This document shows, one piece after another, positions 1 through 64,000 of a stretch of DNA of 64,000 bases (positions are counted from its first letter, which is position 1; each line of letters opens with the position of its first letter). This stretch comes from Ruegeria denitrificans (GTDB lineage: Bacteria > Pseudomonadota > Alphaproteobacteria > Rhodobacterales > Rhodobacteraceae). A model generated the notes under the pieces. It was not told the origin of the DNA and did no database searches. It saw nothing but the letters and a program-made list of their open reading frames with translations. Made by a program: the position numbers and the translations under genes. The stretch lies in NCBI RefSeq assembly GCF_001458295.1, contig NZ_CYUD01000011.1:1-64000 (forward strand), in the 5' to 3' direction.

Positions 1-55
1 CAATCGTGCCGATGTTGACGTGCGGCTTATTACGCTCAAACTTTTCCTTTGCCAT
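1..55 (-). CDS. tuf: Elongation factor Tu, N-terminal fragment cut by window edge
   Basis: Only the first 18 codons are in the window. They read MAKEKFERNKPHVNIGTI, the start of bacterial EF-Tu, which carries aminoacyl-tRNA to the ribosome. The ATG is at 53-55 on the minus strand, and a purine-rich AAAGGAGG-like stretch lies just upstream. It follows fusA by about 60 bases in the same direction, completing the classic rpsL-rpsG-fusA-tuf (str) operon. The rest of the gene lies beyond the left edge. Confidence 0.95.
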   Translation of the reverse strand, partial: MAKEKFERNKPHVNIGTI

Positions 56-115
56 GATGGCCTCCTTTTTCGGTAATGAAGGGAGCCCCTGGCCGGAGCT
101 CCCTCAAATCTTCGC

Positions 116-2233
116 TTATGCGTATTTCGCCTGGATCTCGTCCGAGATGTTCTGCGGAACCGGATCGTAGTGGTCGAACTGCATGGTGAACTGGGCACGG
201 CCCGACGACATCGAACGCAGAGTGTTGATGTAGCCGAACATGTTGGCCAGCGGAACGAACGCGTCGATCGCGATTGCGTTGCCGCGCGGCTCTTGTCCAG
301 ACACCTGGCCCCGACGCGAGGTCAGGTCGCCGATGATACCGCCGGTGTATTCTTCCGGGGTGATCACTTCGACCTTCATGATCGGTTCCAGCAGTTTCGC
401 ACCGGCTTTGCGCATGCCTTCACGCATACACATACGACCCGCGATTTCGAACGCCAGAACGCTCGAGTCAACGTCGTGGAACTTACCGTCCAGCAGGGCA
501 ACCTTGAAGTCGATCACGGGGAAGCCAGCCAGCGGGCCGCTATCCATGACCGAGTTGATGCCTTTTTCAACACCCGGGATGTATTCCTTCGGAACAGCAC
601 CACCAACGATGCGGCTTTCGAACGAATAGCCTTCGCCTGCTTCGGTCGGCTGGATCTCCAGCTTGACTTCCGCGAACTGACCCGAACCACCCGACTGTTT
701 CTTGTGGGTGTAGGTGTGCTCAACCGGCATCGAGATAGTTTCACGGTATGCCACCTGCGGTGCACCGATGTTCGCCTCGACTTTGAATTCGCGCTTCAGA
801 CGGTCCACCAGGATGTCCAGGTGAAGTTCGCCCATGCCCTTCATGATGGTCTGACCCGATTCCAGGTCGGTTTCCACACGGAAGGACGGGTCTTCGGCGG
901 CCAGACGGGCCAGACCCTGGGACATCTTCTCTTGGTCACCCTTGGTTTTGGGCTCAACCGCGATTTCGATCACCGGATCGGGGAAGGTCATGGTTTCCAG
1001 AACCACCGGATCCTTGGCGTCGCACAGAGTGTCACCGGTGGTGGTGTCTTTCAGACCCGCCAGCGCGATGATGTCTCCTGCAAACGCTTCTTCGATCTCT
1101 TCCCGGTTGTTCGAGTGCATCATCATCATACGACCGATGCGCTCTTTCTTACCTTTGGTCGAGTTCAGGATCGAGTCACCCTTGTTCATGGTGCCCGAGT
1201 AGATCCGGGTAAAGGTCAGCGAGCCAACGAAGGGGTCGTTCATGATTTTGAACGCCAGGCCCGAGAAGGCCATGTTGTCGTCTGCACGACGAGCGATGTC
1301 ACGAACTTCTTCTTCGTCGCCGGGTTTGAAGCCCATGTAATCAACAACGTCCAGCGGGCTGGGCAGATAGTCGATCACAGCGTTGAGCAGCGGCTGAACG
1401 CCTTTGTTCTTGAACGCCGAACCACCCAGAACCGGAACGAACGCGATTTCCAGCGTACCTTTACGCAGCAGGGCGCGCAGGGTCGGAACGTCGGGCTCAT
1501 TGCCTTCCAGATACTCCATCATTGCGTCGTCGTCCATTTCGACGGCCGCTTCGATCATCTTACCGCGCCATTCGTCGGCCATGTCTTTCAGGCTGTCACG
1601 GATCGGTGCTTTGACCCAGCTTGCGCCCAGGTCTTCGCCCTGCCACAGCCATTCTTCCATGGTGACCAGGTCAACAAGACCTTCCAGCTCGGTTTCTGCA
1701 CCAATCGGAATACCAACCGGAACAGCACGTGCGCCGGTGCGATCTTCGATCATGCGAACGCAGTTGAAGAAGTCTGCGCCGATCTTGTCCATCTTGTTGA
1801 CAAAAACCATACGCGGAACCTTGTAGCGGTCAGCCTGACGCCACACGGTTTCGGTCTGGGGCTCAACGCCGGCGTTTGCGTCTAGAACGCAGACGGCACC
1901 GTCGAGAACCGCCAGCGAACGTTCAACTTCGATGGTGAAGTCAACGTGGCCGGGGGTGTCGATGATGTTCAGGCGGTGCTTGGGCGAGTCAGCAGTTTCA
2001 CCGTCTTCGGTGCGCTCCCAGAAGGTGGTGGTCGCAGCCGAAGTGATGGTGATGCCGCGTTCCTGCTCCTGCTCCATCCAGTCCATCGTGGCTGCACCAT
2101 CGTGCACCTCACCGATGTTGTGGGATTTGCCGGTGTAATACAGGATACGTTCCGAGCAGGTGGTCTTACCTGCATCGATATGCGCCATGATACCGAAGTT
2201 ACGGTAGTGGTTGAGTGTATATTCGCGTGCCAT
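116..2233 (-). CDS. fusA: Elongation factor G
   Basis: Translocase GTPase that moves tRNA-mRNA through the ribosome and, with RRF, recycles ribosomes. The 705 residues are the normal family length. The G domain is intact: P-loop AHIDAGKTT at residues 17-25, switch I RGITI at 59-63, DTPGH at 92-96 and NKMD at 146-149, followed by the usual domains II-V. It lies 18 bases downstream of rpsG and upstream of tuf, the canonical str-operon position. A second, degenerate EF-G-like gene is at 35569-37500; this one is clearly the housekeeping copy because all GTPase motifs are conserved. Confidence 0.98.
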
Positions 2234-2251
2234 TTTGATAAGCCTCTGGAA

Positions 2252-2737
<486 letters not shown>

Positions 2738-3109
2738 TTACTTGGGACGCTTCGCGCCGTATTTCGAACGACGCTGCTTACGGTCTTTGACGCCCTGAGT
2801 ATCCAGAACACCGCGCAGGATGTGGTAACGCACACCGGGAAGGTCTTTCACACGGCCGCCACGGATCAGAACAACCGAGTGTTCCTGCAGGTTGTGGCTT
2901 TCACCGGGGATGTACGAGATGACCTCGAACCCGTTGGTCAGGCGCACTTTGGCAACCTTACGCATAGCCGAGTTCGGCTTCTTCGGCGTGGTGGTATACA
3001 CACGGGTGCAGACGCCGCGTTTCTGCGGGCACTGCTCCAGGTGCATGGACTTCGAGCGTTTTACTTTGGGCTGCCGCGGCTTGCGGATCAGCTGTTGAAT
3101 AGTTGGCAT
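2738..3109 (-). CDS. rpsL: 30S ribosomal protein S12
   Basis: Decoding-centre protein of the 30S subunit. I start it at [13 protein letters not shown] (3109), giving the universal 123 residues; a longer in-frame extension to 3199 has no family support. The streptomycin-relevant lysines are present in their usual contexts (TTPKKPNS and GGRVKDLPG), so this is the ordinary drug-sensitive form. It is the first gene of rpsL-rpsG-fusA-tuf, and a good sigma-70 type promoter lies about 225 bases upstream. Confidence 0.98.
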
Positions 3110-3334
3110 TCCGGTTTCTTCCCCGTTTTGCAACACACATGACATGCACGCGCATTGCGTGCGGTTAAATTTGCTGCACTTATGCGTCCACAAGCGCAAA
3201 ACCCGCGAGCGTTCCCATTCCGAGGTGAACGTCGCGGTTGATTATCAGAGGGCGCGAACTGCAAAATTGTCCGGGCCTTGACCAGTTCATTACTGGAATC
3301 GGATATGGGGCGGCCCCCGCACCGAGATGACGCG

Positions 3335-3363
3335 CGTATATGAGGAGTCGGCCCGAGTGTCAA
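3335..3363 (-). promoter_or_regulatory. Predicted sigma-70 promoter of the rpsL-rpsG-fusA-tuf operon
   Basis: On the minus strand there is a perfect -35 TTGACA (3358-3363) and a -10 TATACG (3335-3340), separated by exactly 17 bases. This predicts a start near 3328 and a leader of about 220 nt before rpsL. It is the only strong promoter-like pair seen in the 394-base gap 3110-3503, which otherwise shows no gene. Confidence 0.7.
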
Positions 3364-3503
3364 CAGTGCAAGCTCAGGTGTGCCAGACTGGCCTGTTCGC
3401 CTAGGATTATCAGGTGCTTTGCAAGACCGCCAGAACCGTCTGGCGTTGCGGGCGGCAGCAGACACCGGCATAGTGAATTCGGTATTCTGACAATGGACGC
3501 ACC

Positions 3504-4325
3504 ATGCAAGTGATTGGCCTTTGCCGCTTTTCTTTCCCGGCCCTTGGCAGTTTTCAGATCGAACATGAAACACTCGAAGAACGGCGCCGTTATCTGTACG
3601 ACCCAAAACGATTGGAAGAGAGGTTTCGCCTCTTTGAATCTTCTACCCTGCCCTGTTTTCGAGAGCATACAGATGAGGACTTCGTGCTGTTAGTGGCGGT
3701 AGGAGAATGCCTGCCTAAATCCGCATTCGATCGGCTGCATGATCTGACGGCTGATATCAAACAGATTCAGATCGTACAGAAATCGGCAGAGACCGACAAA
3801 AAGCACCGCCACATTATGAAGGATATTCTGCACACGGCCCGCACCGATCCGGACCAGCCCTGTCTACAATTCCGACATGACGATGACGATGCTGTTTCCG
3901 TTGATTTTGTAGAGCGCCTCCGCGACGCAGCCGAGGACTGTAAGACGCTTATGAGCCGGAACCACACGGTCGGCATAGATTTCAACAAGGGATTTATCGC
4001 CCGCTTGAATTCGGAAGGGGTACATGTGGCCGAGACCTTCAAATCGCTGATAGGCGTGGGTCTGGGCATGTATGTTTCTGGCGGTTGCAAACATACGATT
4101 TTCAGTTTCGCCCACCACCGTATCGGTCGTTTCATGCCTGTCGTCAGTTATCCGGATGCGCCCATGTGGGTGCGCTCCATGCATACGTCCAACGATTCAT
4201 GGGGTGCCCGCAACAGCAACGAAGAATTACAGCCCCTGACACCCAAACAAGAAGGCGAATTCATCGCTCGTTTTGCGATTGATCAAAATCGTGTCCGTCA
4301 GGTTCACTCGGCAGGTTGGACCTGA
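3504..4325 (+). CDS. Putative glycosyltransferase (rhamnosyltransferase-like family)
   Basis: A 273-residue protein beginning MQVIGLCRFSFPALGSFQ. The overall pattern (N-terminal LCRFSFPALG, then YDPKRLEERFRLFE and a conserved RHDDDDAVSVDFVERL acidic segment that could bind nucleotide sugar and metal) matches the putative rhamnosyltransferase family common in Rhodobacterales. The substrate cannot be read from the sequence. It points away from rpsL and converges on the DMT exporter, overlapping its 3' end by 22 bases (4304-4325). There is no strong Shine-Dalgarno; GGAC lies about 9 bases before the ATG. Family assignment is from memory of the conserved pattern. Confidence 0.7.
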   Translation: MQVIGLCRFSFPALGSFQIEHETLEERRRYLYDPKRLEERFRLFESSTLPCFREHTDEDFVLLVAVGECLPKSAFDRLHDLTADIKQIQIVQKSAETDKKHRHIMKDILHTARTDPDQPCLQFRHDDDDAVSVDFVERLRDAAEDCKTLMSRNHTVGIDFNKGFIARLNSEGVHVAETFKSLIGVGLGMYVSGGCKHTIFSFAHHRIGRFMPVVSYPDAPMWVRSMHTSNDSWGARNSNEELQPLTPKQEGEFIARFAIDQNRVRQVHSAGWT

Positions 4326-5173
4326 CGTTCGCGGAACAATGTGAACAGACCCGCCCCAACGACCAGGGTCGCGCCTAACATTGTGATAGTGTCCGGCCAG
4401 TCTCCGAATACCAACCAACCCAGCGCCAGCGCCCAGATCAGGCTGGAATACCGGAAGGGTGCGACAAAGCCGACCTCGCCCACGCGCATGACCATGACGC
4501 TGAACAGATAGCCCCCCAGTACGAACACCGCTGCCGAAGCCATCATCAGGCCAGCCCCGACCGATACCGGTTCCCAGCCTGTCGCAATGGTGGCAACCCC
4601 AGCCGACACTGTAATCGTCACTGACGTGGCCAGAGTGACCGCCAGCGAGGGCACATGCACCGACATACGCCGCGTGATCAGATCCCGCGCTGTGACCGAG
4701 GCCATCGCAACCAAGGCATAGATCGCGTATATGCTGAACCCTTCGGGACCCGGCCGCACGATCAACAGCATTCCGGCAAAGCCCAGCACAATCGCCAGCA
4801 CCCGCCGCCACCCGATATGTTCACCAAAAAACAGTACGGCCCCCAACGTGACCGTTAACGGCAAGGCCTGTAACACCGCAGTCACGTTGGCAAGCGGCAT
4901 GTGCAGCAACGCGGTCAGGAAGAAGTACGTGGCCGACAGCTCGGCCAGACACCGGAAGGCCACCAGCCATTTGTCATGACGTGGAAAATTCAGATGCAAC
5001 GCCCCTAAATGACGGGCCAGCAGGAAGACCAGAACCGTCGCCAGAAGCCCGCGCATTGCAACCATCTGAAACAGCGGTATCTCGGCACCTGCGGCCTTGA
5101 TCAGAGCATCATTGATGGTAAAGGCCGCCATGCTGCCCATCATCAGCAGCGCGCCTTTCACGTTTGGGGTCAT
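4304..5173 (-). CDS. DMT-superfamily transporter (EamA domains)
   Basis: Inner-membrane drug/metabolite transporter of 289 residues with about ten hydrophobic helices in two EamA repeats. The N-terminus MTPNVKGALLMMGSMAAFTI is typical, and the second repeat starts around VTARDLITRRM. These proteins usually export metabolites such as amino acids or take up solutes; the substrate here is unknown. It converges on the glycosyltransferase with a 22-base 3' overlap and no room for a separate terminator. Confidence 0.88.
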   Translation of the reverse strand: MTPNVKGALLMMGSMAAFTINDALIKAAGAEIPLFQMVAMRGLLATVLVFLLARHLGALHLNFPRHDKWLVAFRCLAELSATYFFLTALLHMPLANVTAVLQALPLTVTLGAVLFFGEHIGWRRVLAIVLGFAGMLLIVRPGPEGFSIYAIYALVAMASVTARDLITRRMSVHVPSLAVTLATSVTITVSAGVATIATGWEPVSVGAGLMMASAAVFVLGGYLFSVMVMRVGEVGFVAPFRYSSLIWALALGWLVFGDWPDTITMLGATLVVGAGLFTLFRERQVQPAE

Positions 5174-5285
5174 TTTGGCAGGTCCGGTTGCAAGTCAATA
5201 ATCGCATTGGCCCAACCGACTGTCGCAATGTCAACGCATCCGAGCAAATTTAGACGGAAATCACAATTGTTTTGGTCTCGCGCTT

Positions 5286-6065
5286 TTAGAGACCGAAGAC
5301 ACGACCGCCTCCGATACCTTCCACAGCCACTCCTGCACTCAGGTTATGGGTCGCAATCAACCCTCCGGACATGTTCAGCACCCCAAGCCGGTTACCATTT
5401 TGAAGCGCGACATAAAGCTCTCGTCGATCTGAGTTGATACCGAGGCCAAACCGTTCAATCTGCAGCGCCGCACCGACAGCAGGGTTGGTGGCTCGGATAA
5501 TCCTCTTGGTATTACCGTTCAGGTCTATCTCGGCGATCAGCCGATTTCGTATGAACAAGATGTACAAAGTTTTCGTATTTTCGTCGAAAGCTACTCCTCC
5601 GATGGGGCCTTGGGGTTGTCCAATTCTGATGTTGCGGACGAATTGCCCGTCACGCGTCAATTCCGAGATCATCAATCCATTCGGATGATCAAGGAATAGA
5701 TGACCATCTGACTCACGGACAGCTAAACCACACTCTTTGATCGGGAATTCGTCGGGTGTGAAACCACCGCACCCGGCCGGAACCCGCTGGGCTGAAAAAG
5801 TGCGCAGGACCCGCCCATCGCGATCAAGTTCCTGTAGCTGAGTGCCGGGAAGATTGCGCAGGAATATCCGCTCGCGCGCGTCATCATATGCAAGACCGAC
5901 GATGGAGGAGGAAATCGGGATCAAACGGGTGGACCCGTCTGGAATCTTAATTTCCCGAGAAGGCTGACCTGGCGGCATACCAACATAGGCATAATCAGTA
6001 CAGCCAAGCAGAAGCCCAAACCCTGCAATGGTAAACGCACGACACAGATTCAACACGGACAGCAT
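5286..6065 (-). CDS. Predicted lipoprotein with beta-propeller-like repeats, unknown function
   Basis: Starting at ATG 6065, which has GGAG eight bases upstream, the product is 259 residues and begins MLSVLNLCRAFTIAGFGLLLGC. LLLGC is a good lipobox, predicting an acylated Cys near residue 22. A TTG eighteen bases further upstream is less likely. The mature part has repeated strands such as SIVGLAYDDARERIFLR, GGVAFDENTKTLYILF and GLGINSDRRELYVAL, spaced like blades of an NHL/SMP-30-type propeller. No catalytic residues were recognised. It is isolated between the DMT exporter and the rpoC terminator. Confidence 0.65.
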   Translation of the reverse strand: MLSVLNLCRAFTIAGFGLLLGCTDYAYVGMPPGQPSREIKIPDGSTRLIPISSSIVGLAYDDARERIFLRNLPGTQLQELDRDGRVLRTFSAQRVPAGCGGFTPDEFPIKECGLAVRESDGHLFLDHPNGLMISELTRDGQFVRNIRIGQPQGPIGGVAFDENTKTLYILFIRNRLIAEIDLNGNTKRIIRATNPAVGAALQIERFGLGINSDRRELYVALQNGNRLGVLNMSGGLIATHNLSAGVAVEGIGGGRVFGL

Positions 6066-6254
6066 GATCCGATCTCCAGCCAAATATTGGTTAAAATAAG
6101 AATAAGCGTATCACAAAAAGTGTATTCACTGAATAAGATCGCACTTTATCACTTCTGAAATGCAATCTTCCTGCAGCCCTTGTCACGCGAGGTGAGTTCG
6201 AAATGCCGCTCTCCAAGCATTCTGTTCTAAGGGGGACCTATTCAGGTTAACCAA

Positions 6255-6284
6255 CAAAAAAGGCCCCGCGAACTCGCGGGGCCT
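6255..6284 (-). terminator. Rho-independent terminator after rpoC
   Basis: On the minus strand AGGCCCCGCGAGTTCGCGGGGCCT folds into a 10-11 bp GC-rich hairpin (6261-6284) followed directly by a run of six T (6255-6260). It lies 24 bases after the rpoC stop and ends the rplJ-rplL-rpoB-rpoC transcript. Confidence 0.92.
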
Positions 6285-6307
6285 GATCTTTGGACTATCG
6301 TAGTCGC

Positions 6308-9300
6308 TTACTCGCGGCTTTCCGGGGTTTCGACCAGAACGTCCAGCTCGTCGCCAACCATATCGTCGTCGACCATCGGCGCCGCCAGTGCAGCGGCCGC
6401 TTCGGCCTCTTCCCGGCGGGCTTCGATCACGACGTTGTCGCGGCCCTGAGCAACCTGACGCACGGCCTGAGTCGCTCCACCGGTACCGGCAGGGATCAGA
6501 CGACCAACGATGACGTTCTCTTTCAGGCCAACCAGTTTGTCCTTCTTGCCCTGAACCGAAGCTTCGGTCAGCACGCGGGTGGTTTCCTGGAACGACGCCG
6601 CCGAGATGAACGAACGTGTCTGCAGCGAGGCTTTGGTGATCCCCAAAAGGATCGGTTCGCCCTGAGCCGGACGGCCGCCACGCGAGAGTGTCTTCTCGTT
6701 GGCTGCGTCGAACTCCTGCTTGTCGACATGTTCGCCTTTCAGCAGGGTGGTGTCGCCTGAATCCAGGATCTCCCACTTCTGCAGCATCTGGCGCACGATG
6801 ACCTCGATGTGCTTGTCGTTGATCTTCACGCCCTGCAGACGATAGACGTCCTGCACCTCGTCGATCATGTAATCCGCCAGCGCTTCGACCCCCATGATGG
6901 ACAGGATGTCATGCGGAGCCGGGTTACCGTCCATCAGGTATTCACCCTTCTGGATGAAGTCCCCTTCGGCGACCGGGATGTGCTTGCCCTTGGGCACCAT
7001 GTATTCGATGGTCTCCATGGACTCGTCAGCCGGTTCGATGCTGATGCGGCGCTTGTTCTTGTAGTCGCGGCCAAAGCGCACGTAACCATCGGCTTCTGCG
7101 ATGATCGCGTGATCTTTCGGACGGCGGGCTTCGAACAGTTCGGCCACACGCGGCAGACCACCGGTGATGTCCTTGGTCTTGGCGCCTTCACGCGGGATAC
7201 GCGCGACAACGTCACCGGCTTCGATCTGCTGGCCGTCTTCGACCGACAGGATCGCATCCACCGACATCGGATAGTGAACCGGGTTGCCCGCGTCGTTGCG
7301 GACCGGCTCGCCATCTTCACCAACCAGAATGATCTCGGGCTTCAGGTCGCTGCCTTTGGGGGCGGCGCGCCAGTCGATCACGATCTTCTGGGTCATACCG
7401 GTCGCTTCATCGGTCTCATCCCGGACAGCAAGGCCCGAAACCAGATCAACGTATTTCGCGGTACCGGCTTTCTCGGCGATGATTGGCAGGGTGTAGGGAT
7501 CCCATTCGTACAGCTTGTCACCGCGAGCAACCTTGGAACCGTCCTTGACGAACAGCTTGGAACCATAGCCCAGCTTGTGGCTGGCACGTTCCTCGCCGTG
7601 TTCGTCTTTGATCACCAGCTTCATGTTCCGGCCCATGACCAGGATTTCACCTGCGGAATTGGCCAGAACCTGCGGGTTCTCGAACGAAACCACACCGTCT
7701 TGACTGGCTTCCTGGAACGACTGCTGTCCGCCCTGGGCAACACCACCGATGTGGAAAGTCCGCATCGTCAGCTGTGTACCGGGTTCACCGATGGACTGGG
7801 CGGCGATGATGCCAACCGCTTCGCCTGTATTGACCCGCGTACCACGTGCAAGGTCACGACCGTAGCAGGTGGCGCAAACGCCCTCTTCCGACTCACAAGT
7901 CAGAGGCGAACGGATGCGCATCGACGCAACAGCGGCCTCGTCGATCATGTCAGCCATACGTTCGTCGATCAGCTGGCCTGCAGCGACCAGAACCTCGTCC
8001 GTGCCCGGACGCAGAACGTCATCGGCAGAGACACGGCCCAGCACACGTTCGGCCAGAGACGCAACAACCTCACCGTCGTTGACAGCGGCTTCGGCAGTGA
8101 TCGCACGCTCGGTGCCGCAGTCGATCTCACGAACGATACAATCCTGCGCCACGTCCACCAGACGACGGGTCAGGTAACCCGAGTTCGCCGTCTTCAGAGC
8201 GGTATCCGACAGACCCTTACGGGCACCGTGGGTCGAGTTGAAGTACTCGAGAACAGTCAGACCTTCTTTAAAGTTCGAGATGATCGGCGTCTCGATGATG
8301 TCACCGTTCGGCTTGGCCATCAGACCGCGCATACCGCCCAGCTGTTTCATCTGAGTAACCGAGCCACGCGCACCCGAGTGGGCCATCATGTAGACCGAAT
8401 TCGGCTCTTGCTCAGAACCGTCTGCAGCCCGATCCGACGATGAGATTGTGCTCATCATTGCATCGGTGACGCGATCGTTACACTTCGACCAGGCATCAAC
8501 AACTTTGTTGTACTTTTCACCCTGAGTGATCAGGCCGTCCATGTACTGCTGTTCAAAATCCTTCACCTGACCGCGGGTGTCATCAACGATGCCCCACTTG
8601 TCGTCCGGAATGACCATGTCGTCCTTACCGAACGAGATGCCCGCCTTGAACGCTTCTTTGAAGCCCATCGACATGATCTGGTCACAGAAGATAACCGACT
8701 CTTTCTGACCGCAATAACGGTAGACGGTGTCGATCACCTGCTGCACTTCTTTCTTCCGCAGCAGGCGGTTGACCAGCTCGAAAGGCGCCTTGTTGTTCAT
8801 TGGCAGCAAGGCACCCAGACGCAGACGGCCCGGAGTTGTCTCGAAACGCTTCTGAACTTCGTTGCCTTCGTCGTCGATCTGCGTGATCCGCGCGGTGATC
8901 TTGGTGTGCAGGTGCACTTCGCCGGAATCCAGCGCATGCTGAACTTCGTCGATCGAACCAAACACTTTGCCTTCACCGGGCATGCCTTCACGTTCCAAGG
9001 TCACGTAGTACAGACCCAGGATCATATCCTGCGACGGAACGATGATCGGTGCGCCGTTTGCGGGCGACAGAACGTTGTTCGTCGACATCATCAGAACACG
9101 GGCTTCCAGCTGGGCCTCAAGGCTCAGCGGGACGTGCACGGCCATCTGGTCACCGTCGAAGTCGGCGTTAAAGGCCGAACAGACCAGCGGGTGCAGCTGG
9201 ATGGCTTTACCTTCGATCAGAACCGGCTCGAACGCCTGAATGCCAAGACGGTGCAGCGTCGGCGCACGGTTCAGCATGACAGGGTGTTCGCGGATCACCT

Positions 9301-10549
9301 CGTCGAGGATATCCCACACTTCGGGACGCTCTTTTTCGACCAGCTTCTTCGCCTGTTTCACGGTCGAAGACAGACCCTTGGCTTCAAGGCGCGAGTAGAT
9401 GAACGGCTTGAACAGCTCCAACGCCATCTTCTTGGGCAGACCACACTGGTGCAGCTTGAGTTCCGGCCCGGTCACGATGACCGAACGGCCCGAGAAGTCG
9501 ACGCGCTTACCCAGAAGGTTCTGACGGAAGCGGCCCTGCTTACCTTTCAGCATGTCCGACAGCGATTTCAGCGGGCGCTTGTTGGCGCCGGTGATCACGC
9601 GGCCACGACGACCGTTGTCGAACAGAGCATCAACGGATTCCTGCAGCATCCGCTTTTCGTTGCGGACGATGATGTCAGGCGCGCGCAGTTCGATCAGACG
9701 CTTCAGGCGGTTGTTCCGGTTGATGACACGGCGATACAGATCGTTCAGATCCGAAGTCGCAAAACGGCCGCCATCCAGCGGAACCAGCGGACGCAGTTCC
9801 GGCGGAATGACCGGAATCACGGTCATCACCATCCATTCAGGCCGGTTGCCCGACTCAAGGAAGGATTCGACAACCTTCAGACGCTTGATGATCTTCTTTG
9901 GCTTCAGCTCACCGGTTGCTTCGGCCAGATCAGCACGCAGCTGCTCGGCTTCGGCTTCCAGATCGATCTGGGCCAGCATCTCACGGATGGCTTCAGCACC
10001 GATATTGGCGGTGAACGCGTCCATGCCATAGGCATCCTGCGCGTCCATATACTCTTCTTCGGTCAGCATCTGGCCATAGGACAGGTCGGTCAGACCGGGC
10101 TCGATGACGACATAGTTTTCAAAGTACAGAACGCGTTCCAGATCGCGCAGCGTCATGTCCAGCATCAGACCGATGCGGGACGGCAGCGACTTCAGGAACC
10201 AGATGTGCGCAACGGGTGCTGCCAGTTCGATGTGGCCCATACGCTCGCGGCGGACTTTCTGCAGGGTGACTTCCACACCGCATTTCTCGCAGACAACGCC
10301 GCGATACTTCATCCGCTTATATTTGCCGCACAGACATTCGTAATCTTTGATCGGGCCAAAGATACGCGCGCAGAACAGACCGTCACGCTCGGGCTTGAAC
10401 GTCCGGTAGTTGATGGTTTCGGGTTTCTTGATCTCGCCATAGGACCAAGACAGAATCCGCTCGGGCGACGCCAATGAGACTTTGATTTCGTCAAAGACTT
10501 TCGGCGGCGTCAGCGGGTTGAACGGGTTATTGGTGATTTCCTGGTTCAT
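6308..10549 (-). CDS. rpoC: DNA-directed RNA polymerase subunit beta'
   Basis: Catalytic largest subunit of RNA polymerase, 1413 residues, normal for alphaproteobacteria. Visible landmarks: the N-terminal zinc-ribbon [19 protein letters not shown] at about residues 71-89, the active-site Mg-binding [14 protein letters not shown] near residue 460, the second zinc cluster ([15 protein letters not shown]), and the trigger loop and C-terminal jaw. It starts [20 protein letters not shown], 49 bases after rpoB, and ends before a strong terminator. Confidence 0.99.
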
Positions 10550-10598
10550 TTTGCGTCCTTACAAATTGGGATGGGATGAGTGTGGGGCGTTGCCGCCC

Positions 10599-14732
<4,134 letters not shown>

Positions 14733-14866
14733 GTCAGATGTCACCTTTCGATGTTCTCATCGGGCAAAGACACCGTCGGGCCCCGGCGCCTTGCACATTC
14801 GAGACGACACGTTCGGATCAATTCATGGCCACCGTCCCGAAGGCAGCCTCCCGATCCAAGAACCGC

Positions 14867-14907
14867 GTCTTAGAAAACGCCCCACCCGATGAGGCACTTT
14901 CTAAGAC
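14867..14907 (-). promoter_or_regulatory. Second hairpin in the rplL-rpoB spacer
   Basis: Perfect 10-bp arms gtcttagaaa (14867-14876) and tttctaagac (14898-14907) enclose a GC-rich 21-base interior that can itself pair partly. There is no T-run, so it is not a classical terminator. It lies directly after the hairpin at 14914-14943 in transcript order and may serve as a processing or attenuation structure between rplL and rpoB. Confidence 0.6.
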
Positions 14908-14913
14908 AGGTTC

Positions 14914-14943
14914 GGCTGGACCCGGATTTCTCCGGGCCCAGCC
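14914..14943 (-). promoter_or_regulatory. rplL-rpoB attenuator-like hairpin with GAAA tetraloop
   Basis: In the transcript, GGCTGGGCCCGGA and TCCGGGTCCAGCC form a 13-bp stem (one G-U pair) capped by GAAA, 39 bases after the rplL stop. It is not followed by a U-run. In Escherichia coli the rplL-rpoB gap holds a partial terminator and an RNase III site that set the ratio of L7/L12 to RNA polymerase; the same role is an inference here. Confidence 0.65.
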
Positions 14944-14982
14944 AAAATTTGCGGCACATCAGCGATGCACCTGTCGATTGGC

Positions 14983-15357
14983 TTAGGCCAGCTCGACCTC
15001 GGCGCCAGCTGCTTCCAGCTTGCCTTTGACTTCTTCGGCTTCTTCTTTCGAAACGCCTTCTTTGATCTTGCCGCCGGCTTCGACCAGTTCCTTGGCTTCT
15101 TTCAGGCCCAGACCAGTGATGCCGCGAACTTCTTTGATCACGTTGATTTTCGAAGCGCCGGCGTTCTTCAGAACGACGTCGAATTCGGTTTTTTCTTCCT
15201 CGGCTGCGCCACCGGCGTCGCCACCAGCTGCGACCATTACGGCGCCGCCAGCTGCGGGCTCGATGCCGTATTCGTCTTTGAGGATGGTTTTCAGTTCTTG
15301 TGCTTCCAGCAGGGTCAGACCCACGATGCTTTCTGCGAGTGCTTTCAGATCAGCCAT
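14983..15357 (-). CDS. rplL: 50S ribosomal protein L7/L12
   Basis: Stalk protein that recruits translational GTPases, 124 residues. It shows the N-terminal dimerisation region ([20 protein letters not shown]), an Ala/Gly-rich hinge around residues 38-52, and the C-terminal factor-binding domain ending [14 protein letters not shown]. It lies 79 bases after rplJ, and the spacer before rpoB carries two hairpins. Confidence 0.98.
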
Positions 15358-15436
15358 TTTATCAGCTCTTTCCGTTTACAGTGTGTGTTCCAACGTCAGG
15401 GTGTTTACCCTACGCAGATCATTCAGTGCCAACCGC

Positions 15437-15955
15437 TTACGCAGCTTCCGCCTTCTCTTCGATGGTGGAAAGGATGCTTGCGATGTTGCTTGCAGGTGCG
15501 CCAATCGCGCCAGCGATGTTCGAAGCAGGTGCGCCAATGCAGCCCACGATCGAAGCAATAAGCTCCTCGCGAGACGGCATTTTCGAAACTGTTTCGACGC
15601 CTTTGCGGTCCAGAGCGTTCTCACCCATTGCGCCACCAAGAATCTCAAAATTCTTGTTATCCTTGGCGAAGTCCTCGGCCACCTTGGCTGCTGCCACGGG
15701 GTCCTCGGAATAGGTCAGAACGGTCATCCCTGTCAGCAGGTCGGCCATGCTTGCACACGGCTTACCCTCAAGGGCGATTTTGGCGAGCCTGTTCTTGGCA
15801 ACACGCACGGCGCCACCCGCGTCACGAGCACGTGCGCGAAGGTCCTGCATCTCGGCAACTGTCAGACCGGCGTAGTGCGAAACCACTACGACGCCAGAGC
15901 TTTCGAAGATTTGGCCGAGTTCCTCGACCACTTTCTCTTTCTGGGCTCTATCCAC
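15437..15955 (-). CDS. rplJ: 50S ribosomal protein L10
   Basis: Stalk base protein that anchors L7/L12 dimers on 23S rRNA. A GTG start at 15955 ([20 protein letters not shown]) gives the usual 172 residues and has GGAG six bases upstream; the in-frame TTG four codons earlier would place the Shine-Dalgarno inside the gene. The C-terminal helix that binds L7/L12 is present. The gene has its own promoter-like element and a long leader resembling the L10 autoregulatory leader, which fits its separation from rplKA. Confidence 0.97.
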
Positions 15956-15984
15956 AGTTCTCTCCAAGTTTGGGGCGATCCCTC

Positions 15985-16165
15985 ACCCCGGCTCATATTT
16001 GCCGAGGGGTAAACCCCGGCGTTCAGGTCCGTTATTACGGGATGGGCCAAAATTCGCCCGAGGATCGTGACCCTCAGAATTCTTTGGTCTTACCCGTCTC
16101 AGGCAGGGAATTAAGGGCCCGAATGGACCCACCCACCGTCTTGGACGAAACGAAATAAAGCGCAC
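15985..16165 (-). ncRNA. Ribosomal protein L10 leader (autoregulatory mRNA element)
   Basis: The minus-strand leader of rplJ contains GTCCAAGACGGTGGGTGG followed by a GGGCCCTTAATTCCC segment and CTGCCTGAGACGGGTAAGACC, the conserved-looking kink-turn neighbourhood of the L10-leader RNA in which the L10-L12 complex represses its own operon. More hairpins follow before the Shine-Dalgarno. Boundaries are approximate, and the identification is by eye from remembered consensus, not by a covariance model. Confidence 0.6.
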
Positions 16166-16194
16166 GACGAATCGCACGCTTTATTCCGCAGCTC

Positions 16195-16223
16195 TATTTA
16201 GGCCAGATGGCAGGGGTTTCCAA
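16195..16223 (-). promoter_or_regulatory. Predicted promoter of rplJ-rplL-rpoB-rpoC
   Basis: On the minus strand TTGGAA (16218-16223) and TAAATA (16195-16200) are spaced by 17 bases. This predicts a start near 16188 and a leader of about 230 nt carrying the L10-leader-like structure. Because rplKA lies more than 2.6 kb away behind plus-strand genes and a terminator, the operon needs its own promoter, which supports this call. Confidence 0.55.
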
Positions 16224-16375
16224 GGGGTAAATTGACCGTTCCCACCAGTCTACTCCGACACTGCCGCACCGGCCAGGTCAGCTGAGTAAAACCGAATGCT
16301 TGGAACCCTGGCATTGACATGGCACCGGCACTGCGATCCCTTCAAGCCGTATAACAAATAGAACGTCGCGCCTGC

Positions 16376-17341
16376 ATGCTGAATCTTACCGAAACCGAGA
16401 AGAACATCACATCAGCGTGTGTGGCGGAGTTTATGCGCCACCAACCCGTTGGGCCCGTGGAAAACGTCGAATGCGTCTACCGTTCACACGGGTTTCCCGA
16501 CACGCGCCTTGTTCTGAAAGTCACAACCAAGACCACGAGCTTTGCGCTAAAGATCGACAGGGATTCTCCCACAACCGGAAGGCTGCGTGACGAGTTCGGT
16601 CTGCTGGCTGATCTGCACCGCCATTTCGATAACAACCCGTCATCGCAGGTCATCCGCCCGATTTATCTGTCGCCGACCGAAGCCTTTTTCGTCACTGAAT
16701 ATATCGACCGCCCAACCGCGGTGGACCTGATCTATAACAGCCAGAACGAAGATCAGGTCGCTCAAGTCTTTCGCAGGGCCGGTTCATGGCTGCACGATCT
16801 GCATTCCAGTCAACCACCGCTGAGCTACGCGTTTCGGCCAAAATGGATGACAGACAGCATTCGCGAACTTATCGGAGCCGTGCCAAGGGACGTCGCGGAT
16901 CAGAGCCGTAAAATGGTAAACGTCATGTTTGCCGAAGCGGCCCGTCTGAAAGGCACCGAGGATCTCCGTGTCTTTTCGCATGGCGACTTTCACGGGCAGA
17001 ACCTGATCGTCGGACAGGGAAAGACGATCGGTTTGGATTTCACTGAATCCCGTGAAAAGCTGGCCGTGTATGATATTGTCGATTTTCTGAAAGCAGATAT
17101 TTTTCGCCCCGGAACCGTATCCGACGTGGATCGCAGCGGCATTCTCAAAAGAAACAAAGATATGTTCTTTCGCCTTTATCGCCATCCAATCAACCACGAC
17201 ATTCTGGACTACTGCATCCGAGGCCGGTTGCTGAAAGATTGGCTGGCCTTGTGGCGGGTCGACCATGAATGCAGCCCGTTTGAGGAAGACAAACGTCAAC
17301 GGTTAGGCAAGCGCCTGAAAATCGTCTTTCAGGGGCGGTAA
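16376..17341 (+). CDS. Phosphotransferase-family protein (APH/choline kinase fold)
   Basis: A 321-residue kinase-like protein. The catalytic loop HGDFHGQNLIVG (around residue 203) and the following metal-binding GLDFTES carry the Brenner-type HxDxxxxN...D signature of aminoglycoside/choline/homoserine kinases, and an N-terminal lobe with LVLKVTTKTTSFALKI could hold the ATP lysine. The substrate is unknown; resistance should not be assumed. It lies on the plus strand inside what is normally the unbroken rplKAJL-rpoBC cluster, with the split Hint gene downstream. Confidence 0.72.
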   Translation: MLNLTETEKNITSACVAEFMRHQPVGPVENVECVYRSHGFPDTRLVLKVTTKTTSFALKIDRDSPTTGRLRDEFGLLADLHRHFDNNPSSQVIRPIYLSPTEAFFVTEYIDRPTAVDLIYNSQNEDQVAQVFRRAGSWLHDLHSSQPPLSYAFRPKWMTDSIRELIGAVPRDVADQSRKMVNVMFAEAARLKGTEDLRVFSHGDFHGQNLIVGQGKTIGLDFTESREKLAVYDIVDFLKADIFRPGTVSDVDRSGILKRNKDMFFRLYRHPINHDILDYCIRGRLLKDWLALWRVDHECSPFEEDKRQRLGKRLKIVFQGR

Positions 17342-17491
17342 AACTGTGGCGATTATCACCGCAGATGCCAATAAATTATGCGGCCTGTTTCGAAACCCGG
17401 TTGACGGAAACCTTGCAACCAACTTCTTATTCTGGGGAATAATTATCGTGACCTTTGGCAACTGAGGTCAATGTAACCGGCAGAGAGAAAG

Positions 17492-17887
17492 GTGATCGCG
17501 CAGATGGTTCTCCGCAGTTTTTTCGCTCAGGACAGCGCCAGCCTCATCGCGACATTCGTTCCCGCTGGAGGCGACGCCAACGATATTGTCGTCGGCGGCT
17601 CGATCATTAACAATTCGGATACGCCAAACGGCACGATTTTTGAATTTTCGGGTGGGTTTGGCACTACTGTCACGCTGGATGACACCAGCGGCAGCCCGGA
17701 CGTGTTCAACGACGATCAGGAAACGGGCCACGTCATCACCGATGGCGGTGGAATCGTTGCAAACGGAACGCAGGTTGAGTCCGAGTCCATCATCACCGTG
17801 CAGGCTCTGGACATTAATGGAAACCCGACCGGGCCCGAGATTGAAATTTACGTGTTTTCTCAGAACGGGGTCACGCAAGACGTTTGA
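17492..17887 (+). CDS. Hint-domain protein, N-terminal part upstream of an in-frame TGA
   Basis: 131 codons from GTG 17492 (or ATG 17504) to TGA 17885-17887. The product has a short N-terminus MVLRSFFAQDSASLIATF, then acidic Gly/Asp/Thr-rich beta-type sequence (FEFSGGFGTTVTLDDTSGS), like the secreted front halves of Rhodobacterales Hint proteins. Reading straight through the TGA in the same frame gives GYATSAPLVPGTSYVKISGS and then the Hint domain at 17912-18544, so the two ORFs are one gene interrupted by a single stop codon. A Trp (TGG to TGA) is the simplest ancestral residue. It is either a recent pseudogene, a sequencing error or a readthrough case. Confidence 0.6.
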   Translation: MIAQMVLRSFFAQDSASLIATFVPAGGDANDIVVGGSIINNSDTPNGTIFEFSGGFGTTVTLDDTSGSPDVFNDDQETGHVITDGGGIVANGTQVESESIITVQALDINGNPTGPEIEIYVFSQNGVTQDV

Positions 17888-17911
17888 GGGTATGCCACCT
17901 CGGCCCCCCTG

Positions 17912-18544
17912 GTGCCGGGAACCTCCTATGTCAAAATTAGCGGCTCAAACGCGGGGTCATCGCCCTATACGGATTACATTACCTGCTTTGGACCCGGAAC
18001 TCGGATCGACACCGATGATGGCGATGTCGATGTACAGAACCTCGCAAAAGGCCAGCGCGTCTGGACCCGGGATGGCGGGTTGCAACCGATCCTGTGGATC
18101 GGAACGACTGAGGTCCACGGCTTTGGCCCGTTTGCCCCGGTCGTGATCGAAGCCAGCGCTATCGGGAACACGCACGAGCTTGTAGTTTCGCAACAGCACC
18201 GGATTCTGATTCAATCTCCAGCAACCGACATGCTGTTTGGTTCCTCCGAAGTGTTCGTGGCTGCCAAGCACCTGTGCGGCCTGCCCGGTGTTTCGATCCG
18301 CGAGACAGACCGCATCACCTATACGCATTTCATGTTTGACCGGCACCACATTGTGCGATCAAACGGCGCGCTGACAGAAAGCTATTATTACGGTGATATT
18401 GCGAAAAACGCTCTGTCATCGCCGCAAAGGGCGGAAATCCTAGCGCTGTTCCCGTCGGTCGAGGACATCAACACTGCTTTCCAGCACACAGCAGTCGCAA
18501 CGATTGGCGCACAGGAAGCCAGCGTGCTACGCGCGTACCTCTGA
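17912..18544 (+). CDS. Hint (Hedgehog/intein-type) domain protein, C-terminal part
   Basis: The same frame as 17492-17887 continues here. The Hint_2-type domain begins at the nucleophile-like Cys in DYITCFGPGTRIDTDDGDV, followed by GQRVWTRDGGLQPILWIGTTEV, HELVVSQQHRILIQS and ITYTHFMFDRHHIVRSNG, the last two being the typical His-containing blocks. The family is widespread as secreted or RTX-associated proteins in roseobacters; its function is not established. The only nearby start is a GTG at 17912 with no Shine-Dalgarno, so independent translation looks unlikely. It ends before a bidirectional terminator shared with rplA. Confidence 0.75.
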   Translation: MPGTSYVKISGSNAGSSPYTDYITCFGPGTRIDTDDGDVDVQNLAKGQRVWTRDGGLQPILWIGTTEVHGFGPFAPVVIEASAIGNTHELVVSQQHRILIQSPATDMLFGSSEVFVAAKHLCGLPGVSIRETDRITYTHFMFDRHHIVRSNGALTESYYYGDIAKNALSSPQRAEILALFPSVEDINTAFQHTAVATIGAQEASVLRAYL

Positions 18545-18567
18545 CAAAACATGCCGCTAAAAATAAA

Positions 18568-18600
18568 AACCCGGGTCGTTAGCGCGACCCGGGTTCTTTT
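18568..18600 (-). terminator. Bidirectional terminator between the Hint gene and rplA
   Basis: Arms AACCCGGGTCG (18568-18578) and CGACCCGGGTT (18585-18595) form an 11-bp stem with a 6-base loop, flanked by A-rich sequence on the left and a T-rich TTCTTTTTCT run on the right. It can end the plus-strand Hint transcript and the minus-strand rplK-rplA transcript. Confidence 0.88.
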
Positions 18601-18620
18601 TCTAAGCGTTTAGCCGGGGC

Positions 18621-19319
18621 TTATTCGCCCGCAGCAGCTGCAACGTCCAGAGTCACACCTGGGCCCATGGTCGAGCTCAGAGCGATTTTCTTCATGTAGG
18701 TGCCTTTGGCACCCGACGGTTTGGCCTTGGCCACGGCCGAGATGAAGGCACGGACGTTTTCGACCAGCTTGGCTTCGTCGAACGACGCTTTGCCAACACC
18801 GGCGTGCACAACGCCGCCTTTTTCCGCCTTGAACTGAACTTCACCGCCCTTGGCTGCTTCCACGGCCGCTTTCACGTCCATGGTCACGGTGCCGACCTTG
18901 GGGTTCGGCATCAGGTTGCGGGGGCCCAGAACCTTACCCAGACGACCGACGATCGGCATCATGTCCGGGGTGGCAATGCAGCGATCGAATTCAATGGTGC
19001 CGCCCTGAATGGTTTCCATCAGGTCCTCTGCGCCAATGATATCCGCGCCTGCTTCTTTCGCTTCGTCAGCCTTGGGGCCACGTGCGAACACAGCAACACG
19101 CATGGTTTTACCGGTGCCGTTCGGCAGGCCGACAACGCCGCGTACCATCTGGTCTGCGTGACGGGTGTCTACGCCCAGGTTCAGAGCGATCTCGATGGTC
19201 TCGTCGAATTTCGAAGTTGCGTTGGCTTTGACCAGGGCAACTGCTTCGTCCACCGACAGGTTTTCCTTGCCAGCGACAGCTTCGCGCGCAGCGCGGGTAC
19301 GTTTACCGAGTTTTGCCAT
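18621..19319 (-). CDS. rplA: 50S ribosomal protein L1
   Basis: Binds 23S rRNA at the L1 stalk and helps release E-site tRNA, 232 residues as usual. It begins [18 protein letters not shown] and contains the conserved [10 protein letters not shown] motif. One base separates it from the rplK stop, so the two genes are tightly coupled. Transcription probably stops at the hairpin 18568-18600; rplJ is not the next gene, unlike the common order. Confidence 0.98.
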
Positions 19320-19320
19320 C

Positions 19321-19770
19321 TTACTTCACCTCGATGCCCATAGAGCGGGCCGAGCCCAGGATGATCTGCATTGCGCCTTCGACGTCGTTGGCGTTCAGAT
19401 CTTTCATTTTGGCTTCGGCGATTTCGCGAACCTGCTTCGAGGTCACGGTTGCCACGGTCTCACGACCGGGGTTTTCCGCGCCACGAGGGCGGTTACGCTT
19501 GCCAACCGGCTTCAGACCAGCCGCTTTTTTCAGGTAATAAGACGCGGGCGGCGTCTTGATGTCCATGGTGAAGGACTTGTCCTGATAATAGGTGATCACG
19601 GTTGGGCAAGGTGCGCCTTGCTCCATGTCTGCGGTCTTGGCGTTGAACGCCTTGCAGAATTCCATGATGTTGATGCCGCGCTGACCCAGCGCCGGACCAA
19701 CTGGCGGCGACGGGTTCGCCTGACCTGCAGGAACCTGCAGCTTCATTGTACCAGCAAGCTTCTTGGCCAT
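19321..19770 (-). CDS. rplK: 50S ribosomal protein L11
   Basis: Component of the GTPase-associated centre, 149 residues, slightly longer than the 141-142 of many bacteria because of a few extra residues in the middle ([18 protein letters not shown]). It begins [20 protein letters not shown] with the conserved [20 protein letters not shown] block. An AAGGAAAACC Shine-Dalgarno precedes it. The 312-base gap 19771-20082 upstream holds its likely promoter and a perfect 14-bp palindrome, and no gene. Confidence 0.97.
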
Positions 19771-19892
19771 TTGGTTTTCCTTTCAACTAAGGTGAAACGC
19801 GTCTCACCCAGATTATGTTGCGTGGTCCGATCCGGGATCGCGATCCCAGCAACCTCCCACGAGAGAATCTCGCCAGAAGACGATAGAGCGGG

Positions 19893-19921
19893 CATTTATA
19901 GAGGATTGGTGGGGTTGGCAA
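19893..19921 (-). promoter_or_regulatory. Possible promoter of rplK-rplA
   Basis: On the minus strand TTGCCA (19916-19921) lies 17 bases from TAAATG (19893-19898), with an overlapping better -10 TATAAA at only 15-base spacing. This would give a leader of about 120 nt. It is the best pair in the gap, but the register is ambiguous. Confidence 0.4.
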
Positions 19922-20082
19922 GTGGGGCTCGCCTTATTCCAAAATGATCTTCTTGAAACAAATTCGAGCACCATTTTCAGCTCGAGTTGAACAGGGCGGA
20001 AAGATTTTTCAATAAGATAAGTTGCTTAAGAGACGCAGGCGGGTATCTTGGGGCAGCTTAGTCACAAAGGGGGTGGTCTAGG

Positions 20083-20928
20083 ATGGCATCATCTCGACTT
20101 AACAAGGGACTGCTGATCTGCGTTCTTATTGCCATGTTGCCGGGATGCGGTAGCAAGGCCCAGGATCAGGGTGTTCTGGATGCCAACGTGACGAAACAGG
20201 CCTCTTCGCCCGCGTCGGCAGGGATTGATCCAGCTACCTATGCCGGCCGGTTCCAGATCAAACTGACTAAGGAAGTCCCGCTACGCGATATTCCTGTTCC
20301 TTTCACTGTTTACGGTGGTCTAGAAGAATCCAGCCCTACCCGTTTGCGGCTGAGGGCGTTCATGGATTTGCGTGGATTACAGGAAAAGGCGCCTCAGATT
20401 CTGACTGGCCCCTTGGAAGAAAACTGTAAACGCCAGATCTATCTCGAGATCCGAGACGTTACCGCCATAGGTGAAACCGTAAAGGTTGAGGGTTCAGCCC
20501 GTGCCCAATTTACGCGGTGCAAACGGAATGAAGAGCCCGGCTTTCAGTATTTTGGGGCTACCGTCGATGCGATTGCCGTCGCCAAGGCAGAGGTTAGGGG
20601 CCAATGCCTTACATTCAGCATCGAAAGCGCCGACCTCAGCCCGCGCGGGTTCATTGGGGCTGTCTCCAACCTCTTCGGCCTGACCAACCGCATTAACGAA
20701 GCAGTCCTGGAAAAGGGTGGCGAGTTTTTGGCAGCCCATCCGGTATGCCCACCGCTGCCAGAAGAATTCACTGTTCTCGATCCGATCTACGAGTCCGGCG
20801 GCACACGCGAAATCGCTCCAGGCGGGATGGGGGCCGCTGTTGTCGGATCGGCCGATGTCAGCGCCGAGACAATTGTCAAAGTCCTCGGAGGGCTTAAAGA
20901 ACAGGGCGTATTGGAGTTTGCGGAATGA
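20083..20928 (+). CDS. Predicted lipoprotein, unknown family, tandem pair member 1
   Basis: 281 residues with a signal peptide (LLICVLIAMLPGC) ending in lipobox LPGC, so acylation near Cys22 is expected. I recognise no known domain. The C-terminal half, with LDPIYESGGTREIAPGGMG and SADVSAETIVKVLGGLKEQG, closely parallels the next gene (LDPVYENGGPREIGEGGLG, SVDVSPSTILDILTVLQRQE), so the two are diverged duplicates. Four conserved-looking Cys (ENCKR, TRCKR, RGQCLTF, HPVCPPLP) may form disulfides. It overlaps the next gene by four bases (ATGA), indicating translational coupling. Confidence 0.65.
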   Translation: MASSRLNKGLLICVLIAMLPGCGSKAQDQGVLDANVTKQASSPASAGIDPATYAGRFQIKLTKEVPLRDIPVPFTVYGGLEESSPTRLRLRAFMDLRGLQEKAPQILTGPLEENCKRQIYLEIRDVTAIGETVKVEGSARAQFTRCKRNEEPGFQYFGATVDAIAVAKAEVRGQCLTFSIESADLSPRGFIGAVSNLFGLTNRINEAVLEKGGEFLAAHPVCPPLPEEFTVLDPIYESGGTREIAPGGMGAAVVGSADVSAETIVKVLGGLKEQGVLEFAE

Positions 20929-21689
20929 GGCTTTGGTTCTTGATTTTGGTCTTAGTGACGGTTTCGGTCGGTGCCCGTTCACCCAGCGCACAGCAAGTAG
21001 ACTTTGTCATCGACGCGACATTACCGGTGCGAGATACGGAATTGCCATATACGCTTGATCTGAACCTCACCGCAGTTGCCCCTACTCGGATCGGAGTGGG
21101 TGCGCTGCTCGATCTGCGTGAAATACAAAAAGCTGTGCCTCAGCGACTGGCTGACAATGCGATAGTCGATAACTGCGGTCTGCAAGTCCGACTTGATGAT
21201 CTGAGCTTTAAAGCCGAAGGCGATGCGATTGATCTGGATGGGGATGTAACCATTACGATCTTCGAATGCAGCCGAACCAGTGAGCGCGACTTTCAGCGGG
21301 GTGAACAAAAAAGGGCTATCTTGGCGAACATGTCGACCGAAGCGACAGTCGAGTTGCGTGACAATTGTGCCTATTTCAAACTCATTGATCTTACACTTTC
21401 GGCCCCCGAAGCACAGCGCGAGCAGCTCCTTGAGGACGATACTCTCGAGTCCGTTAAGGAGCTGATGTTAGCCGCAGTAGACCTTGTATTAAACGACACT
21501 CCATTGTGCCCTGAACTGCCTGCGGAACTTGCGTCGCTTGACCCGGTTTACGAGAACGGCGGCCCAAGAGAGATCGGAGAAGGTGGGCTGGGCGTGTTAC
21601 TGAACGGCTCTGTGGATGTCAGCCCTTCGACAATCCTCGACATTCTGACGGTCCTTCAACGGCAAGAATTGATTCCCGGACCGCCATAG
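20925..21689 (+). CDS. Predicted exported protein, unknown family, tandem pair member 2
   Basis: 254 residues with a cleavable signal peptide (MRLWFLILVLVTVSVGARS, likely cut after SAQ) but no lipobox, so it should be a soluble periplasmic partner of the upstream lipoprotein. The shared features are a DLREIQKAVPQRL segment (compare DLRGLQEKAPQIL), matching Cys positions (VDNCGLQ, FECSRTS, RDNCAYF, TPLCPEL) and the C-terminal LDPVYENGGPREIGEGGLG block. The ATG overlaps the upstream stop. Function unknown; the paired membrane-anchored and soluble forms suggest a two-part envelope system. Confidence 0.65.
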   Translation: MRLWFLILVLVTVSVGARSPSAQQVDFVIDATLPVRDTELPYTLDLNLTAVAPTRIGVGALLDLREIQKAVPQRLADNAIVDNCGLQVRLDDLSFKAEGDAIDLDGDVTITIFECSRTSERDFQRGEQKRAILANMSTEATVELRDNCAYFKLIDLTLSAPEAQREQLLEDDTLESVKELMLAAVDLVLNDTPLCPELPAELASLDPVYENGGPREIGEGGLGVLLNGSVDVSPSTILDILTVLQRQELIPGPP

Positions 21690-21765
21690 CTGCAAAGCGC
21701 GCTTGATCCTGATGGCATAGCCCGCCCTTCGACCGAGAACCCGTAAGATTGATTGCCGTAAATGC

Positions 21766-21797
21766 AAAAACGCCGCGTTGCTCGAAGCATCGCGGCG
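21766..21797 (-). terminator. Rho-independent terminator after nusG
   Basis: On the minus strand CGCCGCG and CGCGGCG (21771-21797) pair, with a further inner TGCT/AGCA stem, followed by five T (21766-21770). It lies 25 bases after the nusG stop and ends the secE-nusG transcript. Confidence 0.88.
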
Positions 21798-21821
21798 CTG
21801 CAAAATTCGCTGAAGTGGCTA

Positions 21822-22355
21822 TTAACCCTGCTTCGTCACCTGCGTAAAGTCCAATTCGACCGGAGTTTCCCGGCCAAAGATCGACACAGAAACCTTCAGC
21901 TTCTGCGCGTCGTCGTCCACGCCTTCGACCATGCCGTCGAAATCCTCGAACGGGCCGTCGTTGACTTTGACCTTCTCGCCCACCTCGAAGCTGATCATCA
22001 GTTTCGGCGCATCTTCGCCTTCCTGAACGCGGTTCAGGATCTGGTTCACCTCGGCATCGCGCATCGGCATCGGGCGGCCTTGCGGACCCAAAAAGCCGGT
22101 GACGCGGTTGATCGAGTTTACCAGGTGATAGCCCTGATCGGACATCTCCATATGCACCAGCACATAGCCGGGCATGAAGCGGCGTTCGGTCGTGACCTTT
22201 TTGCCCCGGCGCACTTCGATCACCTCTTCGGTGGGCACCAGAACCTCGTCGATATCGTCTTCAAGGCCCTGTTCAGCCACCGACGTGCGGATCTGCTCTG
22301 CGATCTTCTTTTCGAAATTCGAAAGAACGCTGACCGAGTACCACCGTTTCGCCAT
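21822..22355 (-). CDS. nusG: Transcription termination/antitermination protein NusG
   Basis: Binds RNA polymerase beta' and links it to Rho or the ribosome. It has 177 residues, with the N-terminal NGN domain ([30 protein letters not shown]) and a C-terminal KOW domain ([19 protein letters not shown]). It follows secE after 200 bases that contain no recognisable gene, an unusually long gap for this pair. It is normally followed by rplK, but here the tandem exported-protein pair lies between. Confidence 0.97.
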
Positions 22356-22555
22356 GAACCTGTCGTCCTTGTTTGCCTTCGGCAGAATCCTGAGTACCGG
22401 ACACGCCGTTATTGAAATCTATCACGTCACCCGGAATGAAAAGCGGCGCGCAGCCCGAATCGCCGCACGCCCATTCCGAATAGTACCGCGTCACCTACTA
22501 GGACATTGCACGCTGTGCAAGGGGGCAGTAGCGTTTCAACCCTGCCAGAACCGGT

Positions 22556-22753
22556 TTAACCGAACGCGCCCAGGATCAATTGCAACCCGCCGCGAATGCC
22601 CAGATCGACCAGCGCAAAGAACACAGCTGTCAGCGCCGCCATGATGAACACCATAACCGTGGTCAGCAGCACCTCACGCCGGGTCGGCCAGACGACCTTT
22701 GCAACTTCGGCACGGACTTGCTGAATGAACTGGATCGGATTCAAAGTTGCCAT
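22556..22753 (-). CDS. secE: Preprotein translocase subunit SecE
   Basis: Small essential subunit of the SecYEG channel, 65 residues. This is the short single-span form: an amphipathic IQQVRAEVAKVVWPTRREVL helix with the conserved VVWPTR motif, then one transmembrane helix. No tRNA-Trp gene lies before it, unlike many bacteria. Confidence 0.96.
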   Translation of the reverse strand: MATLNPIQFIQQVRAEVAKVVWPTRREVLLTTVMVFIMAALTAVFFALVDLGIRGGLQLILGAFG

Positions 22754-22786
22754 TTGGCTTGGTTCTCTCTGCTAGCGGATAGGCCG

Positions 22787-22815
22787 GACATAGCTGGGCA
22801 TTGAGGTAATTTCAA
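22787..22815 (-). promoter_or_regulatory. Possible promoter of secE-nusG
   Basis: On the minus strand TTGAAA (22810-22815) and TATGTC (22787-22792) are spaced by 17 bases, 34 bases before the secE ATG. The -10 is imperfect. Confidence 0.4.
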
Positions 22816-22835
22816 GAGCGCTTGGGCGCAACATG

Positions 22836-22994
22836 TCAGGGCTTGGGCCTGTCGTCCCATTCGTCGCTCAGGATGCGCCGCGCGTCGCCCTCGGGGTCGT
22901 CATATTGGTTCGAGCGGACCGTATACACAAAGGCCACAAGACCAACCCCGCCCAGAAACAGGGAAATCGGTATCAGATAGGCCAGAACTTCCAT
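22836..22994 (-). CDS. ccoS: cbb3-type cytochrome oxidase assembly protein CcoS
   Basis: A 52-residue ORF reading MEVLAYLIPISLFLGGVGLV with one transmembrane helix, then AFVYTVRSNQYDDPEGDARR and the acidic/basic tail LSDEWDDRPKP. The short helix plus QYDDPEGDARRIL is the CcoS/FixS signature. CcoS is needed for cofactor insertion into cbb3 oxidase. It starts five bases after the ccoI stop and closes the ccoGHIS operon. Confidence 0.93.
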   Translation of the reverse strand: MEVLAYLIPISLFLGGVGLVAFVYTVRSNQYDDPEGDARRILSDEWDDRPKP

Positions 22995-22999
22995 AGCAG

Positions 23000-25177
23000 T
23001 TACCTCAGACGCAGGGCGTTCAGGGACACGGTGATCGACGAGGTCGACATCGCCAGCGCCGCAATCAGGGGCGTAGCCAGACCGGCCACGGCCAGCGGCA
23101 CCGCGATGATATTGTATACGGTCGCGATACGGAAGTTCTCACGAATCCGTTTGGTCGCCTTCACTGCGGTATCGCAGGCATCGGCAATCGGGGCCAGATC
23201 ATTGCCCAGCAGCACTATGTCTGATGCGACCCGCGCCGCGTCCAGCGCCGAGGCGGGCGAGATCGACACATGTGCCGCGGCCAGCGCGGCGGTATCGTTT
23301 AAACCATCGCCAACCATCAATACATGGCGGCCTTGATCGCTCAACTCCTGCACGCGGGCGGCCTTGTCTTGTGGCAATGCCCGCGCAACCCACTGTTCGA
23401 TCCCCAGCTTCTCAGCCAGCGCCTGGACGGCACCCTGCGTGTCGCCTGAAATCAGCATGACCTCTTTGCCCGCATCTCGGAAAGCCTGAACCGCCTCGGC
23501 CGCGCCGGGGCGAAGGCTGTCCGTGTACTGAAAGCACACCGGCGCCTGCCCTGCGACAGACAGCCAAGCCCCGGTCTGGTCGCCCTCTTGCGCGCCGGTC
23601 CATGCTGCCCGGCCCAGACGCACGCGCTGGCCGCGCCAACTGCCCTCAGTGCCATAGCCGGGAACTTCGGTGACATCCTTGAGGGTTACCGGCTTGATCC
23701 CGGCCTCCCGCGCTGCCTTGGTCAGGGCAACGGATAGCGGATGCGAGGACGCCTCAGCCAGTGCTAGCGCCACTTCAAGGTCAGCGCGGGAATGGTCGCT
23801 CAAATTAGTCAGTTCGGGCGTGCCTGAGGTCAGCGTCCCAGTTTTGTCGAACACAACCGTATCGACTTCGGCCAGACGCTCCAGCGCGGTGGCGTGTTTG
23901 ATCAGCATCCCCTTGCGGAACAACCGCCCCGAGGCTGCTGTTGTCACGGCTGGTACCGCCAGCCCCAACGCACAGGGGCAGGTGATGATCAGGACCGCTG
24001 CTGCGATGTTCAGCGCCGTGCGGATATCGCCGGAATAGATGTACCAGCCCAGAAAGCTGAGCGCCGACAGGATATGCACGCCCGGAGCATAAAGCTTGGC
24101 CGCCTTGTCCGCCAACGAGGTATATCGCGACCGACCCGATTCAGCGATGGCCACCAGATCGGCCATGCGGTGTAGCGAGGTATCCTCGCCCACTGCGGTC
24201 GCCCGAATGGTCAGGGGGCCGGTCAGGTTGACCTCACCGGCGCTGACGGCCAGCCCCGCCTGTGCGAAAACGGGTAGAGTTTCACCCGTCAACAGAGAGC
24301 GGTCAATCTCGGACCGCCCCAATACGATTTCACCATCCACCGGCATACGCCCACCGGGGCGGACAAGGATCAGATCGCCCACTGCAAGGGTGGCCACAGC
24401 CACCTCTTCCTCGGTGTCATCGACCAGTCGGATGGCGCGCGGCACTTCCAACGCCGTCAACTCCTCGGCCGCGGATCGGGCTGCGTCGCGGGTACGGTAA
24501 TCCAGATACCGGCCAGCCAGAAGAAAGAAGGTCAGCGTCAGCGCGGCGTCGAAATAGGCATGCGCGCCGCTGAGCGCGGTTTCCCACAACGATGTCACCA
24601 GCGCCAGCAGGATGGCCAACACGATTGGAACGTCCATGTTCAGGCGTTTGACCCGCAGGGCGCTCCAGGCGTTGATAAAAAAGGGCCGCGCGGAAAAGGC
24701 GATGGCCGGCAGAGCAATTGCTGCCGAAATCCAATGAAACATGTCGCGCGTGGCATCTGATGCGCCCGACCAGACCGACACCGACAGCAGCATCACGTTC
24801 ATCGAGGCGAAACCGGCCACCGCCAGCCGCATCAACAGATCGCGTCCGGCCCTATCCGCCTGCGTCGCGGACAGAGACCCCGGATCCAATTCGTGGGCTT
24901 CAAAGCCCGCGCTTTCCAACACCGGGATCAGATCGGCGGCGCGCAGGTCGCGCGATGCTTTGACCATCGCCCGTTTGAGCGTCAGGTTGACCCGCGCATC
25001 CTCGACCCCCGGATGGGCGTTCAGTTCCCGTTCGACTGTGGCGATACAGGCCGAGCAGTGAATACCTGGCAATGACAGCGCAATCTGAGCATCCTGAGGG
25101 ATTGGCTGCACCGGCTCCGCCGGGCTGGCGATACAACCCGGGCAAGCCGCAGTGCCGGATGTAAGCTGCGTCGTCAT
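23000..25177 (-). CDS. ccoI: Copper-translocating P-type ATPase for cbb3 oxidase assembly
   Basis: P1B-type ATPase (FixI) that moves copper across the inner membrane for the CuB centre of cbb3 oxidase. In its 725 residues I see an N-terminal Cys pair (CPGC at 12-15), the heavy-metal domain motif GIHCSAC (CxxC at 41-44), the transmembrane CPC motif in TCPCALGLAVP, the phosphorylation site DKTGTLTSG and the hinge GDGLNDTAAL. It starts four bases after ccoH and is followed by ccoS. Gene order separates it from detoxifying CopA. Confidence 0.96.
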   Translation of the reverse strand: MTTQLTSGTAACPGCIASPAEPVQPIPQDAQIALSLPGIHCSACIATVERELNAHPGVEDARVNLTLKRAMVKASRDLRAADLIPVLESAGFEAHELDPGSLSATQADRAGRDLLMRLAVAGFASMNVMLLSVSVWSGASDATRDMFHWISAAIALPAIAFSARPFFINAWSALRVKRLNMDVPIVLAILLALVTSLWETALSGAHAYFDAALTLTFFLLAGRYLDYRTRDAARSAAEELTALEVPRAIRLVDDTEEEVAVATLAVGDLILVRPGGRMPVDGEIVLGRSEIDRSLLTGETLPVFAQAGLAVSAGEVNLTGPLTIRATAVGEDTSLHRMADLVAIAESGRSRYTSLADKAAKLYAPGVHILSALSFLGWYIYSGDIRTALNIAAAVLIITCPCALGLAVPAVTTAASGRLFRKGMLIKHATALERLAEVDTVVFDKTGTLTSGTPELTNLSDHSRADLEVALALAEASSHPLSVALTKAAREAGIKPVTLKDVTEVPGYGTEGSWRGQRVRLGRAAWTGAQEGDQTGAWLSVAGQAPVCFQYTDSLRPGAAEAVQAFRDAGKEVMLISGDTQGAVQALAEKLGIEQWVARALPQDKAARVQELSDQGRHVLMVGDGLNDTAALAAAHVSISPASALDAARVASDIVLLGNDLAPIADACDTAVKATKRIRENFRIATVYNIIAVPLAVAGLATPLIAALAMSTSSITVSLNALRLR

Positions 25178-25181
25178 TCCC

Positions 25182-25640
25182 TCACCCTTTTACATACAGC
25201 GGCACCCGCTGGGCAAACTCGGCTCCGGTGCTGTCCTTGGCGACCAGCCGTATATTCCAATTGCCTTTGCCCAGCACCGCAGGGGTTGCGTAGGCCTGAC
25301 CGTCAAAGATGAAATCGGGTGAGAAATCATCCTCGACATGGGTGGCCCGGCCCACAACCGCCTGCAACTCGGCCACTTCTATCGGGGCACCGGTCTTGTC
25401 GATGATATGCAGAATCAGCAAACCACCCGACACCTCTGCGTGGATGGTCCAACCCAGTGCTTGATGTTCTTTCAAACGCTCGTTGAACTCCTGACTGGCA
25501 ACGTATGAGTTTTTGACCTCGAGCCCCGGAAAGGTTTTGACCGCGTTGTAAGCCAGAGTGAGGTTGACGGCGATGATCACACCAAATGAAGCGACGAAAA
25601 TTGCCAGAAAGTGCTTTCCGGTGAATTTACGCTCGGCCAT
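25182..25640 (-). CDS. ccoH: cbb3 oxidase assembly protein CcoH (FixH family)
   Basis: 152 residues from ATG 25640 (MAERKFTGKHFLAIFVASFG), which begins one base after the ccoG stop and has GAGGGA upstream; longer in-frame starts would run back into ccoG. It has one N-terminal transmembrane helix and a periplasmic domain with the FixH-typical GWTIHAEVSGGLLILHI and PAVLGKGNWNIRLVA strands. It helps assemble cbb3 oxidase, probably with CcoI. Confidence 0.94.
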   Translation of the reverse strand: MAERKFTGKHFLAIFVASFGVIIAVNLTLAYNAVKTFPGLEVKNSYVASQEFNERLKEHQALGWTIHAEVSGGLLILHIIDKTGAPIEVAELQAVVGRATHVEDDFSPDFIFDGQAYATPAVLGKGNWNIRLVAKDSTGAEFAQRVPLYVKG

Positions 25641-25641
25641 C

Positions 25642-27069
25642 TTAGTTCCCTCGCCCATTGAAAGTGGTGTCCTTATATGCGCGCTCGCCGCTTTCCAGAT
25701 CCTCGACCCAGATACGGACTGACGTTGCATCCGCGGCGGCAGGACCGGTGTCACCGGCAGTCACGATATAGACGCGGGTCAATTGTGCGGTATCTGCCGT
25801 GACATTTACAATCTCACCATCAAGGCCCTCAATCTGAATTTGCAAGGCCGGATCACCCGCCAGCGACAGTTGGAACGGCCGGTCCTCGCCATGTTTGTTG
25901 CGCAGGCGCACATCGTAGGTGTTGCGGATCGTGCCATCGGACAAGGTGACGAAGGTTGGGTTCCGCACGGGGGCCACAGTCAGGTCGATATCTGACCGGA
26001 TGAAAAGGGCAAACAACAGGGCAAAGCCAACCACTGACCACAAGGTCGTATACAGGATCGTCCGCGGCCGCAGAATATGTTTCCAGACATTCTTTGGCGG
26101 CTCGCCTGCCCGCTCGTGCGTCTCATCGCTGAGCGCCATATAGTCGATCAGGCCGCGTGGTTTGCCGATCTTGGCCATCATGTCGTCGCAGGCGTCGATA
26201 CACAGCGCGCAGGTAATGCACTCCATCTGCTGCCCGTCACGAATGTCGATACCCACCGGGCAGACATTCACACAGGCCATGCAGTCGATACAGTCGCCCA
26301 ACTCGGAATCAGCGGTGCGTTTACCCTTGCCGCGCGGCTCCCCTCGCCATTCGCGGTATCCGACGACCAGCGTATCCTCGTCCATCATTGCGGCCTGAAT
26401 ACGGGGCCACGGGCAGGCATAGATGCAAATTTGCTCGCGCGCGAAGCCGCCGAACAGGAACGTGGTACCTGTCAGAATCAGAACGGTCGTATAAGCAACC
26501 GGATGGGCGTTGCCAGTGACCAGATCCCGCATCAATGTCGGCGCATCGGCGAAATAAAACACCCAGGCCCCGCCAGTTGCCAGACCGATCAGGATCCATG
26601 TCGTCCATTTCGTGACACGCAACCGAGCCTTGCGGAAATCCAGCTTTTCCTGCCTGTGCAGCCGCAAGCGGGCGTTGCGATCCCCTTCAATCCAGCGCTC
26701 GACCAGAATGAACAGGTCCGTCCACACCGTCTGCGGACAGGCATAGCCGCACCACACGCGCCCCAGCGCCGAGGTGAACAGGAACAGTCCCAGACCGGCC
26801 ATGATCAAAAGACCGGCCACGAAATAGAACTCATGCGGCCAGATTTCGATCCAGAAAAAGTAAAACCGCCGGTTCGCCAGATCCAGCAACACCGCCTGAT
26901 CCGGCAGGCTGGGGCCGCGATCCCACCTGATCCAAGGCGTCACATAGTAGATGCCCAACGTGACGGCGAGGATGATCCACTTCAGGTTTCGAAACGGCCC
27001 GGACACACGCCGGGGAAAGATCGGCTCCCTGGCAGCGTAAAGACTGGGGGCGGGGTCGGAATCGCTCAC
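25642..27069 (-). CDS. ccoG: Polyferredoxin/copper-processing protein CcoG (RdxB/FixG)
   Basis: 475-residue membrane protein with several N-terminal helices (GIYYVTPWIRWDRG), the CGYACPQTVW and CIYACPWPRIQ motifs and two 4Fe-4S ferredoxin clusters (CIDCMACVNVCPVGID and CITCALCIDACDDMM), plus a C-terminal Ig-like periplasmic domain. It is the first gene of ccoGHIS. CcoG supports copper handling during cbb3 assembly, and in Rhodobacter RdxB affects redox signalling. An FNR box lies about 70 bases upstream. Confidence 0.96.
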   Translation of the reverse strand: MSDSDPAPSLYAAREPIFPRRVSGPFRNLKWIILAVTLGIYYVTPWIRWDRGPSLPDQAVLLDLANRRFYFFWIEIWPHEFYFVAGLLIMAGLGLFLFTSALGRVWCGYACPQTVWTDLFILVERWIEGDRNARLRLHRQEKLDFRKARLRVTKWTTWILIGLATGGAWVFYFADAPTLMRDLVTGNAHPVAYTTVLILTGTTFLFGGFAREQICIYACPWPRIQAAMMDEDTLVVGYREWRGEPRGKGKRTADSELGDCIDCMACVNVCPVGIDIRDGQQMECITCALCIDACDDMMAKIGKPRGLIDYMALSDETHERAGEPPKNVWKHILRPRTILYTTLWSVVGFALLFALFIRSDIDLTVAPVRNPTFVTLSDGTIRNTYDVRLRNKHGEDRPFQLSLAGDPALQIQIEGLDGEIVNVTADTAQLTRVYIVTAGDTGPAAADATSVRIWVEDLESGERAYKDTTFNGRGN

Positions 27070-27131
27070 GGGCTGGCTCCAGATGTGGCTGTCTTTTCGG
27101 CGTCTTGTCCCAGATCACACAAGTAGTCTCT

Positions 27132-27145
27132 TTGACATGGGTCAA
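27132..27145 (-). promoter_or_regulatory. FNR-type box upstream of ccoG
   Basis: TTGACATGGGTCAA has perfect 5-bp inverted arms and matches the FNR/Anr/FixK consensus TTGAT-N4-ATCAA with the common Rhodobacterales variant half-site. It is centred 69-70 bases before the ccoG ATG, between ccoG and lysR. FnrL, encoded at 33233-33976, is the obvious regulator. Confidence 0.85.
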
Positions 27146-27170
27146 AAGCGCATCGCACAGACACCTTTTG

Positions 27171-28046
27171 TCACATGCGACCAGATTGCCGTCTGAGCCA
27201 CGTCACAAATGTCTTGACGGCAGGACGCAGTGGGGCATCAGCCGTTACAATATGATACCCGCCCGAACCGGTTTCGCAAAATAATTCAGTCAAGCGGCCC
27301 GCACGGATATCTGCCTCTACAAAATGCCGCACCGTGACGGTTACACCCTGGCCCGCGCGCAGCCCTTCAAGCACCAGATTTCCCGGCAGCGCGATTCGTC
27401 CGGCGCGAGGTCCGTGCGTGACACCCTGCCTAACCAGCCAAGACGTAGCCTCGGTAGTTCCGAGTTCTTCCAGCCAGGGCAATTGGCTAAGCTCATCCGG
27501 TGTCATCGACGCCCTGCCGCCCAACAGCAAAGGCGCGGCGACAATCACGATCGGACTTTGCAACAGCAGTTCGTCGTTCACACCAGGCCAGTTGCCATCG
27601 CCGTACCGGATCGCAACATCTACACCGCCCGGACGCAGACTGACCGCATGAGGCGACGGGTCCAGCGCCAAGGGGATGTCAGGATACTCGGCCTGAAACG
27701 CAGGCAAGCGGGGCATCAGCCAGGATGCCGCGAAAGAAGGTGTCAGCGAGATATGAACCGGGCGATCCTCGGCAGTGTGGGCCAGATCGGCCACGGCATC
27801 ACCAATTGCGCCAAATCCCAGATGCAAGGCGCGGGCCAGCTTTTCACCCTCGGCCGTCAGTGTCATCGACTTTCCGCTGCGGTCCAGCAAGGCCGTTCCC
27901 AGATGTTTCTCTAGCGCGCGTAGTTGCTGGCTGATGGCGGCGTGACTGACATTCAACAGCGCCCCGGCTTTCACCACGTTCCCCGTTTCCGCGAAAGCAT
28001 GAAAAGCTTTCAGCGACGCGAGAGGTGGCATCTTCATCCAATCCAT
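27171..28046 (-). CDS. LysR-family transcriptional regulator (GcvA-like)
   Basis: 291 residues. The N-terminal winged helix PPLASLKAFHAFAETGNVVK...HAAISQQLRALEKHLG is a clear LysR helix-turn-helix and most resembles the GcvA subgroup. The periplasmic-binding-like effector domain follows, with the GGVDVAIRYGDGNW block typical of that subgroup. It is inserted between ccoP and ccoG and is transcribed away from a 45-codon ORF; a palindromic operator overlaps its start codon. The effector is unknown. It may not belong functionally to the cco genes. Confidence 0.9.
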   Translation of the reverse strand: MDWMKMPPLASLKAFHAFAETGNVVKAGALLNVSHAAISQQLRALEKHLGTALLDRSGKSMTLTAEGEKLARALHLGFGAIGDAVADLAHTAEDRPVHISLTPSFAASWLMPRLPAFQAEYPDIPLALDPSPHAVSLRPGGVDVAIRYGDGNWPGVNDELLLQSPIVIVAAPLLLGGRASMTPDELSQLPWLEELGTTEATSWLVRQGVTHGPRAGRIALPGNLVLEGLRAGQGVTVTVRHFVEADIRAGRLTELFCETGSGGYHIVTADAPLRPAVKTFVTWLRRQSGRM

Positions 28047-28066
28047 ATGTAAGCCTGAGTTACATA
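28046..28066. promoter_or_regulatory. LysR-type palindromic operator between lysR and the small ORF
   Basis: TATGTAA-N7-TTACATA, with perfect 7-bp arms, contains the T-N11-A core expected for LysR regulators. Its left end coincides with the lysR start codon (28044-28046) and it lies 80 bases before the divergent small ORF. This placement suits autorepression of lysR and control of the divergent gene. Confidence 0.65.
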
Positions 28067-28146
28067 ATCAAACACCAATTGAGTCGCATTTTCATCTCGA
28101 AAGATCAATCTTTAAACCAGTCAGACACAATTTCAGGAGACATCAG

Positions 28147-28284
28147 ATGCTGTCGATCCTTGCGAAATCATTCATGGTCGCCACTCAAACAGACGGGGGC
28201 ACCACGCCGCAAAACCACAAGCCAAGCCCCGAGGATTATTGGTGGATGGAAAAAACGCGCGTCACACGTTCCCGTGCGAAATGA
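28147..28284 (+). CDS. Small basic protein divergent from lysR, unrecognised
   Basis: A 45-codon ORF starting ATG CTG TCG and ending TGA at 28282-28284. The start has a near-perfect Shine-Dalgarno (AGGAGA, seven bases before ATG). The product reads MLSILAKSFMVATQTDGG, then a Pro-rich middle and PEDYWWMEKTRVTRSRAK, with two adjacent Trp and a basic C-terminus. It has no signal peptide or transmembrane helix. The divergent arrangement with lysR and the shared operator suggest it is the regulator's target. Function unknown; it could also be a chance ORF, but the RBS and context argue against that. Confidence 0.55.
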   Translation: MLSILAKSFMVATQTDGGTTPQNHKPSPEDYWWMEKTRVTRSRAK

Positions 28285-28314
28285 CGGGCCCTCTGGACCC
28301 CATCATTACGGAGA

Positions 28315-28331
28315 ACTAATCTGAGATTAGT
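28315..28331. repeat. Near-perfect palindrome between the small ORF and ccoP
   Basis: ACTAATCT-G-AGATTAGT, 8-bp perfect arms around one base. It lies 30 bases after the small ORF and immediately beside a 13-bp hairpin. It could be a protein-binding site or, with the AT-rich arms, part of a transcription end. No T-run follows in either direction. Confidence 0.6.
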
Positions 28332-28332
28332 A

Positions 28333-28378
28333 GCACCGGCTGTTCAGGAAACGCGCGAACAGATGGAACAGCCGGTGC
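28333..28378 (-). terminator. Long hairpin downstream of ccoP, possible transcription end
   Basis: Perfect 13-bp arms gcaccggctgttc (28333-28345) and gaacagccggtgc (28366-28378) with a 20-base loop, 43 bases after the ccoP stop. There is no U-run on either side, so it is not a textbook intrinsic terminator; it may protect the 3' end of the ccoNOQP mRNA or act with Rho. Confidence 0.5.
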
Positions 28379-28421
28379 CTAACCTTCGGGCGGCGAACCG
28401 TCCGAAGGTATTCTTTTGCCG

Positions 28422-29285
28422 TTACTGACCGCCACCCAACTGGTGGACGTAAGCCGTTACCGCGCGGATTTGCGCGTCGGTCAGACGGTTTTCCCAGGAC
28501 GGCATTACGCCAAAACGGCTGTTGGTGACCGTTTCGGTCAAAGCCTCTTCGCTGCCGCCATAGAGCCAGATGGCATCTGTCAGGTTCGGAGCGCCCTGCG
28601 TGATATCGCCTTTGCCGTCCTCGCCATGACAGGCTGCGCAATTGTCTGCGAAGACAACCTTGCCTGCCTGCGCCGCCGCATCGTCAGTCTGAGCATTGGT
28701 CAGTGACATGACGTACTGAACCACCTGGGTGATCTCGTCATGTTCCAGAATCTCACCAAAGGCCGGCATCTCGGAATAGCGCGCATCGTCGCTTTCCTCG
28801 TTGCGAATGCCGTAGGCAACGGTGTGCTCGATGTCCTCAAGCGTCCCGCCCCACAGCCACGCATCATCCAGCAGGTTCGGGAAGCCAGGCGCACCCTGCG
28901 CACCCGAGCCGTGGCACTGCGCACACCAAGTCCGGAATACCGCACCGCCCGAATTCACCGCATATTGCTGCAGTTCAGGATCTGCCGAGATGTCTTGCAG
29001 CGGTGTTTCCACCAGCTTTGCGTTCCACGGCGCGTTGGCCTCTTGAAACGCGACCATCTCTTCCTGCACTTCGGCGCGCGACGACCAGCCGGTCACGCCA
29101 GCCGTGGCGGATTGCACCAGCGGCCATGCCGGGTACATGATCGTGTAGATCACACCCCAGAAAATCGTTGCGTAGAAGGTCCACAGCCACCAACGCGGCA
29201 TTGGGTTGTCGAATTCCTCGATTCCATCCCAGCTGTGACCGGTTGTCTTCGGATCACCCGGCTGTTTTTCAGGTGTCTTGCTCAT
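28422..29285 (-). CDS. ccoP: cbb3 cytochrome c oxidase subunit III, dihaem cytochrome c
   Basis: 287 residues. An N-terminal cytoplasmic stretch and one transmembrane helix ([20 protein letters not shown]) are followed by two cytochrome c domains with haem motifs CAQCH and CAACH and downstream Met ligands. It passes electrons from cytochrome bc1/c to CcoO. Its start overlaps the ccoQ stop by four bases (ATGA). It is the last gene of ccoNOQP. Confidence 0.97.
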
Positions 29286-29467
29286 TTCCTCGCCTCCTCG
29301 GATTCGGCGGGTTTATCTTGATGCCGGAAGGGGATGTTGGCGGTGTCCTTGTATTCCTTGCTGGCGCCCGGGCGGAAAACCCAAACCACGATGCCAACAA
29401 AAAAGACGAACAGCGCAAGCAACATCCAGCTATCCGCGAATTGCCGTAAGAGTGTATATTCTTCCAT
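29282..29467 (-). CDS. ccoQ: cbb3 oxidase subunit CcoQ
   Basis: 61 residues from ATG 29467 ([20 protein letters not shown]), with AGGAGG five to six bases upstream; a GTG one codon earlier is possible. It has a single transmembrane helix followed by [20 protein letters not shown], the FixQ/CcoQ pattern. It stabilises or modulates the oxidase, and in Rhodobacter sphaeroides CcoQ links the oxidase to redox signalling. It overlaps ccoP by four bases. Confidence 0.93.
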
Positions 29468-29479
29468 CACACCCTCCTG

Positions 29480-30208
29480 TTAGCGGCTCGGATCCGGGGT
29501 GAAGGTCGAGAAGTCGACCAGCGTTCCCAGCATCTGAAGATAGGCGATCACCGCATCCATTTCGGTCAGGTCGGACTGGCCGTCAAAGTTGCGGACGTTG
29601 ATCTTGTCGCCATAGCGTTCCAGCAAACCATCATAATCACTGTCAGGATCAGCCTGCGCCCGGAAATCTGCCCGGGCGTTTTCCAGCATCTCAGCGGTAT
29701 AGGGCGTGCCCACAGCCGCGTTCGCCTTCATGACGTCGGCAATATATTTGCCGTCCAGTTTCCGATGTTCGAGGAACCCGTATTTCGGCATCACCGATTC
29801 CGGCACCACGGATTGCGGGTCACGCATGTGATCTACATGCCACTGGTCCGAATAGCGGCCACCAACACGGGCCAGATCAGGCCCCGTACGCTTGGAGCCC
29901 CACTGGTGCGGGTGGTCATACATCGACTCTGCTGCCAGCGAATAGTGGCCATAGCGTTCGACCTCGTCCCGCATGGGGCGGATCATCTGGCTGTGACAGG
30001 TGTAGCACCCTTCGCGGATATAGATATCCCGGCCCGCCATCTCGAGAGGGGTGTAAGGGCGCATGCCCTCCACCTTCTCGATGGTGTTTTCCAGCCAGAA
30101 CAGCGGGGCGATCTGCACGATGCCACCAATGGTCACGACCAGAAAGCTGAAAATCAGCAGGAGGGTCGCGTTGGTCTCGAGGATTTTATGTTTGTCGAGA
30201 ATAGCCAT
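29480..30208 (-). CDS. ccoO: cbb3 oxidase subunit II, monohaem cytochrome c
   Basis: 242 residues with an N-terminal transmembrane anchor ([20 protein letters not shown]), the haem-binding [16 protein letters not shown], and the family-typical [11 protein letters not shown] and [20 protein letters not shown] segments. It takes electrons from CcoP to CcoN. It lies 14 bases after ccoN and 12 before ccoQ. Confidence 0.97.
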
Positions 30209-30222
30209 TGCTCCGGCCCTCC

Positions 30223-31830
30223 TTATTCAGCCGGGACCGCGACGGTCAGGCTGGCCTCTTTGGCCGGCGCTTTCCGCACAGTCATCCACAGGTTGTAGCA
30301 CATGATCAGCGAGCCAGCGACGAACATCACGCCACCCAAAGCACGCACCACATACATCGGGAACTTAGCAGCCACGGTGTCGGCGAACGAGTTCACCAGG
30401 AAGCCGTTGGCATCCACTTCACGCCACATCAGACCTTCCATGATGCCGGTGACCCACATCGACGCGGCGTACAGAACGATGCCGATGGTGGCGAGCCAGA
30501 AGTGCCAGCTGACCATCTGCAGCGAATACAGGCGCTCACGCTTCCACAGGACAGGCACCAGGAAGTACAGCGCGCCAAAGGTGATCATACCGTTCCAGCC
30601 CAGCGCGCCTGAGTGCACGTGACCAATGGTCCAGTCGGTATAGTGGCTGAGGCTATTCACAGCGCGGATCGACATCATAGGACCCTCGAACGTGGACATG
30701 CCGTAGAAGCCGACCGAGATCACCATCATGCGGATCACAGGGTCGGTACGCAGCTTGTCCCACGCGCCGGACAGGGTCATCAGACCGTTGATCATGCCAC
30801 CCCACGAAGGCATCCACAGGATGATCGAGAACACCATGCCCAGCGTCGAGGCCCAGTCAGGCAGCGCGGTATAGTGCAGGTGGTGCGGACCGGCCCAGAT
30901 ATACAGGAAGATCAGCGCCCAGAAGTGGATGATCGACAGTTTATAGCTAAACACCGGACGCTCGGCCTGTTTCGGGATGAAGTAATACATCATGCCCAGG
31001 AAACCCGCAGTCAGGAAGAAACCCACGGCGTTGTGCCCGTACCACCACTGGATCATGGCATCCTGCACACCCGACCAGACGATGACTGATTTCGAGCCCC
31101 AGATGCTGACGGGAAGGGTCATGTTGTTGACCAGGTGCAGCATCGCAACGGTGACGATAAAGGCCAGATAGAACCAGTTCGCAACGTAGATGTGCGGCTC
31201 TTTCCGCTTGACGATCGTGCCCAAAAAGACGGCCAGATAAGCCACCCAGACAATGGTCAGCCACAGATCTACATACCATTCAGGCTCGGCATATTCCTTG
31301 GATTGCGTGCCACCCAGAACATAGCCGGTCGCGGCCAGCACGATAAACAGCTGATAACCCCAGAACACGAACCACGCCAAGTTCCCGCCCCACAAACGCG
31401 CGGCGCTGGTGCGCTGCACCACGTAGAACGAGGTTGCAATCAGGGCGTTACCGCCGAAGGCAAAGATCACCGCCGATGTGTGCAGCGGGCGCAAACGGCC
31501 AAAGTTTAGATAACCCTGCGCCCAATCAAAGTTAAGCACCGGAAAGGCCAGCTGAAACGCGATGAATGTCCCCGCCAGGAACCCGACCACACCCCAAAAG
31601 GCGGTTGCGATCACGCCATAGCGGATCACCCCATCCATATACTCACCCGAGCGGTCCACGAGAATATCTGGCTCATCGGTGTTTCGAAGCGTCCAGATGA
31701 ACAAACCGCCGGCGATCAGCATCACCAGAATCGAATGCACCTGATACGCCAAATCGCGTGCGTAATTGGACCCGATCGCGGTAAATACCACGACCAGACC
31801 AAGCACGATCAGCTTGATGTAATTTGACAT
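30223..31830 (-). CDS. ccoN: cbb3 cytochrome c oxidase catalytic subunit I
   Basis: 535 residues from ATG 31830 ([20 protein letters not shown]) with GGGAC upstream; an in-frame extension to 31986 runs through the promoter region and is rejected. Twelve hydrophobic helices carry the haem b and b3/CuB histidines, e.g. [27 protein letters not shown] and [16 protein letters not shown]. It is the proton-pumping, high-affinity O2-reducing subunit used at low oxygen. The FNR box at 31925-31938 is about 100 bases upstream. Confidence 0.97.
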
Positions 31831-31924
31831 ATTGCGTCCCTTTGCCATGCCCTGCGCAGTTCTTAATTCATCGCAGGACCCTTTTGACTGGCTGCTGTTG
31901 TGTCGAACCACAGCCAGAATTACT

Positions 31925-31938
31925 TTGATCTGTGTCAA
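31925..31938. promoter_or_regulatory. FNR-type box between ccoN and the universal-stress gene
   Basis: TTGATCTGTGTCAA matches the FNR consensus TTGAT-N4-ATCAA at nine of ten positions. It sits between the divergent genes ccoN (ATG 31830) and usp (ATG 32028), about 95-100 bases from each, so one FnrL dimer could serve both. Confidence 0.85.
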
Positions 31939-32027
31939 GACAATACACTGATTTCTGTGACAATCGTAAACTGACAAATGGGCCATTGGGCCGCAGGTTC
32001 ATGAGCTCGGACGACAAGAGGTCAAAA

Positions 32028-32867
32028 ATGGCTTACAAATCTCTTCTCACGGTGATGACAGAAACGGGGCAAAGCGGCACCGCGCTGGCCCAGATGGCCA
32101 CGCTGGCCGAGGCGCAGGACTCACATGCCGAGGCCTTGTGTCTGGGCGTCGACCGCAGCCAGACCGGGTATTACTACGCTGGTGCAAATGCCCTGATCCT
32201 TCAGGAAACGCTGAACCGCGCCAATGCCGAAGCCGAAGAAGTGCTGGCCTATGCCAAAGGCTATCTGGGCAAGACCGGAATTCGCTGGTCGGCAGAAAGC
32301 GGTGTCGCCCAGATCGCCGATATCGGGCGCCACGTGGCGCATCGCGCGCGCTTCTCTGATCTTGTTATTTTGCCGCAACCGTATGGACCTGATCGCGACG
32401 CCGAGGCCGAACCCATTGTCGAAGCCGCTATGTTCGAAGGTCACGCGCCGGTTCTTGTCGTCCCTGATGATGCGACTCCATTCGGGCGACCCGGCACAAT
32501 CCTGATCGGCTGGAACGAAAGCGTCGAGGCTATGCGGGCCATCCGCCGCGCCCTGCCGTTTCTGATGCAAGCCGATCTGGTGCGTATCGTCGTGATTGAC
32601 CCGCCACGCCATGGCCCCGACCGGTCAGACCCGGGCGGTATGCTGTCACAAATGCTGGCCCGTCATGGCGTGAAATGCGAAATCGACGTGCTCAGCAAGA
32701 CCATGACCCGAGTATCAGATATCCTGAACCGTCACGCGGCAGATACCGAGGCAGACATGATTGTGATGGGGGCCTATGGGCATTCGCGGTTCCGCGAGGC
32801 CATATTGGGCGGTGCAACTCGGAACATGCTGGAACAGTCCGAAGTTCCGGTGTTTCTGGCGCACTAA
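32028..32867 (+). CDS. Universal stress protein, tandem UspA domains
   Basis: 279 residues from ATG 32028 (MAYKSLLTVMTETGQSGTAL), with AAGAGG six bases upstream. Two UspA-like halves are visible; the second ends MIVMGAYGHSRFREAILGGATRNML, the ATP-binding GxxxxR...GS-type motif region, though with GGAT in place of the usual GSVS. In Rhodobacterales such genes flank ccoN and are induced at low oxygen. It shares the FNR box with ccoN and ends at a terminator. Confidence 0.88.
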   Translation: MAYKSLLTVMTETGQSGTALAQMATLAEAQDSHAEALCLGVDRSQTGYYYAGANALILQETLNRANAEAEEVLAYAKGYLGKTGIRWSAESGVAQIADIGRHVAHRARFSDLVILPQPYGPDRDAEAEPIVEAAMFEGHAPVLVVPDDATPFGRPGTILIGWNESVEAMRAIRRALPFLMQADLVRIVVIDPPRHGPDRSDPGGMLSQMLARHGVKCEIDVLSKTMTRVSDILNRHAADTEADMIVMGAYGHSRFREAILGGATRNMLEQSEVPVFLAH

Positions 32868-32882
32868 AATAGGCAGATATAG

Positions 32883-32908
32883 AAAACCGTCCCCCGGGGC
32901 GGTTTTTT
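32883..32908 (+). terminator. Rho-independent terminator between usp and the GlsB-like gene
   Basis: AAAACCG and CGGTTTT arms (32883-32906) enclose a C/G-rich interior and run into six T. It works for the plus-strand usp transcript and, by its A-run, also for the converging minus-strand gene, whose stop codon (32907-32909) it overlaps. Confidence 0.85.
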
Positions 32909-33158
32909 ACTTTTTCACCAGACCGATCAGGAACAGCAGGATGATCGCACCGATGGTGGCAAAGAAAATAGATGAAAAGACACCGCCTCCCACAGCAAAA
33001 CCCAGCGCGGGAAAGATCAAGCCGGCCAGAAACGCGCCGACAATCCCGACAATGATATTGCCAATCAGACCAAAGCCACGGCCTTCCATAATCTTGCCCG
33101 ACAGCCACCCGGCGATCGCGCCGATGAACAGCATCGCCAGAATGCTACTGAATCCCAT
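32907..33158 (-). CDS. GlsB/YeaQ/YmgE-family stress-response membrane protein
   Basis: 83 residues, three transmembrane helices, almost entirely hydrophobic and Gly-rich. The conserved GAIAGWLSGKIMEGRGFGLIGNI is the signature of the transglycosylase-associated/GlsB family. Members are stress-induced inner-membrane proteins of unknown mechanism. It lies between usp and fnrL; its stop codon falls inside the shared terminator. Confidence 0.9.
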   Translation of the reverse strand: MGFSSILAMLFIGAIAGWLSGKIMEGRGFGLIGNIIVGIVGAFLAGLIFPALGFAVGGGVFSSIFFATIGAIILLFLIGLVKK

Positions 33159-33232
33159 GACTTGCTCCTGAGGTCTGGTTCACTCAATCCCAGATAAACA
33201 CGGCACGCAGGTCCAGTCACGCCGCAAGCGTG

Positions 33233-33976
33233 TCAGACCAGAAATCCGCCATCCGTGTCGTCGCCCGCCTCTTCCATCAGACGGCCCATATCCGGAATGG
33301 TGACGTGGCGCTTGCCTTCCAGTGTAATGACCTGATCCCTTTTCAGGGCCGAGATCTGCCGGCTGACCGTTTCCAGCGTCAGCCCAAGATAATCCGCCAT
33401 CGCCTCGCGGGTCAGCGGCAGGTCGAAGACAATCGGACCTGTGTTTCCCTTTTGATTAATCGACGCGTCGCGCCGGGCAATGATCGACAGCAGGCTGGCG
33501 ATCTTTTCCCGCGCAGTCTTGCGCCCCAGTACCAGCATCCACTCGCGCGCCGCGTCCAGCTCATCCAGTGTCATCTGAAGCAGCCGGTGCGCGATATGCG
33601 GCGTGTCACTCATCAGTTGCTCGAACGGCTTCTTGCGAAAGCAACACATGACCAGATCAGTTGTGGCCTGCACATCATAAGGCGCAGAATCACGGCCCGG
33701 CCGACCGACGAAATCGCTGGGCAGCAAAAGACCGACCATCTGGGTGCGCCCATCTTCCATAGTCTGGGTCAGAGAGGCGATTCCCGACACGACAGAGCCG
33801 ACAAAATTCATCTGATCCCCGGACCAGATTATCGTCTGACCCGCTTCAAAACTGCGATAATACTTAATCTCTTCAAGATCTTCCAACTCATCCGTATCAC
33901 AGTGGGCGCACACCGCACGATGCCGGATGGGGCAATCTCCGCAATTTGTATGGTCGAATTTGGATATCGAAGTCAT
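33233..33976 (-). CDS. fnrL: Oxygen-responsive Crp/Fnr regulator FnrL
   Basis: 247 residues from ATG 33976 (MTSISKFDHTNCGDCPIRHR). N-terminal Cys at 12, 15, 23 and 26 plus Cys near 111-112 can supply the 4Fe-4S ligands that sense O2. A cyclic-nucleotide-like beta roll follows, then the helix-turn-helix LTREAMADYLGLTLETVSRQIS with the E..SR recognition motif for TTGAT half-sites. In Rhodobacter FnrL activates cco, hem and photosynthesis genes. Its own start codon lies 13 bases from an FNR box, suggesting autoregulation. A longer in-frame ORF to 34063 overlaps that box and is rejected. Confidence 0.94.
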   Translation of the reverse strand: MTSISKFDHTNCGDCPIRHRAVCAHCDTDELEDLEEIKYYRSFEAGQTIIWSGDQMNFVGSVVSGIASLTQTMEDGRTQMVGLLLPSDFVGRPGRDSAPYDVQATTDLVMCCFRKKPFEQLMSDTPHIAHRLLQMTLDELDAAREWMLVLGRKTAREKIASLLSIIARRDASINQKGNTGPIVFDLPLTREAMADYLGLTLETVSRQISALKRDQVITLEGKRHVTIPDMGRLMEEAGDDTDGGFLV

Positions 33977-33988
33977 GCACGTTTCCAC

Positions 33989-34002
33989 TTGATCTCGGTC
34001 AA
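33989..34002. promoter_or_regulatory. FNR-type box between fnrL and hemN
   Basis: TTGATCTCGGTCAA, nine of ten consensus positions. It is centred about 42 bases before the hemN ATG and about 20 before the fnrL ATG. The closeness to fnrL suggests repression or self-control there, with activation of hemN. Confidence 0.85.
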
Positions 34003-34037
34003 AGCATCTAGGCGGCCCGTCCCTTAAAGCTATCGCT

Positions 34038-35393
34038 ATGATAGTGAAACCACAATTGGCCAAGCTTGGACTATTTGACGCGAAAGTGCCGCGTTACACA
34101 AGCTATCCCACCGCCCCCCATTTCAGTAACGACGTGGGGTCAAGCCTTTATGCCGACTGGATTTCCGGCCTTAAGCCGGGCAGCGAAGTGTCGCTGTACA
34201 TCCACGTCCCGTTCTGTCGCAGGCTTTGCTGGTTCTGCGCCTGCCGCACACAAGGCACCCAAACCGACAACCCGGTGATCGCCTATGTGGACGTGTTGAA
34301 GGCCGAGCTGGACCTACTGGCCGAACGCCTGCCCAAGGGCGTCACCCTATCGCGTCTGCATTGGGGCGGCGGCACACCGACCTTGCTGAACCCGGACCTG
34401 ATGCGGGATCTGGCCGCGCGGATTCTGGACGTGGTGCCGTTGGGTCCGAACGCCGAGTTTTCGGTTGAGATCGACCCGAACGAGATTGATGAAGCCCGCC
34501 TGGACGCACTGGCCGAGGCCGGGATGAACCGAGCCTCGATCGGAGTGCAGGATTTCGATGACGAGATTCAGAAAACCATCGGGCGCATCCAAAGCTATGA
34601 TATCACGCGAAAGGCCGTGGACATGATCCGCGCCCGTGGAATCAGCAGCCTGAACGCGGATATCCTGTATGGGTTGCCACATCAGACCAAATCGCGGATG
34701 ACGGAAAGCGTACAGAAACTGCTGTCGCTCAGCCCGGACCGGGTGGCGCTTTACGGCTACGCGCATGTGCCATGGATGGCCAAAAGGCAGCAATTGATCC
34801 CCTCAGACGCGCTGCCGACCCCTGAAGAACGTCTCGACCTGTTCGACACCGCCCGCCGTCTGTTCATGTGGGACGACTACGCCGAGATTGGCATTGACCA
34901 CTTTGCGACTCAGGATGACGGTCTGACCCACGCGCTGAAGGCGGGGCGGCTGAAGCGGAACTTCCAGGGCTATACCGACGATCAGGCCGAGGTTCTGATC
35001 GGTGTCGGTGCCAGCTCGATCTCGCGCTTTCCGCAGGGCTATGCCCAGAACGCCCCCGCAACATCCGCCCATACCAAAGCGATCCGCGAAGGACGGTTCT
35101 CGACCTCGCGTGGGCACCTGTTCAAAGGACAGGACGTTCTGCGGGCACGGCTGATCGAAGCCCTGATGTGCGATTTCCAGATCAACACCGCCGAGATTCT
35201 GCGCGACCACAACATCACCGGGCCTGAGCTCCAAGCCATGTACCAGACAACCAACGCGTCCTTTGACGGCCTGCTACGGATCACTGAGGACGGGCTCTTT
35301 ATCCCGCCCGAGGCCCGCCCGCTGACCCGTATGATTGTCCGCAGCTTTGACGCCTATGACCTGAGCGTAGCCGGCCACAGTTCGGCCATCTGA
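34038..35393 (+). CDS. hemN: Oxygen-independent coproporphyrinogen III oxidase
   Basis: Radical-SAM enzyme converting coproporphyrinogen III to protoporphyrinogen IX without O2, 451 residues as expected for true HemN (called hemZ in Rhodobacter). The cluster motif is CRRLCWFCACR (CxxxCxxC), preceded by the conserved YIHVPFC; GGGTPTLLN and SVEIDPNEID, the SAM-binding blocks, follow. It begins MIVKPQLAKLGLFDAKVPRY. An FNR box in the divergent fnrL-hemN gap fits anaerobic induction so that haem is available for cbb3 oxidase. Confidence 0.95.
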   Translation: MIVKPQLAKLGLFDAKVPRYTSYPTAPHFSNDVGSSLYADWISGLKPGSEVSLYIHVPFCRRLCWFCACRTQGTQTDNPVIAYVDVLKAELDLLAERLPKGVTLSRLHWGGGTPTLLNPDLMRDLAARILDVVPLGPNAEFSVEIDPNEIDEARLDALAEAGMNRASIGVQDFDDEIQKTIGRIQSYDITRKAVDMIRARGISSLNADILYGLPHQTKSRMTESVQKLLSLSPDRVALYGYAHVPWMAKRQQLIPSDALPTPEERLDLFDTARRLFMWDDYAEIGIDHFATQDDGLTHALKAGRLKRNFQGYTDDQAEVLIGVGASSISRFPQGYAQNAPATSAHTKAIREGRFSTSRGHLFKGQDVLRARLIEALMCDFQINTAEILRDHNITGPELQAMYQTTNASFDGLLRITEDGLFIPPEARPLTRMIVRSFDAYDLSVAGHSSAI

Positions 35394-35568
35394 CGCCAAT
35401 GCAGGTCAGGGCTTGACGCGACGGGTCGGTTTTTTCCACACTTGCAGGGCGGGCGGAACCCTCCCGCGCCTGAGGCAGGCCCAGTACCAGACAGATCGCG
35501 CCGACGCATTCGCGTAAGGCTTTCCCCTTCGTGCAGCCGATATGCAATTTGAAAGAGGGACAGCACCC

Positions 35569-37500
35569 ATGCGCGTTTTCACCGTCCTCGGCCCCAGCCA
35601 ATCGGGCAAAACCACTCTGGTCGAGGCCATCAGTCGCCTCGACGGCCGGTCCACCACATTCGACGTATCCGGAACCGTGCATTTGCACGGTTTTTCTTAT
35701 TTAGACGAACCCTGGTGCGCCATTGACGTTGATGGCGGAGGCGACAATCTGGCCTATGTCGGCCCGGCCATGGCGATCTCGGACGCCGCCGTGGTGGTTG
35801 TACCGCCTGATCCGCTGGCCGCCGTCCTGTGCGCCCCATACCTGCGACTGGTCGAAGAGGCAGGCATCCCCTGCTTCTTGTTCATCAACCGTATGGACAA
35901 CCCCAACGGCCGTATACGCGACATCATCGCGGCATTGCAGACCTATTGCACCAACCATATTGCCCTGCGTCAGGTCCCGATTCGCGAGGGTGAAACAATC
36001 GTTGGCGCGGTCGACCTGATCTCAGAACGGGCGTGGAAATATCAAGAGGGGCAGCCCTCGGCCCTGATCGAATTACCGCAATCGGTTGAGGACCGCGAAC
36101 AGGAAGCCCGCACTGAATTGCTCGAGACCCTGTCGGATTTCGACGACAATCTGCTTGAGCAACTGATCGAGGACAAACAACCGCCCAGCGCCGAAGTGTA
36201 CGACCTGGCTGCGCAAGTACTGCAAAACCACCAGCTGATCCCGGCCTGTCTGGGTGCAGCCAGCCACGGAAACGGGCTGACCCGTCTGATGAAAGCCCTT
36301 CGGCACGAAGCGCCGGAATTCGACATTGCTGCAGGGCGCGATGAAGCGGAAGAAAACGCCCGCGCCATCGCCGGGTTCGCGGATGTAAAGAAGCATATCG
36401 GCAAGATCGTCGTCCTGCGAGGGCTGGGTGCAGGGGTAAAAGCGCATGAGAATCTGGGCGGTGAAACCGTCGGCAACCTGACCACGCTGGATGCCAAAAC
36501 GCAGATTTCCGAACTGCCCGCAGGGCAAATCGGGCTGGCCGTGAAATCGGACCACCTGAACCCCGGCAATCTCTATGACAGCGCTTCGGCGACCCCGCTG
36601 CCCGAATGGGCTGCCTCGCACCCGGCGGCGCACCGGCAGATCGTCTCGCCCACCCATGAACGGGACGACGTGCGCCTGTCCAACGCGCTAAGCCGCCTGG
36701 TCGAAATCGACCCCGGCCTGCATCTTCAGCAGGATGAGTTGAGTGGTCACGCCATACTCAGCTCGCAAGGTCCGCAGCACATGCGCCGTGTCACCACCAA
36801 GCTGGACGAGGATTTCGGCATTGAGATCACCGCCGACGCGGTCGAAACCGCCTATCGCGAAACCATCCGCACTCCCGTTGAACACCGTCACCGCCACCGC
36901 AAGCAATCCGGAGGGGCGGGACAGTTCGCCGATGTAGTAATCTCAGTCGCGCCGATGCCGCGCGGGTCGGGGTTTCAGTTCGAGGAGATCGTCAAGGGCG
37001 GGGCGGTGCCCAAGAACTATATCCCTTCGGTCGAACATGGTGCCAAAGATGCGCTGGCGCAGGGCCCTGAAGGGTTTCCCGTGGTCGATGTGAAAGTCAC
37101 GCTCAGCGATGGCAAGCACCACAACGTGGATAGTTCGGACTATGCCTTCCGCACCGCAGGCAAAAACGCCGTGCGCGAGGCGCTGCCACAGGCCAAACCG
37201 GTGGTCCTGCAACCGGTTCTAAGTGCCGAAATTCACCTGCCTTCGGATTTCGTCGGCGATCTGGTCCCGACCATCAGTTCGCTGCAGGGGCAAGTTCTGG
37301 GCTTTGAAGGCAACCCAAATGCCTCGGGCTGGGAGATTTTCAACGCCCAGCTACCCGCCGTGGCCGAGGACGAGCTGCACCGAACTCTCGCCAGTGCCAC
37401 GCGCGGTACCGGCTGGGTCAAGCTGAGCTTTGATCACTATGAGGAATTGCGCGGACCACTTCCGAAAAGTGCAGCGCGCGAGGCAGCCAACGCGCAGTGA
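35569..37500 (+). CDS. Degenerate EF-G-like protein (second EF-G paralogue)
   Basis: 643 residues from ATG 35569 (MRVFTVLGPSQSGKTTLVEA), supported by GAGGG nine bases upstream; an ATG nine codons earlier lacks this. A P-loop is present (GPSQSGKT, residues 8-15) but switch I (RGITI) and DTPGH are missing, the latter replaced by AIDVDGGGDN, and NKMD reads NRMD. Domains II-V are well kept, including YRETIRTPVEHRHRHRKQSG and PKNYIPSVEHGAKDAL. The canonical fusA is elsewhere in this window, so this copy probably has a non-translocase role, perhaps on ribosomes under stress. GTP hydrolysis is doubtful. Confidence 0.85.
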   Translation: MRVFTVLGPSQSGKTTLVEAISRLDGRSTTFDVSGTVHLHGFSYLDEPWCAIDVDGGGDNLAYVGPAMAISDAAVVVVPPDPLAAVLCAPYLRLVEEAGIPCFLFINRMDNPNGRIRDIIAALQTYCTNHIALRQVPIREGETIVGAVDLISERAWKYQEGQPSALIELPQSVEDREQEARTELLETLSDFDDNLLEQLIEDKQPPSAEVYDLAAQVLQNHQLIPACLGAASHGNGLTRLMKALRHEAPEFDIAAGRDEAEENARAIAGFADVKKHIGKIVVLRGLGAGVKAHENLGGETVGNLTTLDAKTQISELPAGQIGLAVKSDHLNPGNLYDSASATPLPEWAASHPAAHRQIVSPTHERDDVRLSNALSRLVEIDPGLHLQQDELSGHAILSSQGPQHMRRVTTKLDEDFGIEITADAVETAYRETIRTPVEHRHRHRKQSGGAGQFADVVISVAPMPRGSGFQFEEIVKGGAVPKNYIPSVEHGAKDALAQGPEGFPVVDVKVTLSDGKHHNVDSSDYAFRTAGKNAVREALPQAKPVVLQPVLSAEIHLPSDFVGDLVPTISSLQGQVLGFEGNPNASGWEIFNAQLPAVAEDELHRTLASATRGTGWVKLSFDHYEELRGPLPKSAAREAANAQ

Positions 37501-37513
37501 AACTATATATAAA

Positions 37514-37539
37514 CCTCTGACCGACATCCCAGTCAGAGG
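37514..37539 (+). repeat. Inverted repeat after the EF-G-like gene
   Basis: CCTCTGAC and GTCAGAGG are perfect 8-bp arms around a 10-base loop, 13 bases after the stop codon. No T-run follows. It could be a weak transcription end or an operator for the next gene. Confidence 0.5.
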
Positions 37540-37596
37540 AAGCACAGGAGGTCCGCTCAACATTATAGGAAAGTTTTTTAAAGAGGCGCCTTAGTT

Positions 37597-38076
37597 ATGG
37601 GCAATTCAACAACCGTCCTTACGACATTAATAGTTGCGGCCATCTTTCTGGCCGCCGGGGAAAGTCTTGCTAAAGGGAAACCCAAAGGAGCAAAACGCAC
37701 TGATCCGCAAACCATTGTTCAACTCTATTCAGGCAAGACAACAAATTGGAGACTAGGAGGGTCGTTCTACTGGGCCCCAAACGGAACCTTACAAGGGATC
37801 GGACAAAAAGAAGGTACCGTTGGCATTGGGCGATGGTATGTCACAACCAGGGGCAAACTTTGCAACGAAACCGACTGGTACTGGCTCGAAAACGGGGCAA
37901 GACAATACAAACGTTTCGAAGAATGTTGGGAGTTTGTGACGGCGCCGAACGGTACAATCTGGGAGAGATTCATTCCTGAAAAGTCAAACTGGTATCGCCA
38001 CAGCATCAGTTCGCAGGTGAGAGGCAACTCGCATCAGACAAAGTTCAACAAACTGAAGAATGATCTGGGCCTCTAA
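37597..38076 (+). CDS. Predicted exported protein, DUF995-like
   Basis: 159 residues with an N-terminal signal peptide (TTLIVAAIFLAAGESLA). The core pattern, LYSGKTTNWRLGGSFYWAPNGTLQGI followed by GTVGIGRWYVTTRGKLCNE and a later Cys in FEECWEF, resembles the DUF995 family found in Rhodobacterales and Rhizobiales; two Cys may pair. The gene is visibly richer in A and T than its neighbours, hinting at transfer. It converges on yejF with 28 bases between stops. No function known. Confidence 0.6.
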   Translation: MGNSTTVLTTLIVAAIFLAAGESLAKGKPKGAKRTDPQTIVQLYSGKTTNWRLGGSFYWAPNGTLQGIGQKEGTVGIGRWYVTTRGKLCNETDWYWLENGARQYKRFEECWEFVTAPNGTIWERFIPEKSNWYRHSISSQVRGNSHQTKFNKLKNDLGL

Positions 38077-38104
38077 GGTCAATCTGGGCGCTTAAATACC
38101 GACC

Positions 38105-39682
38105 CTATCCCGCCGCCGCAATCAGTTCGCGGGTGTAATCTGTCTGGGCGTTCTCGAACAAATCCTCAGCCGCGCCCATCTCGATGACATCACCGTTGCG
38201 CATGACAATCACCTTGTGCGACATCGCGCGCACAACCTTCAGGTCGTGGCTGATAAACAGATAGGCCAGCCCATATTTCCGCTGCAGATCGCGCAGCAGA
38301 TCGACGATCTGAACCTGCACAGTCATGTCCAGCGCGCTGGTCGGTTCGTCCAGCACCAACAGTTTGGGACGCAACACCATAGCCCGCGCAATAGCGATAC
38401 GCTGACGCTGCCCGCCCGAGAATTCATGCGGATAGCGGTCCATTGCGGCGGGGTCCAGACCAACCTCGGTCATCACCTCGGCCACCAATTCGCGCGGCGC
38501 GCGGTGGGGGTCGACCTTATGGATCGCCAACCCCTCTGCAATAATCTGCATGCAGGTCATCCGCGGACTGAGGCTGCCGAATGGATCCTGAAACACTATC
38601 TGCATGTCTTTGCGCAATCGCCGCAACTCGCGCGTGGACCAGCGGCGTACATCCTTGTCGCGGAAGGTGATGCCACCCTCAGATGCAATCAGTCGCATGA
38701 TCGCCAGCGCCAAGGTCGTCTTGCCTGACCCGCTTTCGCCGACAATACCCACTGTCTCACCCGCGCGCACGCTGAGTGTGGCGTCATTTACCGCTTTCAC
38801 GTGACCCACGGTCCGTTTCAGAAATCCGCGCTGGATCGGGAACCAGACCTTGAGGTGATCGGTCCGCGCAACCTCTTCGGCCTCCGGCGCAACGGGATCG
38901 GGGTGGCCCGAGGGCTCGGCCCCCAGCAGTTTCCGCGTATAGGGGTGCTGTGGATTGTTGAAGATCTCTGCAGTAGCACCGGTCTCGACAATCTCACCAT
39001 CCTTCATCACGCAGACCCGGTCGGCAATGCGCCGCACAATGCCCAGATCATGGGTGATAAATAGCATCCCCATGTTTTCGGATTTCTGTAGCTCGGCCAA
39101 CAGCTCCAGAATCTGCGCCTGAATGGTTACGTCTAAGGCAGTCGTCGGTTCATCCGCGATCAGAATATCCGGCTTGTTGGCCAGCGCCATGGCGATCATG
39201 ACCCGCTGCCGTTGCCCGCCCGAGAGCTGGTGCGGATAGCTGTCCAGTCGCTCTCGTGGATCACGAATACCCACCTTGGTCAGCAACTCGACAATACGCG
39301 TGCGCGCCGCGTCACCGCTCAGCCCCTGGTGCAGGGCTAGTGATTCCGCCATCTGCTTTTGGATCGTGTGCAGTGGGTTCAGCGAGGTCATCGGCTCCTG
39401 AAAGATAAAGCTGATATCGTTGCCACGCACATCCATAAGCTTGTCTTGCGAGGCGCCGATCATCTCATCCCCGTCATAAGTGACCGAGCCTTCGACGATC
39501 GCACTGTCCCCCAACAGAGACACGGTGGACAAAGCCGTCACCGATTTGCCAGACCCGGATTCCCCAACAAGCGCAACGGTTTCGCCCCGGTCCACGGTAA
39601 AGGACACCCCTTTGACCGCTGCGCTGATCTGTCCGTCTTGCCGGAACGAGACCTTAAGGTTTTTCACATCCAAAAGGCTCAT
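38105..39682 (-). CDS. yejF: Peptide ABC transporter, fused double ATPase (YejF)
   Basis: 525 residues with two complete ABC ATPase domains in one chain: Walker [10 protein letters not shown] and GESGSGKTT, signatures LSGGQRQR and FSGGQRQR, and Walker [12 protein letters not shown] and [11 protein letters not shown]. This fused architecture is typical of YejF, DppD-DppF and related importers. It overlaps yejE by four bases and is last in yejABEF, which imports oligopeptides and, in E. coli, microcin C. Confidence 0.93.
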
Positions 39683-40785
39683 GAGAACGTCTTTCTGGGA
39701 TCAAACGCATCACGGACGCCTTCAAAGATGAAGACCAGCAGCGATAGCATGATGGCGAAGGTAAAGAACGCGGTGAAGGCCAACCATGGGGCCTGCAAGT
39801 TCTGTTTCGCTTGTAAGGTCAACTCCCCTAGCGATGGGGCCGAAGACGGCAAGCCGAAGCCCAGGAAATCCAGCGAGGCCAGACCGCCGATGGTGCCGGT
39901 CACGATGAAGGGCATGAAGGTCAACGTTGCGACCATTGCGTTGGGCAGCATGTGGCGGAACATGATCGTCATGTTTCCGACACCCAGCGCCCGCGCAGCA
40001 CGAACGTATTCCAGATTGCGCGCCCTCAGGAATTCGGCCCGGACAACGCCCACCAATCCCGTCCAACTGAACAGGATCATCAGCGCCACCAGCAACCAGA
40101 AACTTCGTCCCAGAATAGCAAACATGATGATGATGACGTAGAGCGAAGGAGTTGCCGACCAGATCTCTATTATGCGTTGGAAGACCAGATCGAGCCAGCC
40201 ACCGAAAAAGCCTTGAATAGCACCGGCGAAGATGCCGATCAGGCTGGCCACTCCGGTCACCATCAGCGTGAACAGGATAGACAGGCGGAAGCCGTATATA
40301 ACCCGTGCCAGTACGTCGCGTTTTGTGTCATCCGTCCCCAGCAGGTTCTGCCCATTGGGCGGCAGCGGCGCTGCCCCCGGACGGTCCACACTGGTGTTGA
40401 AAGAATACGGAATCAGCGGCCAGAGCGCCCAGCCTTTTTCATAGCCTTCAGCCTGAAATGTACCGGCCTTGATTTCGTCAATAATACCTTCGGGATCGTC
40501 GAAACATTCCTCAAGCCCCCCGCTGTCGATCAGGCATTGCACCTCAGGGTCGCGATAGATCGCTTCGGTCTGAAAATCGCCGCCAAACTTGGTTTCGGCG
40601 TAAAAGTTGAAGATCGGCGTATAGAACTCGCCCCGGTATTTCACCAGGATCGGCTTGTCGTTGGCGATAAACTCGGCAAACAGCGACAGACCGAACAGCA
40701 CCGAAAAGATGATCAGCGACCAGAAGGCCCGCCCATTGCGCCGGAAATTGCGCCAGCGGCGCTGGTTGAGTGGGGACAGCGCCAT
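39679..40785 (-). CDS. yejE: Peptide ABC transporter permease YejE
   Basis: 368 residues; long periplasmic insert after the first helix (KPILVKYRGEFYTPIFNFYA) as in YejE, then the permease core with the EAA-like loop RARNLEYVRAARALGVGNMT. It forms the channel with YejB. Its start abuts the yejB stop and its stop overlaps the yejF start. Confidence 0.93.
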   Translation of the reverse strand: MALSPLNQRRWRNFRRNGRAFWSLIIFSVLFGLSLFAEFIANDKPILVKYRGEFYTPIFNFYAETKFGGDFQTEAIYRDPEVQCLIDSGGLEECFDDPEGIIDEIKAGTFQAEGYEKGWALWPLIPYSFNTSVDRPGAAPLPPNGQNLLGTDDTKRDVLARVIYGFRLSILFTLMVTGVASLIGIFAGAIQGFFGGWLDLVFQRIIEIWSATPSLYVIIIMFAILGRSFWLLVALMILFSWTGLVGVVRAEFLRARNLEYVRAARALGVGNMTIMFRHMLPNAMVATLTFMPFIVTGTIGGLASLDFLGFGLPSSAPSLGELTLQAKQNLQAPWLAFTAFFTFAIMLSLLVFIFEGVRDAFDPRKTFS

Positions 40786-41871
40786 TTACCCCTCCCGCTT
40801 TTCGAAGTCGATGCGCGGGTCGACGAAGACATACATCAAATCGCTGACGATACCGACGACAAGGCCCATTAGGCCAAAGATGAACAGCGTGCCGAAGATC
40901 ACTGGATAGTCACGCGCGACGGCTGCCTCGAACCCCAGACGGCCCAGACCGTCCAGAGAAAAAATCGTCTCGATGATGATTGAGCTACCGAAGAAGACGC
41001 CAATGAACACCGCCGGAAAGCCTGCGATTACGATCAGCATGGCATTGCGGAACACGTGGCCGTACAGAACCCGGCCCTCGCTTAGGCCCTTGGCCCGCGC
41101 AGTCATGACGTATTGCTTTTTGATCTCATCCAGAAACGAGTTCTTGGTCAGCAAGGTCAGCGTCGCAAAAGCCGAAATTGTTAAGGCAATGACTGGCAGG
41201 GCGATGTGCCAGAAATAATCCACGACCTTGCCAATCAGGCTAAGGCTGTCCCAATTGTCCGAGGTCAGCCCCCGCAGCGGGAAAATCTGCCAGTAAGAGC
41301 CACCGGCAAACAGTACCAGCAGCAGGATCGCAAACAGGAAACCGGGGATGGCATAGGCCACGATGATGGTTCCGCTGGTCCAGGTGTCGAACCGCGATCC
41401 ATCCTTGACCGCCTTGCGAATGCCTAACGGGATCGACACCAAATAAGCGATCAGAGTCGACCACAGCCCCAGCGAGATCGAGACCGGCATTTTTTCGAGC
41501 ACCAGATCTGTCACGTTGATCGAGCGGAAATAGCTCTCGCCAAAATCCAGCGTCAGGTAGTTGCCCATCATGTCGAAGAACCGCTCGACCGGAGGTTTGT
41601 CGAACCCGAACTCTTTCTCGAGTTCTTCGATAAACTCGGGGGGCAGGCCGCGTGCGCCGACATAACGGTCGTTGGCGCCGCCGGTCTGCTGCTCGATATC
41701 GCTGCCGCCGCCGGCAATACCTTCGAATACGTCACCGCCCCCTTCCATCTGGGCGATGATCTGCTCAATCGGGCCGCCGGGGACGAACTGAACCAGCGTG
41801 AAGTTGACGATCATGATCCCAAGCAGGGTTGGGATGATCAGCAACAGGCGTCTTAGAATATATGCTCCCAT
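40786..41871 (-). CDS. yejB: Peptide ABC transporter permease YejB
   Basis: 361 residues; DppB-like N-terminus [20 protein letters not shown], a periplasmic insert with [20 protein letters not shown] typical of YejB, and the permease loop [20 protein letters not shown]. It pairs with YejE. Nine bases separate it from the upstream yejA. Confidence 0.94.
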
Positions 41872-41880
41872 GGGGGCGGA

Positions 41881-43794
41881 TTACCTCAACGCACCTGACG
41901 ATTTCAACTCGGCTTCTTTCTCGGCGTTGATCCACCATAGGTCTTCGACGCCCAGTGAATAAGGCGGCAGGTTTTGCGGGTATTCATACATGTCCCAATA
42001 GGCAACCCAGTATTTGCCTAGATACCATGTCGGCACCATGATCCGCTTAGCCCGCAGAACACGGTCCAGCGCGCGGACGTTGGCGAAAAGCTCTTCGCTT
42101 TCGGTGGCGGCGACAATGTTGTCGATCAAAGGTTCTATATCGGGGCCATGCGCGCCCGACGGGTTGAACACCGAATACGAGGCCGCCTCGGTCCCGAATT
42201 GCTGATACAGGCCCGTCGACGGTTGCAGCGAGGTGGGATAGCCGCCCACGATCATGTCGAAATCCCGGTCCCGGCGGCGCAGAGTGAACTGGGCATTGTC
42301 GACACGGTTGTAGTTTGCGTTGATCCCCATGGCACGCAGATTGTCGACGAAGGGTTGAATAATTCGGTCCAGAGTGGGCTGATCCGACAGGAATTCGATC
42401 GACAGAACCTCACCCTTGTCATTACGGCGAATGCCATCATCACCAACCAGCCAACCGGCCTCATCCAGCAGCTTCATCGCAGCGCGCAGATTGCGGCGAT
42501 CATTCTGGCGTGCGGGGCGGGATTCGTGGGCGCTTATGGGTTCTTCGGTCAGAACCGCCGGATCTACGGCGTCTCCAAGGGCTTGCAGCACCTCAAGCTC
42601 GCGCCCTTCAGGCAGACCTGTGGCCTCAAGATGCGTGCCTTCCCAGAACGAGCTGCGTTGCTGGAACAGTCCATATTGCAGGCTTTCATTGGTCCATTCG
42701 AAGTTATAGCCCAACTGCACGGCCTCACGGACACGGGGGTCCTGAAACTGCGGGCGATCCAGATTCATGATGAATCCCGAGGCCGAGGGCACGTCACCGT
42801 CCTTCAACTCGGCCCGGATCACGCTGCCATTGGCAATCGCCGGAAAATCATAGGCCGTGGCCCAGCTCTTCGAGTTGTTTTCCTGCCGCAAGGTGAAGGT
42901 GCCCGCCTTGAACCCCTCCATCGCGGCGATCGAGTCGCTGAAATATTCAATCCGGATGGTGTCATAGTTGTTGCGACCGACATTTACGTTGATGTCATCC
43001 CCCCAATAGTCAGGGTTGCGCTTGTAAACGATGCGCCGGTTGATGTCATAGTTGTCCAGTAGATAAGGCGCCGACCCAATCCCTGGCACCAGTCGGGATT
43101 TGTCCAGCCGCCTGTTTTCCGGATCGGCCTCAAACCAGGCTTTGGAAAATACCGGCGTGCCACCTACCTGAGAGATCAGGGCTCGGCGCGGGATATCCGG
43201 TGCGAAATAGAATTTGACCCTGTGCTCGTCCAGCGCCTCAGCCCGCGGGATTCGCTTGCGTACAGCCTCGGCGTAAGACTTAAGCCCCTGATCCAGCAGC
43301 AGGTTATGAGAAAACACCACATCTTCGGCTGTCACTGGGGTACCGTCCGAGAACCGCGCCTCGGGCCGCATGTTGAAAATCACCCAATCCTGGCTTTCCG
43401 GATATTCCAGACTTTCCGCCAGCAGGCCGTAATAGGATGCAGGCTCATCATAGGACGGAACCAACAGGGATTCGTATTGATCCGCAGATCGTGCCCCGGC
43501 ACGGCCTTGCCGAGTGAACGGATTGAAACTGTCGAAGGTGCCCTGCGCGGCATAAGACAGCTCTCCACCCCGTGGCGCGTCCGGATTCACATAGTCGAAA
43601 TGCGCAAAGCCTTCGGGGTATTTCAAATCACCGAATTCCGAGAATCCGTGGCTTTTGATGATCTTCTCTTCGGCAAACAGCTGGGTCGCCGCCAGAAGGG
43701 CCAAAAGCCCCCCCATCATCAAAGCATGTATCAAGCCCCTGAAATCCAATACGCGCGCCTGTACGGAAACTCTGTCGGATCTCATATTGCTCAT
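41881..43794 (-). CDS. yejA: Extracellular solute-binding protein YejA (SBP family 5)
   Basis: 637 residues with a Sec signal peptide (ALMMGGLLALLAATQLFAEE, cut about residue 41). Family-5 binding-protein landmarks are present (PEARFSDGTPVTAEDVVFS; DINRRIVYKRNPDYWG). The HGFSEFGDLKYPEGFAHFDY start of the mature chain is YejA-like. It delivers peptides to YejBEF. ATG 43794 and 43785 are both possible starts. Confidence 0.92.
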   Translation of the reverse strand: MSNMRSDRVSVQARVLDFRGLIHALMMGGLLALLAATQLFAEEKIIKSHGFSEFGDLKYPEGFAHFDYVNPDAPRGGELSYAAQGTFDSFNPFTRQGRAGARSADQYESLLVPSYDEPASYYGLLAESLEYPESQDWVIFNMRPEARFSDGTPVTAEDVVFSHNLLLDQGLKSYAEAVRKRIPRAEALDEHRVKFYFAPDIPRRALISQVGGTPVFSKAWFEADPENRRLDKSRLVPGIGSAPYLLDNYDINRRIVYKRNPDYWGDDINVNVGRNNYDTIRIEYFSDSIAAMEGFKAGTFTLRQENNSKSWATAYDFPAIANGSVIRAELKDGDVPSASGFIMNLDRPQFQDPRVREAVQLGYNFEWTNESLQYGLFQQRSSFWEGTHLEATGLPEGRELEVLQALGDAVDPAVLTEEPISAHESRPARQNDRRNLRAAMKLLDEAGWLVGDDGIRRNDKGEVLSIEFLSDQPTLDRIIQPFVDNLRAMGINANYNRVDNAQFTLRRRDRDFDMIVGGYPTSLQPSTGLYQQFGTEAASYSVFNPSGAHGPDIEPLIDNIVAATESEELFANVRALDRVLRAKRIMVPTWYLGKYWVAYWDMYEYPQNLPPYSLGVEDLWWINAEKEAELKSSGALR

Positions 43795-43900
43795 CCCCTG
43801 CTTCGCCTCTGCCTTTAATCTTATACGCGCCAGCTAATTGACCAGCACTGTCAGGTTCAAGTTTAGAACGCGTGAACACTTTGTGAAGTTTTTCTTAGGC

Positions 43901-43932
43901 AAAAAAAAGCCGCTGCACGAGGCAGCGGCTTT
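43901..43932 (-). terminator. Rho-independent terminator after the cytochrome c gene
   Basis: On the minus strand AAAGCCGCTGC and GCAGCGGCTTT arms (43906-43932) form an 11-bp stem followed by eight T (43901-43908). It lies 26 bases after the cytochrome c stop and insulates yejA. Confidence 0.92.
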
Positions 43933-43957
43933 AAAAATCTTGCGGTTGATCAAAGGA

Positions 43958-44467
43958 TCAGTTGCCGATGGTCTGCAGATACGCGATCAGATCGGCGCGC
44001 TCCTGCGGTTTTTTCAGGCCAGCAAAGCTCATCGACGTGCCGGAGATATAAGCGCTGGGGCGAGTCAGGAAGGCATCTAGGGCCTCGGGCGTCCAGTTGC
44101 CGCCATGCGCCTGCATTGCCGCCGAATAACCGGTAAATCCCTTGGCCGCAGCGACCGGACGATCCACGACTGCGTACAGATAGGGGCCAGTGCCGTTTGC
44201 GCCATCTTCCAGCTTGTGGCAGGCGGTACATTTGCGGAATACCTTGGCACCCTTTTCGGGATCAGCAGCGGCCAGCATCTCTTCGAATACCACTTCTTCG
44301 CCGTCAGCACTTTCGCCCGAGCTTTCGGTTTCGATGATATAAGAGGCGGTCTCGCCATGGCCATCCGCATGGTAAAGCACCTCGGCGCCCCATTTGGCCA
44401 GAAGCAGCACCAGGAAGGTGCCAAACAGGCCTGCGGCGGCCTTGGTAACTGTCATCGTGTCGAACAT
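43958..44467 (-). CDS. cycM: Membrane-anchored cytochrome c (CycM / c552-like)
   Basis: 169 residues from ATG 44467 (MFDTMTVTKAAAGLFGTFLV), the usual N-terminus in roseobacters; MDTRSMFDTM at 44482 is an alternative. One N-terminal uncleaved helix, an acidic linker (ETESSGESADGEEVVFEEM), then a class I cytochrome c domain with CTACHK and the distal Met in GTSMSFAGL. It carries electrons from bc1 to terminal oxidases while tethered to the membrane. It is divergent from pheA and followed by a strong terminator. Confidence 0.9.
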   Translation of the reverse strand: MFDTMTVTKAAAGLFGTFLVLLLAKWGAEVLYHADGHGETASYIIETESSGESADGEEVVFEEMLAAADPEKGAKVFRKCTACHKLEDGANGTGPYLYAVVDRPVAAAKGFTGYSAAMQAHGGNWTPEALDAFLTRPSAYISGTSMSFAGLKKPQERADLIAYLQTIGN

Positions 44468-44586
44468 TGATCGCGTGTCCATTTCAGCTGTCTGCGGGGT
44501 GTCTAAGGCTTCCCCTTGCAAGAGGCAAGGTATAGACACCGCGACTAAACGCCCAATTCACCAACTTGTTGCACGGAATCGTCCAA

Positions 44587-45420
44587 ATGAGCAATCGTAT
44601 CGCATTTCAGGGAGAACCAGGCGCCTATAGCCACGAGGCCTGCCGCAATGCACGCCCCGATATGGAGGCCCTGCCCTGCCGCACATTCGAAGATGTAATC
44701 GAATCGGTTCGGTCAGGCGAGGCTGATCTGGCGATGTTGCCGGTCGAAAACACCACCTATGGCCGGGTTGCCGATATTCACCGTCTTTTGCCCCATAGTG
44801 GGCTGCACATCATTGATGAGGCCTTCGTGCGCGTGCATATTAACCTGCTGGCCGTCCCAGGTGCTACGCTTGAGGACGTCACCGAGGCGCATTCGCATCT
44901 GGTTCTGCTGCCCCAATGCGCAGGCTTTCTGAAACAACACAACATTCGTGGCCGTGTCAGTCCCGACAATGCGCGTGCCGCGCGTGAGGTCTCGGAACAG
45001 GGTGATCCGCATTCGGCAGCGCTGGCCAGCGAGCTGGCAGGCGAAATCTATGGGCTGAACGTGCTGGCTCGTCACATCGAAGATCAGGATAACAACACCA
45101 CACGATTCCTGGTGATGTCACGGCAGGCGGACATGTCCCGGCGTGGCCCGCACGGCATGATCACCAGCTTCGTGTTTCAGGTACGCAACATTCCGGCGGC
45201 GTTGTACAAAGCGATGGGCGGCTTTGCCACCAATGGCATCAACATGACCAAGCTGGAAAGCTATATGGTCGACGGTTCCTTCACCGCGACCCAGTTTTAT
45301 GCCGATATCGTCGGACACCCCGATGATCGCAACGTGCAGCTGGCCATGGAAGAGCTGGAGCATTTCACCACCAATGTCGAAGTGCTGGGCGTTTACCCCG
45401 CGGCGCATCCGCGCGGGTAA
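44587..45420 (+). CDS. pheA: Prephenate dehydratase
   Basis: Converts prephenate to phenylpyruvate in phenylalanine synthesis. 277 residues from ATG 44587 (MSNRIAFQGEPGAYSHEACR). Substrate-site motifs include LPVENTTYGRVAD, HSHLVLLPQC and the catalytic-loop DNNTTRFLVM, followed by an ACT domain (VFQVRNIPAALYKAMGGFAT and INMTKLESYMV) for feedback control by phenylalanine. It is the monofunctional type without chorismate mutase. It converges on the GNAT gene ten bases away. Confidence 0.96.
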   Translation: MSNRIAFQGEPGAYSHEACRNARPDMEALPCRTFEDVIESVRSGEADLAMLPVENTTYGRVADIHRLLPHSGLHIIDEAFVRVHINLLAVPGATLEDVTEAHSHLVLLPQCAGFLKQHNIRGRVSPDNARAAREVSEQGDPHSAALASELAGEIYGLNVLARHIEDQDNNTTRFLVMSRQADMSRRGPHGMITSFVFQVRNIPAALYKAMGGFATNGINMTKLESYMVDGSFTATQFYADIVGHPDDRNVQLAMEELEHFTTNVEVLGVYPAAHPRG

Positions 45421-45430
45421 AGCCTCGGCT

Positions 45431-45898
45431 TCACCCGACAGTATAGGCTTTGCATACAGCCCCCTCGTGGGATCTGTAATCGACAAACCCAATGGCGGTG
45501 TAGTAGGCCAATCCTTCTGCGTTACTTGCCGCAATGGTGGCGTCAATGGCGGGAAGTCCCTGCGCTTTCGCGACCTTCAATGTCGCCTGAAACAGGGCCC
45601 GCCCCACTCCGCAGCGCGCGGCAAAGGGTCGGATATGGGTTCCAATGATCCCCCAGCCAACCTGTACCCCATAAGGATTGTCTGCGACCGCCCGTTTCAT
45701 GGATTGAAACCCCAAAATCCGCTTATCACGGATCGCCACAACACATGTCAGCTGATCCGGGTGCCCAACATAATGAGTGGCTACAAATTCCGGATCGCTC
45801 GGTCTGGTGCGTTTTCCGGCAGCCGGAATTTCCTGCAACACGTCAGAAATGCCCAGGACATCGTCCAGATCGACCGGTCGAATGGTCAGCTTGTCCAT
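45431..45898 (-). CDS. GNAT-family N-acetyltransferase
   Basis: 155 residues. The acetyl-CoA-binding stretch GTHIRPFAARCGVGRALFQATL has the R-x-x-G-x-G/A spacing of motif A, and AYYTAIGFVDYRSHEGAV is motif B. Substrate unknown. It lies 12 bases after the SRPBCC gene on the same strand, so they may be co-transcribed. Confidence 0.85.
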   Translation of the reverse strand: MDKLTIRPVDLDDVLGISDVLQEIPAAGKRTRPSDPEFVATHYVGHPDQLTCVVAIRDKRILGFQSMKRAVADNPYGVQVGWGIIGTHIRPFAARCGVGRALFQATLKVAKAQGLPAIDATIAASNAEGLAYYTAIGFVDYRSHEGAVCKAYTVG

Positions 45899-45910
45899 CG
45901 TCGCCTCAGG

Positions 45911-46378
45911 TCAGGAACCATGCCGATGACGCTCTTCCATCTCTCGGGCGAACTCACTGAGCCGCAGTTGAAATTGCCGGCGGAACCGCGACTGACCCAG
46001 CCTCAGTGACTGAAGCAACAGGCGCGCTGGCAGAGATTTCGCGGCCAGCGACATCTCAACGCTCAGGCGGGTACGGCGCTGCGAAAGGGCCAGAAATTCA
46101 ACAGTTGTTATCCCGTTCATGCCCTTGCTTGCGGCCTGAAACCGCATCATGGCCGGTGGGTCACACTCTGCCATCTCAATCGCAACATGGCGGGGCTTGC
46201 CGCGCAGATTGAACTCAGTTTCCCACTGCGTGCCGGGCACAACGCCCATATGGCCCGACATGCGCCGCACTTCGATCCCACGGCGCATCGCCATGCGTTC
46301 GAACCGCTCAAAATCAGCGACCATTTCGAAAACCGCGTTGATCGGGGCTTCGATATCTTCGCGTGCTGTAAACTGCAT
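45911..46378 (-). CDS. SRPBCC (START-like) family protein
   Basis: 155 residues beginning MQFTAREDIEAPINAVFEMV, the typical first strand and helix of SRPBCC/polyketide-cyclase-like folds, followed by VVPGTQWETEFNLRGKPRHV and a C-terminal long helix. Such proteins bind hydrophobic ligands; the ligand is unknown. It lies 41 bases after nudC and 12 before the GNAT gene. Confidence 0.8.
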   Translation of the reverse strand: MQFTAREDIEAPINAVFEMVADFERFERMAMRRGIEVRRMSGHMGVVPGTQWETEFNLRGKPRHVAIEMAECDPPAMMRFQAASKGMNGITTVEFLALSQRRTRLSVEMSLAAKSLPARLLLQSLRLGQSRFRRQFQLRLSEFAREMEERHRHGS

Positions 46379-46419
46379 CGTGGTTCGTGGGTCTCTTTGT
46401 CTGTCGGCTTATTATTTTG

Positions 46420-47400
46420 TCAGTCCAGCGTATCCGCAAGCCAGTTTTGCAACAGAAAATGCGCAATGGCCCCCTTGCGGGCAGGCAGCAGAACCGGGTG
46501 TTCACCGGCGAAGGCTTGCATCATCTCAGGCTTGCTGACCCACATCGCGTCTTCGATTTCCACCGGGTCAATGGTGATCTCGCGCGACAGCGCCTCACCC
46601 GCGCAACCAAACATCAGCGAGGCCGGGAACGGCCAGGGCTGACTGGACAGGTAACGGACCGGGCCAACGGGCACGCCCGCCTCTTCCATCACCTCGCGCC
46701 GAACCGCAGCCTCAAGCGTTTCTCCGGGCTCCACAAAACCGGCCAACAGCGAATACATCCCCTCGGGCCAGCCCGGAGACCGCCCCATCAGAACCGAATC
46801 CCCATGTGTGATCAGCATGATGACCACAGGATCGGTGCGCGGGAAATGTTGCCCGCTGCATTCAGGGCAACTGCGCTGCCACCCAGCCTGCGAGACTTGG
46901 CTGGGCGCCCCACAGCGAGCGCAGAATCGATGCGATTCGTGCCAGCCGATAACTGCTTTGGCCGCCGCCGCCAGCTCTGCGTCACGAGCAGACAGGCGGG
47001 TCATGATCCGGCGCAACTCGGCAAAGACATGGCCCTGGGGCAGGTCCGGGTGCTGTTGTTCTGACGGATCGACAAAGGCGCCAACCTGCGACAGGTCCAA
47101 CCCGTCAGGGGACCAGTCCGAGATATCCAGCGCAAAGACCGGATCTCCATCCGAAAGGCCCAGAAACACCGGCTCTTCAATACTGCTGCCAGGGCCGTTT
47201 TCCACCAGTCGATGCGTCATGGGAATTAGTCCAAGCCGGTCCAACGCTTCCCCTTGAACCAGCGGCTTGCCGCGCCATAGCAGCAGGCAAGAGGCCAGTG
47301 GGTGGGCCCGCGCCTGCGTCAATTGGTTGGAATCACTTCGAATATGCGCCGCGCGATCCAACCCCGAGCTGCCAAAAGTCACAAGTTCCGCGTGTTTCAT
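46420..47400 (-). CDS. nudC: NAD+ diphosphatase / decapping enzyme NudC
   Basis: 326 residues from ATG 47400 (MKHAELVTFGSSGLDRAAHI), with GGGG seven bases upstream. The zinc ribbon CARCGA...CPEC, the Nudix box GFVEPGETLEAAVRREVMEE (ending EEAG) and the NADH-pyrophosphatase motif SQPWPFPASLM are all present. It hydrolyses NAD(H) and removes NAD caps from RNA. It is divergent from the CpdB-like gene; the AT-rich 175-base gap between them probably holds both promoters, though no clear pair was found. Confidence 0.95.
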   Translation of the reverse strand: MKHAELVTFGSSGLDRAAHIRSDSNQLTQARAHPLASCLLLWRGKPLVQGEALDRLGLIPMTHRLVENGPGSSIEEPVFLGLSDGDPVFALDISDWSPDGLDLSQVGAFVDPSEQQHPDLPQGHVFAELRRIMTRLSARDAELAAAAKAVIGWHESHRFCARCGAPSQVSQAGWQRSCPECSGQHFPRTDPVVIMLITHGDSVLMGRSPGWPEGMYSLLAGFVEPGETLEAAVRREVMEEAGVPVGPVRYLSSQPWPFPASLMFGCAGEALSREITIDPVEIEDAMWVSKPEMMQAFAGEHPVLLPARKGAIAHFLLQNWLADTLD

Positions 47401-47575
47401 AGCAAATCCCCTGGGTCGTCGGCACAGGGCTGCCACGGCTGCCCCTTTGTTGCAATGGCAATTCCTACCGCCCGAAAACCTGAGGCCACCAATTGATCAC
47501 AAGTACACCATACAAGTTGCATATATTATACTTTTTGGGGAAAATGATTAACATATAACCGCCAGAAGTAGAATT

Positions 47576-49456
47576 TTGACACACCCCTCACCTTCGTCCC
47601 GCGCGTCACTGAAGATACGGATTCTGGCAACATCCGATCTGCACATGAATCTTTGTGGCTTCGATTATTATTCAGACACCTCCGACCCCTCGATCGGCTT
47701 TACGCGGACTGCCAACCTGATCCGCGCGGCCCGATCCGAGGCTGACGCGCAGGGTGCTCTAGTGCTGCTGTGCGACAACGGAGATTCGCTGCAGGGCACG
47801 CCTCTGGGGGAATGGGCAGTCGAGCCGGAGAACGCACCGCATATCTTGATGCGGGCTTTTGCAGAGCTGGGCTATGACGCCATTGGGCTAGGCAACCACG
47901 ATTTCGGCCTTGGTCTGGAGACGTTGGATCGCACAATTGCAGATGCAGCCTGCCCAGTGATCTGCAGCAATGCCCATCGTCAAGACGCCGAACCCTCCTG
48001 GCAAGATCATGCAGTCTTTACACGAGCAGCTTGTTACGGTGAACAGCAGGTTGCGCTGAAAATCGGCGTTTTTTCAGTCCTGCCGCCGCAGACGGCTAAA
48101 TGGGAGGGTCACCGACTGCATGGCAAGGTTGTCATGGGTGATATCCTGACATGCGCCGCGCAAAAGGTGACGGATCTAAGAGCGCTTGGCTGCGACCTGG
48201 TGCTTGCGTTGGGACACACGGGACTAGGGCCAACCGAACCACAACCGGATTTGGAAAATGCGATTATCCCTTTGGCCGGGATCGAGGGCATTGATGCCTT
48301 GATTGCCGGGCATTCTCATCTAACACTGCCCGGCAACGCCCATGACGGCGTTGAACATGTCGATGCAAGCCGAGGGCTGGTTCATGGCAAACCAGTGGTC
48401 ATGCCCGGTGCCTTTGGATCCTCTCTTGGGGTGATCGACCTAGCCATCAACAGAACGGAAAACGGTGGCTGGACGGTGCAGGATCATCGCACCAGCCTGC
48501 GGCCGGTATGCCCGTCAAAATCCGGAATGTCTTCAGAACCTGTCGCGGAAGATCCGGATTTGGTGAAGTTGTTCGCCAAAGGGCATTTGGAAATCCGGCG
48601 CCGTACGGCGCAGCCGGTCGGTCAAACCGATCAACATCTGCATAGCTATTTCAGCTTTTGCGCCCCTGATCGGGGGCTTGTTCTGACCGCAGCGGCCCAA
48701 GCTGCCGCGCTACGACCCTTTCTGCAGGACACGCCCTTCGCGGCTTTGCCAGTTCTATCCGCAACCGCGCCCTCAAAGTTCGGAGGGCGGGCCGGTCCAA
48801 GGTTTTTCACCGATGTCCTGCCCGGTCAGATATGCCTGCGCCATGTCAACGATGTGTATGCGTTTCCCAATGAGCTACGGGCAGTGGTCGTGGCCAGAGA
48901 GGAGATTAGCGACTGGCTGGAAATGTCTGCGGCCGTGTTTAATCAGATCATGCCGGGGCAAGAGACCACTTTGATTGATTCCAGTCGGGCAGGGCATAAT
49001 TTCGATATTATTCAGGGGATTACTTATCAAATCGACCTCTCACAGCCATCGCGTTTCGATGCCAGCGGTCGCCTGATTGACCCCGCATATCGACGCATTT
49101 GGAACATCTGCTTTGACGGACACCCCATAGCTGCCGATCAACAATTCGTCGTTGCGTTGAACAATTACCGCGCCAATGGCGGGGGCCACTTTCCCTTTGT
49201 GGACCGGGTCAAACCCATCGCACTGCCTATTCTACCCTTCCAGCGTGTCCTGCGGGACTATCTGTCCGGCGTATTACCACAAGACCCTTTGCATCAAATG
49301 CCTTATCCCTTTGAATTTGCGCCGATACCGGGCGCGACAACACTCCTGCGGACCGGTCCCAAAGCGCGGACCTGCATTGCCGAGCTTAAGAAATATGATC
49401 CTTACGTGGTCGGAGAAGATGATGAGGGGTTTTTGCTGATCCGTTTGACGCTCTGA
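47576..49456 (+). CDS. CpdB-type 2',3'-cyclic-nucleotide phosphodiesterase/5'-nucleotidase
   Basis: 626 residues from a TTG start. No ATG or GTG precedes the first metal motif, so TTG 47576 is the best available. Metallophosphatase residues: ATSDLHMNLCGFDYY, DNGDSLQGTP, GLGNHDFGLG and AGHSHLTLPG; a 5'-nucleotidase C-terminal domain with NNYRANGGGHFPF follows. Unlike E. coli CpdB there is no signal peptide before the first motif (MTHPSPSSRASLKIRILATS), suggesting a cytoplasmic enzyme or a different export route. The weak AGAAG upstream suggests poor translation. Confidence 0.87.
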   Translation: MTHPSPSSRASLKIRILATSDLHMNLCGFDYYSDTSDPSIGFTRTANLIRAARSEADAQGALVLLCDNGDSLQGTPLGEWAVEPENAPHILMRAFAELGYDAIGLGNHDFGLGLETLDRTIADAACPVICSNAHRQDAEPSWQDHAVFTRAACYGEQQVALKIGVFSVLPPQTAKWEGHRLHGKVVMGDILTCAAQKVTDLRALGCDLVLALGHTGLGPTEPQPDLENAIIPLAGIEGIDALIAGHSHLTLPGNAHDGVEHVDASRGLVHGKPVVMPGAFGSSLGVIDLAINRTENGGWTVQDHRTSLRPVCPSKSGMSSEPVAEDPDLVKLFAKGHLEIRRRTAQPVGQTDQHLHSYFSFCAPDRGLVLTAAAQAAALRPFLQDTPFAALPVLSATAPSKFGGRAGPRFFTDVLPGQICLRHVNDVYAFPNELRAVVVAREEISDWLEMSAAVFNQIMPGQETTLIDSSRAGHNFDIIQGITYQIDLSQPSRFDASGRLIDPAYRRIWNICFDGHPIAADQQFVVALNNYRANGGGHFPFVDRVKPIALPILPFQRVLRDYLSGVLPQDPLHQMPYPFEFAPIPGATTLLRTGPKARTCIAELKKYDPYVVGEDDEGFLLIRLTL

Positions 49457-49494
49457 CGGGTTGTGTTTCCTGCGCCTGTTGCCTATATCAAGCC

Positions 49495-49592
49495 CTGAGA
49501 GGTTGGCGCGGGCGAGCGCCTCGCCAACCTGGTCAGGTCCGGAAGGAAGCAGCCACAACGAGCCCCGCTTGGGTCGATGTCCAACCTCTCAC
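49495..49592 (+). ncRNA. ffs: Signal recognition particle RNA (4.5S, small bacterial type)
   Basis: Contains the universal SRP core GGTCAGGTCCGGAAGGAAGC followed by AGCC, with closing helix arms TGAGAGGTTGG and CCAACCTCTCA at the ends, folding into one long hairpin of about 98 nt. It binds Ffh in co-translational targeting. It lies 38 bases after the CpdB-like gene and converges on the hydrolase gene. Confidence 0.96.
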
Positions 49593-49635
49593 TTTAACTT
49601 CCCCATATTGAAATGTTGCGCGCAGGCGAAAAGGT

Positions 49636-50493
49636 CTAAGCAATCAACCGCGGCCAGACCGCCGCGCTGCGCCGGGCGAAAGCACCGATATGGCCAACCT
49701 TGGACAGGCCGAACTCGCCCGGAGAGAGCAAATGACGGTGCGCGTTGGGCCCATACAGATCGGCCAGCCGCCAAACCGCATTCGACGGCACCAGATCGTC
49801 ATCCTCAAAGCTGAACAGATCCACGGGTGTCTCTGACTGTGCCCAGCGGGCCTCGGGCAAGGTCACGCCGATTTCGGGCAGGTAGTTGCGCGGCGCGGTG
49901 CACCAGCGACGCCACTGCCAATAGACGCTGGCCGGCAGGTCCGCCCCGAATCCCAGCGCCTTGCCCGGCAGATAACCCAATGCCTTCACGGCCAGAGGCG
50001 CATGCCCGTACCAGAATAGCAAAGCCAGCGCCCGATAGGGCCAGGGATGGTCCGACACGGTCACCGGCCCGGCACAGACGCAGATCATGCGGTCGATCTG
50101 ATCAATATCCGGTTGAATCGGCCCCAGCATACCGCCGACGGAATGGCCGATGCTCCACTGTTGCGCGTCGGGATATCGCCGCCGCATCTCGGCCCGGGCC
50201 GCAGGCATGTCGATCAAGGCCCAATCCGCCATCGTGGCCCGCGCCGCTTGCAATGGTCCCTTCAGAGAGTGACCAAAATCGCGGTAATCATAAGTCAGAC
50301 AGGCCATGCCGCGCTCTGCAGCCAGCCAGCGCGCAAAATGCTGGTAATAGTCGCGCGGTACTCCGGTAGCGCTGTGGAGCACCACCGCGGCCTGAGGCTC
50401 GGTCACCGGCAGATACAGCCGGGCCGACAGTTGATGCGGACCGGAAGGAAACCGAATATCCTCGGTCAGAACGGCTTGTGCGGTGTCCAGCAT
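49636..50493 (-). CDS. Alpha/beta hydrolase
   Basis: 285 residues. The nucleophile elbow is IGHSVGGMLG (Ser near residue 116), with an oxyanion-type HSATGVPRDYY segment near residue 40 and a likely catalytic His near the C-terminus in KVGHIGAF. It resembles serine-aminopeptidase-type or YheT-like hydrolases; substrate unknown. It points toward ffs. Confidence 0.8.
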   Translation of the reverse strand: MLDTAQAVLTEDIRFPSGPHQLSARLYLPVTEPQAAVVLHSATGVPRDYYQHFARWLAAERGMACLTYDYRDFGHSLKGPLQAARATMADWALIDMPAARAEMRRRYPDAQQWSIGHSVGGMLGPIQPDIDQIDRMICVCAGPVTVSDHPWPYRALALLFWYGHAPLAVKALGYLPGKALGFGADLPASVYWQWRRWCTAPRNYLPEIGVTLPEARWAQSETPVDLFSFEDDDLVPSNAVWRLADLYGPNAHRHLLSPGEFGLSKVGHIGAFARRSAAVWPRLIA

Positions 50494-50639
50494 GGCGCCC
50501 TCAATCTGAACTGATCAGTTCACCACTCAAACGGCCTTGTTTGCTGCCCTAAGTCAATCCCGTTTTAGCATGACCATGCGTCCACTTTCCCGGTCAAAAG
50601 GCCGCTTGACTCAGGTCACCTCGACCCGCTAGCGATTGG

Positions 50640-50832
50640 GTGATGGTTCTCGTCCCCGGTTCCGGGGCGGGATGAAAAGGGAACACGGTGCGGTCCTTCT
50701 CGGGAAACCGGAACGGACCAAGGCCGCGACTGCCCCCGCAACTGTAAGCGGTGAGCAATGCCGAAACGCCACTGGCCGCAAGGCTGGGAAGGTCGGCAAA
50801 GCAACGACCCGCAAGTCAGGAGACCTGCCATC
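50640..50832 (+). promoter_or_regulatory. Cobalamin (B12) riboswitch
   Basis: Characteristic blocks in order: a 5' P1-P2 region, GACTGCCCCCGCAACTGTA with AGCGG, GCCACTGG near a CTGGGAAGG element, and the B12 box AGTCAGGAGACCTGCC at 50814-50829. These are the conserved cores of the adenosylcobalamin riboswitch, lying on the plus strand about 100 bases before the 50930 start. B12 binding normally turns expression off. Confidence 0.93.
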
Positions 50833-50929
50833 AAACCAAAACCGAAACTCGGGCGGGGTGTCCGGGCAGGTCGTCAGCACGCTGTCACACCTGATCCATG
50901 CCCCTCGTCCCACGCGCGGAGGGCGCAAA

Positions 50930-51337
50930 ATGATCTGGAAGACAAAGACGCACCAATTTACCGCAACTGTGTGTCAGAAAACCGGCAAAACCTGCCCCGC
51001 TCTGGCGCAGATGGCGCGCGCCATCGTACAGGCGATGGATGCCGCCGTTCCTGCGACAACGCCTGATTTTGAATTCGACGGGAACAGTGAGCTGGCCTAT
51101 TGCGCGCAAGGCTGCAGAGCACGGTTTCGCGCGCAGAAAGACCTGATCCGGGTCTTTTGCGGCACCGGCGATGAAACGTCACTCGAGTCGCTGGACGATT
51201 ATGCGGATATGATGTTTGGACCTGACGTGATCATTCGCCCGGCAGGCATACTAACCACTCTGCCCTGCGCGATGCTTGAGGTCACTAAGCTTCAACCCAT
51301 CGCAGTGGCACAGCCACAGCAGCAAGTGGCGCTCTGA
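50930..51337 (+). CDS. B12-riboswitch-controlled Cys-rich protein, unrecognised
   Basis: 135 residues from ATG 50930 (MIWKTKTHQFTATVCQKTGK), with GGAGGG six bases upstream. Six Cys occur: 15, 22, 58, 62, 77 and about 114, in VCQKTGKTC, YCAQGCRARF, VFCGTGDE and LPCAML. The spacing and the FRAQKDLIRVFCGTGDE segment recall thioredoxin-like [2Fe-2S] ferredoxins (the DUF1636 type of putative metal-binding protein linked to cobalamin genes), but I cannot confirm this. The riboswitch implies a job in cobalamin synthesis, cobalt handling or a B12-independent alternative. It stands alone, ending one base before a converging phosphatase gene. Confidence 0.7.
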   Translation: MIWKTKTHQFTATVCQKTGKTCPALAQMARAIVQAMDAAVPATTPDFEFDGNSELAYCAQGCRARFRAQKDLIRVFCGTGDETSLESLDDYADMMFGPDVIIRPAGILTTLPCAMLEVTKLQPIAVAQPQQQVAL

Positions 51338-51338
51338 T

Positions 51339-51833
51339 CTAGCTGCTCGACTGAGGGAAGGTGGCCCAATCCATCTGGCCCTCGGTTTCGACAGCACAGG
51401 GCCGTACCGCACGCAATCGGCTCAACGCCGTCTCTGGTAATTCGCCATTCTCGACCATTAGGCGCAAAACAATCATCCCGGACCGGCCACAGCCGCCCCT
51501 GCAATGCACCAGCACCCGCCCCGCACGAGACAAGATACGCGTGGCCGTTGCGCTGACCTTAATCCACGCGACGTCGGTCGCAGGGGACGGCGCTCCAAAA
51601 TCCGCGACTGGTAAATGCGCCCATTCGATATTGTGCGCGCGCAGGTCATCGCCCAAACCGCCAGCGCCCTCTTGCAGAATTTCAACCCCGGTGGTCATCG
51701 AGATCACAAGATCCGGCTGCCAATCGCGAATGATACCCAAATCGCGCACGTACCCACCACTTCGTCCCGGCAGCGGCGACAGGGCAACAGTGCCGTTTCC
51801 TACGGGCAAAGCGTAAATTGCAAACTGAACCAT
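51339..51833 (-). CDS. Protein-tyrosine/dual-specificity-type phosphatase
   Basis: 164 residues from ATG 51833 (MVQFAIYALPVGNGTVALSP), with AAGGAGG at good spacing; longer in-frame extensions lack it. The P-loop VHCRGGCGRSGM fits CX5R(S/T), and an Asp in LPVADFGAPSP may be the general acid. It resembles small cyclin-dependent-kinase-inhibitor-3-like or dual-specificity phosphatases. The substrate is unknown; the gene is divergent from dnaX. Confidence 0.82.
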   Translation of the reverse strand: MVQFAIYALPVGNGTVALSPLPGRSGGYVRDLGIIRDWQPDLVISMTTGVEILQEGAGGLGDDLRAHNIEWAHLPVADFGAPSPATDVAWIKVSATATRILSRAGRVLVHCRGGCGRSGMIVLRLMVENGELPETALSRLRAVRPCAVETEGQMDWATFPQSSS

Positions 51834-51966
51834 GCCGCGTCCTCCTTGGGCATCGCTTGTAAAACGCGCAATCTGCCCTGCAAACCGAAATTCACTCAAG
51901 CCTGCTGTGGACGCGGGCGGCGGGGGTCTCTACGCTGCATCGGAACCCGAATCCGACAGAGCAGAC

Positions 51967-53727
51967 ATGAACGACACGCCCAGCCCCGCCTATCAGGTTC
52001 TCGCCCGAAAATATCGCCCGGAAACCTTTGCCGACCTTGTGGGTCAGGACGCGATGGTGCGCACGCTGAAAAACGCGTTCGAAGCCGACCGGATCGCGCA
52101 GGCTTTCATCATGACCGGCATCCGCGGCACCGGGAAAACCACCACGGCGCGGATCATCGCCAAGGGCATGAACTGCATCGGTCCGGATGGTGAAGGCAAG
52201 CCAACGACTGAGCCCTGCGGCCAGTGCGAACATTGCGTGGCCATTATGGAAGGCCGCCATGTCGACGTGATGGAGATGGATGCCGCCAGTCGGACCGGCG
52301 TCAACGATATCCGCGAGATCATCGACAGCGTCCGCTATCGTGCCGCCAGCGCGCGCTACAAGATCTACATCATCGACGAGGTCCACATGCTGTCGACCAG
52401 TGCGTTCAACGCGCTGCTCAAGACGCTTGAGGAACCGCCCGAGCATGTGAAGTTCATCTTTGCCACCACCGAGATTCGCAAAGTGCCGGTCACGGTGCTG
52501 TCGCGCTGTCAACGGTTCGACCTGCGTCGGATCGAACCCGAGGACATGATCGGCCTGCTCAACAAGATTGCGTTAGCCGAGAATGCTCAGATCGCCGATG
52601 ACGCGCTGGCGCTGATCACCCGCGCGGCCGAAGGCTCGGCCCGGGACGCGACCTCGCTGCTGGATCAGGCGATCAGCCACGGAGCAGGCGAAACCAGCGC
52701 TGATCAGGTGCGAGCAATGCTGGGCCTGGCTGATCGCGGACGGGTGCTGGATCTGATGGACATGATCCTGCGCGGTGACGCAGCGGGCGCACTGACCGAG
52801 TTGGGCGGGCAATATGCCGAAGGCGCCGACCCATTGGCTGTGCTGCGCGACCTGGCCGAGATCACCCATTGGGTATCCGTTGTTAAAATCACGCCCGATG
52901 CAGCCGACGACCCCACCGTTTCACCGGACGAACGGTCGCGCGGTCAACAGTTGGCCGAGGCGTTGCCGATGCGTGTCCTGACGCGAATGTGGCAGATGCT
53001 GCTAAAGGCACTCGAAGAGGTCTCGGCGGCCCCGAATGCCATGATGGCAGCCGAGATGGCGGTGATCCGCCTGACCCACGTGGCCGACCTGCCCAGCCCG
53101 GAAGAGCTGATCAAACGATTGCAGGACACGCCTCCGGGTCCGCCAATTGGCGGACCCGGAGGCGGAATTCCGGCGCCCTCGCATGCCGCAGTTCAGACGC
53201 AGGCACCAGTGGCCACTTCTTACGCAGCGCCGGCCCATAGCGGAGGCGGTGGACCCAGCGCAGCTTTGGCACAAGACGTACAGGCTGCGCTGGCACGTTA
53301 TCCGACCTTTGACCACGTGGTCGAACTGATCCGTGCAAACCGCGATGGCGTATTGCTGGACGAGGTCAAACGTTCCTTGCGGCTGGTGGCCTACCAGCCC
53401 GGACGCATCGAATTTCAGCCGACCGAGCGTGCCTCAGCGCAGTTGCCACAACGTCTGGGAACTGCGCTACAGCGATGGACCGGCAACCGCTGGGCCGTGA
53501 CAGTCGTTAACGAAGGCGGTGGCGAAACGATCTATGAAAAGGAAAACGCGGTTGAGGAAGCGCTGAAGGCCGAAGCCAGGGAACATCCGCTGGTGCAGGC
53601 CGTTCTGGCCCAGTTCCCCAAGGCGCGGATCAAAAGTATCGAAACGCCAGAACAGCGTGCGGCCAAGATCGAAACCGAAGCCCTGCCCGAAGTCGAAGAC
53701 GAATGGGACCCGTTCGAGGAGGGCTGA
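51967..53727 (+). CDS. dnaX: DNA polymerase III subunits tau/gamma
   Basis: Clamp-loader ATPase, 586 residues from ATG 51967 (MNDTPSPAYQVLARKYRPET). Walker A GIRGTGKTT, zinc-binding Cys in CGQCEHC, the DEVH box (IYIIDEVHMLSTSAFNALLK) and the SRC motif VLSRCQRFDLRR are all in place. The Pro/Gly-rich linker (PPGPPIGGPGGGIPAP, about residues 395-425) leads to the tau domain. No obvious A-rich frameshift site for a separate gamma was noticed. ybaB and recR follow. Confidence 0.96.
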   Translation: MNDTPSPAYQVLARKYRPETFADLVGQDAMVRTLKNAFEADRIAQAFIMTGIRGTGKTTTARIIAKGMNCIGPDGEGKPTTEPCGQCEHCVAIMEGRHVDVMEMDAASRTGVNDIREIIDSVRYRAASARYKIYIIDEVHMLSTSAFNALLKTLEEPPEHVKFIFATTEIRKVPVTVLSRCQRFDLRRIEPEDMIGLLNKIALAENAQIADDALALITRAAEGSARDATSLLDQAISHGAGETSADQVRAMLGLADRGRVLDLMDMILRGDAAGALTELGGQYAEGADPLAVLRDLAEITHWVSVVKITPDAADDPTVSPDERSRGQQLAEALPMRVLTRMWQMLLKALEEVSAAPNAMMAAEMAVIRLTHVADLPSPEELIKRLQDTPPGPPIGGPGGGIPAPSHAAVQTQAPVATSYAAPAHSGGGGPSAALAQDVQAALARYPTFDHVVELIRANRDGVLLDEVKRSLRLVAYQPGRIEFQPTERASAQLPQRLGTALQRWTGNRWAVTVVNEGGGETIYEKENAVEEALKAEAREHPLVQAVLAQFPKARIKSIETPEQRAAKIETEALPEVEDEWDPFEEG

Positions 53728-53929
53728 GCTACATCCGACTACAAACCGAAACACTCCCGCGCCTGCCACGGGGCCATCGGCTGACGCCGACACTCCTGAG
53801 CGGGCTTGGACCCAACGGAAGGAAAGGTCTTGTCAAGGATCTTGATGACGGGCGGAAGGACCCTCGCCACTTGTACCTCGCCTGTACCACCCGTATTTAG
53901 GCGACAAAGTGATACATAGGAGAATACCG

Positions 53930-54274
53930 ATGCTCAAAGGACTCGGCGGTCTGGGCGACATGGCCAAGATGATGAAATCCGCGCAGGACTTGCAGGCCAA
54001 GATGACGGATATGCAAGAAGAGCTGAACAACATGATGGTTGTCGGCGAATCTGGTGCCGGGCTGGTTAAGGCCACCGCTACCGCGAAAGGTGAGCTGAAA
54101 GGTCTGGACATCGACCCGTCGATCTTCAACGGTGACGACAAGGAAGTGGTCGAGGACTTGATCCTGGCCGCCATCAAGGACGCTCAGACCAAAGCGACTG
54201 AACGCGCACAGGCCGAAATGGGAAAGCTGACCGAAAGCATGGGCCTGCCCGCAGACATCAAGCTGCCATTCTGA
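53930..54274 (+). CDS. ybaB: Nucleoid-associated protein YbaB/EbfC
   Basis: 114 residues from ATG 53930 (MLKGLGGLGDMAKMMKSAQD), with AGGAGA seven bases upstream. The QAKMTDMQEELNNMMVVGES helix-strand and the acidic DDKEVVEDLILAAIKDA helix are typical. It binds DNA as a dimer and sits between dnaX and recR as in most bacteria. The 200-base gap from dnaX shows no gene. Confidence 0.95.
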   Translation: MLKGLGGLGDMAKMMKSAQDLQAKMTDMQEELNNMMVVGESGAGLVKATATAKGELKGLDIDPSIFNGDDKEVVEDLILAAIKDAQTKATERAQAEMGKLTESMGLPADIKLPF

Positions 54275-54338
54275 TACACCCTCCTGACGGATCATCGGCC
54301 GGGCGCCCCTGCTCGGCCCATATGCAGGAACGCGCCCG

Positions 54339-54932
54339 GTGAGTTCGAACAGCGATATCGACAACCTAATCGACCTGATGGCCAAGCTGCCCGGCCTCGG
54401 CCCTCGCTCGGCCCGCCGCGCCGTGCTGCACCTGATCCGCAAACGCGCCCTGCTGCTGACGCCCCTATCGGACACCATGCAGCAGGTTGCCGTTACCGCC
54501 CGCGAATGCCTGAACTGCGGCAATGTGGGCACCACCGATATCTGTGACATCTGCGACAACGAGGACCGTGCGACCGGAGAGCTGTGCGTGGTCGAAGACG
54601 TCGCCGACCTGTGGGCAATGGAGCGCGCGGGCGTGTTCAAAGGCCGCTATCACGTTTTGGGCGGCACATTGTCGGCGCTGGACGGGGTCGGGCCGGATGA
54701 ATTGCGCATCCCCCGCCTCAAAGACCGCGTGACAGCCGAAGGGATCACCGAGATCATCCTCGCCCTGAACGCCACCGTCGACGGCCAGACCACCGCCCAT
54801 TACATCGCCGATCAGTTGGAGGGGCACGTCCGCCTGACCTCACTGGCGCAGGGCGTGCCGATTGGTGGAGAGCTGGATTATCTGGACGACGGGACGATTA
54901 CGGCAGCGTTGCGGGCGCGGAAGGAATTGTAA
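54339..54932 (+). CDS. recR: Recombination mediator RecR
   Basis: 197 residues from GTG 54339, with CAGGAA eleven bases upstream. Helix-hairpin-helix [18 protein letters not shown], zinc finger CLNCGN...CDICDN and a Toprim domain ([32 protein letters not shown]) are present. It works with RecO in RecF-pathway loading of RecA. It is the third gene of dnaX-ybaB-recR. Confidence 0.96.
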
Positions 54933-55003
54933 ACCTTTACTCTTTCATTCCATTCAATTAACCCCGATCCGACTTAAAACCACCGAAAACCAAGGCACTA
55001 TTA

Positions 55004-55741
55004 TTGTACAAACTCGCATTTCACGTATTTCGTATTTATTGGCTGCCGGTATTGTTTGCATCAGCGCTCTTGTTTTTACTGGATATCTGGGGACAAGGAA
55101 GTATTGGTCGATCTCTTGTGCCAACACTAATGGTATATGGCTACTTAGCGTTCGCATTTCATTACACACTGCTCACCGGAGCCACCACTTCGGTGTTCAA
55201 AATTTCGAGCCAAACCCCTTCTCCGAATTGGAGCTTCTGGGTCGCATTTATTCTTCCGATTTTCATCTTGCTTTTGGCGATGGTTAGCACCTTTTTCATT
55301 ATCAAAGCCAAACTGCCAGCTGAGGCGCTTTCTGGAGACGCTGCACTGGGGTTCGCCATGCTCGTTTCACTTCCGTTGTTTGGCCTGTTACTCGCCGCAA
55401 TCGGAACAATGATACCGGCTGCAGCGATCCAGGCTTCAACGGGTGTTCGCCCTGCTTTGAAGCGAGCGCGGAGAAGCTTCTGGTTTATTCTTTGGAGGCT
55501 TATAACTGGCCCCACGGTTTTTACTTTGGTTTTTGTGGGCGTTGCCTTTACGATGACTCAAAATGGCCTTGACTCAACTGTTCCAGAAACGTTCGCAGGG
55601 ATCACATTTTCAAATGCCACGTACCACACGGTGGCTGGGTTTCTAGGAATATTCAACACTGCCCTTACTGCCTCCATCTTTTCTATGGCGTATACGAGGG
55701 TCGAAGAAGGTAGAAAACTGCAGCCATCATCCAGAACCTAA
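55004..55741 (+). CDS. Predicted integral membrane protein, unrecognised
   Basis: 245 residues from a TTG start with AAGG eight bases upstream. Five or six transmembrane helices are visible (e.g. YWLPVLFASALLFLLDIWG, FWVAFILPIFILLLAMVST, ALGFAMLVSLPLFGLLLAA). The ALKRARRSFWFILWRLITG segment between helices is basic. I recognise no family with confidence. Codon and base use are clearly more AT-rich than recR before it and the genes after it, suggesting a separate origin. Confidence 0.6.
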   Translation: MYKLAFHVFRIYWLPVLFASALLFLLDIWGQGSIGRSLVPTLMVYGYLAFAFHYTLLTGATTSVFKISSQTPSPNWSFWVAFILPIFILLLAMVSTFFIIKAKLPAEALSGDAALGFAMLVSLPLFGLLLAAIGTMIPAAAIQASTGVRPALKRARRSFWFILWRLITGPTVFTLVFVGVAFTMTQNGLDSTVPETFAGITFSNATYHTVAGFLGIFNTALTASIFSMAYTRVEEGRKLQPSSRT

Positions 55742-55832
55742 GTTACAGTCTGCGAAAGTGTTTTTTTACAAACTTTGGAAGCTCGGTAAAGCTTGCCGGA
55801 TGAACAAACTGCTATTTTCAGGAAACGACACA

Positions 55833-56321
55833 ATGACCCGCCTTCTCGCCCTCACCTTCGCCGCCTTCACCGCTGCCGCCGCTTGGTCGCAGGAACTGAT
55901 CGACAAGGGCTTTGTTGAGGGCTGGAACATCATGATGGACCCCGCGCTTGGCAATGGGTGCCTGATCCAGACGATCTATCAGGACCTCTCGGTGGTGCGT
56001 ATCGGCTATGACGCGCTCGACAATCGCGGGTATTTCGCCGTCTACAACAAGGCCTGGGGCGATATCGAGCAGGGTAAAAGCTATCCGATCCGGTTCGAGC
56101 TGGACGGCGAGAGCTTTGACGCCAACGCCATTGGCTTCAATCAGCGTGACGTACCAGGCGCGACGGTGTTCTTCACCGACCGCAGTTTCGTCAACGCCAT
56201 CGCGCAGAACAAAACTATGACCGTCTATAACCCGGCCGGTGAGGTGGTGATGGCGATTGATCTCAAAGGCACCGCCAAAGCGCTGGACTATGCCCGCGAT
56301 TGCCAGAACCGGAAACTTTAA
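55833..56321 (+). CDS. Predicted exported protein, unknown function
   Basis: 162 residues from ATG 55833 (MTRLLALTFAAFTAAAAWSQ), with AGGAAA upstream and a signal peptide ending WSQ. The mature part has alternating strands (NIMMDPALGNGCLIQTIYQD, YDALDNRGYFAVYN) and two Cys that could pair. Similar small secreted proteins are common in Rhodobacterales, but no function is known to me. The last four bases overlap the converging RNase T2 gene. Confidence 0.65.
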   Translation: MTRLLALTFAAFTAAAAWSQELIDKGFVEGWNIMMDPALGNGCLIQTIYQDLSVVRIGYDALDNRGYFAVYNKAWGDIEQGKSYPIRFELDGESFDANAIGFNQRDVPGATVFFTDRSFVNAIAQNKTMTVYNPAGEVVMAIDLKGTAKALDYARDCQNRKL

Positions 56322-56947
56322 CGAATCGGATCGAACTGCGCGTTTTTGGCCGTGCAATCGCGGATCACGTCGCGGCCACAAGGCACCGGGTCAAGGGCGC
56401 GGGACAGGCACAGGCGCACCTCTTCGATGTAACCCTGCTTGCAGGTGATGGTGATCATGTCTGGCTGCAACGCAGGGTTCGCTTTCAGGAACGCCTCTTC
56501 TACCACCGACGCAGGCAGTTTGACAGGAGTGTCCAACTGACGGAACACCTCGGGGCGTTGAACGCCATCATAGGACTGCCGTGACAGCGCGAAATAGTCC
56601 GGGGCGCTCAGGCCCGAGCAGGTGCCGTGCTTTTTCCACTGATGCCAAGCCAGCCCCGAACTGCCCTGAATATCCGTCATTTCCCGAGTCATGCGACGCG
56701 TCGGCGGCGCCTCGGACGTACGGCAATATGCAGGCCAGCCCTGATGGAACTGAGGCCACAGCCCGTGCAATATCCAACCGTGATCATGGCGCGTATCGCA
56801 TTGATCTGACCCACGCGCATCACCTTCGCGGGCGCACCAGTTGGGCGACCAGCTCAGCGACAGGACGTAATAGTCGAATTCACCGGCTTTCTCTCCGTCC
56901 GCCAATGCCGCGACCGCGCTAAAAACCCACAAAATCACCCAGCGCAT
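56318..56947 (-). CDS. Ribonuclease T2
   Basis: 209 residues from ATG 56947 (MRWVILWVFSAVAALADGEK) with a signal peptide, so it is periplasmic or secreted. Both catalytic blocks are intact: ILHGLWPQ (CAS I His) and HQWKKHGTCSG (CAS II Lys/His). Several Cys (NWCAREG, QCDTRH, YCRTSE, GTCSG) fit family disulfides. It degrades RNA to 2',3'-cyclic and 3'-nucleotides for nutrient recovery. A longer in-frame ORF reaching 57316 runs through the trcR promoter and is rejected. Confidence 0.93.
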   Translation of the reverse strand: MRWVILWVFSAVAALADGEKAGEFDYYVLSLSWSPNWCAREGDARGSDQCDTRHDHGWILHGLWPQFHQGWPAYCRTSEAPPTRRMTREMTDIQGSSGLAWHQWKKHGTCSGLSAPDYFALSRQSYDGVQRPEVFRQLDTPVKLPASVVEEAFLKANPALQPDMITITCKQGYIEEVRLCLSRALDPVPCGRDVIRDCTAKNAQFDPIR

Positions 56948-57077
56948 TCGCCTCTTCCCTTCTTGCCTTGCCGCGACTATATAGGCCCCAAGTTCCCCGA
57001 CAACGGAAACCTGCCCCAAGAACAAGGGGCCGCCGAATTCCGGCGACGGGACAGATGTATTTATAGGAGACGGGCTG

Positions 57078-57839
57078 ATGGCAAAACCGCTTATGGCCAA
57101 GGCAACAGCCGTATGGCTGGTGGACAACACCACGATCAGCTTCAAGCAGATCGCGGATTTCGTGGGCATGCACGAACTTGAGGTGCAGGGCATCGCCGAT
57201 GGCGATGTGGCCACTGGCGTCAAAGGGTTCGACCCGATCGCCAACAACCAGCTGACCCAGGACGAGATCGACTCGGCGCAGAATAACCCGCTGCACAAGC
57301 TGAAGCTCAAGTTCAACGCTGCTGCCGCTGGCGAGGAAAAGCGCCGTGGTCCGCGTTATACCCCGCTGTCCAAACGGCAGGACCGTCCGAACTCGATCCT
57401 GTGGCTGGTCAAGTTCCACCCAGAACTCAGCGACGGTCAGATTGCCAAGCTGGTGGGTACAACCAAACCGACCATCCAGTCGATCCGCGAGCGCACCCAC
57501 TGGAACATCTCCAACATGCAGCCGATCGACCCGGTTGCGTTGGGCCTGTGCAAACAGTCCGAGCTGGACGCGATTGTTCAGAAAGCCGCAGCCAAGAAAG
57601 CCGCCGAAGGTGGCGTCATGAGCGATGACGAACGTCGCAAGCTGGTCTCGACCGAGCAATCGTTGGAAATGGACGCCGCGCCGAAAATCCCGACCGCCAT
57701 CGAGGGTCTGGAAACCTTCTCACTGTCCGACGACCCAGTGGAAGAGAAAGACGAAGAGCCGATCCTCGACGCCGACAGCTTCTTCAACCTGCCCAAAGGC
57801 GGGGCTGAGGACGAAGACGAAGACGATCTACGCCCCTAA
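57078..57839 (+). CDS. trcR: DUF1013 / TrcR-type cell-cycle transcriptional regulator
   Basis: 253 residues beginning MAKPLMAKATAVWLVDNTTI, with GGAGAC seven bases upstream. Two helix-turn-helix-like segments can be seen: SFKQIADFVGMHELEVQGIA and LSDGQIAKLVGTTKPTIQSI, the latter in the characteristic RPNSILWLVKFHPELSDGQI block. An acidic C-terminal tail (EDEDEDDLRP) follows. The family is alphaproteobacteria-specific and has been named TrcR for its cell-cycle role; the symbol rests on my memory of that naming. A terminator follows. Confidence 0.82.
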   Translation: MAKPLMAKATAVWLVDNTTISFKQIADFVGMHELEVQGIADGDVATGVKGFDPIANNQLTQDEIDSAQNNPLHKLKLKFNAAAAGEEKRRGPRYTPLSKRQDRPNSILWLVKFHPELSDGQIAKLVGTTKPTIQSIRERTHWNISNMQPIDPVALGLCKQSELDAIVQKAAAKKAAEGGVMSDDERRKLVSTEQSLEMDAAPKIPTAIEGLETFSLSDDPVEEKDEEPILDADSFFNLPKGGAEDEDEDDLRP

Positions 57840-57849
57840 GGCACAGATG

Positions 57850-57879
57850 GCCTCGGTTTTGACGAGCCGGGGCTTTTTT
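57850..57879 (+). terminator. Rho-independent terminator after trcR
   Basis: GCCTCGG (57850-57856) and CCGGGGC (57867-57873) pair with one G-U, followed by six T. It starts eleven bases after the trcR stop; the next small gene begins only 15 bases further on and so probably depends on readthrough or its own promoter. Confidence 0.75.
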
Positions 57880-57893
57880 CCCGCAGGGAATTC

Positions 57894-58286
57894 ATGCTCA
57901 CTATCCTGTCCAAAATCTTTGGCCCGCATCGTGCCGTCTCAATCTATGGCTTTCTGAAGACATGGGGTTTGCTGGTTGTGGCAATCGTCGGCATCATCAC
58001 GATTGCCGCGACGCTACTGGTGGTCAATGACGACGGCACCCACGAACATGACTCGTACCTGACCGTCTCGGTTCTGTCAGCAACTCCGGTGAATGGGGAT
58101 CTGAAATACGGCGTCATTGCCTCAGTTCAGCTACCCGATGGCTCAGCCACATCGATTAACGAACCCAAAGAGCATATCGCTCGGACTGTTGGCGCCACAG
58201 CCTGCGTAGAAAAACGCATCTATGTAATCAGCGGAGAGGCACGGTATCGCTTCAAACAGCCGAGCCTCTGCGAGGCCAACCAATAA
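57894..58286 (+). CDS. Small single-span membrane protein, unknown function
   Basis: 130 residues with one N-terminal transmembrane helix (LKTWGLLVVAIVGIITIAAT, about residues 21-41) and a periplasmic domain of roughly 85 residues with two Cys (ATACVEKRIY, QPSLCEAN). The beta-rich DLKYGVIASVQLPDGSATSI suggests a short folded domain. No family recognised. It ends 3 bases before a bidirectional terminator shared with the permease gene. Confidence 0.6.
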   Translation: MLTILSKIFGPHRAVSIYGFLKTWGLLVVAIVGIITIAATLLVVNDDGTHEHDSYLTVSVLSATPVNGDLKYGVIASVQLPDGSATSINEPKEHIARTVGATACVEKRIYVISGEARYRFKQPSLCEANQ

Positions 58287-58288
58287 GC

Positions 58289-58322
58289 AAAACCGCCCGG
58301 AGGTATCTCCGGGCGGTTTTTC
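58289..58322 (+). terminator. Bidirectional terminator between the small membrane protein and the permease
   Basis: AAACCGCCCGGAG and CTCCGGGCGGTTT form a perfect 13-bp stem with a GTAT loop, with A-rich and T-rich flanks on either side. It serves both converging transcripts. Confidence 0.92.
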
Positions 58323-58324
58323 CT

Positions 58325-59353
58325 TCAGATCATCTGAAACAGGATACCGGCAATGATTGCTCCGGTAATCCCAAGCCCCAGATAGGTGGCGAAGACCCGC
58401 GGTTTGACCAGCGACCACACGGCAGCCATCGCCGGGATCGAGCTGACCGCACCCGCGATCATGAACGACATGGCGGCACCTGCGCTCATCCCCTGTTCCG
58501 TCAGCCCTGCCAACAGTGGCGGCGCGACGTAGGAGTTCAGATAGGCCGGCATCCCGACCAGCGCCGCGATCACGATGGGTAGGATGCCTTCGCCGCCAAC
58601 CACACGGGCGATCAGATCGGCGGGGACATAACTGACCAACAGCGCCTCAAGCACATAGGCCAGTGCCAGCCATTTCAGCAGGAACAGCGCGTTGTGAACG
58701 AATTCCGACCGGAACCGTTGACGACGTTCAGCTTCCTGCCAAAACCGCCAAACCGGTTTGTCGTCCTGCTTAGAACCGCAGCTGCCGCATCCGGCCGGTT
58801 TGTAGTCGCGCAGCGGTTGGGCAAAAGCGCCCGAGCGCATCAGACCACGCACAACGAAGCCTCCGAACAGACCCAGCGCCACCGCCGCAACCGCCTTTCC
58901 AATAGCAAACGGCCACCCCAATGCGCCTGCGGTGATCAACAAGGTCGGCGGGTCGATCAACGGAGAGCTGAGCCAGAATGCCATCACGGCAGACAATGGC
59001 GCACCTAGCGACAGCAATCCAGCGATGAAGGGGATGACCTCGCACGAACAGAATGGAGCCAATCCACCAAACACCGCAGCAAGGAAGATCATCCGCGTCT
59101 CGCGCCCTTCAAAGGCGCGGGCCACCATGACCTCGGCTCCGGTTGCCTTGAGGTAGGACAGCAATAGCACGGCAAACAGAATGTACTGACCGGTGTGGAG
59201 CAGCGCCTTGCCAGCAAAAATCACGACCTCACTCCAGTTGCCGGGATCCAGCACGGCCACGGCGGCAAGGATCGCCACGATCAGTGCCCATGGGGTTTTG
59301 ATCAGGTCAACCGCCTTAACTGACACTTTGGGATTTTGCGTAAGTTCAGCCAT
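58325..59353 (-). CDS. Permease of the PF03773 (UPF0718/DUF318) type
   Basis: 342 residues from ATG 59353 (MAELTQNPKVSVKAVDLIKT). Eight or so helices, with the family signature APFCSCEVIPFIAGLLSLGA and a Cys-rich cytoplasmic loop (GCGSCGSKQDDKP) that could bind metal. Relatives coupled to ArsR regulators export metals or metalloids; the substrate here is unproven. It overlaps the arsR-like gene by eight bases and shares its promoter. Confidence 0.88.
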   Translation of the reverse strand: MAELTQNPKVSVKAVDLIKTPWALIVAILAAVAVLDPGNWSEVVIFAGKALLHTGQYILFAVLLLSYLKATGAEVMVARAFEGRETRMIFLAAVFGGLAPFCSCEVIPFIAGLLSLGAPLSAVMAFWLSSPLIDPPTLLITAGALGWPFAIGKAVAAVALGLFGGFVVRGLMRSGAFAQPLRDYKPAGCGSCGSKQDDKPVWRFWQEAERRQRFRSEFVHNALFLLKWLALAYVLEALLVSYVPADLIARVVGGEGILPIVIAALVGMPAYLNSYVAPPLLAGLTEQGMSAGAAMSFMIAGAVSSIPAMAAVWSLVKPRVFATYLGLGITGAIIAGILFQMI

Positions 59354-59654
59354 CGTTCGCGGCCTTTCCCACTTCGTCAGCGCAGCATTCGGCAAGAATG
59401 AATTGCGCCAGGTTTCTCAATTCGTCATAGCAGGCACGGTTGATCGTGCTGCGGCCGACTTTCTCTTGTTCAACCACTCCACCCGCGGCCAGAAACCGAA
59501 GGTGATGGGCCAGCGTTGACGGGGCGATTCCCGTCCGTTCCTGAATTTCACCAACCGTCAGCCCCGCCTGCCCGGCGCGGACTAAAGTTCTCAGAACCTT
59601 CAGCCGGGCCTCGGACCCCATGGCCGAAAATCCTGCTGCAGCAGTTTCCCACAT
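59346..59654 (-). CDS. ArsR-family transcriptional repressor
   Basis: 102 residues with the ArsR winged helix: SEARLKVLRTLVRAGQAGLT, then IAPSTLAHHLRFLAAGGVVE as the recognition helix and VGRSTINRACYDEL wing. A C-terminal Cys pair (ILAECCADE) plus Cys in RACYDE could form a metal sensor site. It is translationally coupled to the permease (eight-base overlap). A palindromic operator lies 17 bases before its start, as expected for autorepression. Confidence 0.9.
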   Translation of the reverse strand: MWETAAAGFSAMGSEARLKVLRTLVRAGQAGLTVGEIQERTGIAPSTLAHHLRFLAAGGVVEQEKVGRSTINRACYDELRNLAQFILAECCADEVGKAANDG

Positions 59655-59670
59655 ATTCGATTCTCCATTA

Positions 59671-59686
59671 AACTAGATTTCTAGTT
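59671..59686 (-). promoter_or_regulatory. Probable ArsR-type operator
   Basis: AACTAGA-TT-TCTAGTT, perfect 7-bp arms, 17 bases before the arsR-like ATG. Its size and place match the inverted repeats bound by ArsR/SmtB repressors. Confidence 0.7.
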
Positions 59687-59746
59687 ATTTAGATTAATCG
59701 AACCACCCGGTCAACCATGGCGACGCAGAATTCTTTGAAAAAGCCA

Positions 59747-59776
59747 TAAGTCCAGATTGCTCATCTTTTAGGTCCA
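59747..59776 (-). promoter_or_regulatory. Probable TauR direct repeats at the tauR promoter
   Basis: Read on the minus strand, CTGGACTTA (59747-59755) and TGGACCTAA (59768-59776) are direct repeats 21 bases apart. They flank and enter the tauR promoter, so they suit self-repression. The same motif occurs before xsc at 61259-61291. Confidence 0.65.
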
Positions 59777-59785
59777 CCCTATAAG
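59757..59785 (+). promoter_or_regulatory. Predicted tauR promoter giving a leaderless mRNA
   Basis: A -10 TATAAG (59780-59785) lies 17 bases from a weak -35 TTGCTC (59757-59762). The tauR ATG is only five bases after the -10, so transcription would start at or next to the A of ATG; no Shine-Dalgarno is present. Confidence 0.5.
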
Positions 59786-59790
59786 ACCTC

Positions 59791-61251
59791 ATGGCAATAT
59801 CGGTCGATACATTCTTTCTTGAGCTGAACGGGCAAGGCACGCTGCAGGCGCAAATCCAACAGATGATTGCCGAGGGCATTCTATCCGGCAGATTTCATGT
59901 GGGGGAAAAGCTGCCCTCATCGCGCAAACTGGCCGCCCATCTGGGCGTCAGCCGGATCACTGTGACGCTGGCCTATACCGAGCTGCTGGCCAATGATTAT
60001 CTGACGGCAAAAGGGCGTTCGGGCTATTTCGTTTCGCAAAACGCACCGGTGCCGCCAAAATATATGCCCCTTCAGCGCGGTACGGAAAATGTCGATTGGG
60101 ACGCAGCGCTGGCTCGTAAATTTTCGGGCGGCGATATGCTGTCCAAACCCCGTGACTGGCGCAATTACCGCTATCCGTTCATCTACGGACAGGCCGATCG
60201 CAACCTTTTTGACCATGCCAATTGGCGCCTCTGCGCCGTGCGCGCACTGGGCCACAAGGATTTCGAATCCCTCACCACTGATTACGTGGATCAGGATGAT
60301 CCGCTGCTGATCGAATTCATCGCCCGCCACACCTTGCCCCGGCGTGGCATAGCCGCCCGTCCCGAAGAGATCCTGATCACCATGGGCGCGCAGAACGCGC
60401 TGTGGCTTGCCTCTCGTATTTTACTGACTCACAATCGCACTGCGGTGATCGAAAACCCCTGCTACTATTCCTTGCGCAGCCTGCTAGAGCATTGGGATTG
60501 CGACGTGACTCCGATACCCGTCGACCGCGACGGGTTGCCCCCCGATGCGCTGCCTGATGCAACGGATGTCATCTTCACCACGCCCAGTCACCAAAGCCCG
60601 ACCACGGCAACCATGCCCGTCGACCGCAGGCACAAACTGCTTGAACGCGCGCGTGATTTGGATGCGATGGTGGTCGAGGACGACTATGAATTCGAAATGG
60701 CCTTTCTGGGCGCGCCCTCACCGGCCTTGAAGTCGATGGACCGCGATGGTCGTGTGATCTATGTCGGCAGCTTTTCAAAATCTTTGTTTCCGGGATTGCG
60801 CCTTGGATACATGGTCGGCTCGGAACCATTCATCCGCGAGGCGCGGGCACTACGCTCATTGGTATTGCGCCACCCGCCGGGGCATATCCAGCGTACCGCC
60901 GCCTATTTTCTGTCGCTGGGCCATTACGACGCGCAGATTCGGCGCATGTCAAAAGCGCTGGCGAACAGGCGCGCAACGCTGGACAAAGCAATTGACGAAC
61001 ACGGGTTGACCGTCGCCGGGCGTGGCATCATGGGTGGGTCATCCCTGTGGATGTCAGCCCCGGACCATGTCGACACCGCCCAACTGGCCCGCACATTGCA
61101 GGGTCAAAGCGTCCATATCGAACCCGGTGCACCTTTTTTTTCGGGGCCGGATCAGCCGAAGAACTTCTATCGCATCGGCTATTCCTCGATCCGGCAGGAC
61201 CGTATTGAACCCGGCGTGAAACTGATCGCTGAAGCCATTTGTGCCTGTTAG
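59791..61251 (+). CDS. tauR: MocR/GntR-type regulator TauR
   Basis: 486 residues: an N-terminal GntR winged helix (LSGRFHVGEKLPSSRKLAAH, then LGVSRITVTLAYTELLA) and a C-terminal aminotransferase-like domain with the PLP lysine in YVGSFSKSLFPGLRLGYMVG. The MAISVDTFFLELNGQGTLQA start is typical of TauR. In Rhodobacter capsulatus the TauR homologue activates taurine-use genes. It lies directly before xsc on the same strand; repeats matching the TauR motif are found upstream of both genes. Confidence 0.87.
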   Translation: MAISVDTFFLELNGQGTLQAQIQQMIAEGILSGRFHVGEKLPSSRKLAAHLGVSRITVTLAYTELLANDYLTAKGRSGYFVSQNAPVPPKYMPLQRGTENVDWDAALARKFSGGDMLSKPRDWRNYRYPFIYGQADRNLFDHANWRLCAVRALGHKDFESLTTDYVDQDDPLLIEFIARHTLPRRGIAARPEEILITMGAQNALWLASRILLTHNRTAVIENPCYYSLRSLLEHWDCDVTPIPVDRDGLPPDALPDATDVIFTTPSHQSPTTATMPVDRRHKLLERARDLDAMVVEDDYEFEMAFLGAPSPALKSMDRDGRVIYVGSFSKSLFPGLRLGYMVGSEPFIREARALRSLVLRHPPGHIQRTAAYFLSLGHYDAQIRRMSKALANRRATLDKAIDEHGLTVAGRGIMGGSSLWMSAPDHVDTAQLARTLQGQSVHIEPGAPFFSGPDQPKNFYRIGYSSIRQDRIEPGVKLIAEAICAC

Positions 61252-61258
61252 CGGTACG

Positions 61259-61291
61259 CTGGACCTATTCCGCAAATCCATCTGGCCCTAA
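61259..61291 (+). promoter_or_regulatory. Probable TauR direct repeats upstream of xsc
   Basis: CTGGACCTA (61259-61267) and CTGGCCCTAA (61282-61291) are direct repeats 23 bases apart, starting eight bases after the tauR stop and about 85-118 bases before the xsc ATG. They repeat the motif seen at tauR itself and would place an activator upstream of an xsc promoter. The -35/-10 pair was not clear. Confidence 0.7.
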
Positions 61292-61376
61292 CGCAGCCCT
61301 GCCCCATAGGCCAAAACCGTATGCAAAGGCGGGGCGCCGTGCCCGGCCATTCCACACATGCGCGGAGATCACACAC

Positions 61377-63152
61377 ATGAAAATGACGACTGAAGAGGCT
61401 TTTGTTAAGGTCCTGCAAATGCACGGTATCGAACATGCGTTCGGTATCATTGGCTCGGCGATGATGCCGATCTCGGATATTTTCCCGAAGGCTGGAATTT
61501 CGTTCTGGGACTGCGCCCACGAAGGGTCGGGCGGCATGATGGCCGACGGTTACACCCGCGCGACCGGCAAGATGTCGATGATGATCGCGCAGAACGGCCC
61601 TGGCATCACCAACTTTGTAACGGCAGTGAAAACCGCATACTGGAACCACACGCCAGTTCTGCTGATCACACCACAGGCCGCAAACAAGACCATCGGTCAG
61701 GGCGGTTTCCAGGAGATGGAGCAAATGCGCATGTTCTCGGACTGCGTGGCTTATCAGGAAGAACTGCGTGACCCGTCGCGTGTTGCCGAAGTTCTGAACC
61801 GGGTAATCCTGCAGGCCAAACGTGCGTCGGCACCGGCGCAGATGAACATCCCGCGCGATATGTGGACCCAGGTTGTCGACATCGAGCTGCCGAAGATCGT
61901 CGAATTCGCCCGCACCGCAGGCGGTGACGAGGCGCTTCAGGAAGCAGCGGACATTCTGTCGGAAGCCAAATTCCCGGTTATCCTGAACGGTGCCGGTGTT
62001 GTTCTGGCAGATGCAATTCCGGCCTCGGCCGAATTGGCCGAGCGTCTGACCGCACCGGTTTGCGTTGGTTATCAGCACAATGACGCGTTCCCTGGTTCGC
62101 ACCCCCTGTTTGCCGGCCCGCTGGGCTATAACGGCTCGAAAGCCGGGATGGAGTTGATCAGCAAGGCTGACGTGGTTCTGGCTTTGGGTACACGTCTTAA
62201 CCCGTTCTCGACCCTGCCCGGCTATGGCATCAACTACTGGCCTACAGATGCGAAGATCATCCAGGTAGACCTGAACCCGGATCGGATTGGTCTGACCAAA
62301 GACGTCACTGTCGGCATCGTCGGCGACGCCAAGAAAGTTGCCGAAGGTCTGCTGGCCCGTCTGGGTGACCATGCTGGTGACGCAGGTCGCGAAGATCGCA
62401 AAAACACTATTGCTACGACCAAATCGGCATGGGCGCAGGAACTGAGCTCGCTGACGCACGAAAACGACGATCCGGGCACCACCTGGAACGAGCGTGCCCG
62501 TGCCGCTAAGCCTGACTGGATGAGCCCACGCATGGCATGGCGCGCGATTCAGGCGGCACTGCCCACAGAGGCAATCATCTCGTCCGATATCGGCAACAAC
62601 TGCGCCATCGGCAACGCCTACCCGTCGTTCGAAGAAGGCCGCAAGTATCTGGCCCCGGGTCTGTTCGGTCCCTGCGGCTATGGCCTGCCAGCGGTTATCG
62701 GCGCCAAGATTGGCTGCCCCGATGTTCCGGTTGTCGGCTTCTCGGGTGACGGCGCATTCGGTATCGCAGTGAACGAGCTGACGGCGATTGGTCGTGACGA
62801 ATGGCCGGCCGTGACGCAGATCGTTTTCCGCAACTACCAGTGGGGTGCAGAAAAACGTAATTCGACCCTGTGGTTCGACGACAACTTTGTCGGCACCGAG
62901 CTGGACACCAAAGTGTCGTATGCGGGCATCGCACAGGCTTGTGGTCTGAAGGGCGTTCAGGCGCGCACACAGGACGAGCTGACTGCGGCCCTGAACCAGG
63001 CGATCATCGATCAGAAGAACGGCATCACTACGCTGATCGAAGCTATGATCAACCAGGAATTGGGTGACCCGTTCCGCCGCGATGCGATGAAGAAGCCCGT
63101 CGAGGTCGCTGGTATCGACGCTGCGGACATGAAGTCCCAGGCCGGAGCATAA
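61377..63152 (+). CDS. xsc: Sulfoacetaldehyde acetyltransferase
   Basis: Thiamine-diphosphate enzyme that splits sulfoacetaldehyde with phosphate into acetyl phosphate and sulfite, the key step of taurine and isethionate breakdown. 591 residues from ATG 61377 (MKMTTEEAFVKVLQMHGIEH), with GGAG upstream. ThDP family marks include the N-terminal HEGSGGMMADGYTRATGKM and the C-terminal GDGAFGIAVNELTAIGRDEW metal-binding motif; NYQWGAEKRNSTLWFDDNFV is Xsc-like. It is followed after four bases by pta, which uses its product. An in-frame extension to 61239 overlaps tauR and is rejected. Confidence 0.96.
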   Translation: MKMTTEEAFVKVLQMHGIEHAFGIIGSAMMPISDIFPKAGISFWDCAHEGSGGMMADGYTRATGKMSMMIAQNGPGITNFVTAVKTAYWNHTPVLLITPQAANKTIGQGGFQEMEQMRMFSDCVAYQEELRDPSRVAEVLNRVILQAKRASAPAQMNIPRDMWTQVVDIELPKIVEFARTAGGDEALQEAADILSEAKFPVILNGAGVVLADAIPASAELAERLTAPVCVGYQHNDAFPGSHPLFAGPLGYNGSKAGMELISKADVVLALGTRLNPFSTLPGYGINYWPTDAKIIQVDLNPDRIGLTKDVTVGIVGDAKKVAEGLLARLGDHAGDAGREDRKNTIATTKSAWAQELSSLTHENDDPGTTWNERARAAKPDWMSPRMAWRAIQAALPTEAIISSDIGNNCAIGNAYPSFEEGRKYLAPGLFGPCGYGLPAVIGAKIGCPDVPVVGFSGDGAFGIAVNELTAIGRDEWPAVTQIVFRNYQWGAEKRNSTLWFDDNFVGTELDTKVSYAGIAQACGLKGVQARTQDELTAALNQAIIDQKNGITTLIEAMINQELGDPFRRDAMKKPVEVAGIDAADMKSQAGA

Positions 63153-63156
63153 ATAC

Positions 63157-64000
63157 GTGAAGCCCCTACGCCAAATTCTTGGGGCTGCCACCAGTTCCAA
63201 AAAGATCATCGCCCTTGCTGAGGGCGATGATCCACGCGTCGTAGAAGGTGCGCTGAAAGCGCGTGCCGAGAATGCGGCCGATATCATTCTTGTGGGAGAT
63301 CACGCCAAGATCACCGCTTTGCTGGCGGAAAAAGGCGGATCGGATGTGGACGGGATTACCATCCATGACCCCGTGACATCCCCCCACACGGATCGGTTCG
63401 CCACCGCTTACTATGAGCTGCGCAAGCACAAGGGCATGACGCCCGAAAATGCGCGGAAACTGATCAAAAACCGCCTGAACTATGCCGCCATGCTGGTCCA
63501 TCTGGGGCTGGCCGACGGAACCGTGGGCGGTGCTGTTGAAACCACCTCGGACACTGTGCGCGCCGCGTTGCAGATCATCGGCAAAGCGCCAAGCGCCCAT
63601 ATGGTGTCCAGCTTCTTCCTGATGATCTATGACCGCGACCACCACGCGGTTCAGGGTGCTCATATTTTCGCCGATTGCGGTCTGGTCGTTGATCCCGACG
63701 AACGGGAACTGGCCGAAATCGCGCAGGCCTCTGCCGCGTCGTACCACGCGCTGACCGGCCAAGAGCCCCGCGTTGCAATGCTGTCCTTTTCCACCAGCGG
63801 CAGCGCCAACCACCCCAAGGTTTCCAAGGTGGTCGAGGCCACAAAAATCGCCAAGGCTGCAAGCCCACATCTGCTGATCGACGGCGAGCTACAGTTCGAC
63901 GCCGCCTATGTGCCCGAGGTCGCCAGCAAAAAGGCCAAGGACTCGCCGTTGAAGGGGCAGGCCAATGTGTTTGTCTTCCCAAACCTCGATGCCGGGAACC
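63157..64000 (+). CDS. pta: Phosphate acetyltransferase, 3' end beyond window
   Basis: 281 codons are visible from GTG 63157 (MKPLRQILGAATSSKKIIAL), with GGAG nine bases upstream. The family motifs ALAEGDDPRVVEGALKARAE, GTVGGAVETTSDTVRAALQI and MLSFSTSGSANHPKV identify a Pta-type acetyl/butyryltransferase. It converts the acetyl phosphate made by Xsc to acetyl-CoA. It starts four bases after xsc, so the two are coupled. The gene runs past the right edge. Confidence 0.94.
   Translation, partial: MKPLRQILGAATSSKKIIALAEGDDPRVVEGALKARAENAADIILVGDHAKITALLAEKGGSDVDGITIHDPVTSPHTDRFATAYYELRKHKGMTPENARKLIKNRLNYAAMLVHLGLADGTVGGAVETTSDTVRAALQIIGKAPSAHMVSSFFLMIYDRDHHAVQGAHIFADCGLVVDPDERELAEIAQASAASYHALTGQEPRVAMLSFSTSGSANHPKVSKVVEATKIAKAASPHLLIDGELQFDAAYVPEVASKKAKDSPLKGQANVFVFPNLDAGN

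Follow-up and report, generated by a model that had tools for sequence, protein, structure and literature searches.

The window, a stretch of 64,000 nucleotides from Ruegeria denitrificans, carries a complete cobalamin riboswitch in front of a single gene for a 135-residue cysteine-rich protein. This protein is a distinct, conserved, stand-alone variant, yet it is not without kin: profile comparison marks it as a remote and strongly diverged relative of DUF1636, to which it is connected through graded intermediates. There is about an even chance that it is a B12-repressed, DUF1636-derived, stand-alone cytosolic metal or redox protein for corrinoid or cobalt supply, likely an Fe-S electron carrier. 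The locus consists of the following features.

49636–50493, minus strand: alpha/beta hydrolase gene, upstream and divergent (Pfam PF00561).
50627–50846, plus strand: cobalamin riboswitch aptamer RF00174, complete (cmscan and whole-genome search).
50847–50929, plus strand: leader from the aptamer to the start codon, the presumed expression platform (alignment of 26 of the 54 Ruegeria leaders).
50914–50926, plus strand: hairpin GCGC-GGAGG-GCGC, whose loop contains the Shine-Dalgarno sequence (leader alignment), putatively regulatory.
50930–51337, plus strand: gene for the 135-residue Cys-rich protein, a remote relative of DUF1636 (open reading frame, profile comparison and tree).
51339–51833, minus strand: dual-specificity-phosphatase-like gene, downstream and convergent (PF22784 above the cut-off, PF00782 below it).

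The aptamer matches RF00174 over the full model (positions 1–189 of 189) at 126.4 bits, where the gathering threshold is 31.5, and with an E value of 2.3e-31, which bears out the initial annotation of a complete B12 riboswitch core before the 135-residue protein. It ends 83 bases ahead of the ATG. A possible 4-pair GCGC-GGAGG-GCGC hairpin is kept in all 26 of the aligned leaders, with one compensatory change (GUGC..GCAC), and a scan of the plus strand of the leader found no terminator-like site. The Shine-Dalgarno hairpin and the absence of a plus-strand terminator are compatible with translational control. No switching mechanism is claimed for the leader, because the folding of the window's 146-nt leader is only slightly better than that of shuffled sequences (z -1.37, with 20 of 200 shuffles equally good) and compensatory changes are seen in only 4 of the 29 predicted leader pairs.

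In two further sets of Ruegeria loci examined with cmscan, the riboswitch was present in 20 of 20 and in 17 of 17. By pattern, a B12 box is present in 53 of the 54 Ruegeria loci, and the remaining one (L039), which has a mispicked start, is positive by cmscan. A total of 67 relatives from other genera were read out, these being about the strongest matches of the A1 and A3 profile searches described below. Their loci contain the riboswitch in 64 cases, those without it being L163, L198, and L200, and the pattern places a B12 box 62–168 bases upstream of the start on the same strand, likewise in 64 of 67. Two cobalamin riboswitches are present in L150, at 2746–2939 and 3443–3645 on the minus strand, flanking the Cys-protein gene on either side.

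The open reading frame begins with the ATG at 50930, with GGAGG ahead of it, and ends at 51337. Its six cysteines lie at residues 15, 22, 58, 62, 77, and 113; the pairs that had been pointed out earlier (CxxxxxxC and CxxxC) are those at 15/22 and 58/62, to which 77 and 113 are added. Searched as a single sequence, the protein matches no Pfam or NCBIfam family at E values up to 10, has no match in PHROGs, and has two matches only among PDB sequences, both with E above 1. Both flanking genes are on the opposite strand, therefore the Cys-protein gene looks monocistronic. Beyond the phosphatase and hydrolase genes, Pfam identifies dnaX, YbaB, RecR, and one open reading frame without a family on one side, and metallophosphatase/nucleotidase, NUDIX, polyketide-cyclase-like, GNAT, prephenate dehydratase, and cytochrome c genes on the other. 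The gene had been described as a lone one without adjoining cob, btu, or metE genes, and indeed no cob, btu, or met genes are present among the 12 neighbouring open reading frames scanned (43958–55741).

Every one of the 54 genus genomes searched, most of them Ruegeria, encodes the protein, and the other 53 copies show 45–83% identity to that of the window. The named matches are almost all Ruegeria (47 loci), and a single-sequence search gave no hit to the protein in any of the 47 further genera sampled alongside the genus. Among 156 genus pairs with pS below 0.6 the median dN/dS is 0.24 and the maximum 0.68, while 20 residues are invariant across 48 sequences. The open reading frame is a real gene. 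The phosphatase gene and dnaX adjoin it in every one of the 54 Ruegeria loci, and the same holds for 11 of the 27 loci from other genera whose protein lacks Cys54 (numbered as in the alignment below). A role in B12 supply is implied by the lone gene, the complete riboswitch, and the genus-wide conservation, in keeping with the defined B12 role proposed at the outset.

Profile searches extend the group further. A profile of 46 of the 54 genus members (A1) picks up relatives from 33 further genera of the family, and from at least 35 of 394 genomes overall. The wider profile A3, made from 32 of the 33 fetched places in other genera (without L148) and 9 genus rows, has matches in at least 200 of the 394 genomes. 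Up to ten candidates per genome were scored in both searches, and the counts of carriers are lower bounds. The weaker A3 matches, at about 30–50 bits, are probably, at a guess, DUF1636 proper. A relative in G402 (L197, 2501–2929, plus strand) has its Cys-rich stretch tandemly duplicated, with CMAGCDRPCTVA occurring twice.

An HMM search against DUF1636, which the initial annotation had put forward as a check, gives a divided answer. The Pfam model (PF07845) misses the 135-residue protein, which stays below the gathering score of 31.6 bits, whereas comparison of profiles finds the relation. With hhalign, the Ruegeria profile aligns to that of 18 DUF1636 rows at 93.5% with a score of 44.5, the best of 60 column shuffles reaching 22.3. 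Against 19 relatives that keep Cys54 the match is 96.8%, with an E value of 2.9e-10 and a score of 62.4, compared to a maximum of 23.6 in 60 shuffles. The DUF1636 alignment (A4) holds 18 of 22 places, with three below the cut-off and L119 omitted, and that of the Cys54-keeping relatives (A6) holds 19 of the 40 loci. PF07845 is matched at E ≤ 0.01 by 18 of the 41 A3 rows. L137 and L139, which are much nearer to the window protein, score 18.2 and 17.0 bits with this model, and L152 at 42 bits is above its cut-off. The earlier view that the protein is not obvious from known families has thus to be revised, as these intermediates link it to DUF1636. By descent it is part of the DUF1636 superfamily, but it is not filed as a member of DUF1636, because the family model and the cysteine motif both failed.

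Cysteines were compared in one MAFFT alignment of 121 relatives (54 from the genus and 67 from others) and 18 DUF1636 rows. The DUF1636 rows have Cys12 (17 of 18, the eighteenth being cut short there), Cys15, Cys54 (18 of 18), and Cys58, with Cys62 also present in 14 of 18. Neither Cys12 nor Cys54 occurs in any of the 54 Ruegeria proteins, which lack the CxxC...CxxxC(xxxC) motif. The commonest pattern among the 67 relatives from other genera is the DUF1636 set with the addition of Cys22 (31 of 67). Cys54 is kept by 40 proteins, 39 of which have Cys12 and 32 Cys22, with Cys77 and Cys113 in none of them. Nine proteins have Cys12 without Cys54. In the 72 proteins without Cys12 and Cys54, Cys15 is present in 71, Cys22 in 72, Cys58 in 71, Cys62 in 72, Cys77 in 66, and Cys113 in 64. 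Along the series, Cys12 and Cys54 are lost, Cys15, Cys22, Cys58, and Cys62 are kept, and Cys77 and Cys113 are gained.

A tree was made with the eight cysteine columns blanked and 12 of the 54 Ruegeria rows, omitting DUF_L132, DUF_L127, L154, and L192. It has a clade of 30 rows, made up of the 12 Ruegeria and 18 other-genus rows, all without Cys54, with support of 100/99, and a clade of 76 rows, in which the Cys54-keepers are joined and all of the DUF1636 rows are outside, with support of 96/85, the bootstrap not having settled for either. No clear branching point of the 30-row clade from the Cys54-keeping group is seen in this tree. In a quick tree, also with 12 of 54 Ruegeria rows, the corresponding branch is long, at 0.99 changes per column, and all 15 of the Cys77 proteins from other genera are beyond it. 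One of the 40 Cys54-keepers, L203, falls among DUF1636 there. The exchange of cysteines was not one event, because the quick tree needs 7 changes for Cys12, 3 for Cys54, and 5 for Cys77, and seven proteins without Cys54 are outside the 30-row clade. An independent-pairs test of Cys12 against Cys54 and of Cys54 against Cys77 had too few supported pairs.

The window protein resembles DUF1636 in size and motif order and, in the profile alignment, in the second Cys of the CxxC and the last two of the CxxxCxxxC. DUF1636 as a family occurs together with genes for B12 synthesis and with B12-uptake-like genes, and one DUF1636 gene of the window's genome is likewise behind a cobalamin riboswitch. The window protein differs in being without Cys12 and Cys54, in having Cys22, Cys77, and Cys113, and in being encoded alone beside dnaX.

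The relatives that keep Cys54 are in a different setting. The riboswitch is present in 39 of these 40 loci, and in BLAST clusters an ABC ATPase and a periplasmic binding protein are present in 38 and a permease in 37, nearly all of them downstream of the Cys gene and on the same strand. In L153, the sole locus scanned gene by gene, the transporter genes are directly after the Cys gene and match Pfam ABC_tran, Peripla_BP_2, and FecCD. The best NCBIfam match there is a putative F420-0 transporter, with BtuD, BtuF, and BtuC also matching, all below the cut-off. The transporter is probably of the BtuFCD/FecCD class with a corrinoid as candidate substrate, the class being that of one locus with NCBIfam matches below the cut-off. 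L150, L196, and L202 are without Cys54 yet have all three transporter genes and are seen as intermediates. None of the 40 Cys54-keeping loci has the dnaX-side location.

These relatives, from the same bacterial family, share with the window gene the same riboswitch, the profile match of 96.8%, 25% identity over residues 5–117, and Cys15, Cys58, and Cys62, mostly with Cys22 as well. They differ in having Cys54 and, in 39 of 40, Cys12, in being without Cys77 and Cys113, and in being beside transporter genes, whereas the window gene is alone, flanked by the hydrolase, the phosphatase, and dnaX. A search with the relatives' permease found no match in the window genome, nor in three out of ten further Ruegeria genomes. 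Close copies (at least 69% identity) are found in Cys54-keeping genomes. Four genomes with the dnaX-side gene also have a permease copy (G481, G292, G432, and G167). That the window protein serves a FecCD-class importer in its own organism was rejected, and the transporter link is taken to be ancestral only, because of the missing permease match in its genome. A second permease group, 42–45% identical to the query, is represented by L201, G011, G001, G048, G019, G165, and G320. In G320 a further DUF1636-like gene that has a riboswitch (L201) is no more than 2 kb from this permease.

The whole-genome search found four cobalamin riboswitches in the window's genome. The other three are positioned before a CbtA-like gene, a CbiM-like permease, and a DUF1636 gene with a CobW-like open reading frame, where CbtA, CbiM, and CobW were recognised by eye. 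CobN and the riboswitch-linked DUF1636 share another contig of this genome. The riboswitch before the CbiM-like permease, a 253-residue open reading frame also assigned by eye, is on a contig other than that of the window (L033, 1501–1713). A second DUF1636 copy of 67 bits (L060, 1501–1824), which is without the third Cys of CxxxCxxxC, is no more than 2 kb from the riboswitch that precedes the CbtA-like gene.

CobN is over the cut-off in 24 of the 27 other-genus genomes with a protein lacking Cys54, 23 of 23 Cys54-keeping genomes searched, and 5 of 5 Ruegeria, as well as in 12 of 12 genomes with weak A3 matches only and 6 of 13 without a match. For carriers against those without a match (52 of 55 and 6 of 13), Fisher's test gives p 0.00016, for genomes chosen by the authors and with kinship uncorrected. 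A strict tie to CobN was rejected, as 3 of the 27 genomes with a Cys54-less relative are without CobN.

A solved structure of DUF1636 is present in the PDB as 9jn8 ('ORF378'), which is matched by the DUF1636 profile at E 3e-33, by the Cys54-keeping profile at E 2.4e-12, and by A3 at E 0.02. Our literature search found no publication for 9jn8 'ORF378', no tested function for the DUF1636 family, and recognised no paper on the window protein or on the DUF1636-transporter operon. A relation of DUF1636 to thioredoxin-like ferredoxins, with three of four ligands kept and an extra Cys nearby, has been proposed in an earlier study, which calls Cys9 and Cys55 of the ferredoxin ligands, interior, and highly conserved (PMC4520260). 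The DUF1636 profile has a weak match (E 0.086) to the Aquifex [2Fe-2S] ferredoxin 1F37/1M2A, in which Cys12 aligns with Cys9, Cys54 with Cys55, and Cys58 with a Cys four residues further. By this weak alignment, the equivalents of Cys9 and Cys55 of 1M2A are both absent from the window protein. Without Cys12 and Cys54 the protein therefore does not have a canonical [2Fe-2S] or plain ferredoxin site. By eye, the extra Cys22 might be read as a stand-in for the fourth ligand.

Two AlphaFold2 models, from 48 and 44 sequences, have a mean pLDDT of 86.5 and 91.6 and the predicted order b-b-a-b-b-b-a-b. This order is compatible with that of the thioredoxin-like [2Fe-2S] ferredoxins, which include NuoE. 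Foldseek found no match to either model in the PDB at E ≤ 0.001. With VIA-align the best Z is 6.1 for the first model (78 residues, 3.0 Å, a pseudopilin) and 3.9 for the second, and 9jn8, 1M2A, and the complex I 24-kDa subunits are not among the fold matches listed for either. These results count neither for nor against the thioredoxin-like fold proposed for DUF1636. The window protein differs from the ferredoxins 1M2A/1F37 in the missing cysteines aligned to Cys9 and Cys55.

The favoured explanation starts from what the computations show: a riboswitch, a conserved gene, a remote homology, the relatives' operon, and an exchange of cysteines. From the usual sense of cobalamin riboswitches, synthesis of the 135-residue protein would be shut off when cobalamin is plentiful. 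The protein would act in the cytosol, contributing to corrinoid or cobalt supply. A metal centre, most probably an iron-sulphur cluster, would be bound by Cys15, Cys22, Cys58, and Cys62 with the help of Cys77 and Cys113, and from this centre electrons would be passed to a corrinoid or cobalt intermediate. Since the relatives occur first in riboswitch-transporter operons, the ancestral job was probably the handling of what the transporter imports, and the Ruegeria protein would now act without the transporter that accompanies its less changed relatives. FhuF, a small Cys protein and reductant of metal chelates imported by a FecCD-class transporter, may be comparable, but this likeness is by analogy and no sequence relation to the window protein is seen. 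FhuF-type [2Fe-2S] ferrisiderophore reductases are named in PMC7689651. A more tentative proposal, doubtful as it stands, is that the metal site has moved. Cys12 and Cys54 would have been given up, and Cys15, Cys22, Cys58, and Cys62 with the new Cys77 and Cys113 would form a different centre with a new task, which may for example be the direct reduction or capture of a cobalt or corrinoid intermediate independently of a transporter.

A carrier of cobalt or another metal ion is possible, at appreciably less than even chances. Here Cys15, Cys22, Cys58, and Cys62 would bind Co(II), either for hand-over to CobW or CobN or for protection of the cell during cobalt import of the CbtAB-like or CbiM-like kind, which is also found behind riboswitches. 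The cobalt and cobalamin supply genes behind the other three riboswitches of the genome and the presence of CobN on the contig of DUF1636 are consistent with this, as is the loss of two ligand-like cysteines of the ferredoxin pattern. With no FecCD-type permease match in the genome, it may be that uptake of cobalt, rather than of corrinoid, remains. However, the less changed relatives accompany a transporter of the BtuFCD/FecCD class, the three genomes noted above have a Cys54-less relative without CobN, and a cobalt supplier already exists in CobW, as described in PMC7689651. CobW (COG0523) is similar in serving B12 supply, with a CobW-like open reading frame, assigned by eye, behind another riboswitch of the genome, but its P-loop GTPase domain is absent from the window protein, which has no Pfam match. 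The electron-carrier reading is placed somewhat ahead of the cobalt-carrier reading.

It is unlikely that there is no metal centre and that the cysteines are engaged in disulphides or act as a thiol redox pair, making the protein a thiol reductant or structural partner of a B12 enzyme. The loss of the canonical ligands would fit, as would the absence of Cys77 and Cys113 wherever Cys54 is kept (0 of 40 each) and the thioredoxin-like relation proposed for DUF1636 in PMC4520260. The retention of four cysteines together (Cys15, Cys22, Cys58, and Cys62, each in 71–72 of 72 proteins) nevertheless exceeds the need of a thiol pair. Chance retention of a decaying DUF1636 paralogue with little function left is very improbable. 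Although the branch in the quick tree is long and a few genus pairs have dN/dS up to 0.68, the median is 0.24, the gene and its riboswitch are kept throughout the 54 genus genomes searched, 20 residues are invariant in 48 sequences, and the same phosphatase and dnaX neighbours extend to 11 loci from other genera.

Marine alphaproteobacteria of the Ruegeria kind include producers of vitamin B12 for algae. Support for this is found in part in PMC9870897. The gene occurs in all of the 54 genus genomes searched, and almost all of the relatives read have a B12 riboswitch. This points strongly to a functioning component of B12 supply, and one that none of the curated families searched names. The graded series from DUF1636 provides natural variants with which to test what each cysteine does and how DUF1636 itself functions. 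If the site has moved, this would be a B12-regulated step that the present scheme of aerobic B12 supply does not include.

Other structured RNAs are also present in the window. A bacterial small SRP RNA (49496–49594, plus strand, 57.3 bits) is positioned beyond the hydrolase gene as seen from the riboswitch. Among the Ruegeria loci, an SRP RNA is near the Cys-protein gene in 9 of the 20 short ones and in all 17 of the longer ones, and one is likewise present in L139, L144, L146, and L148. A Rhodo-rpoB RNA is found at 14765–14857 on the minus strand, with 80.8 bits.
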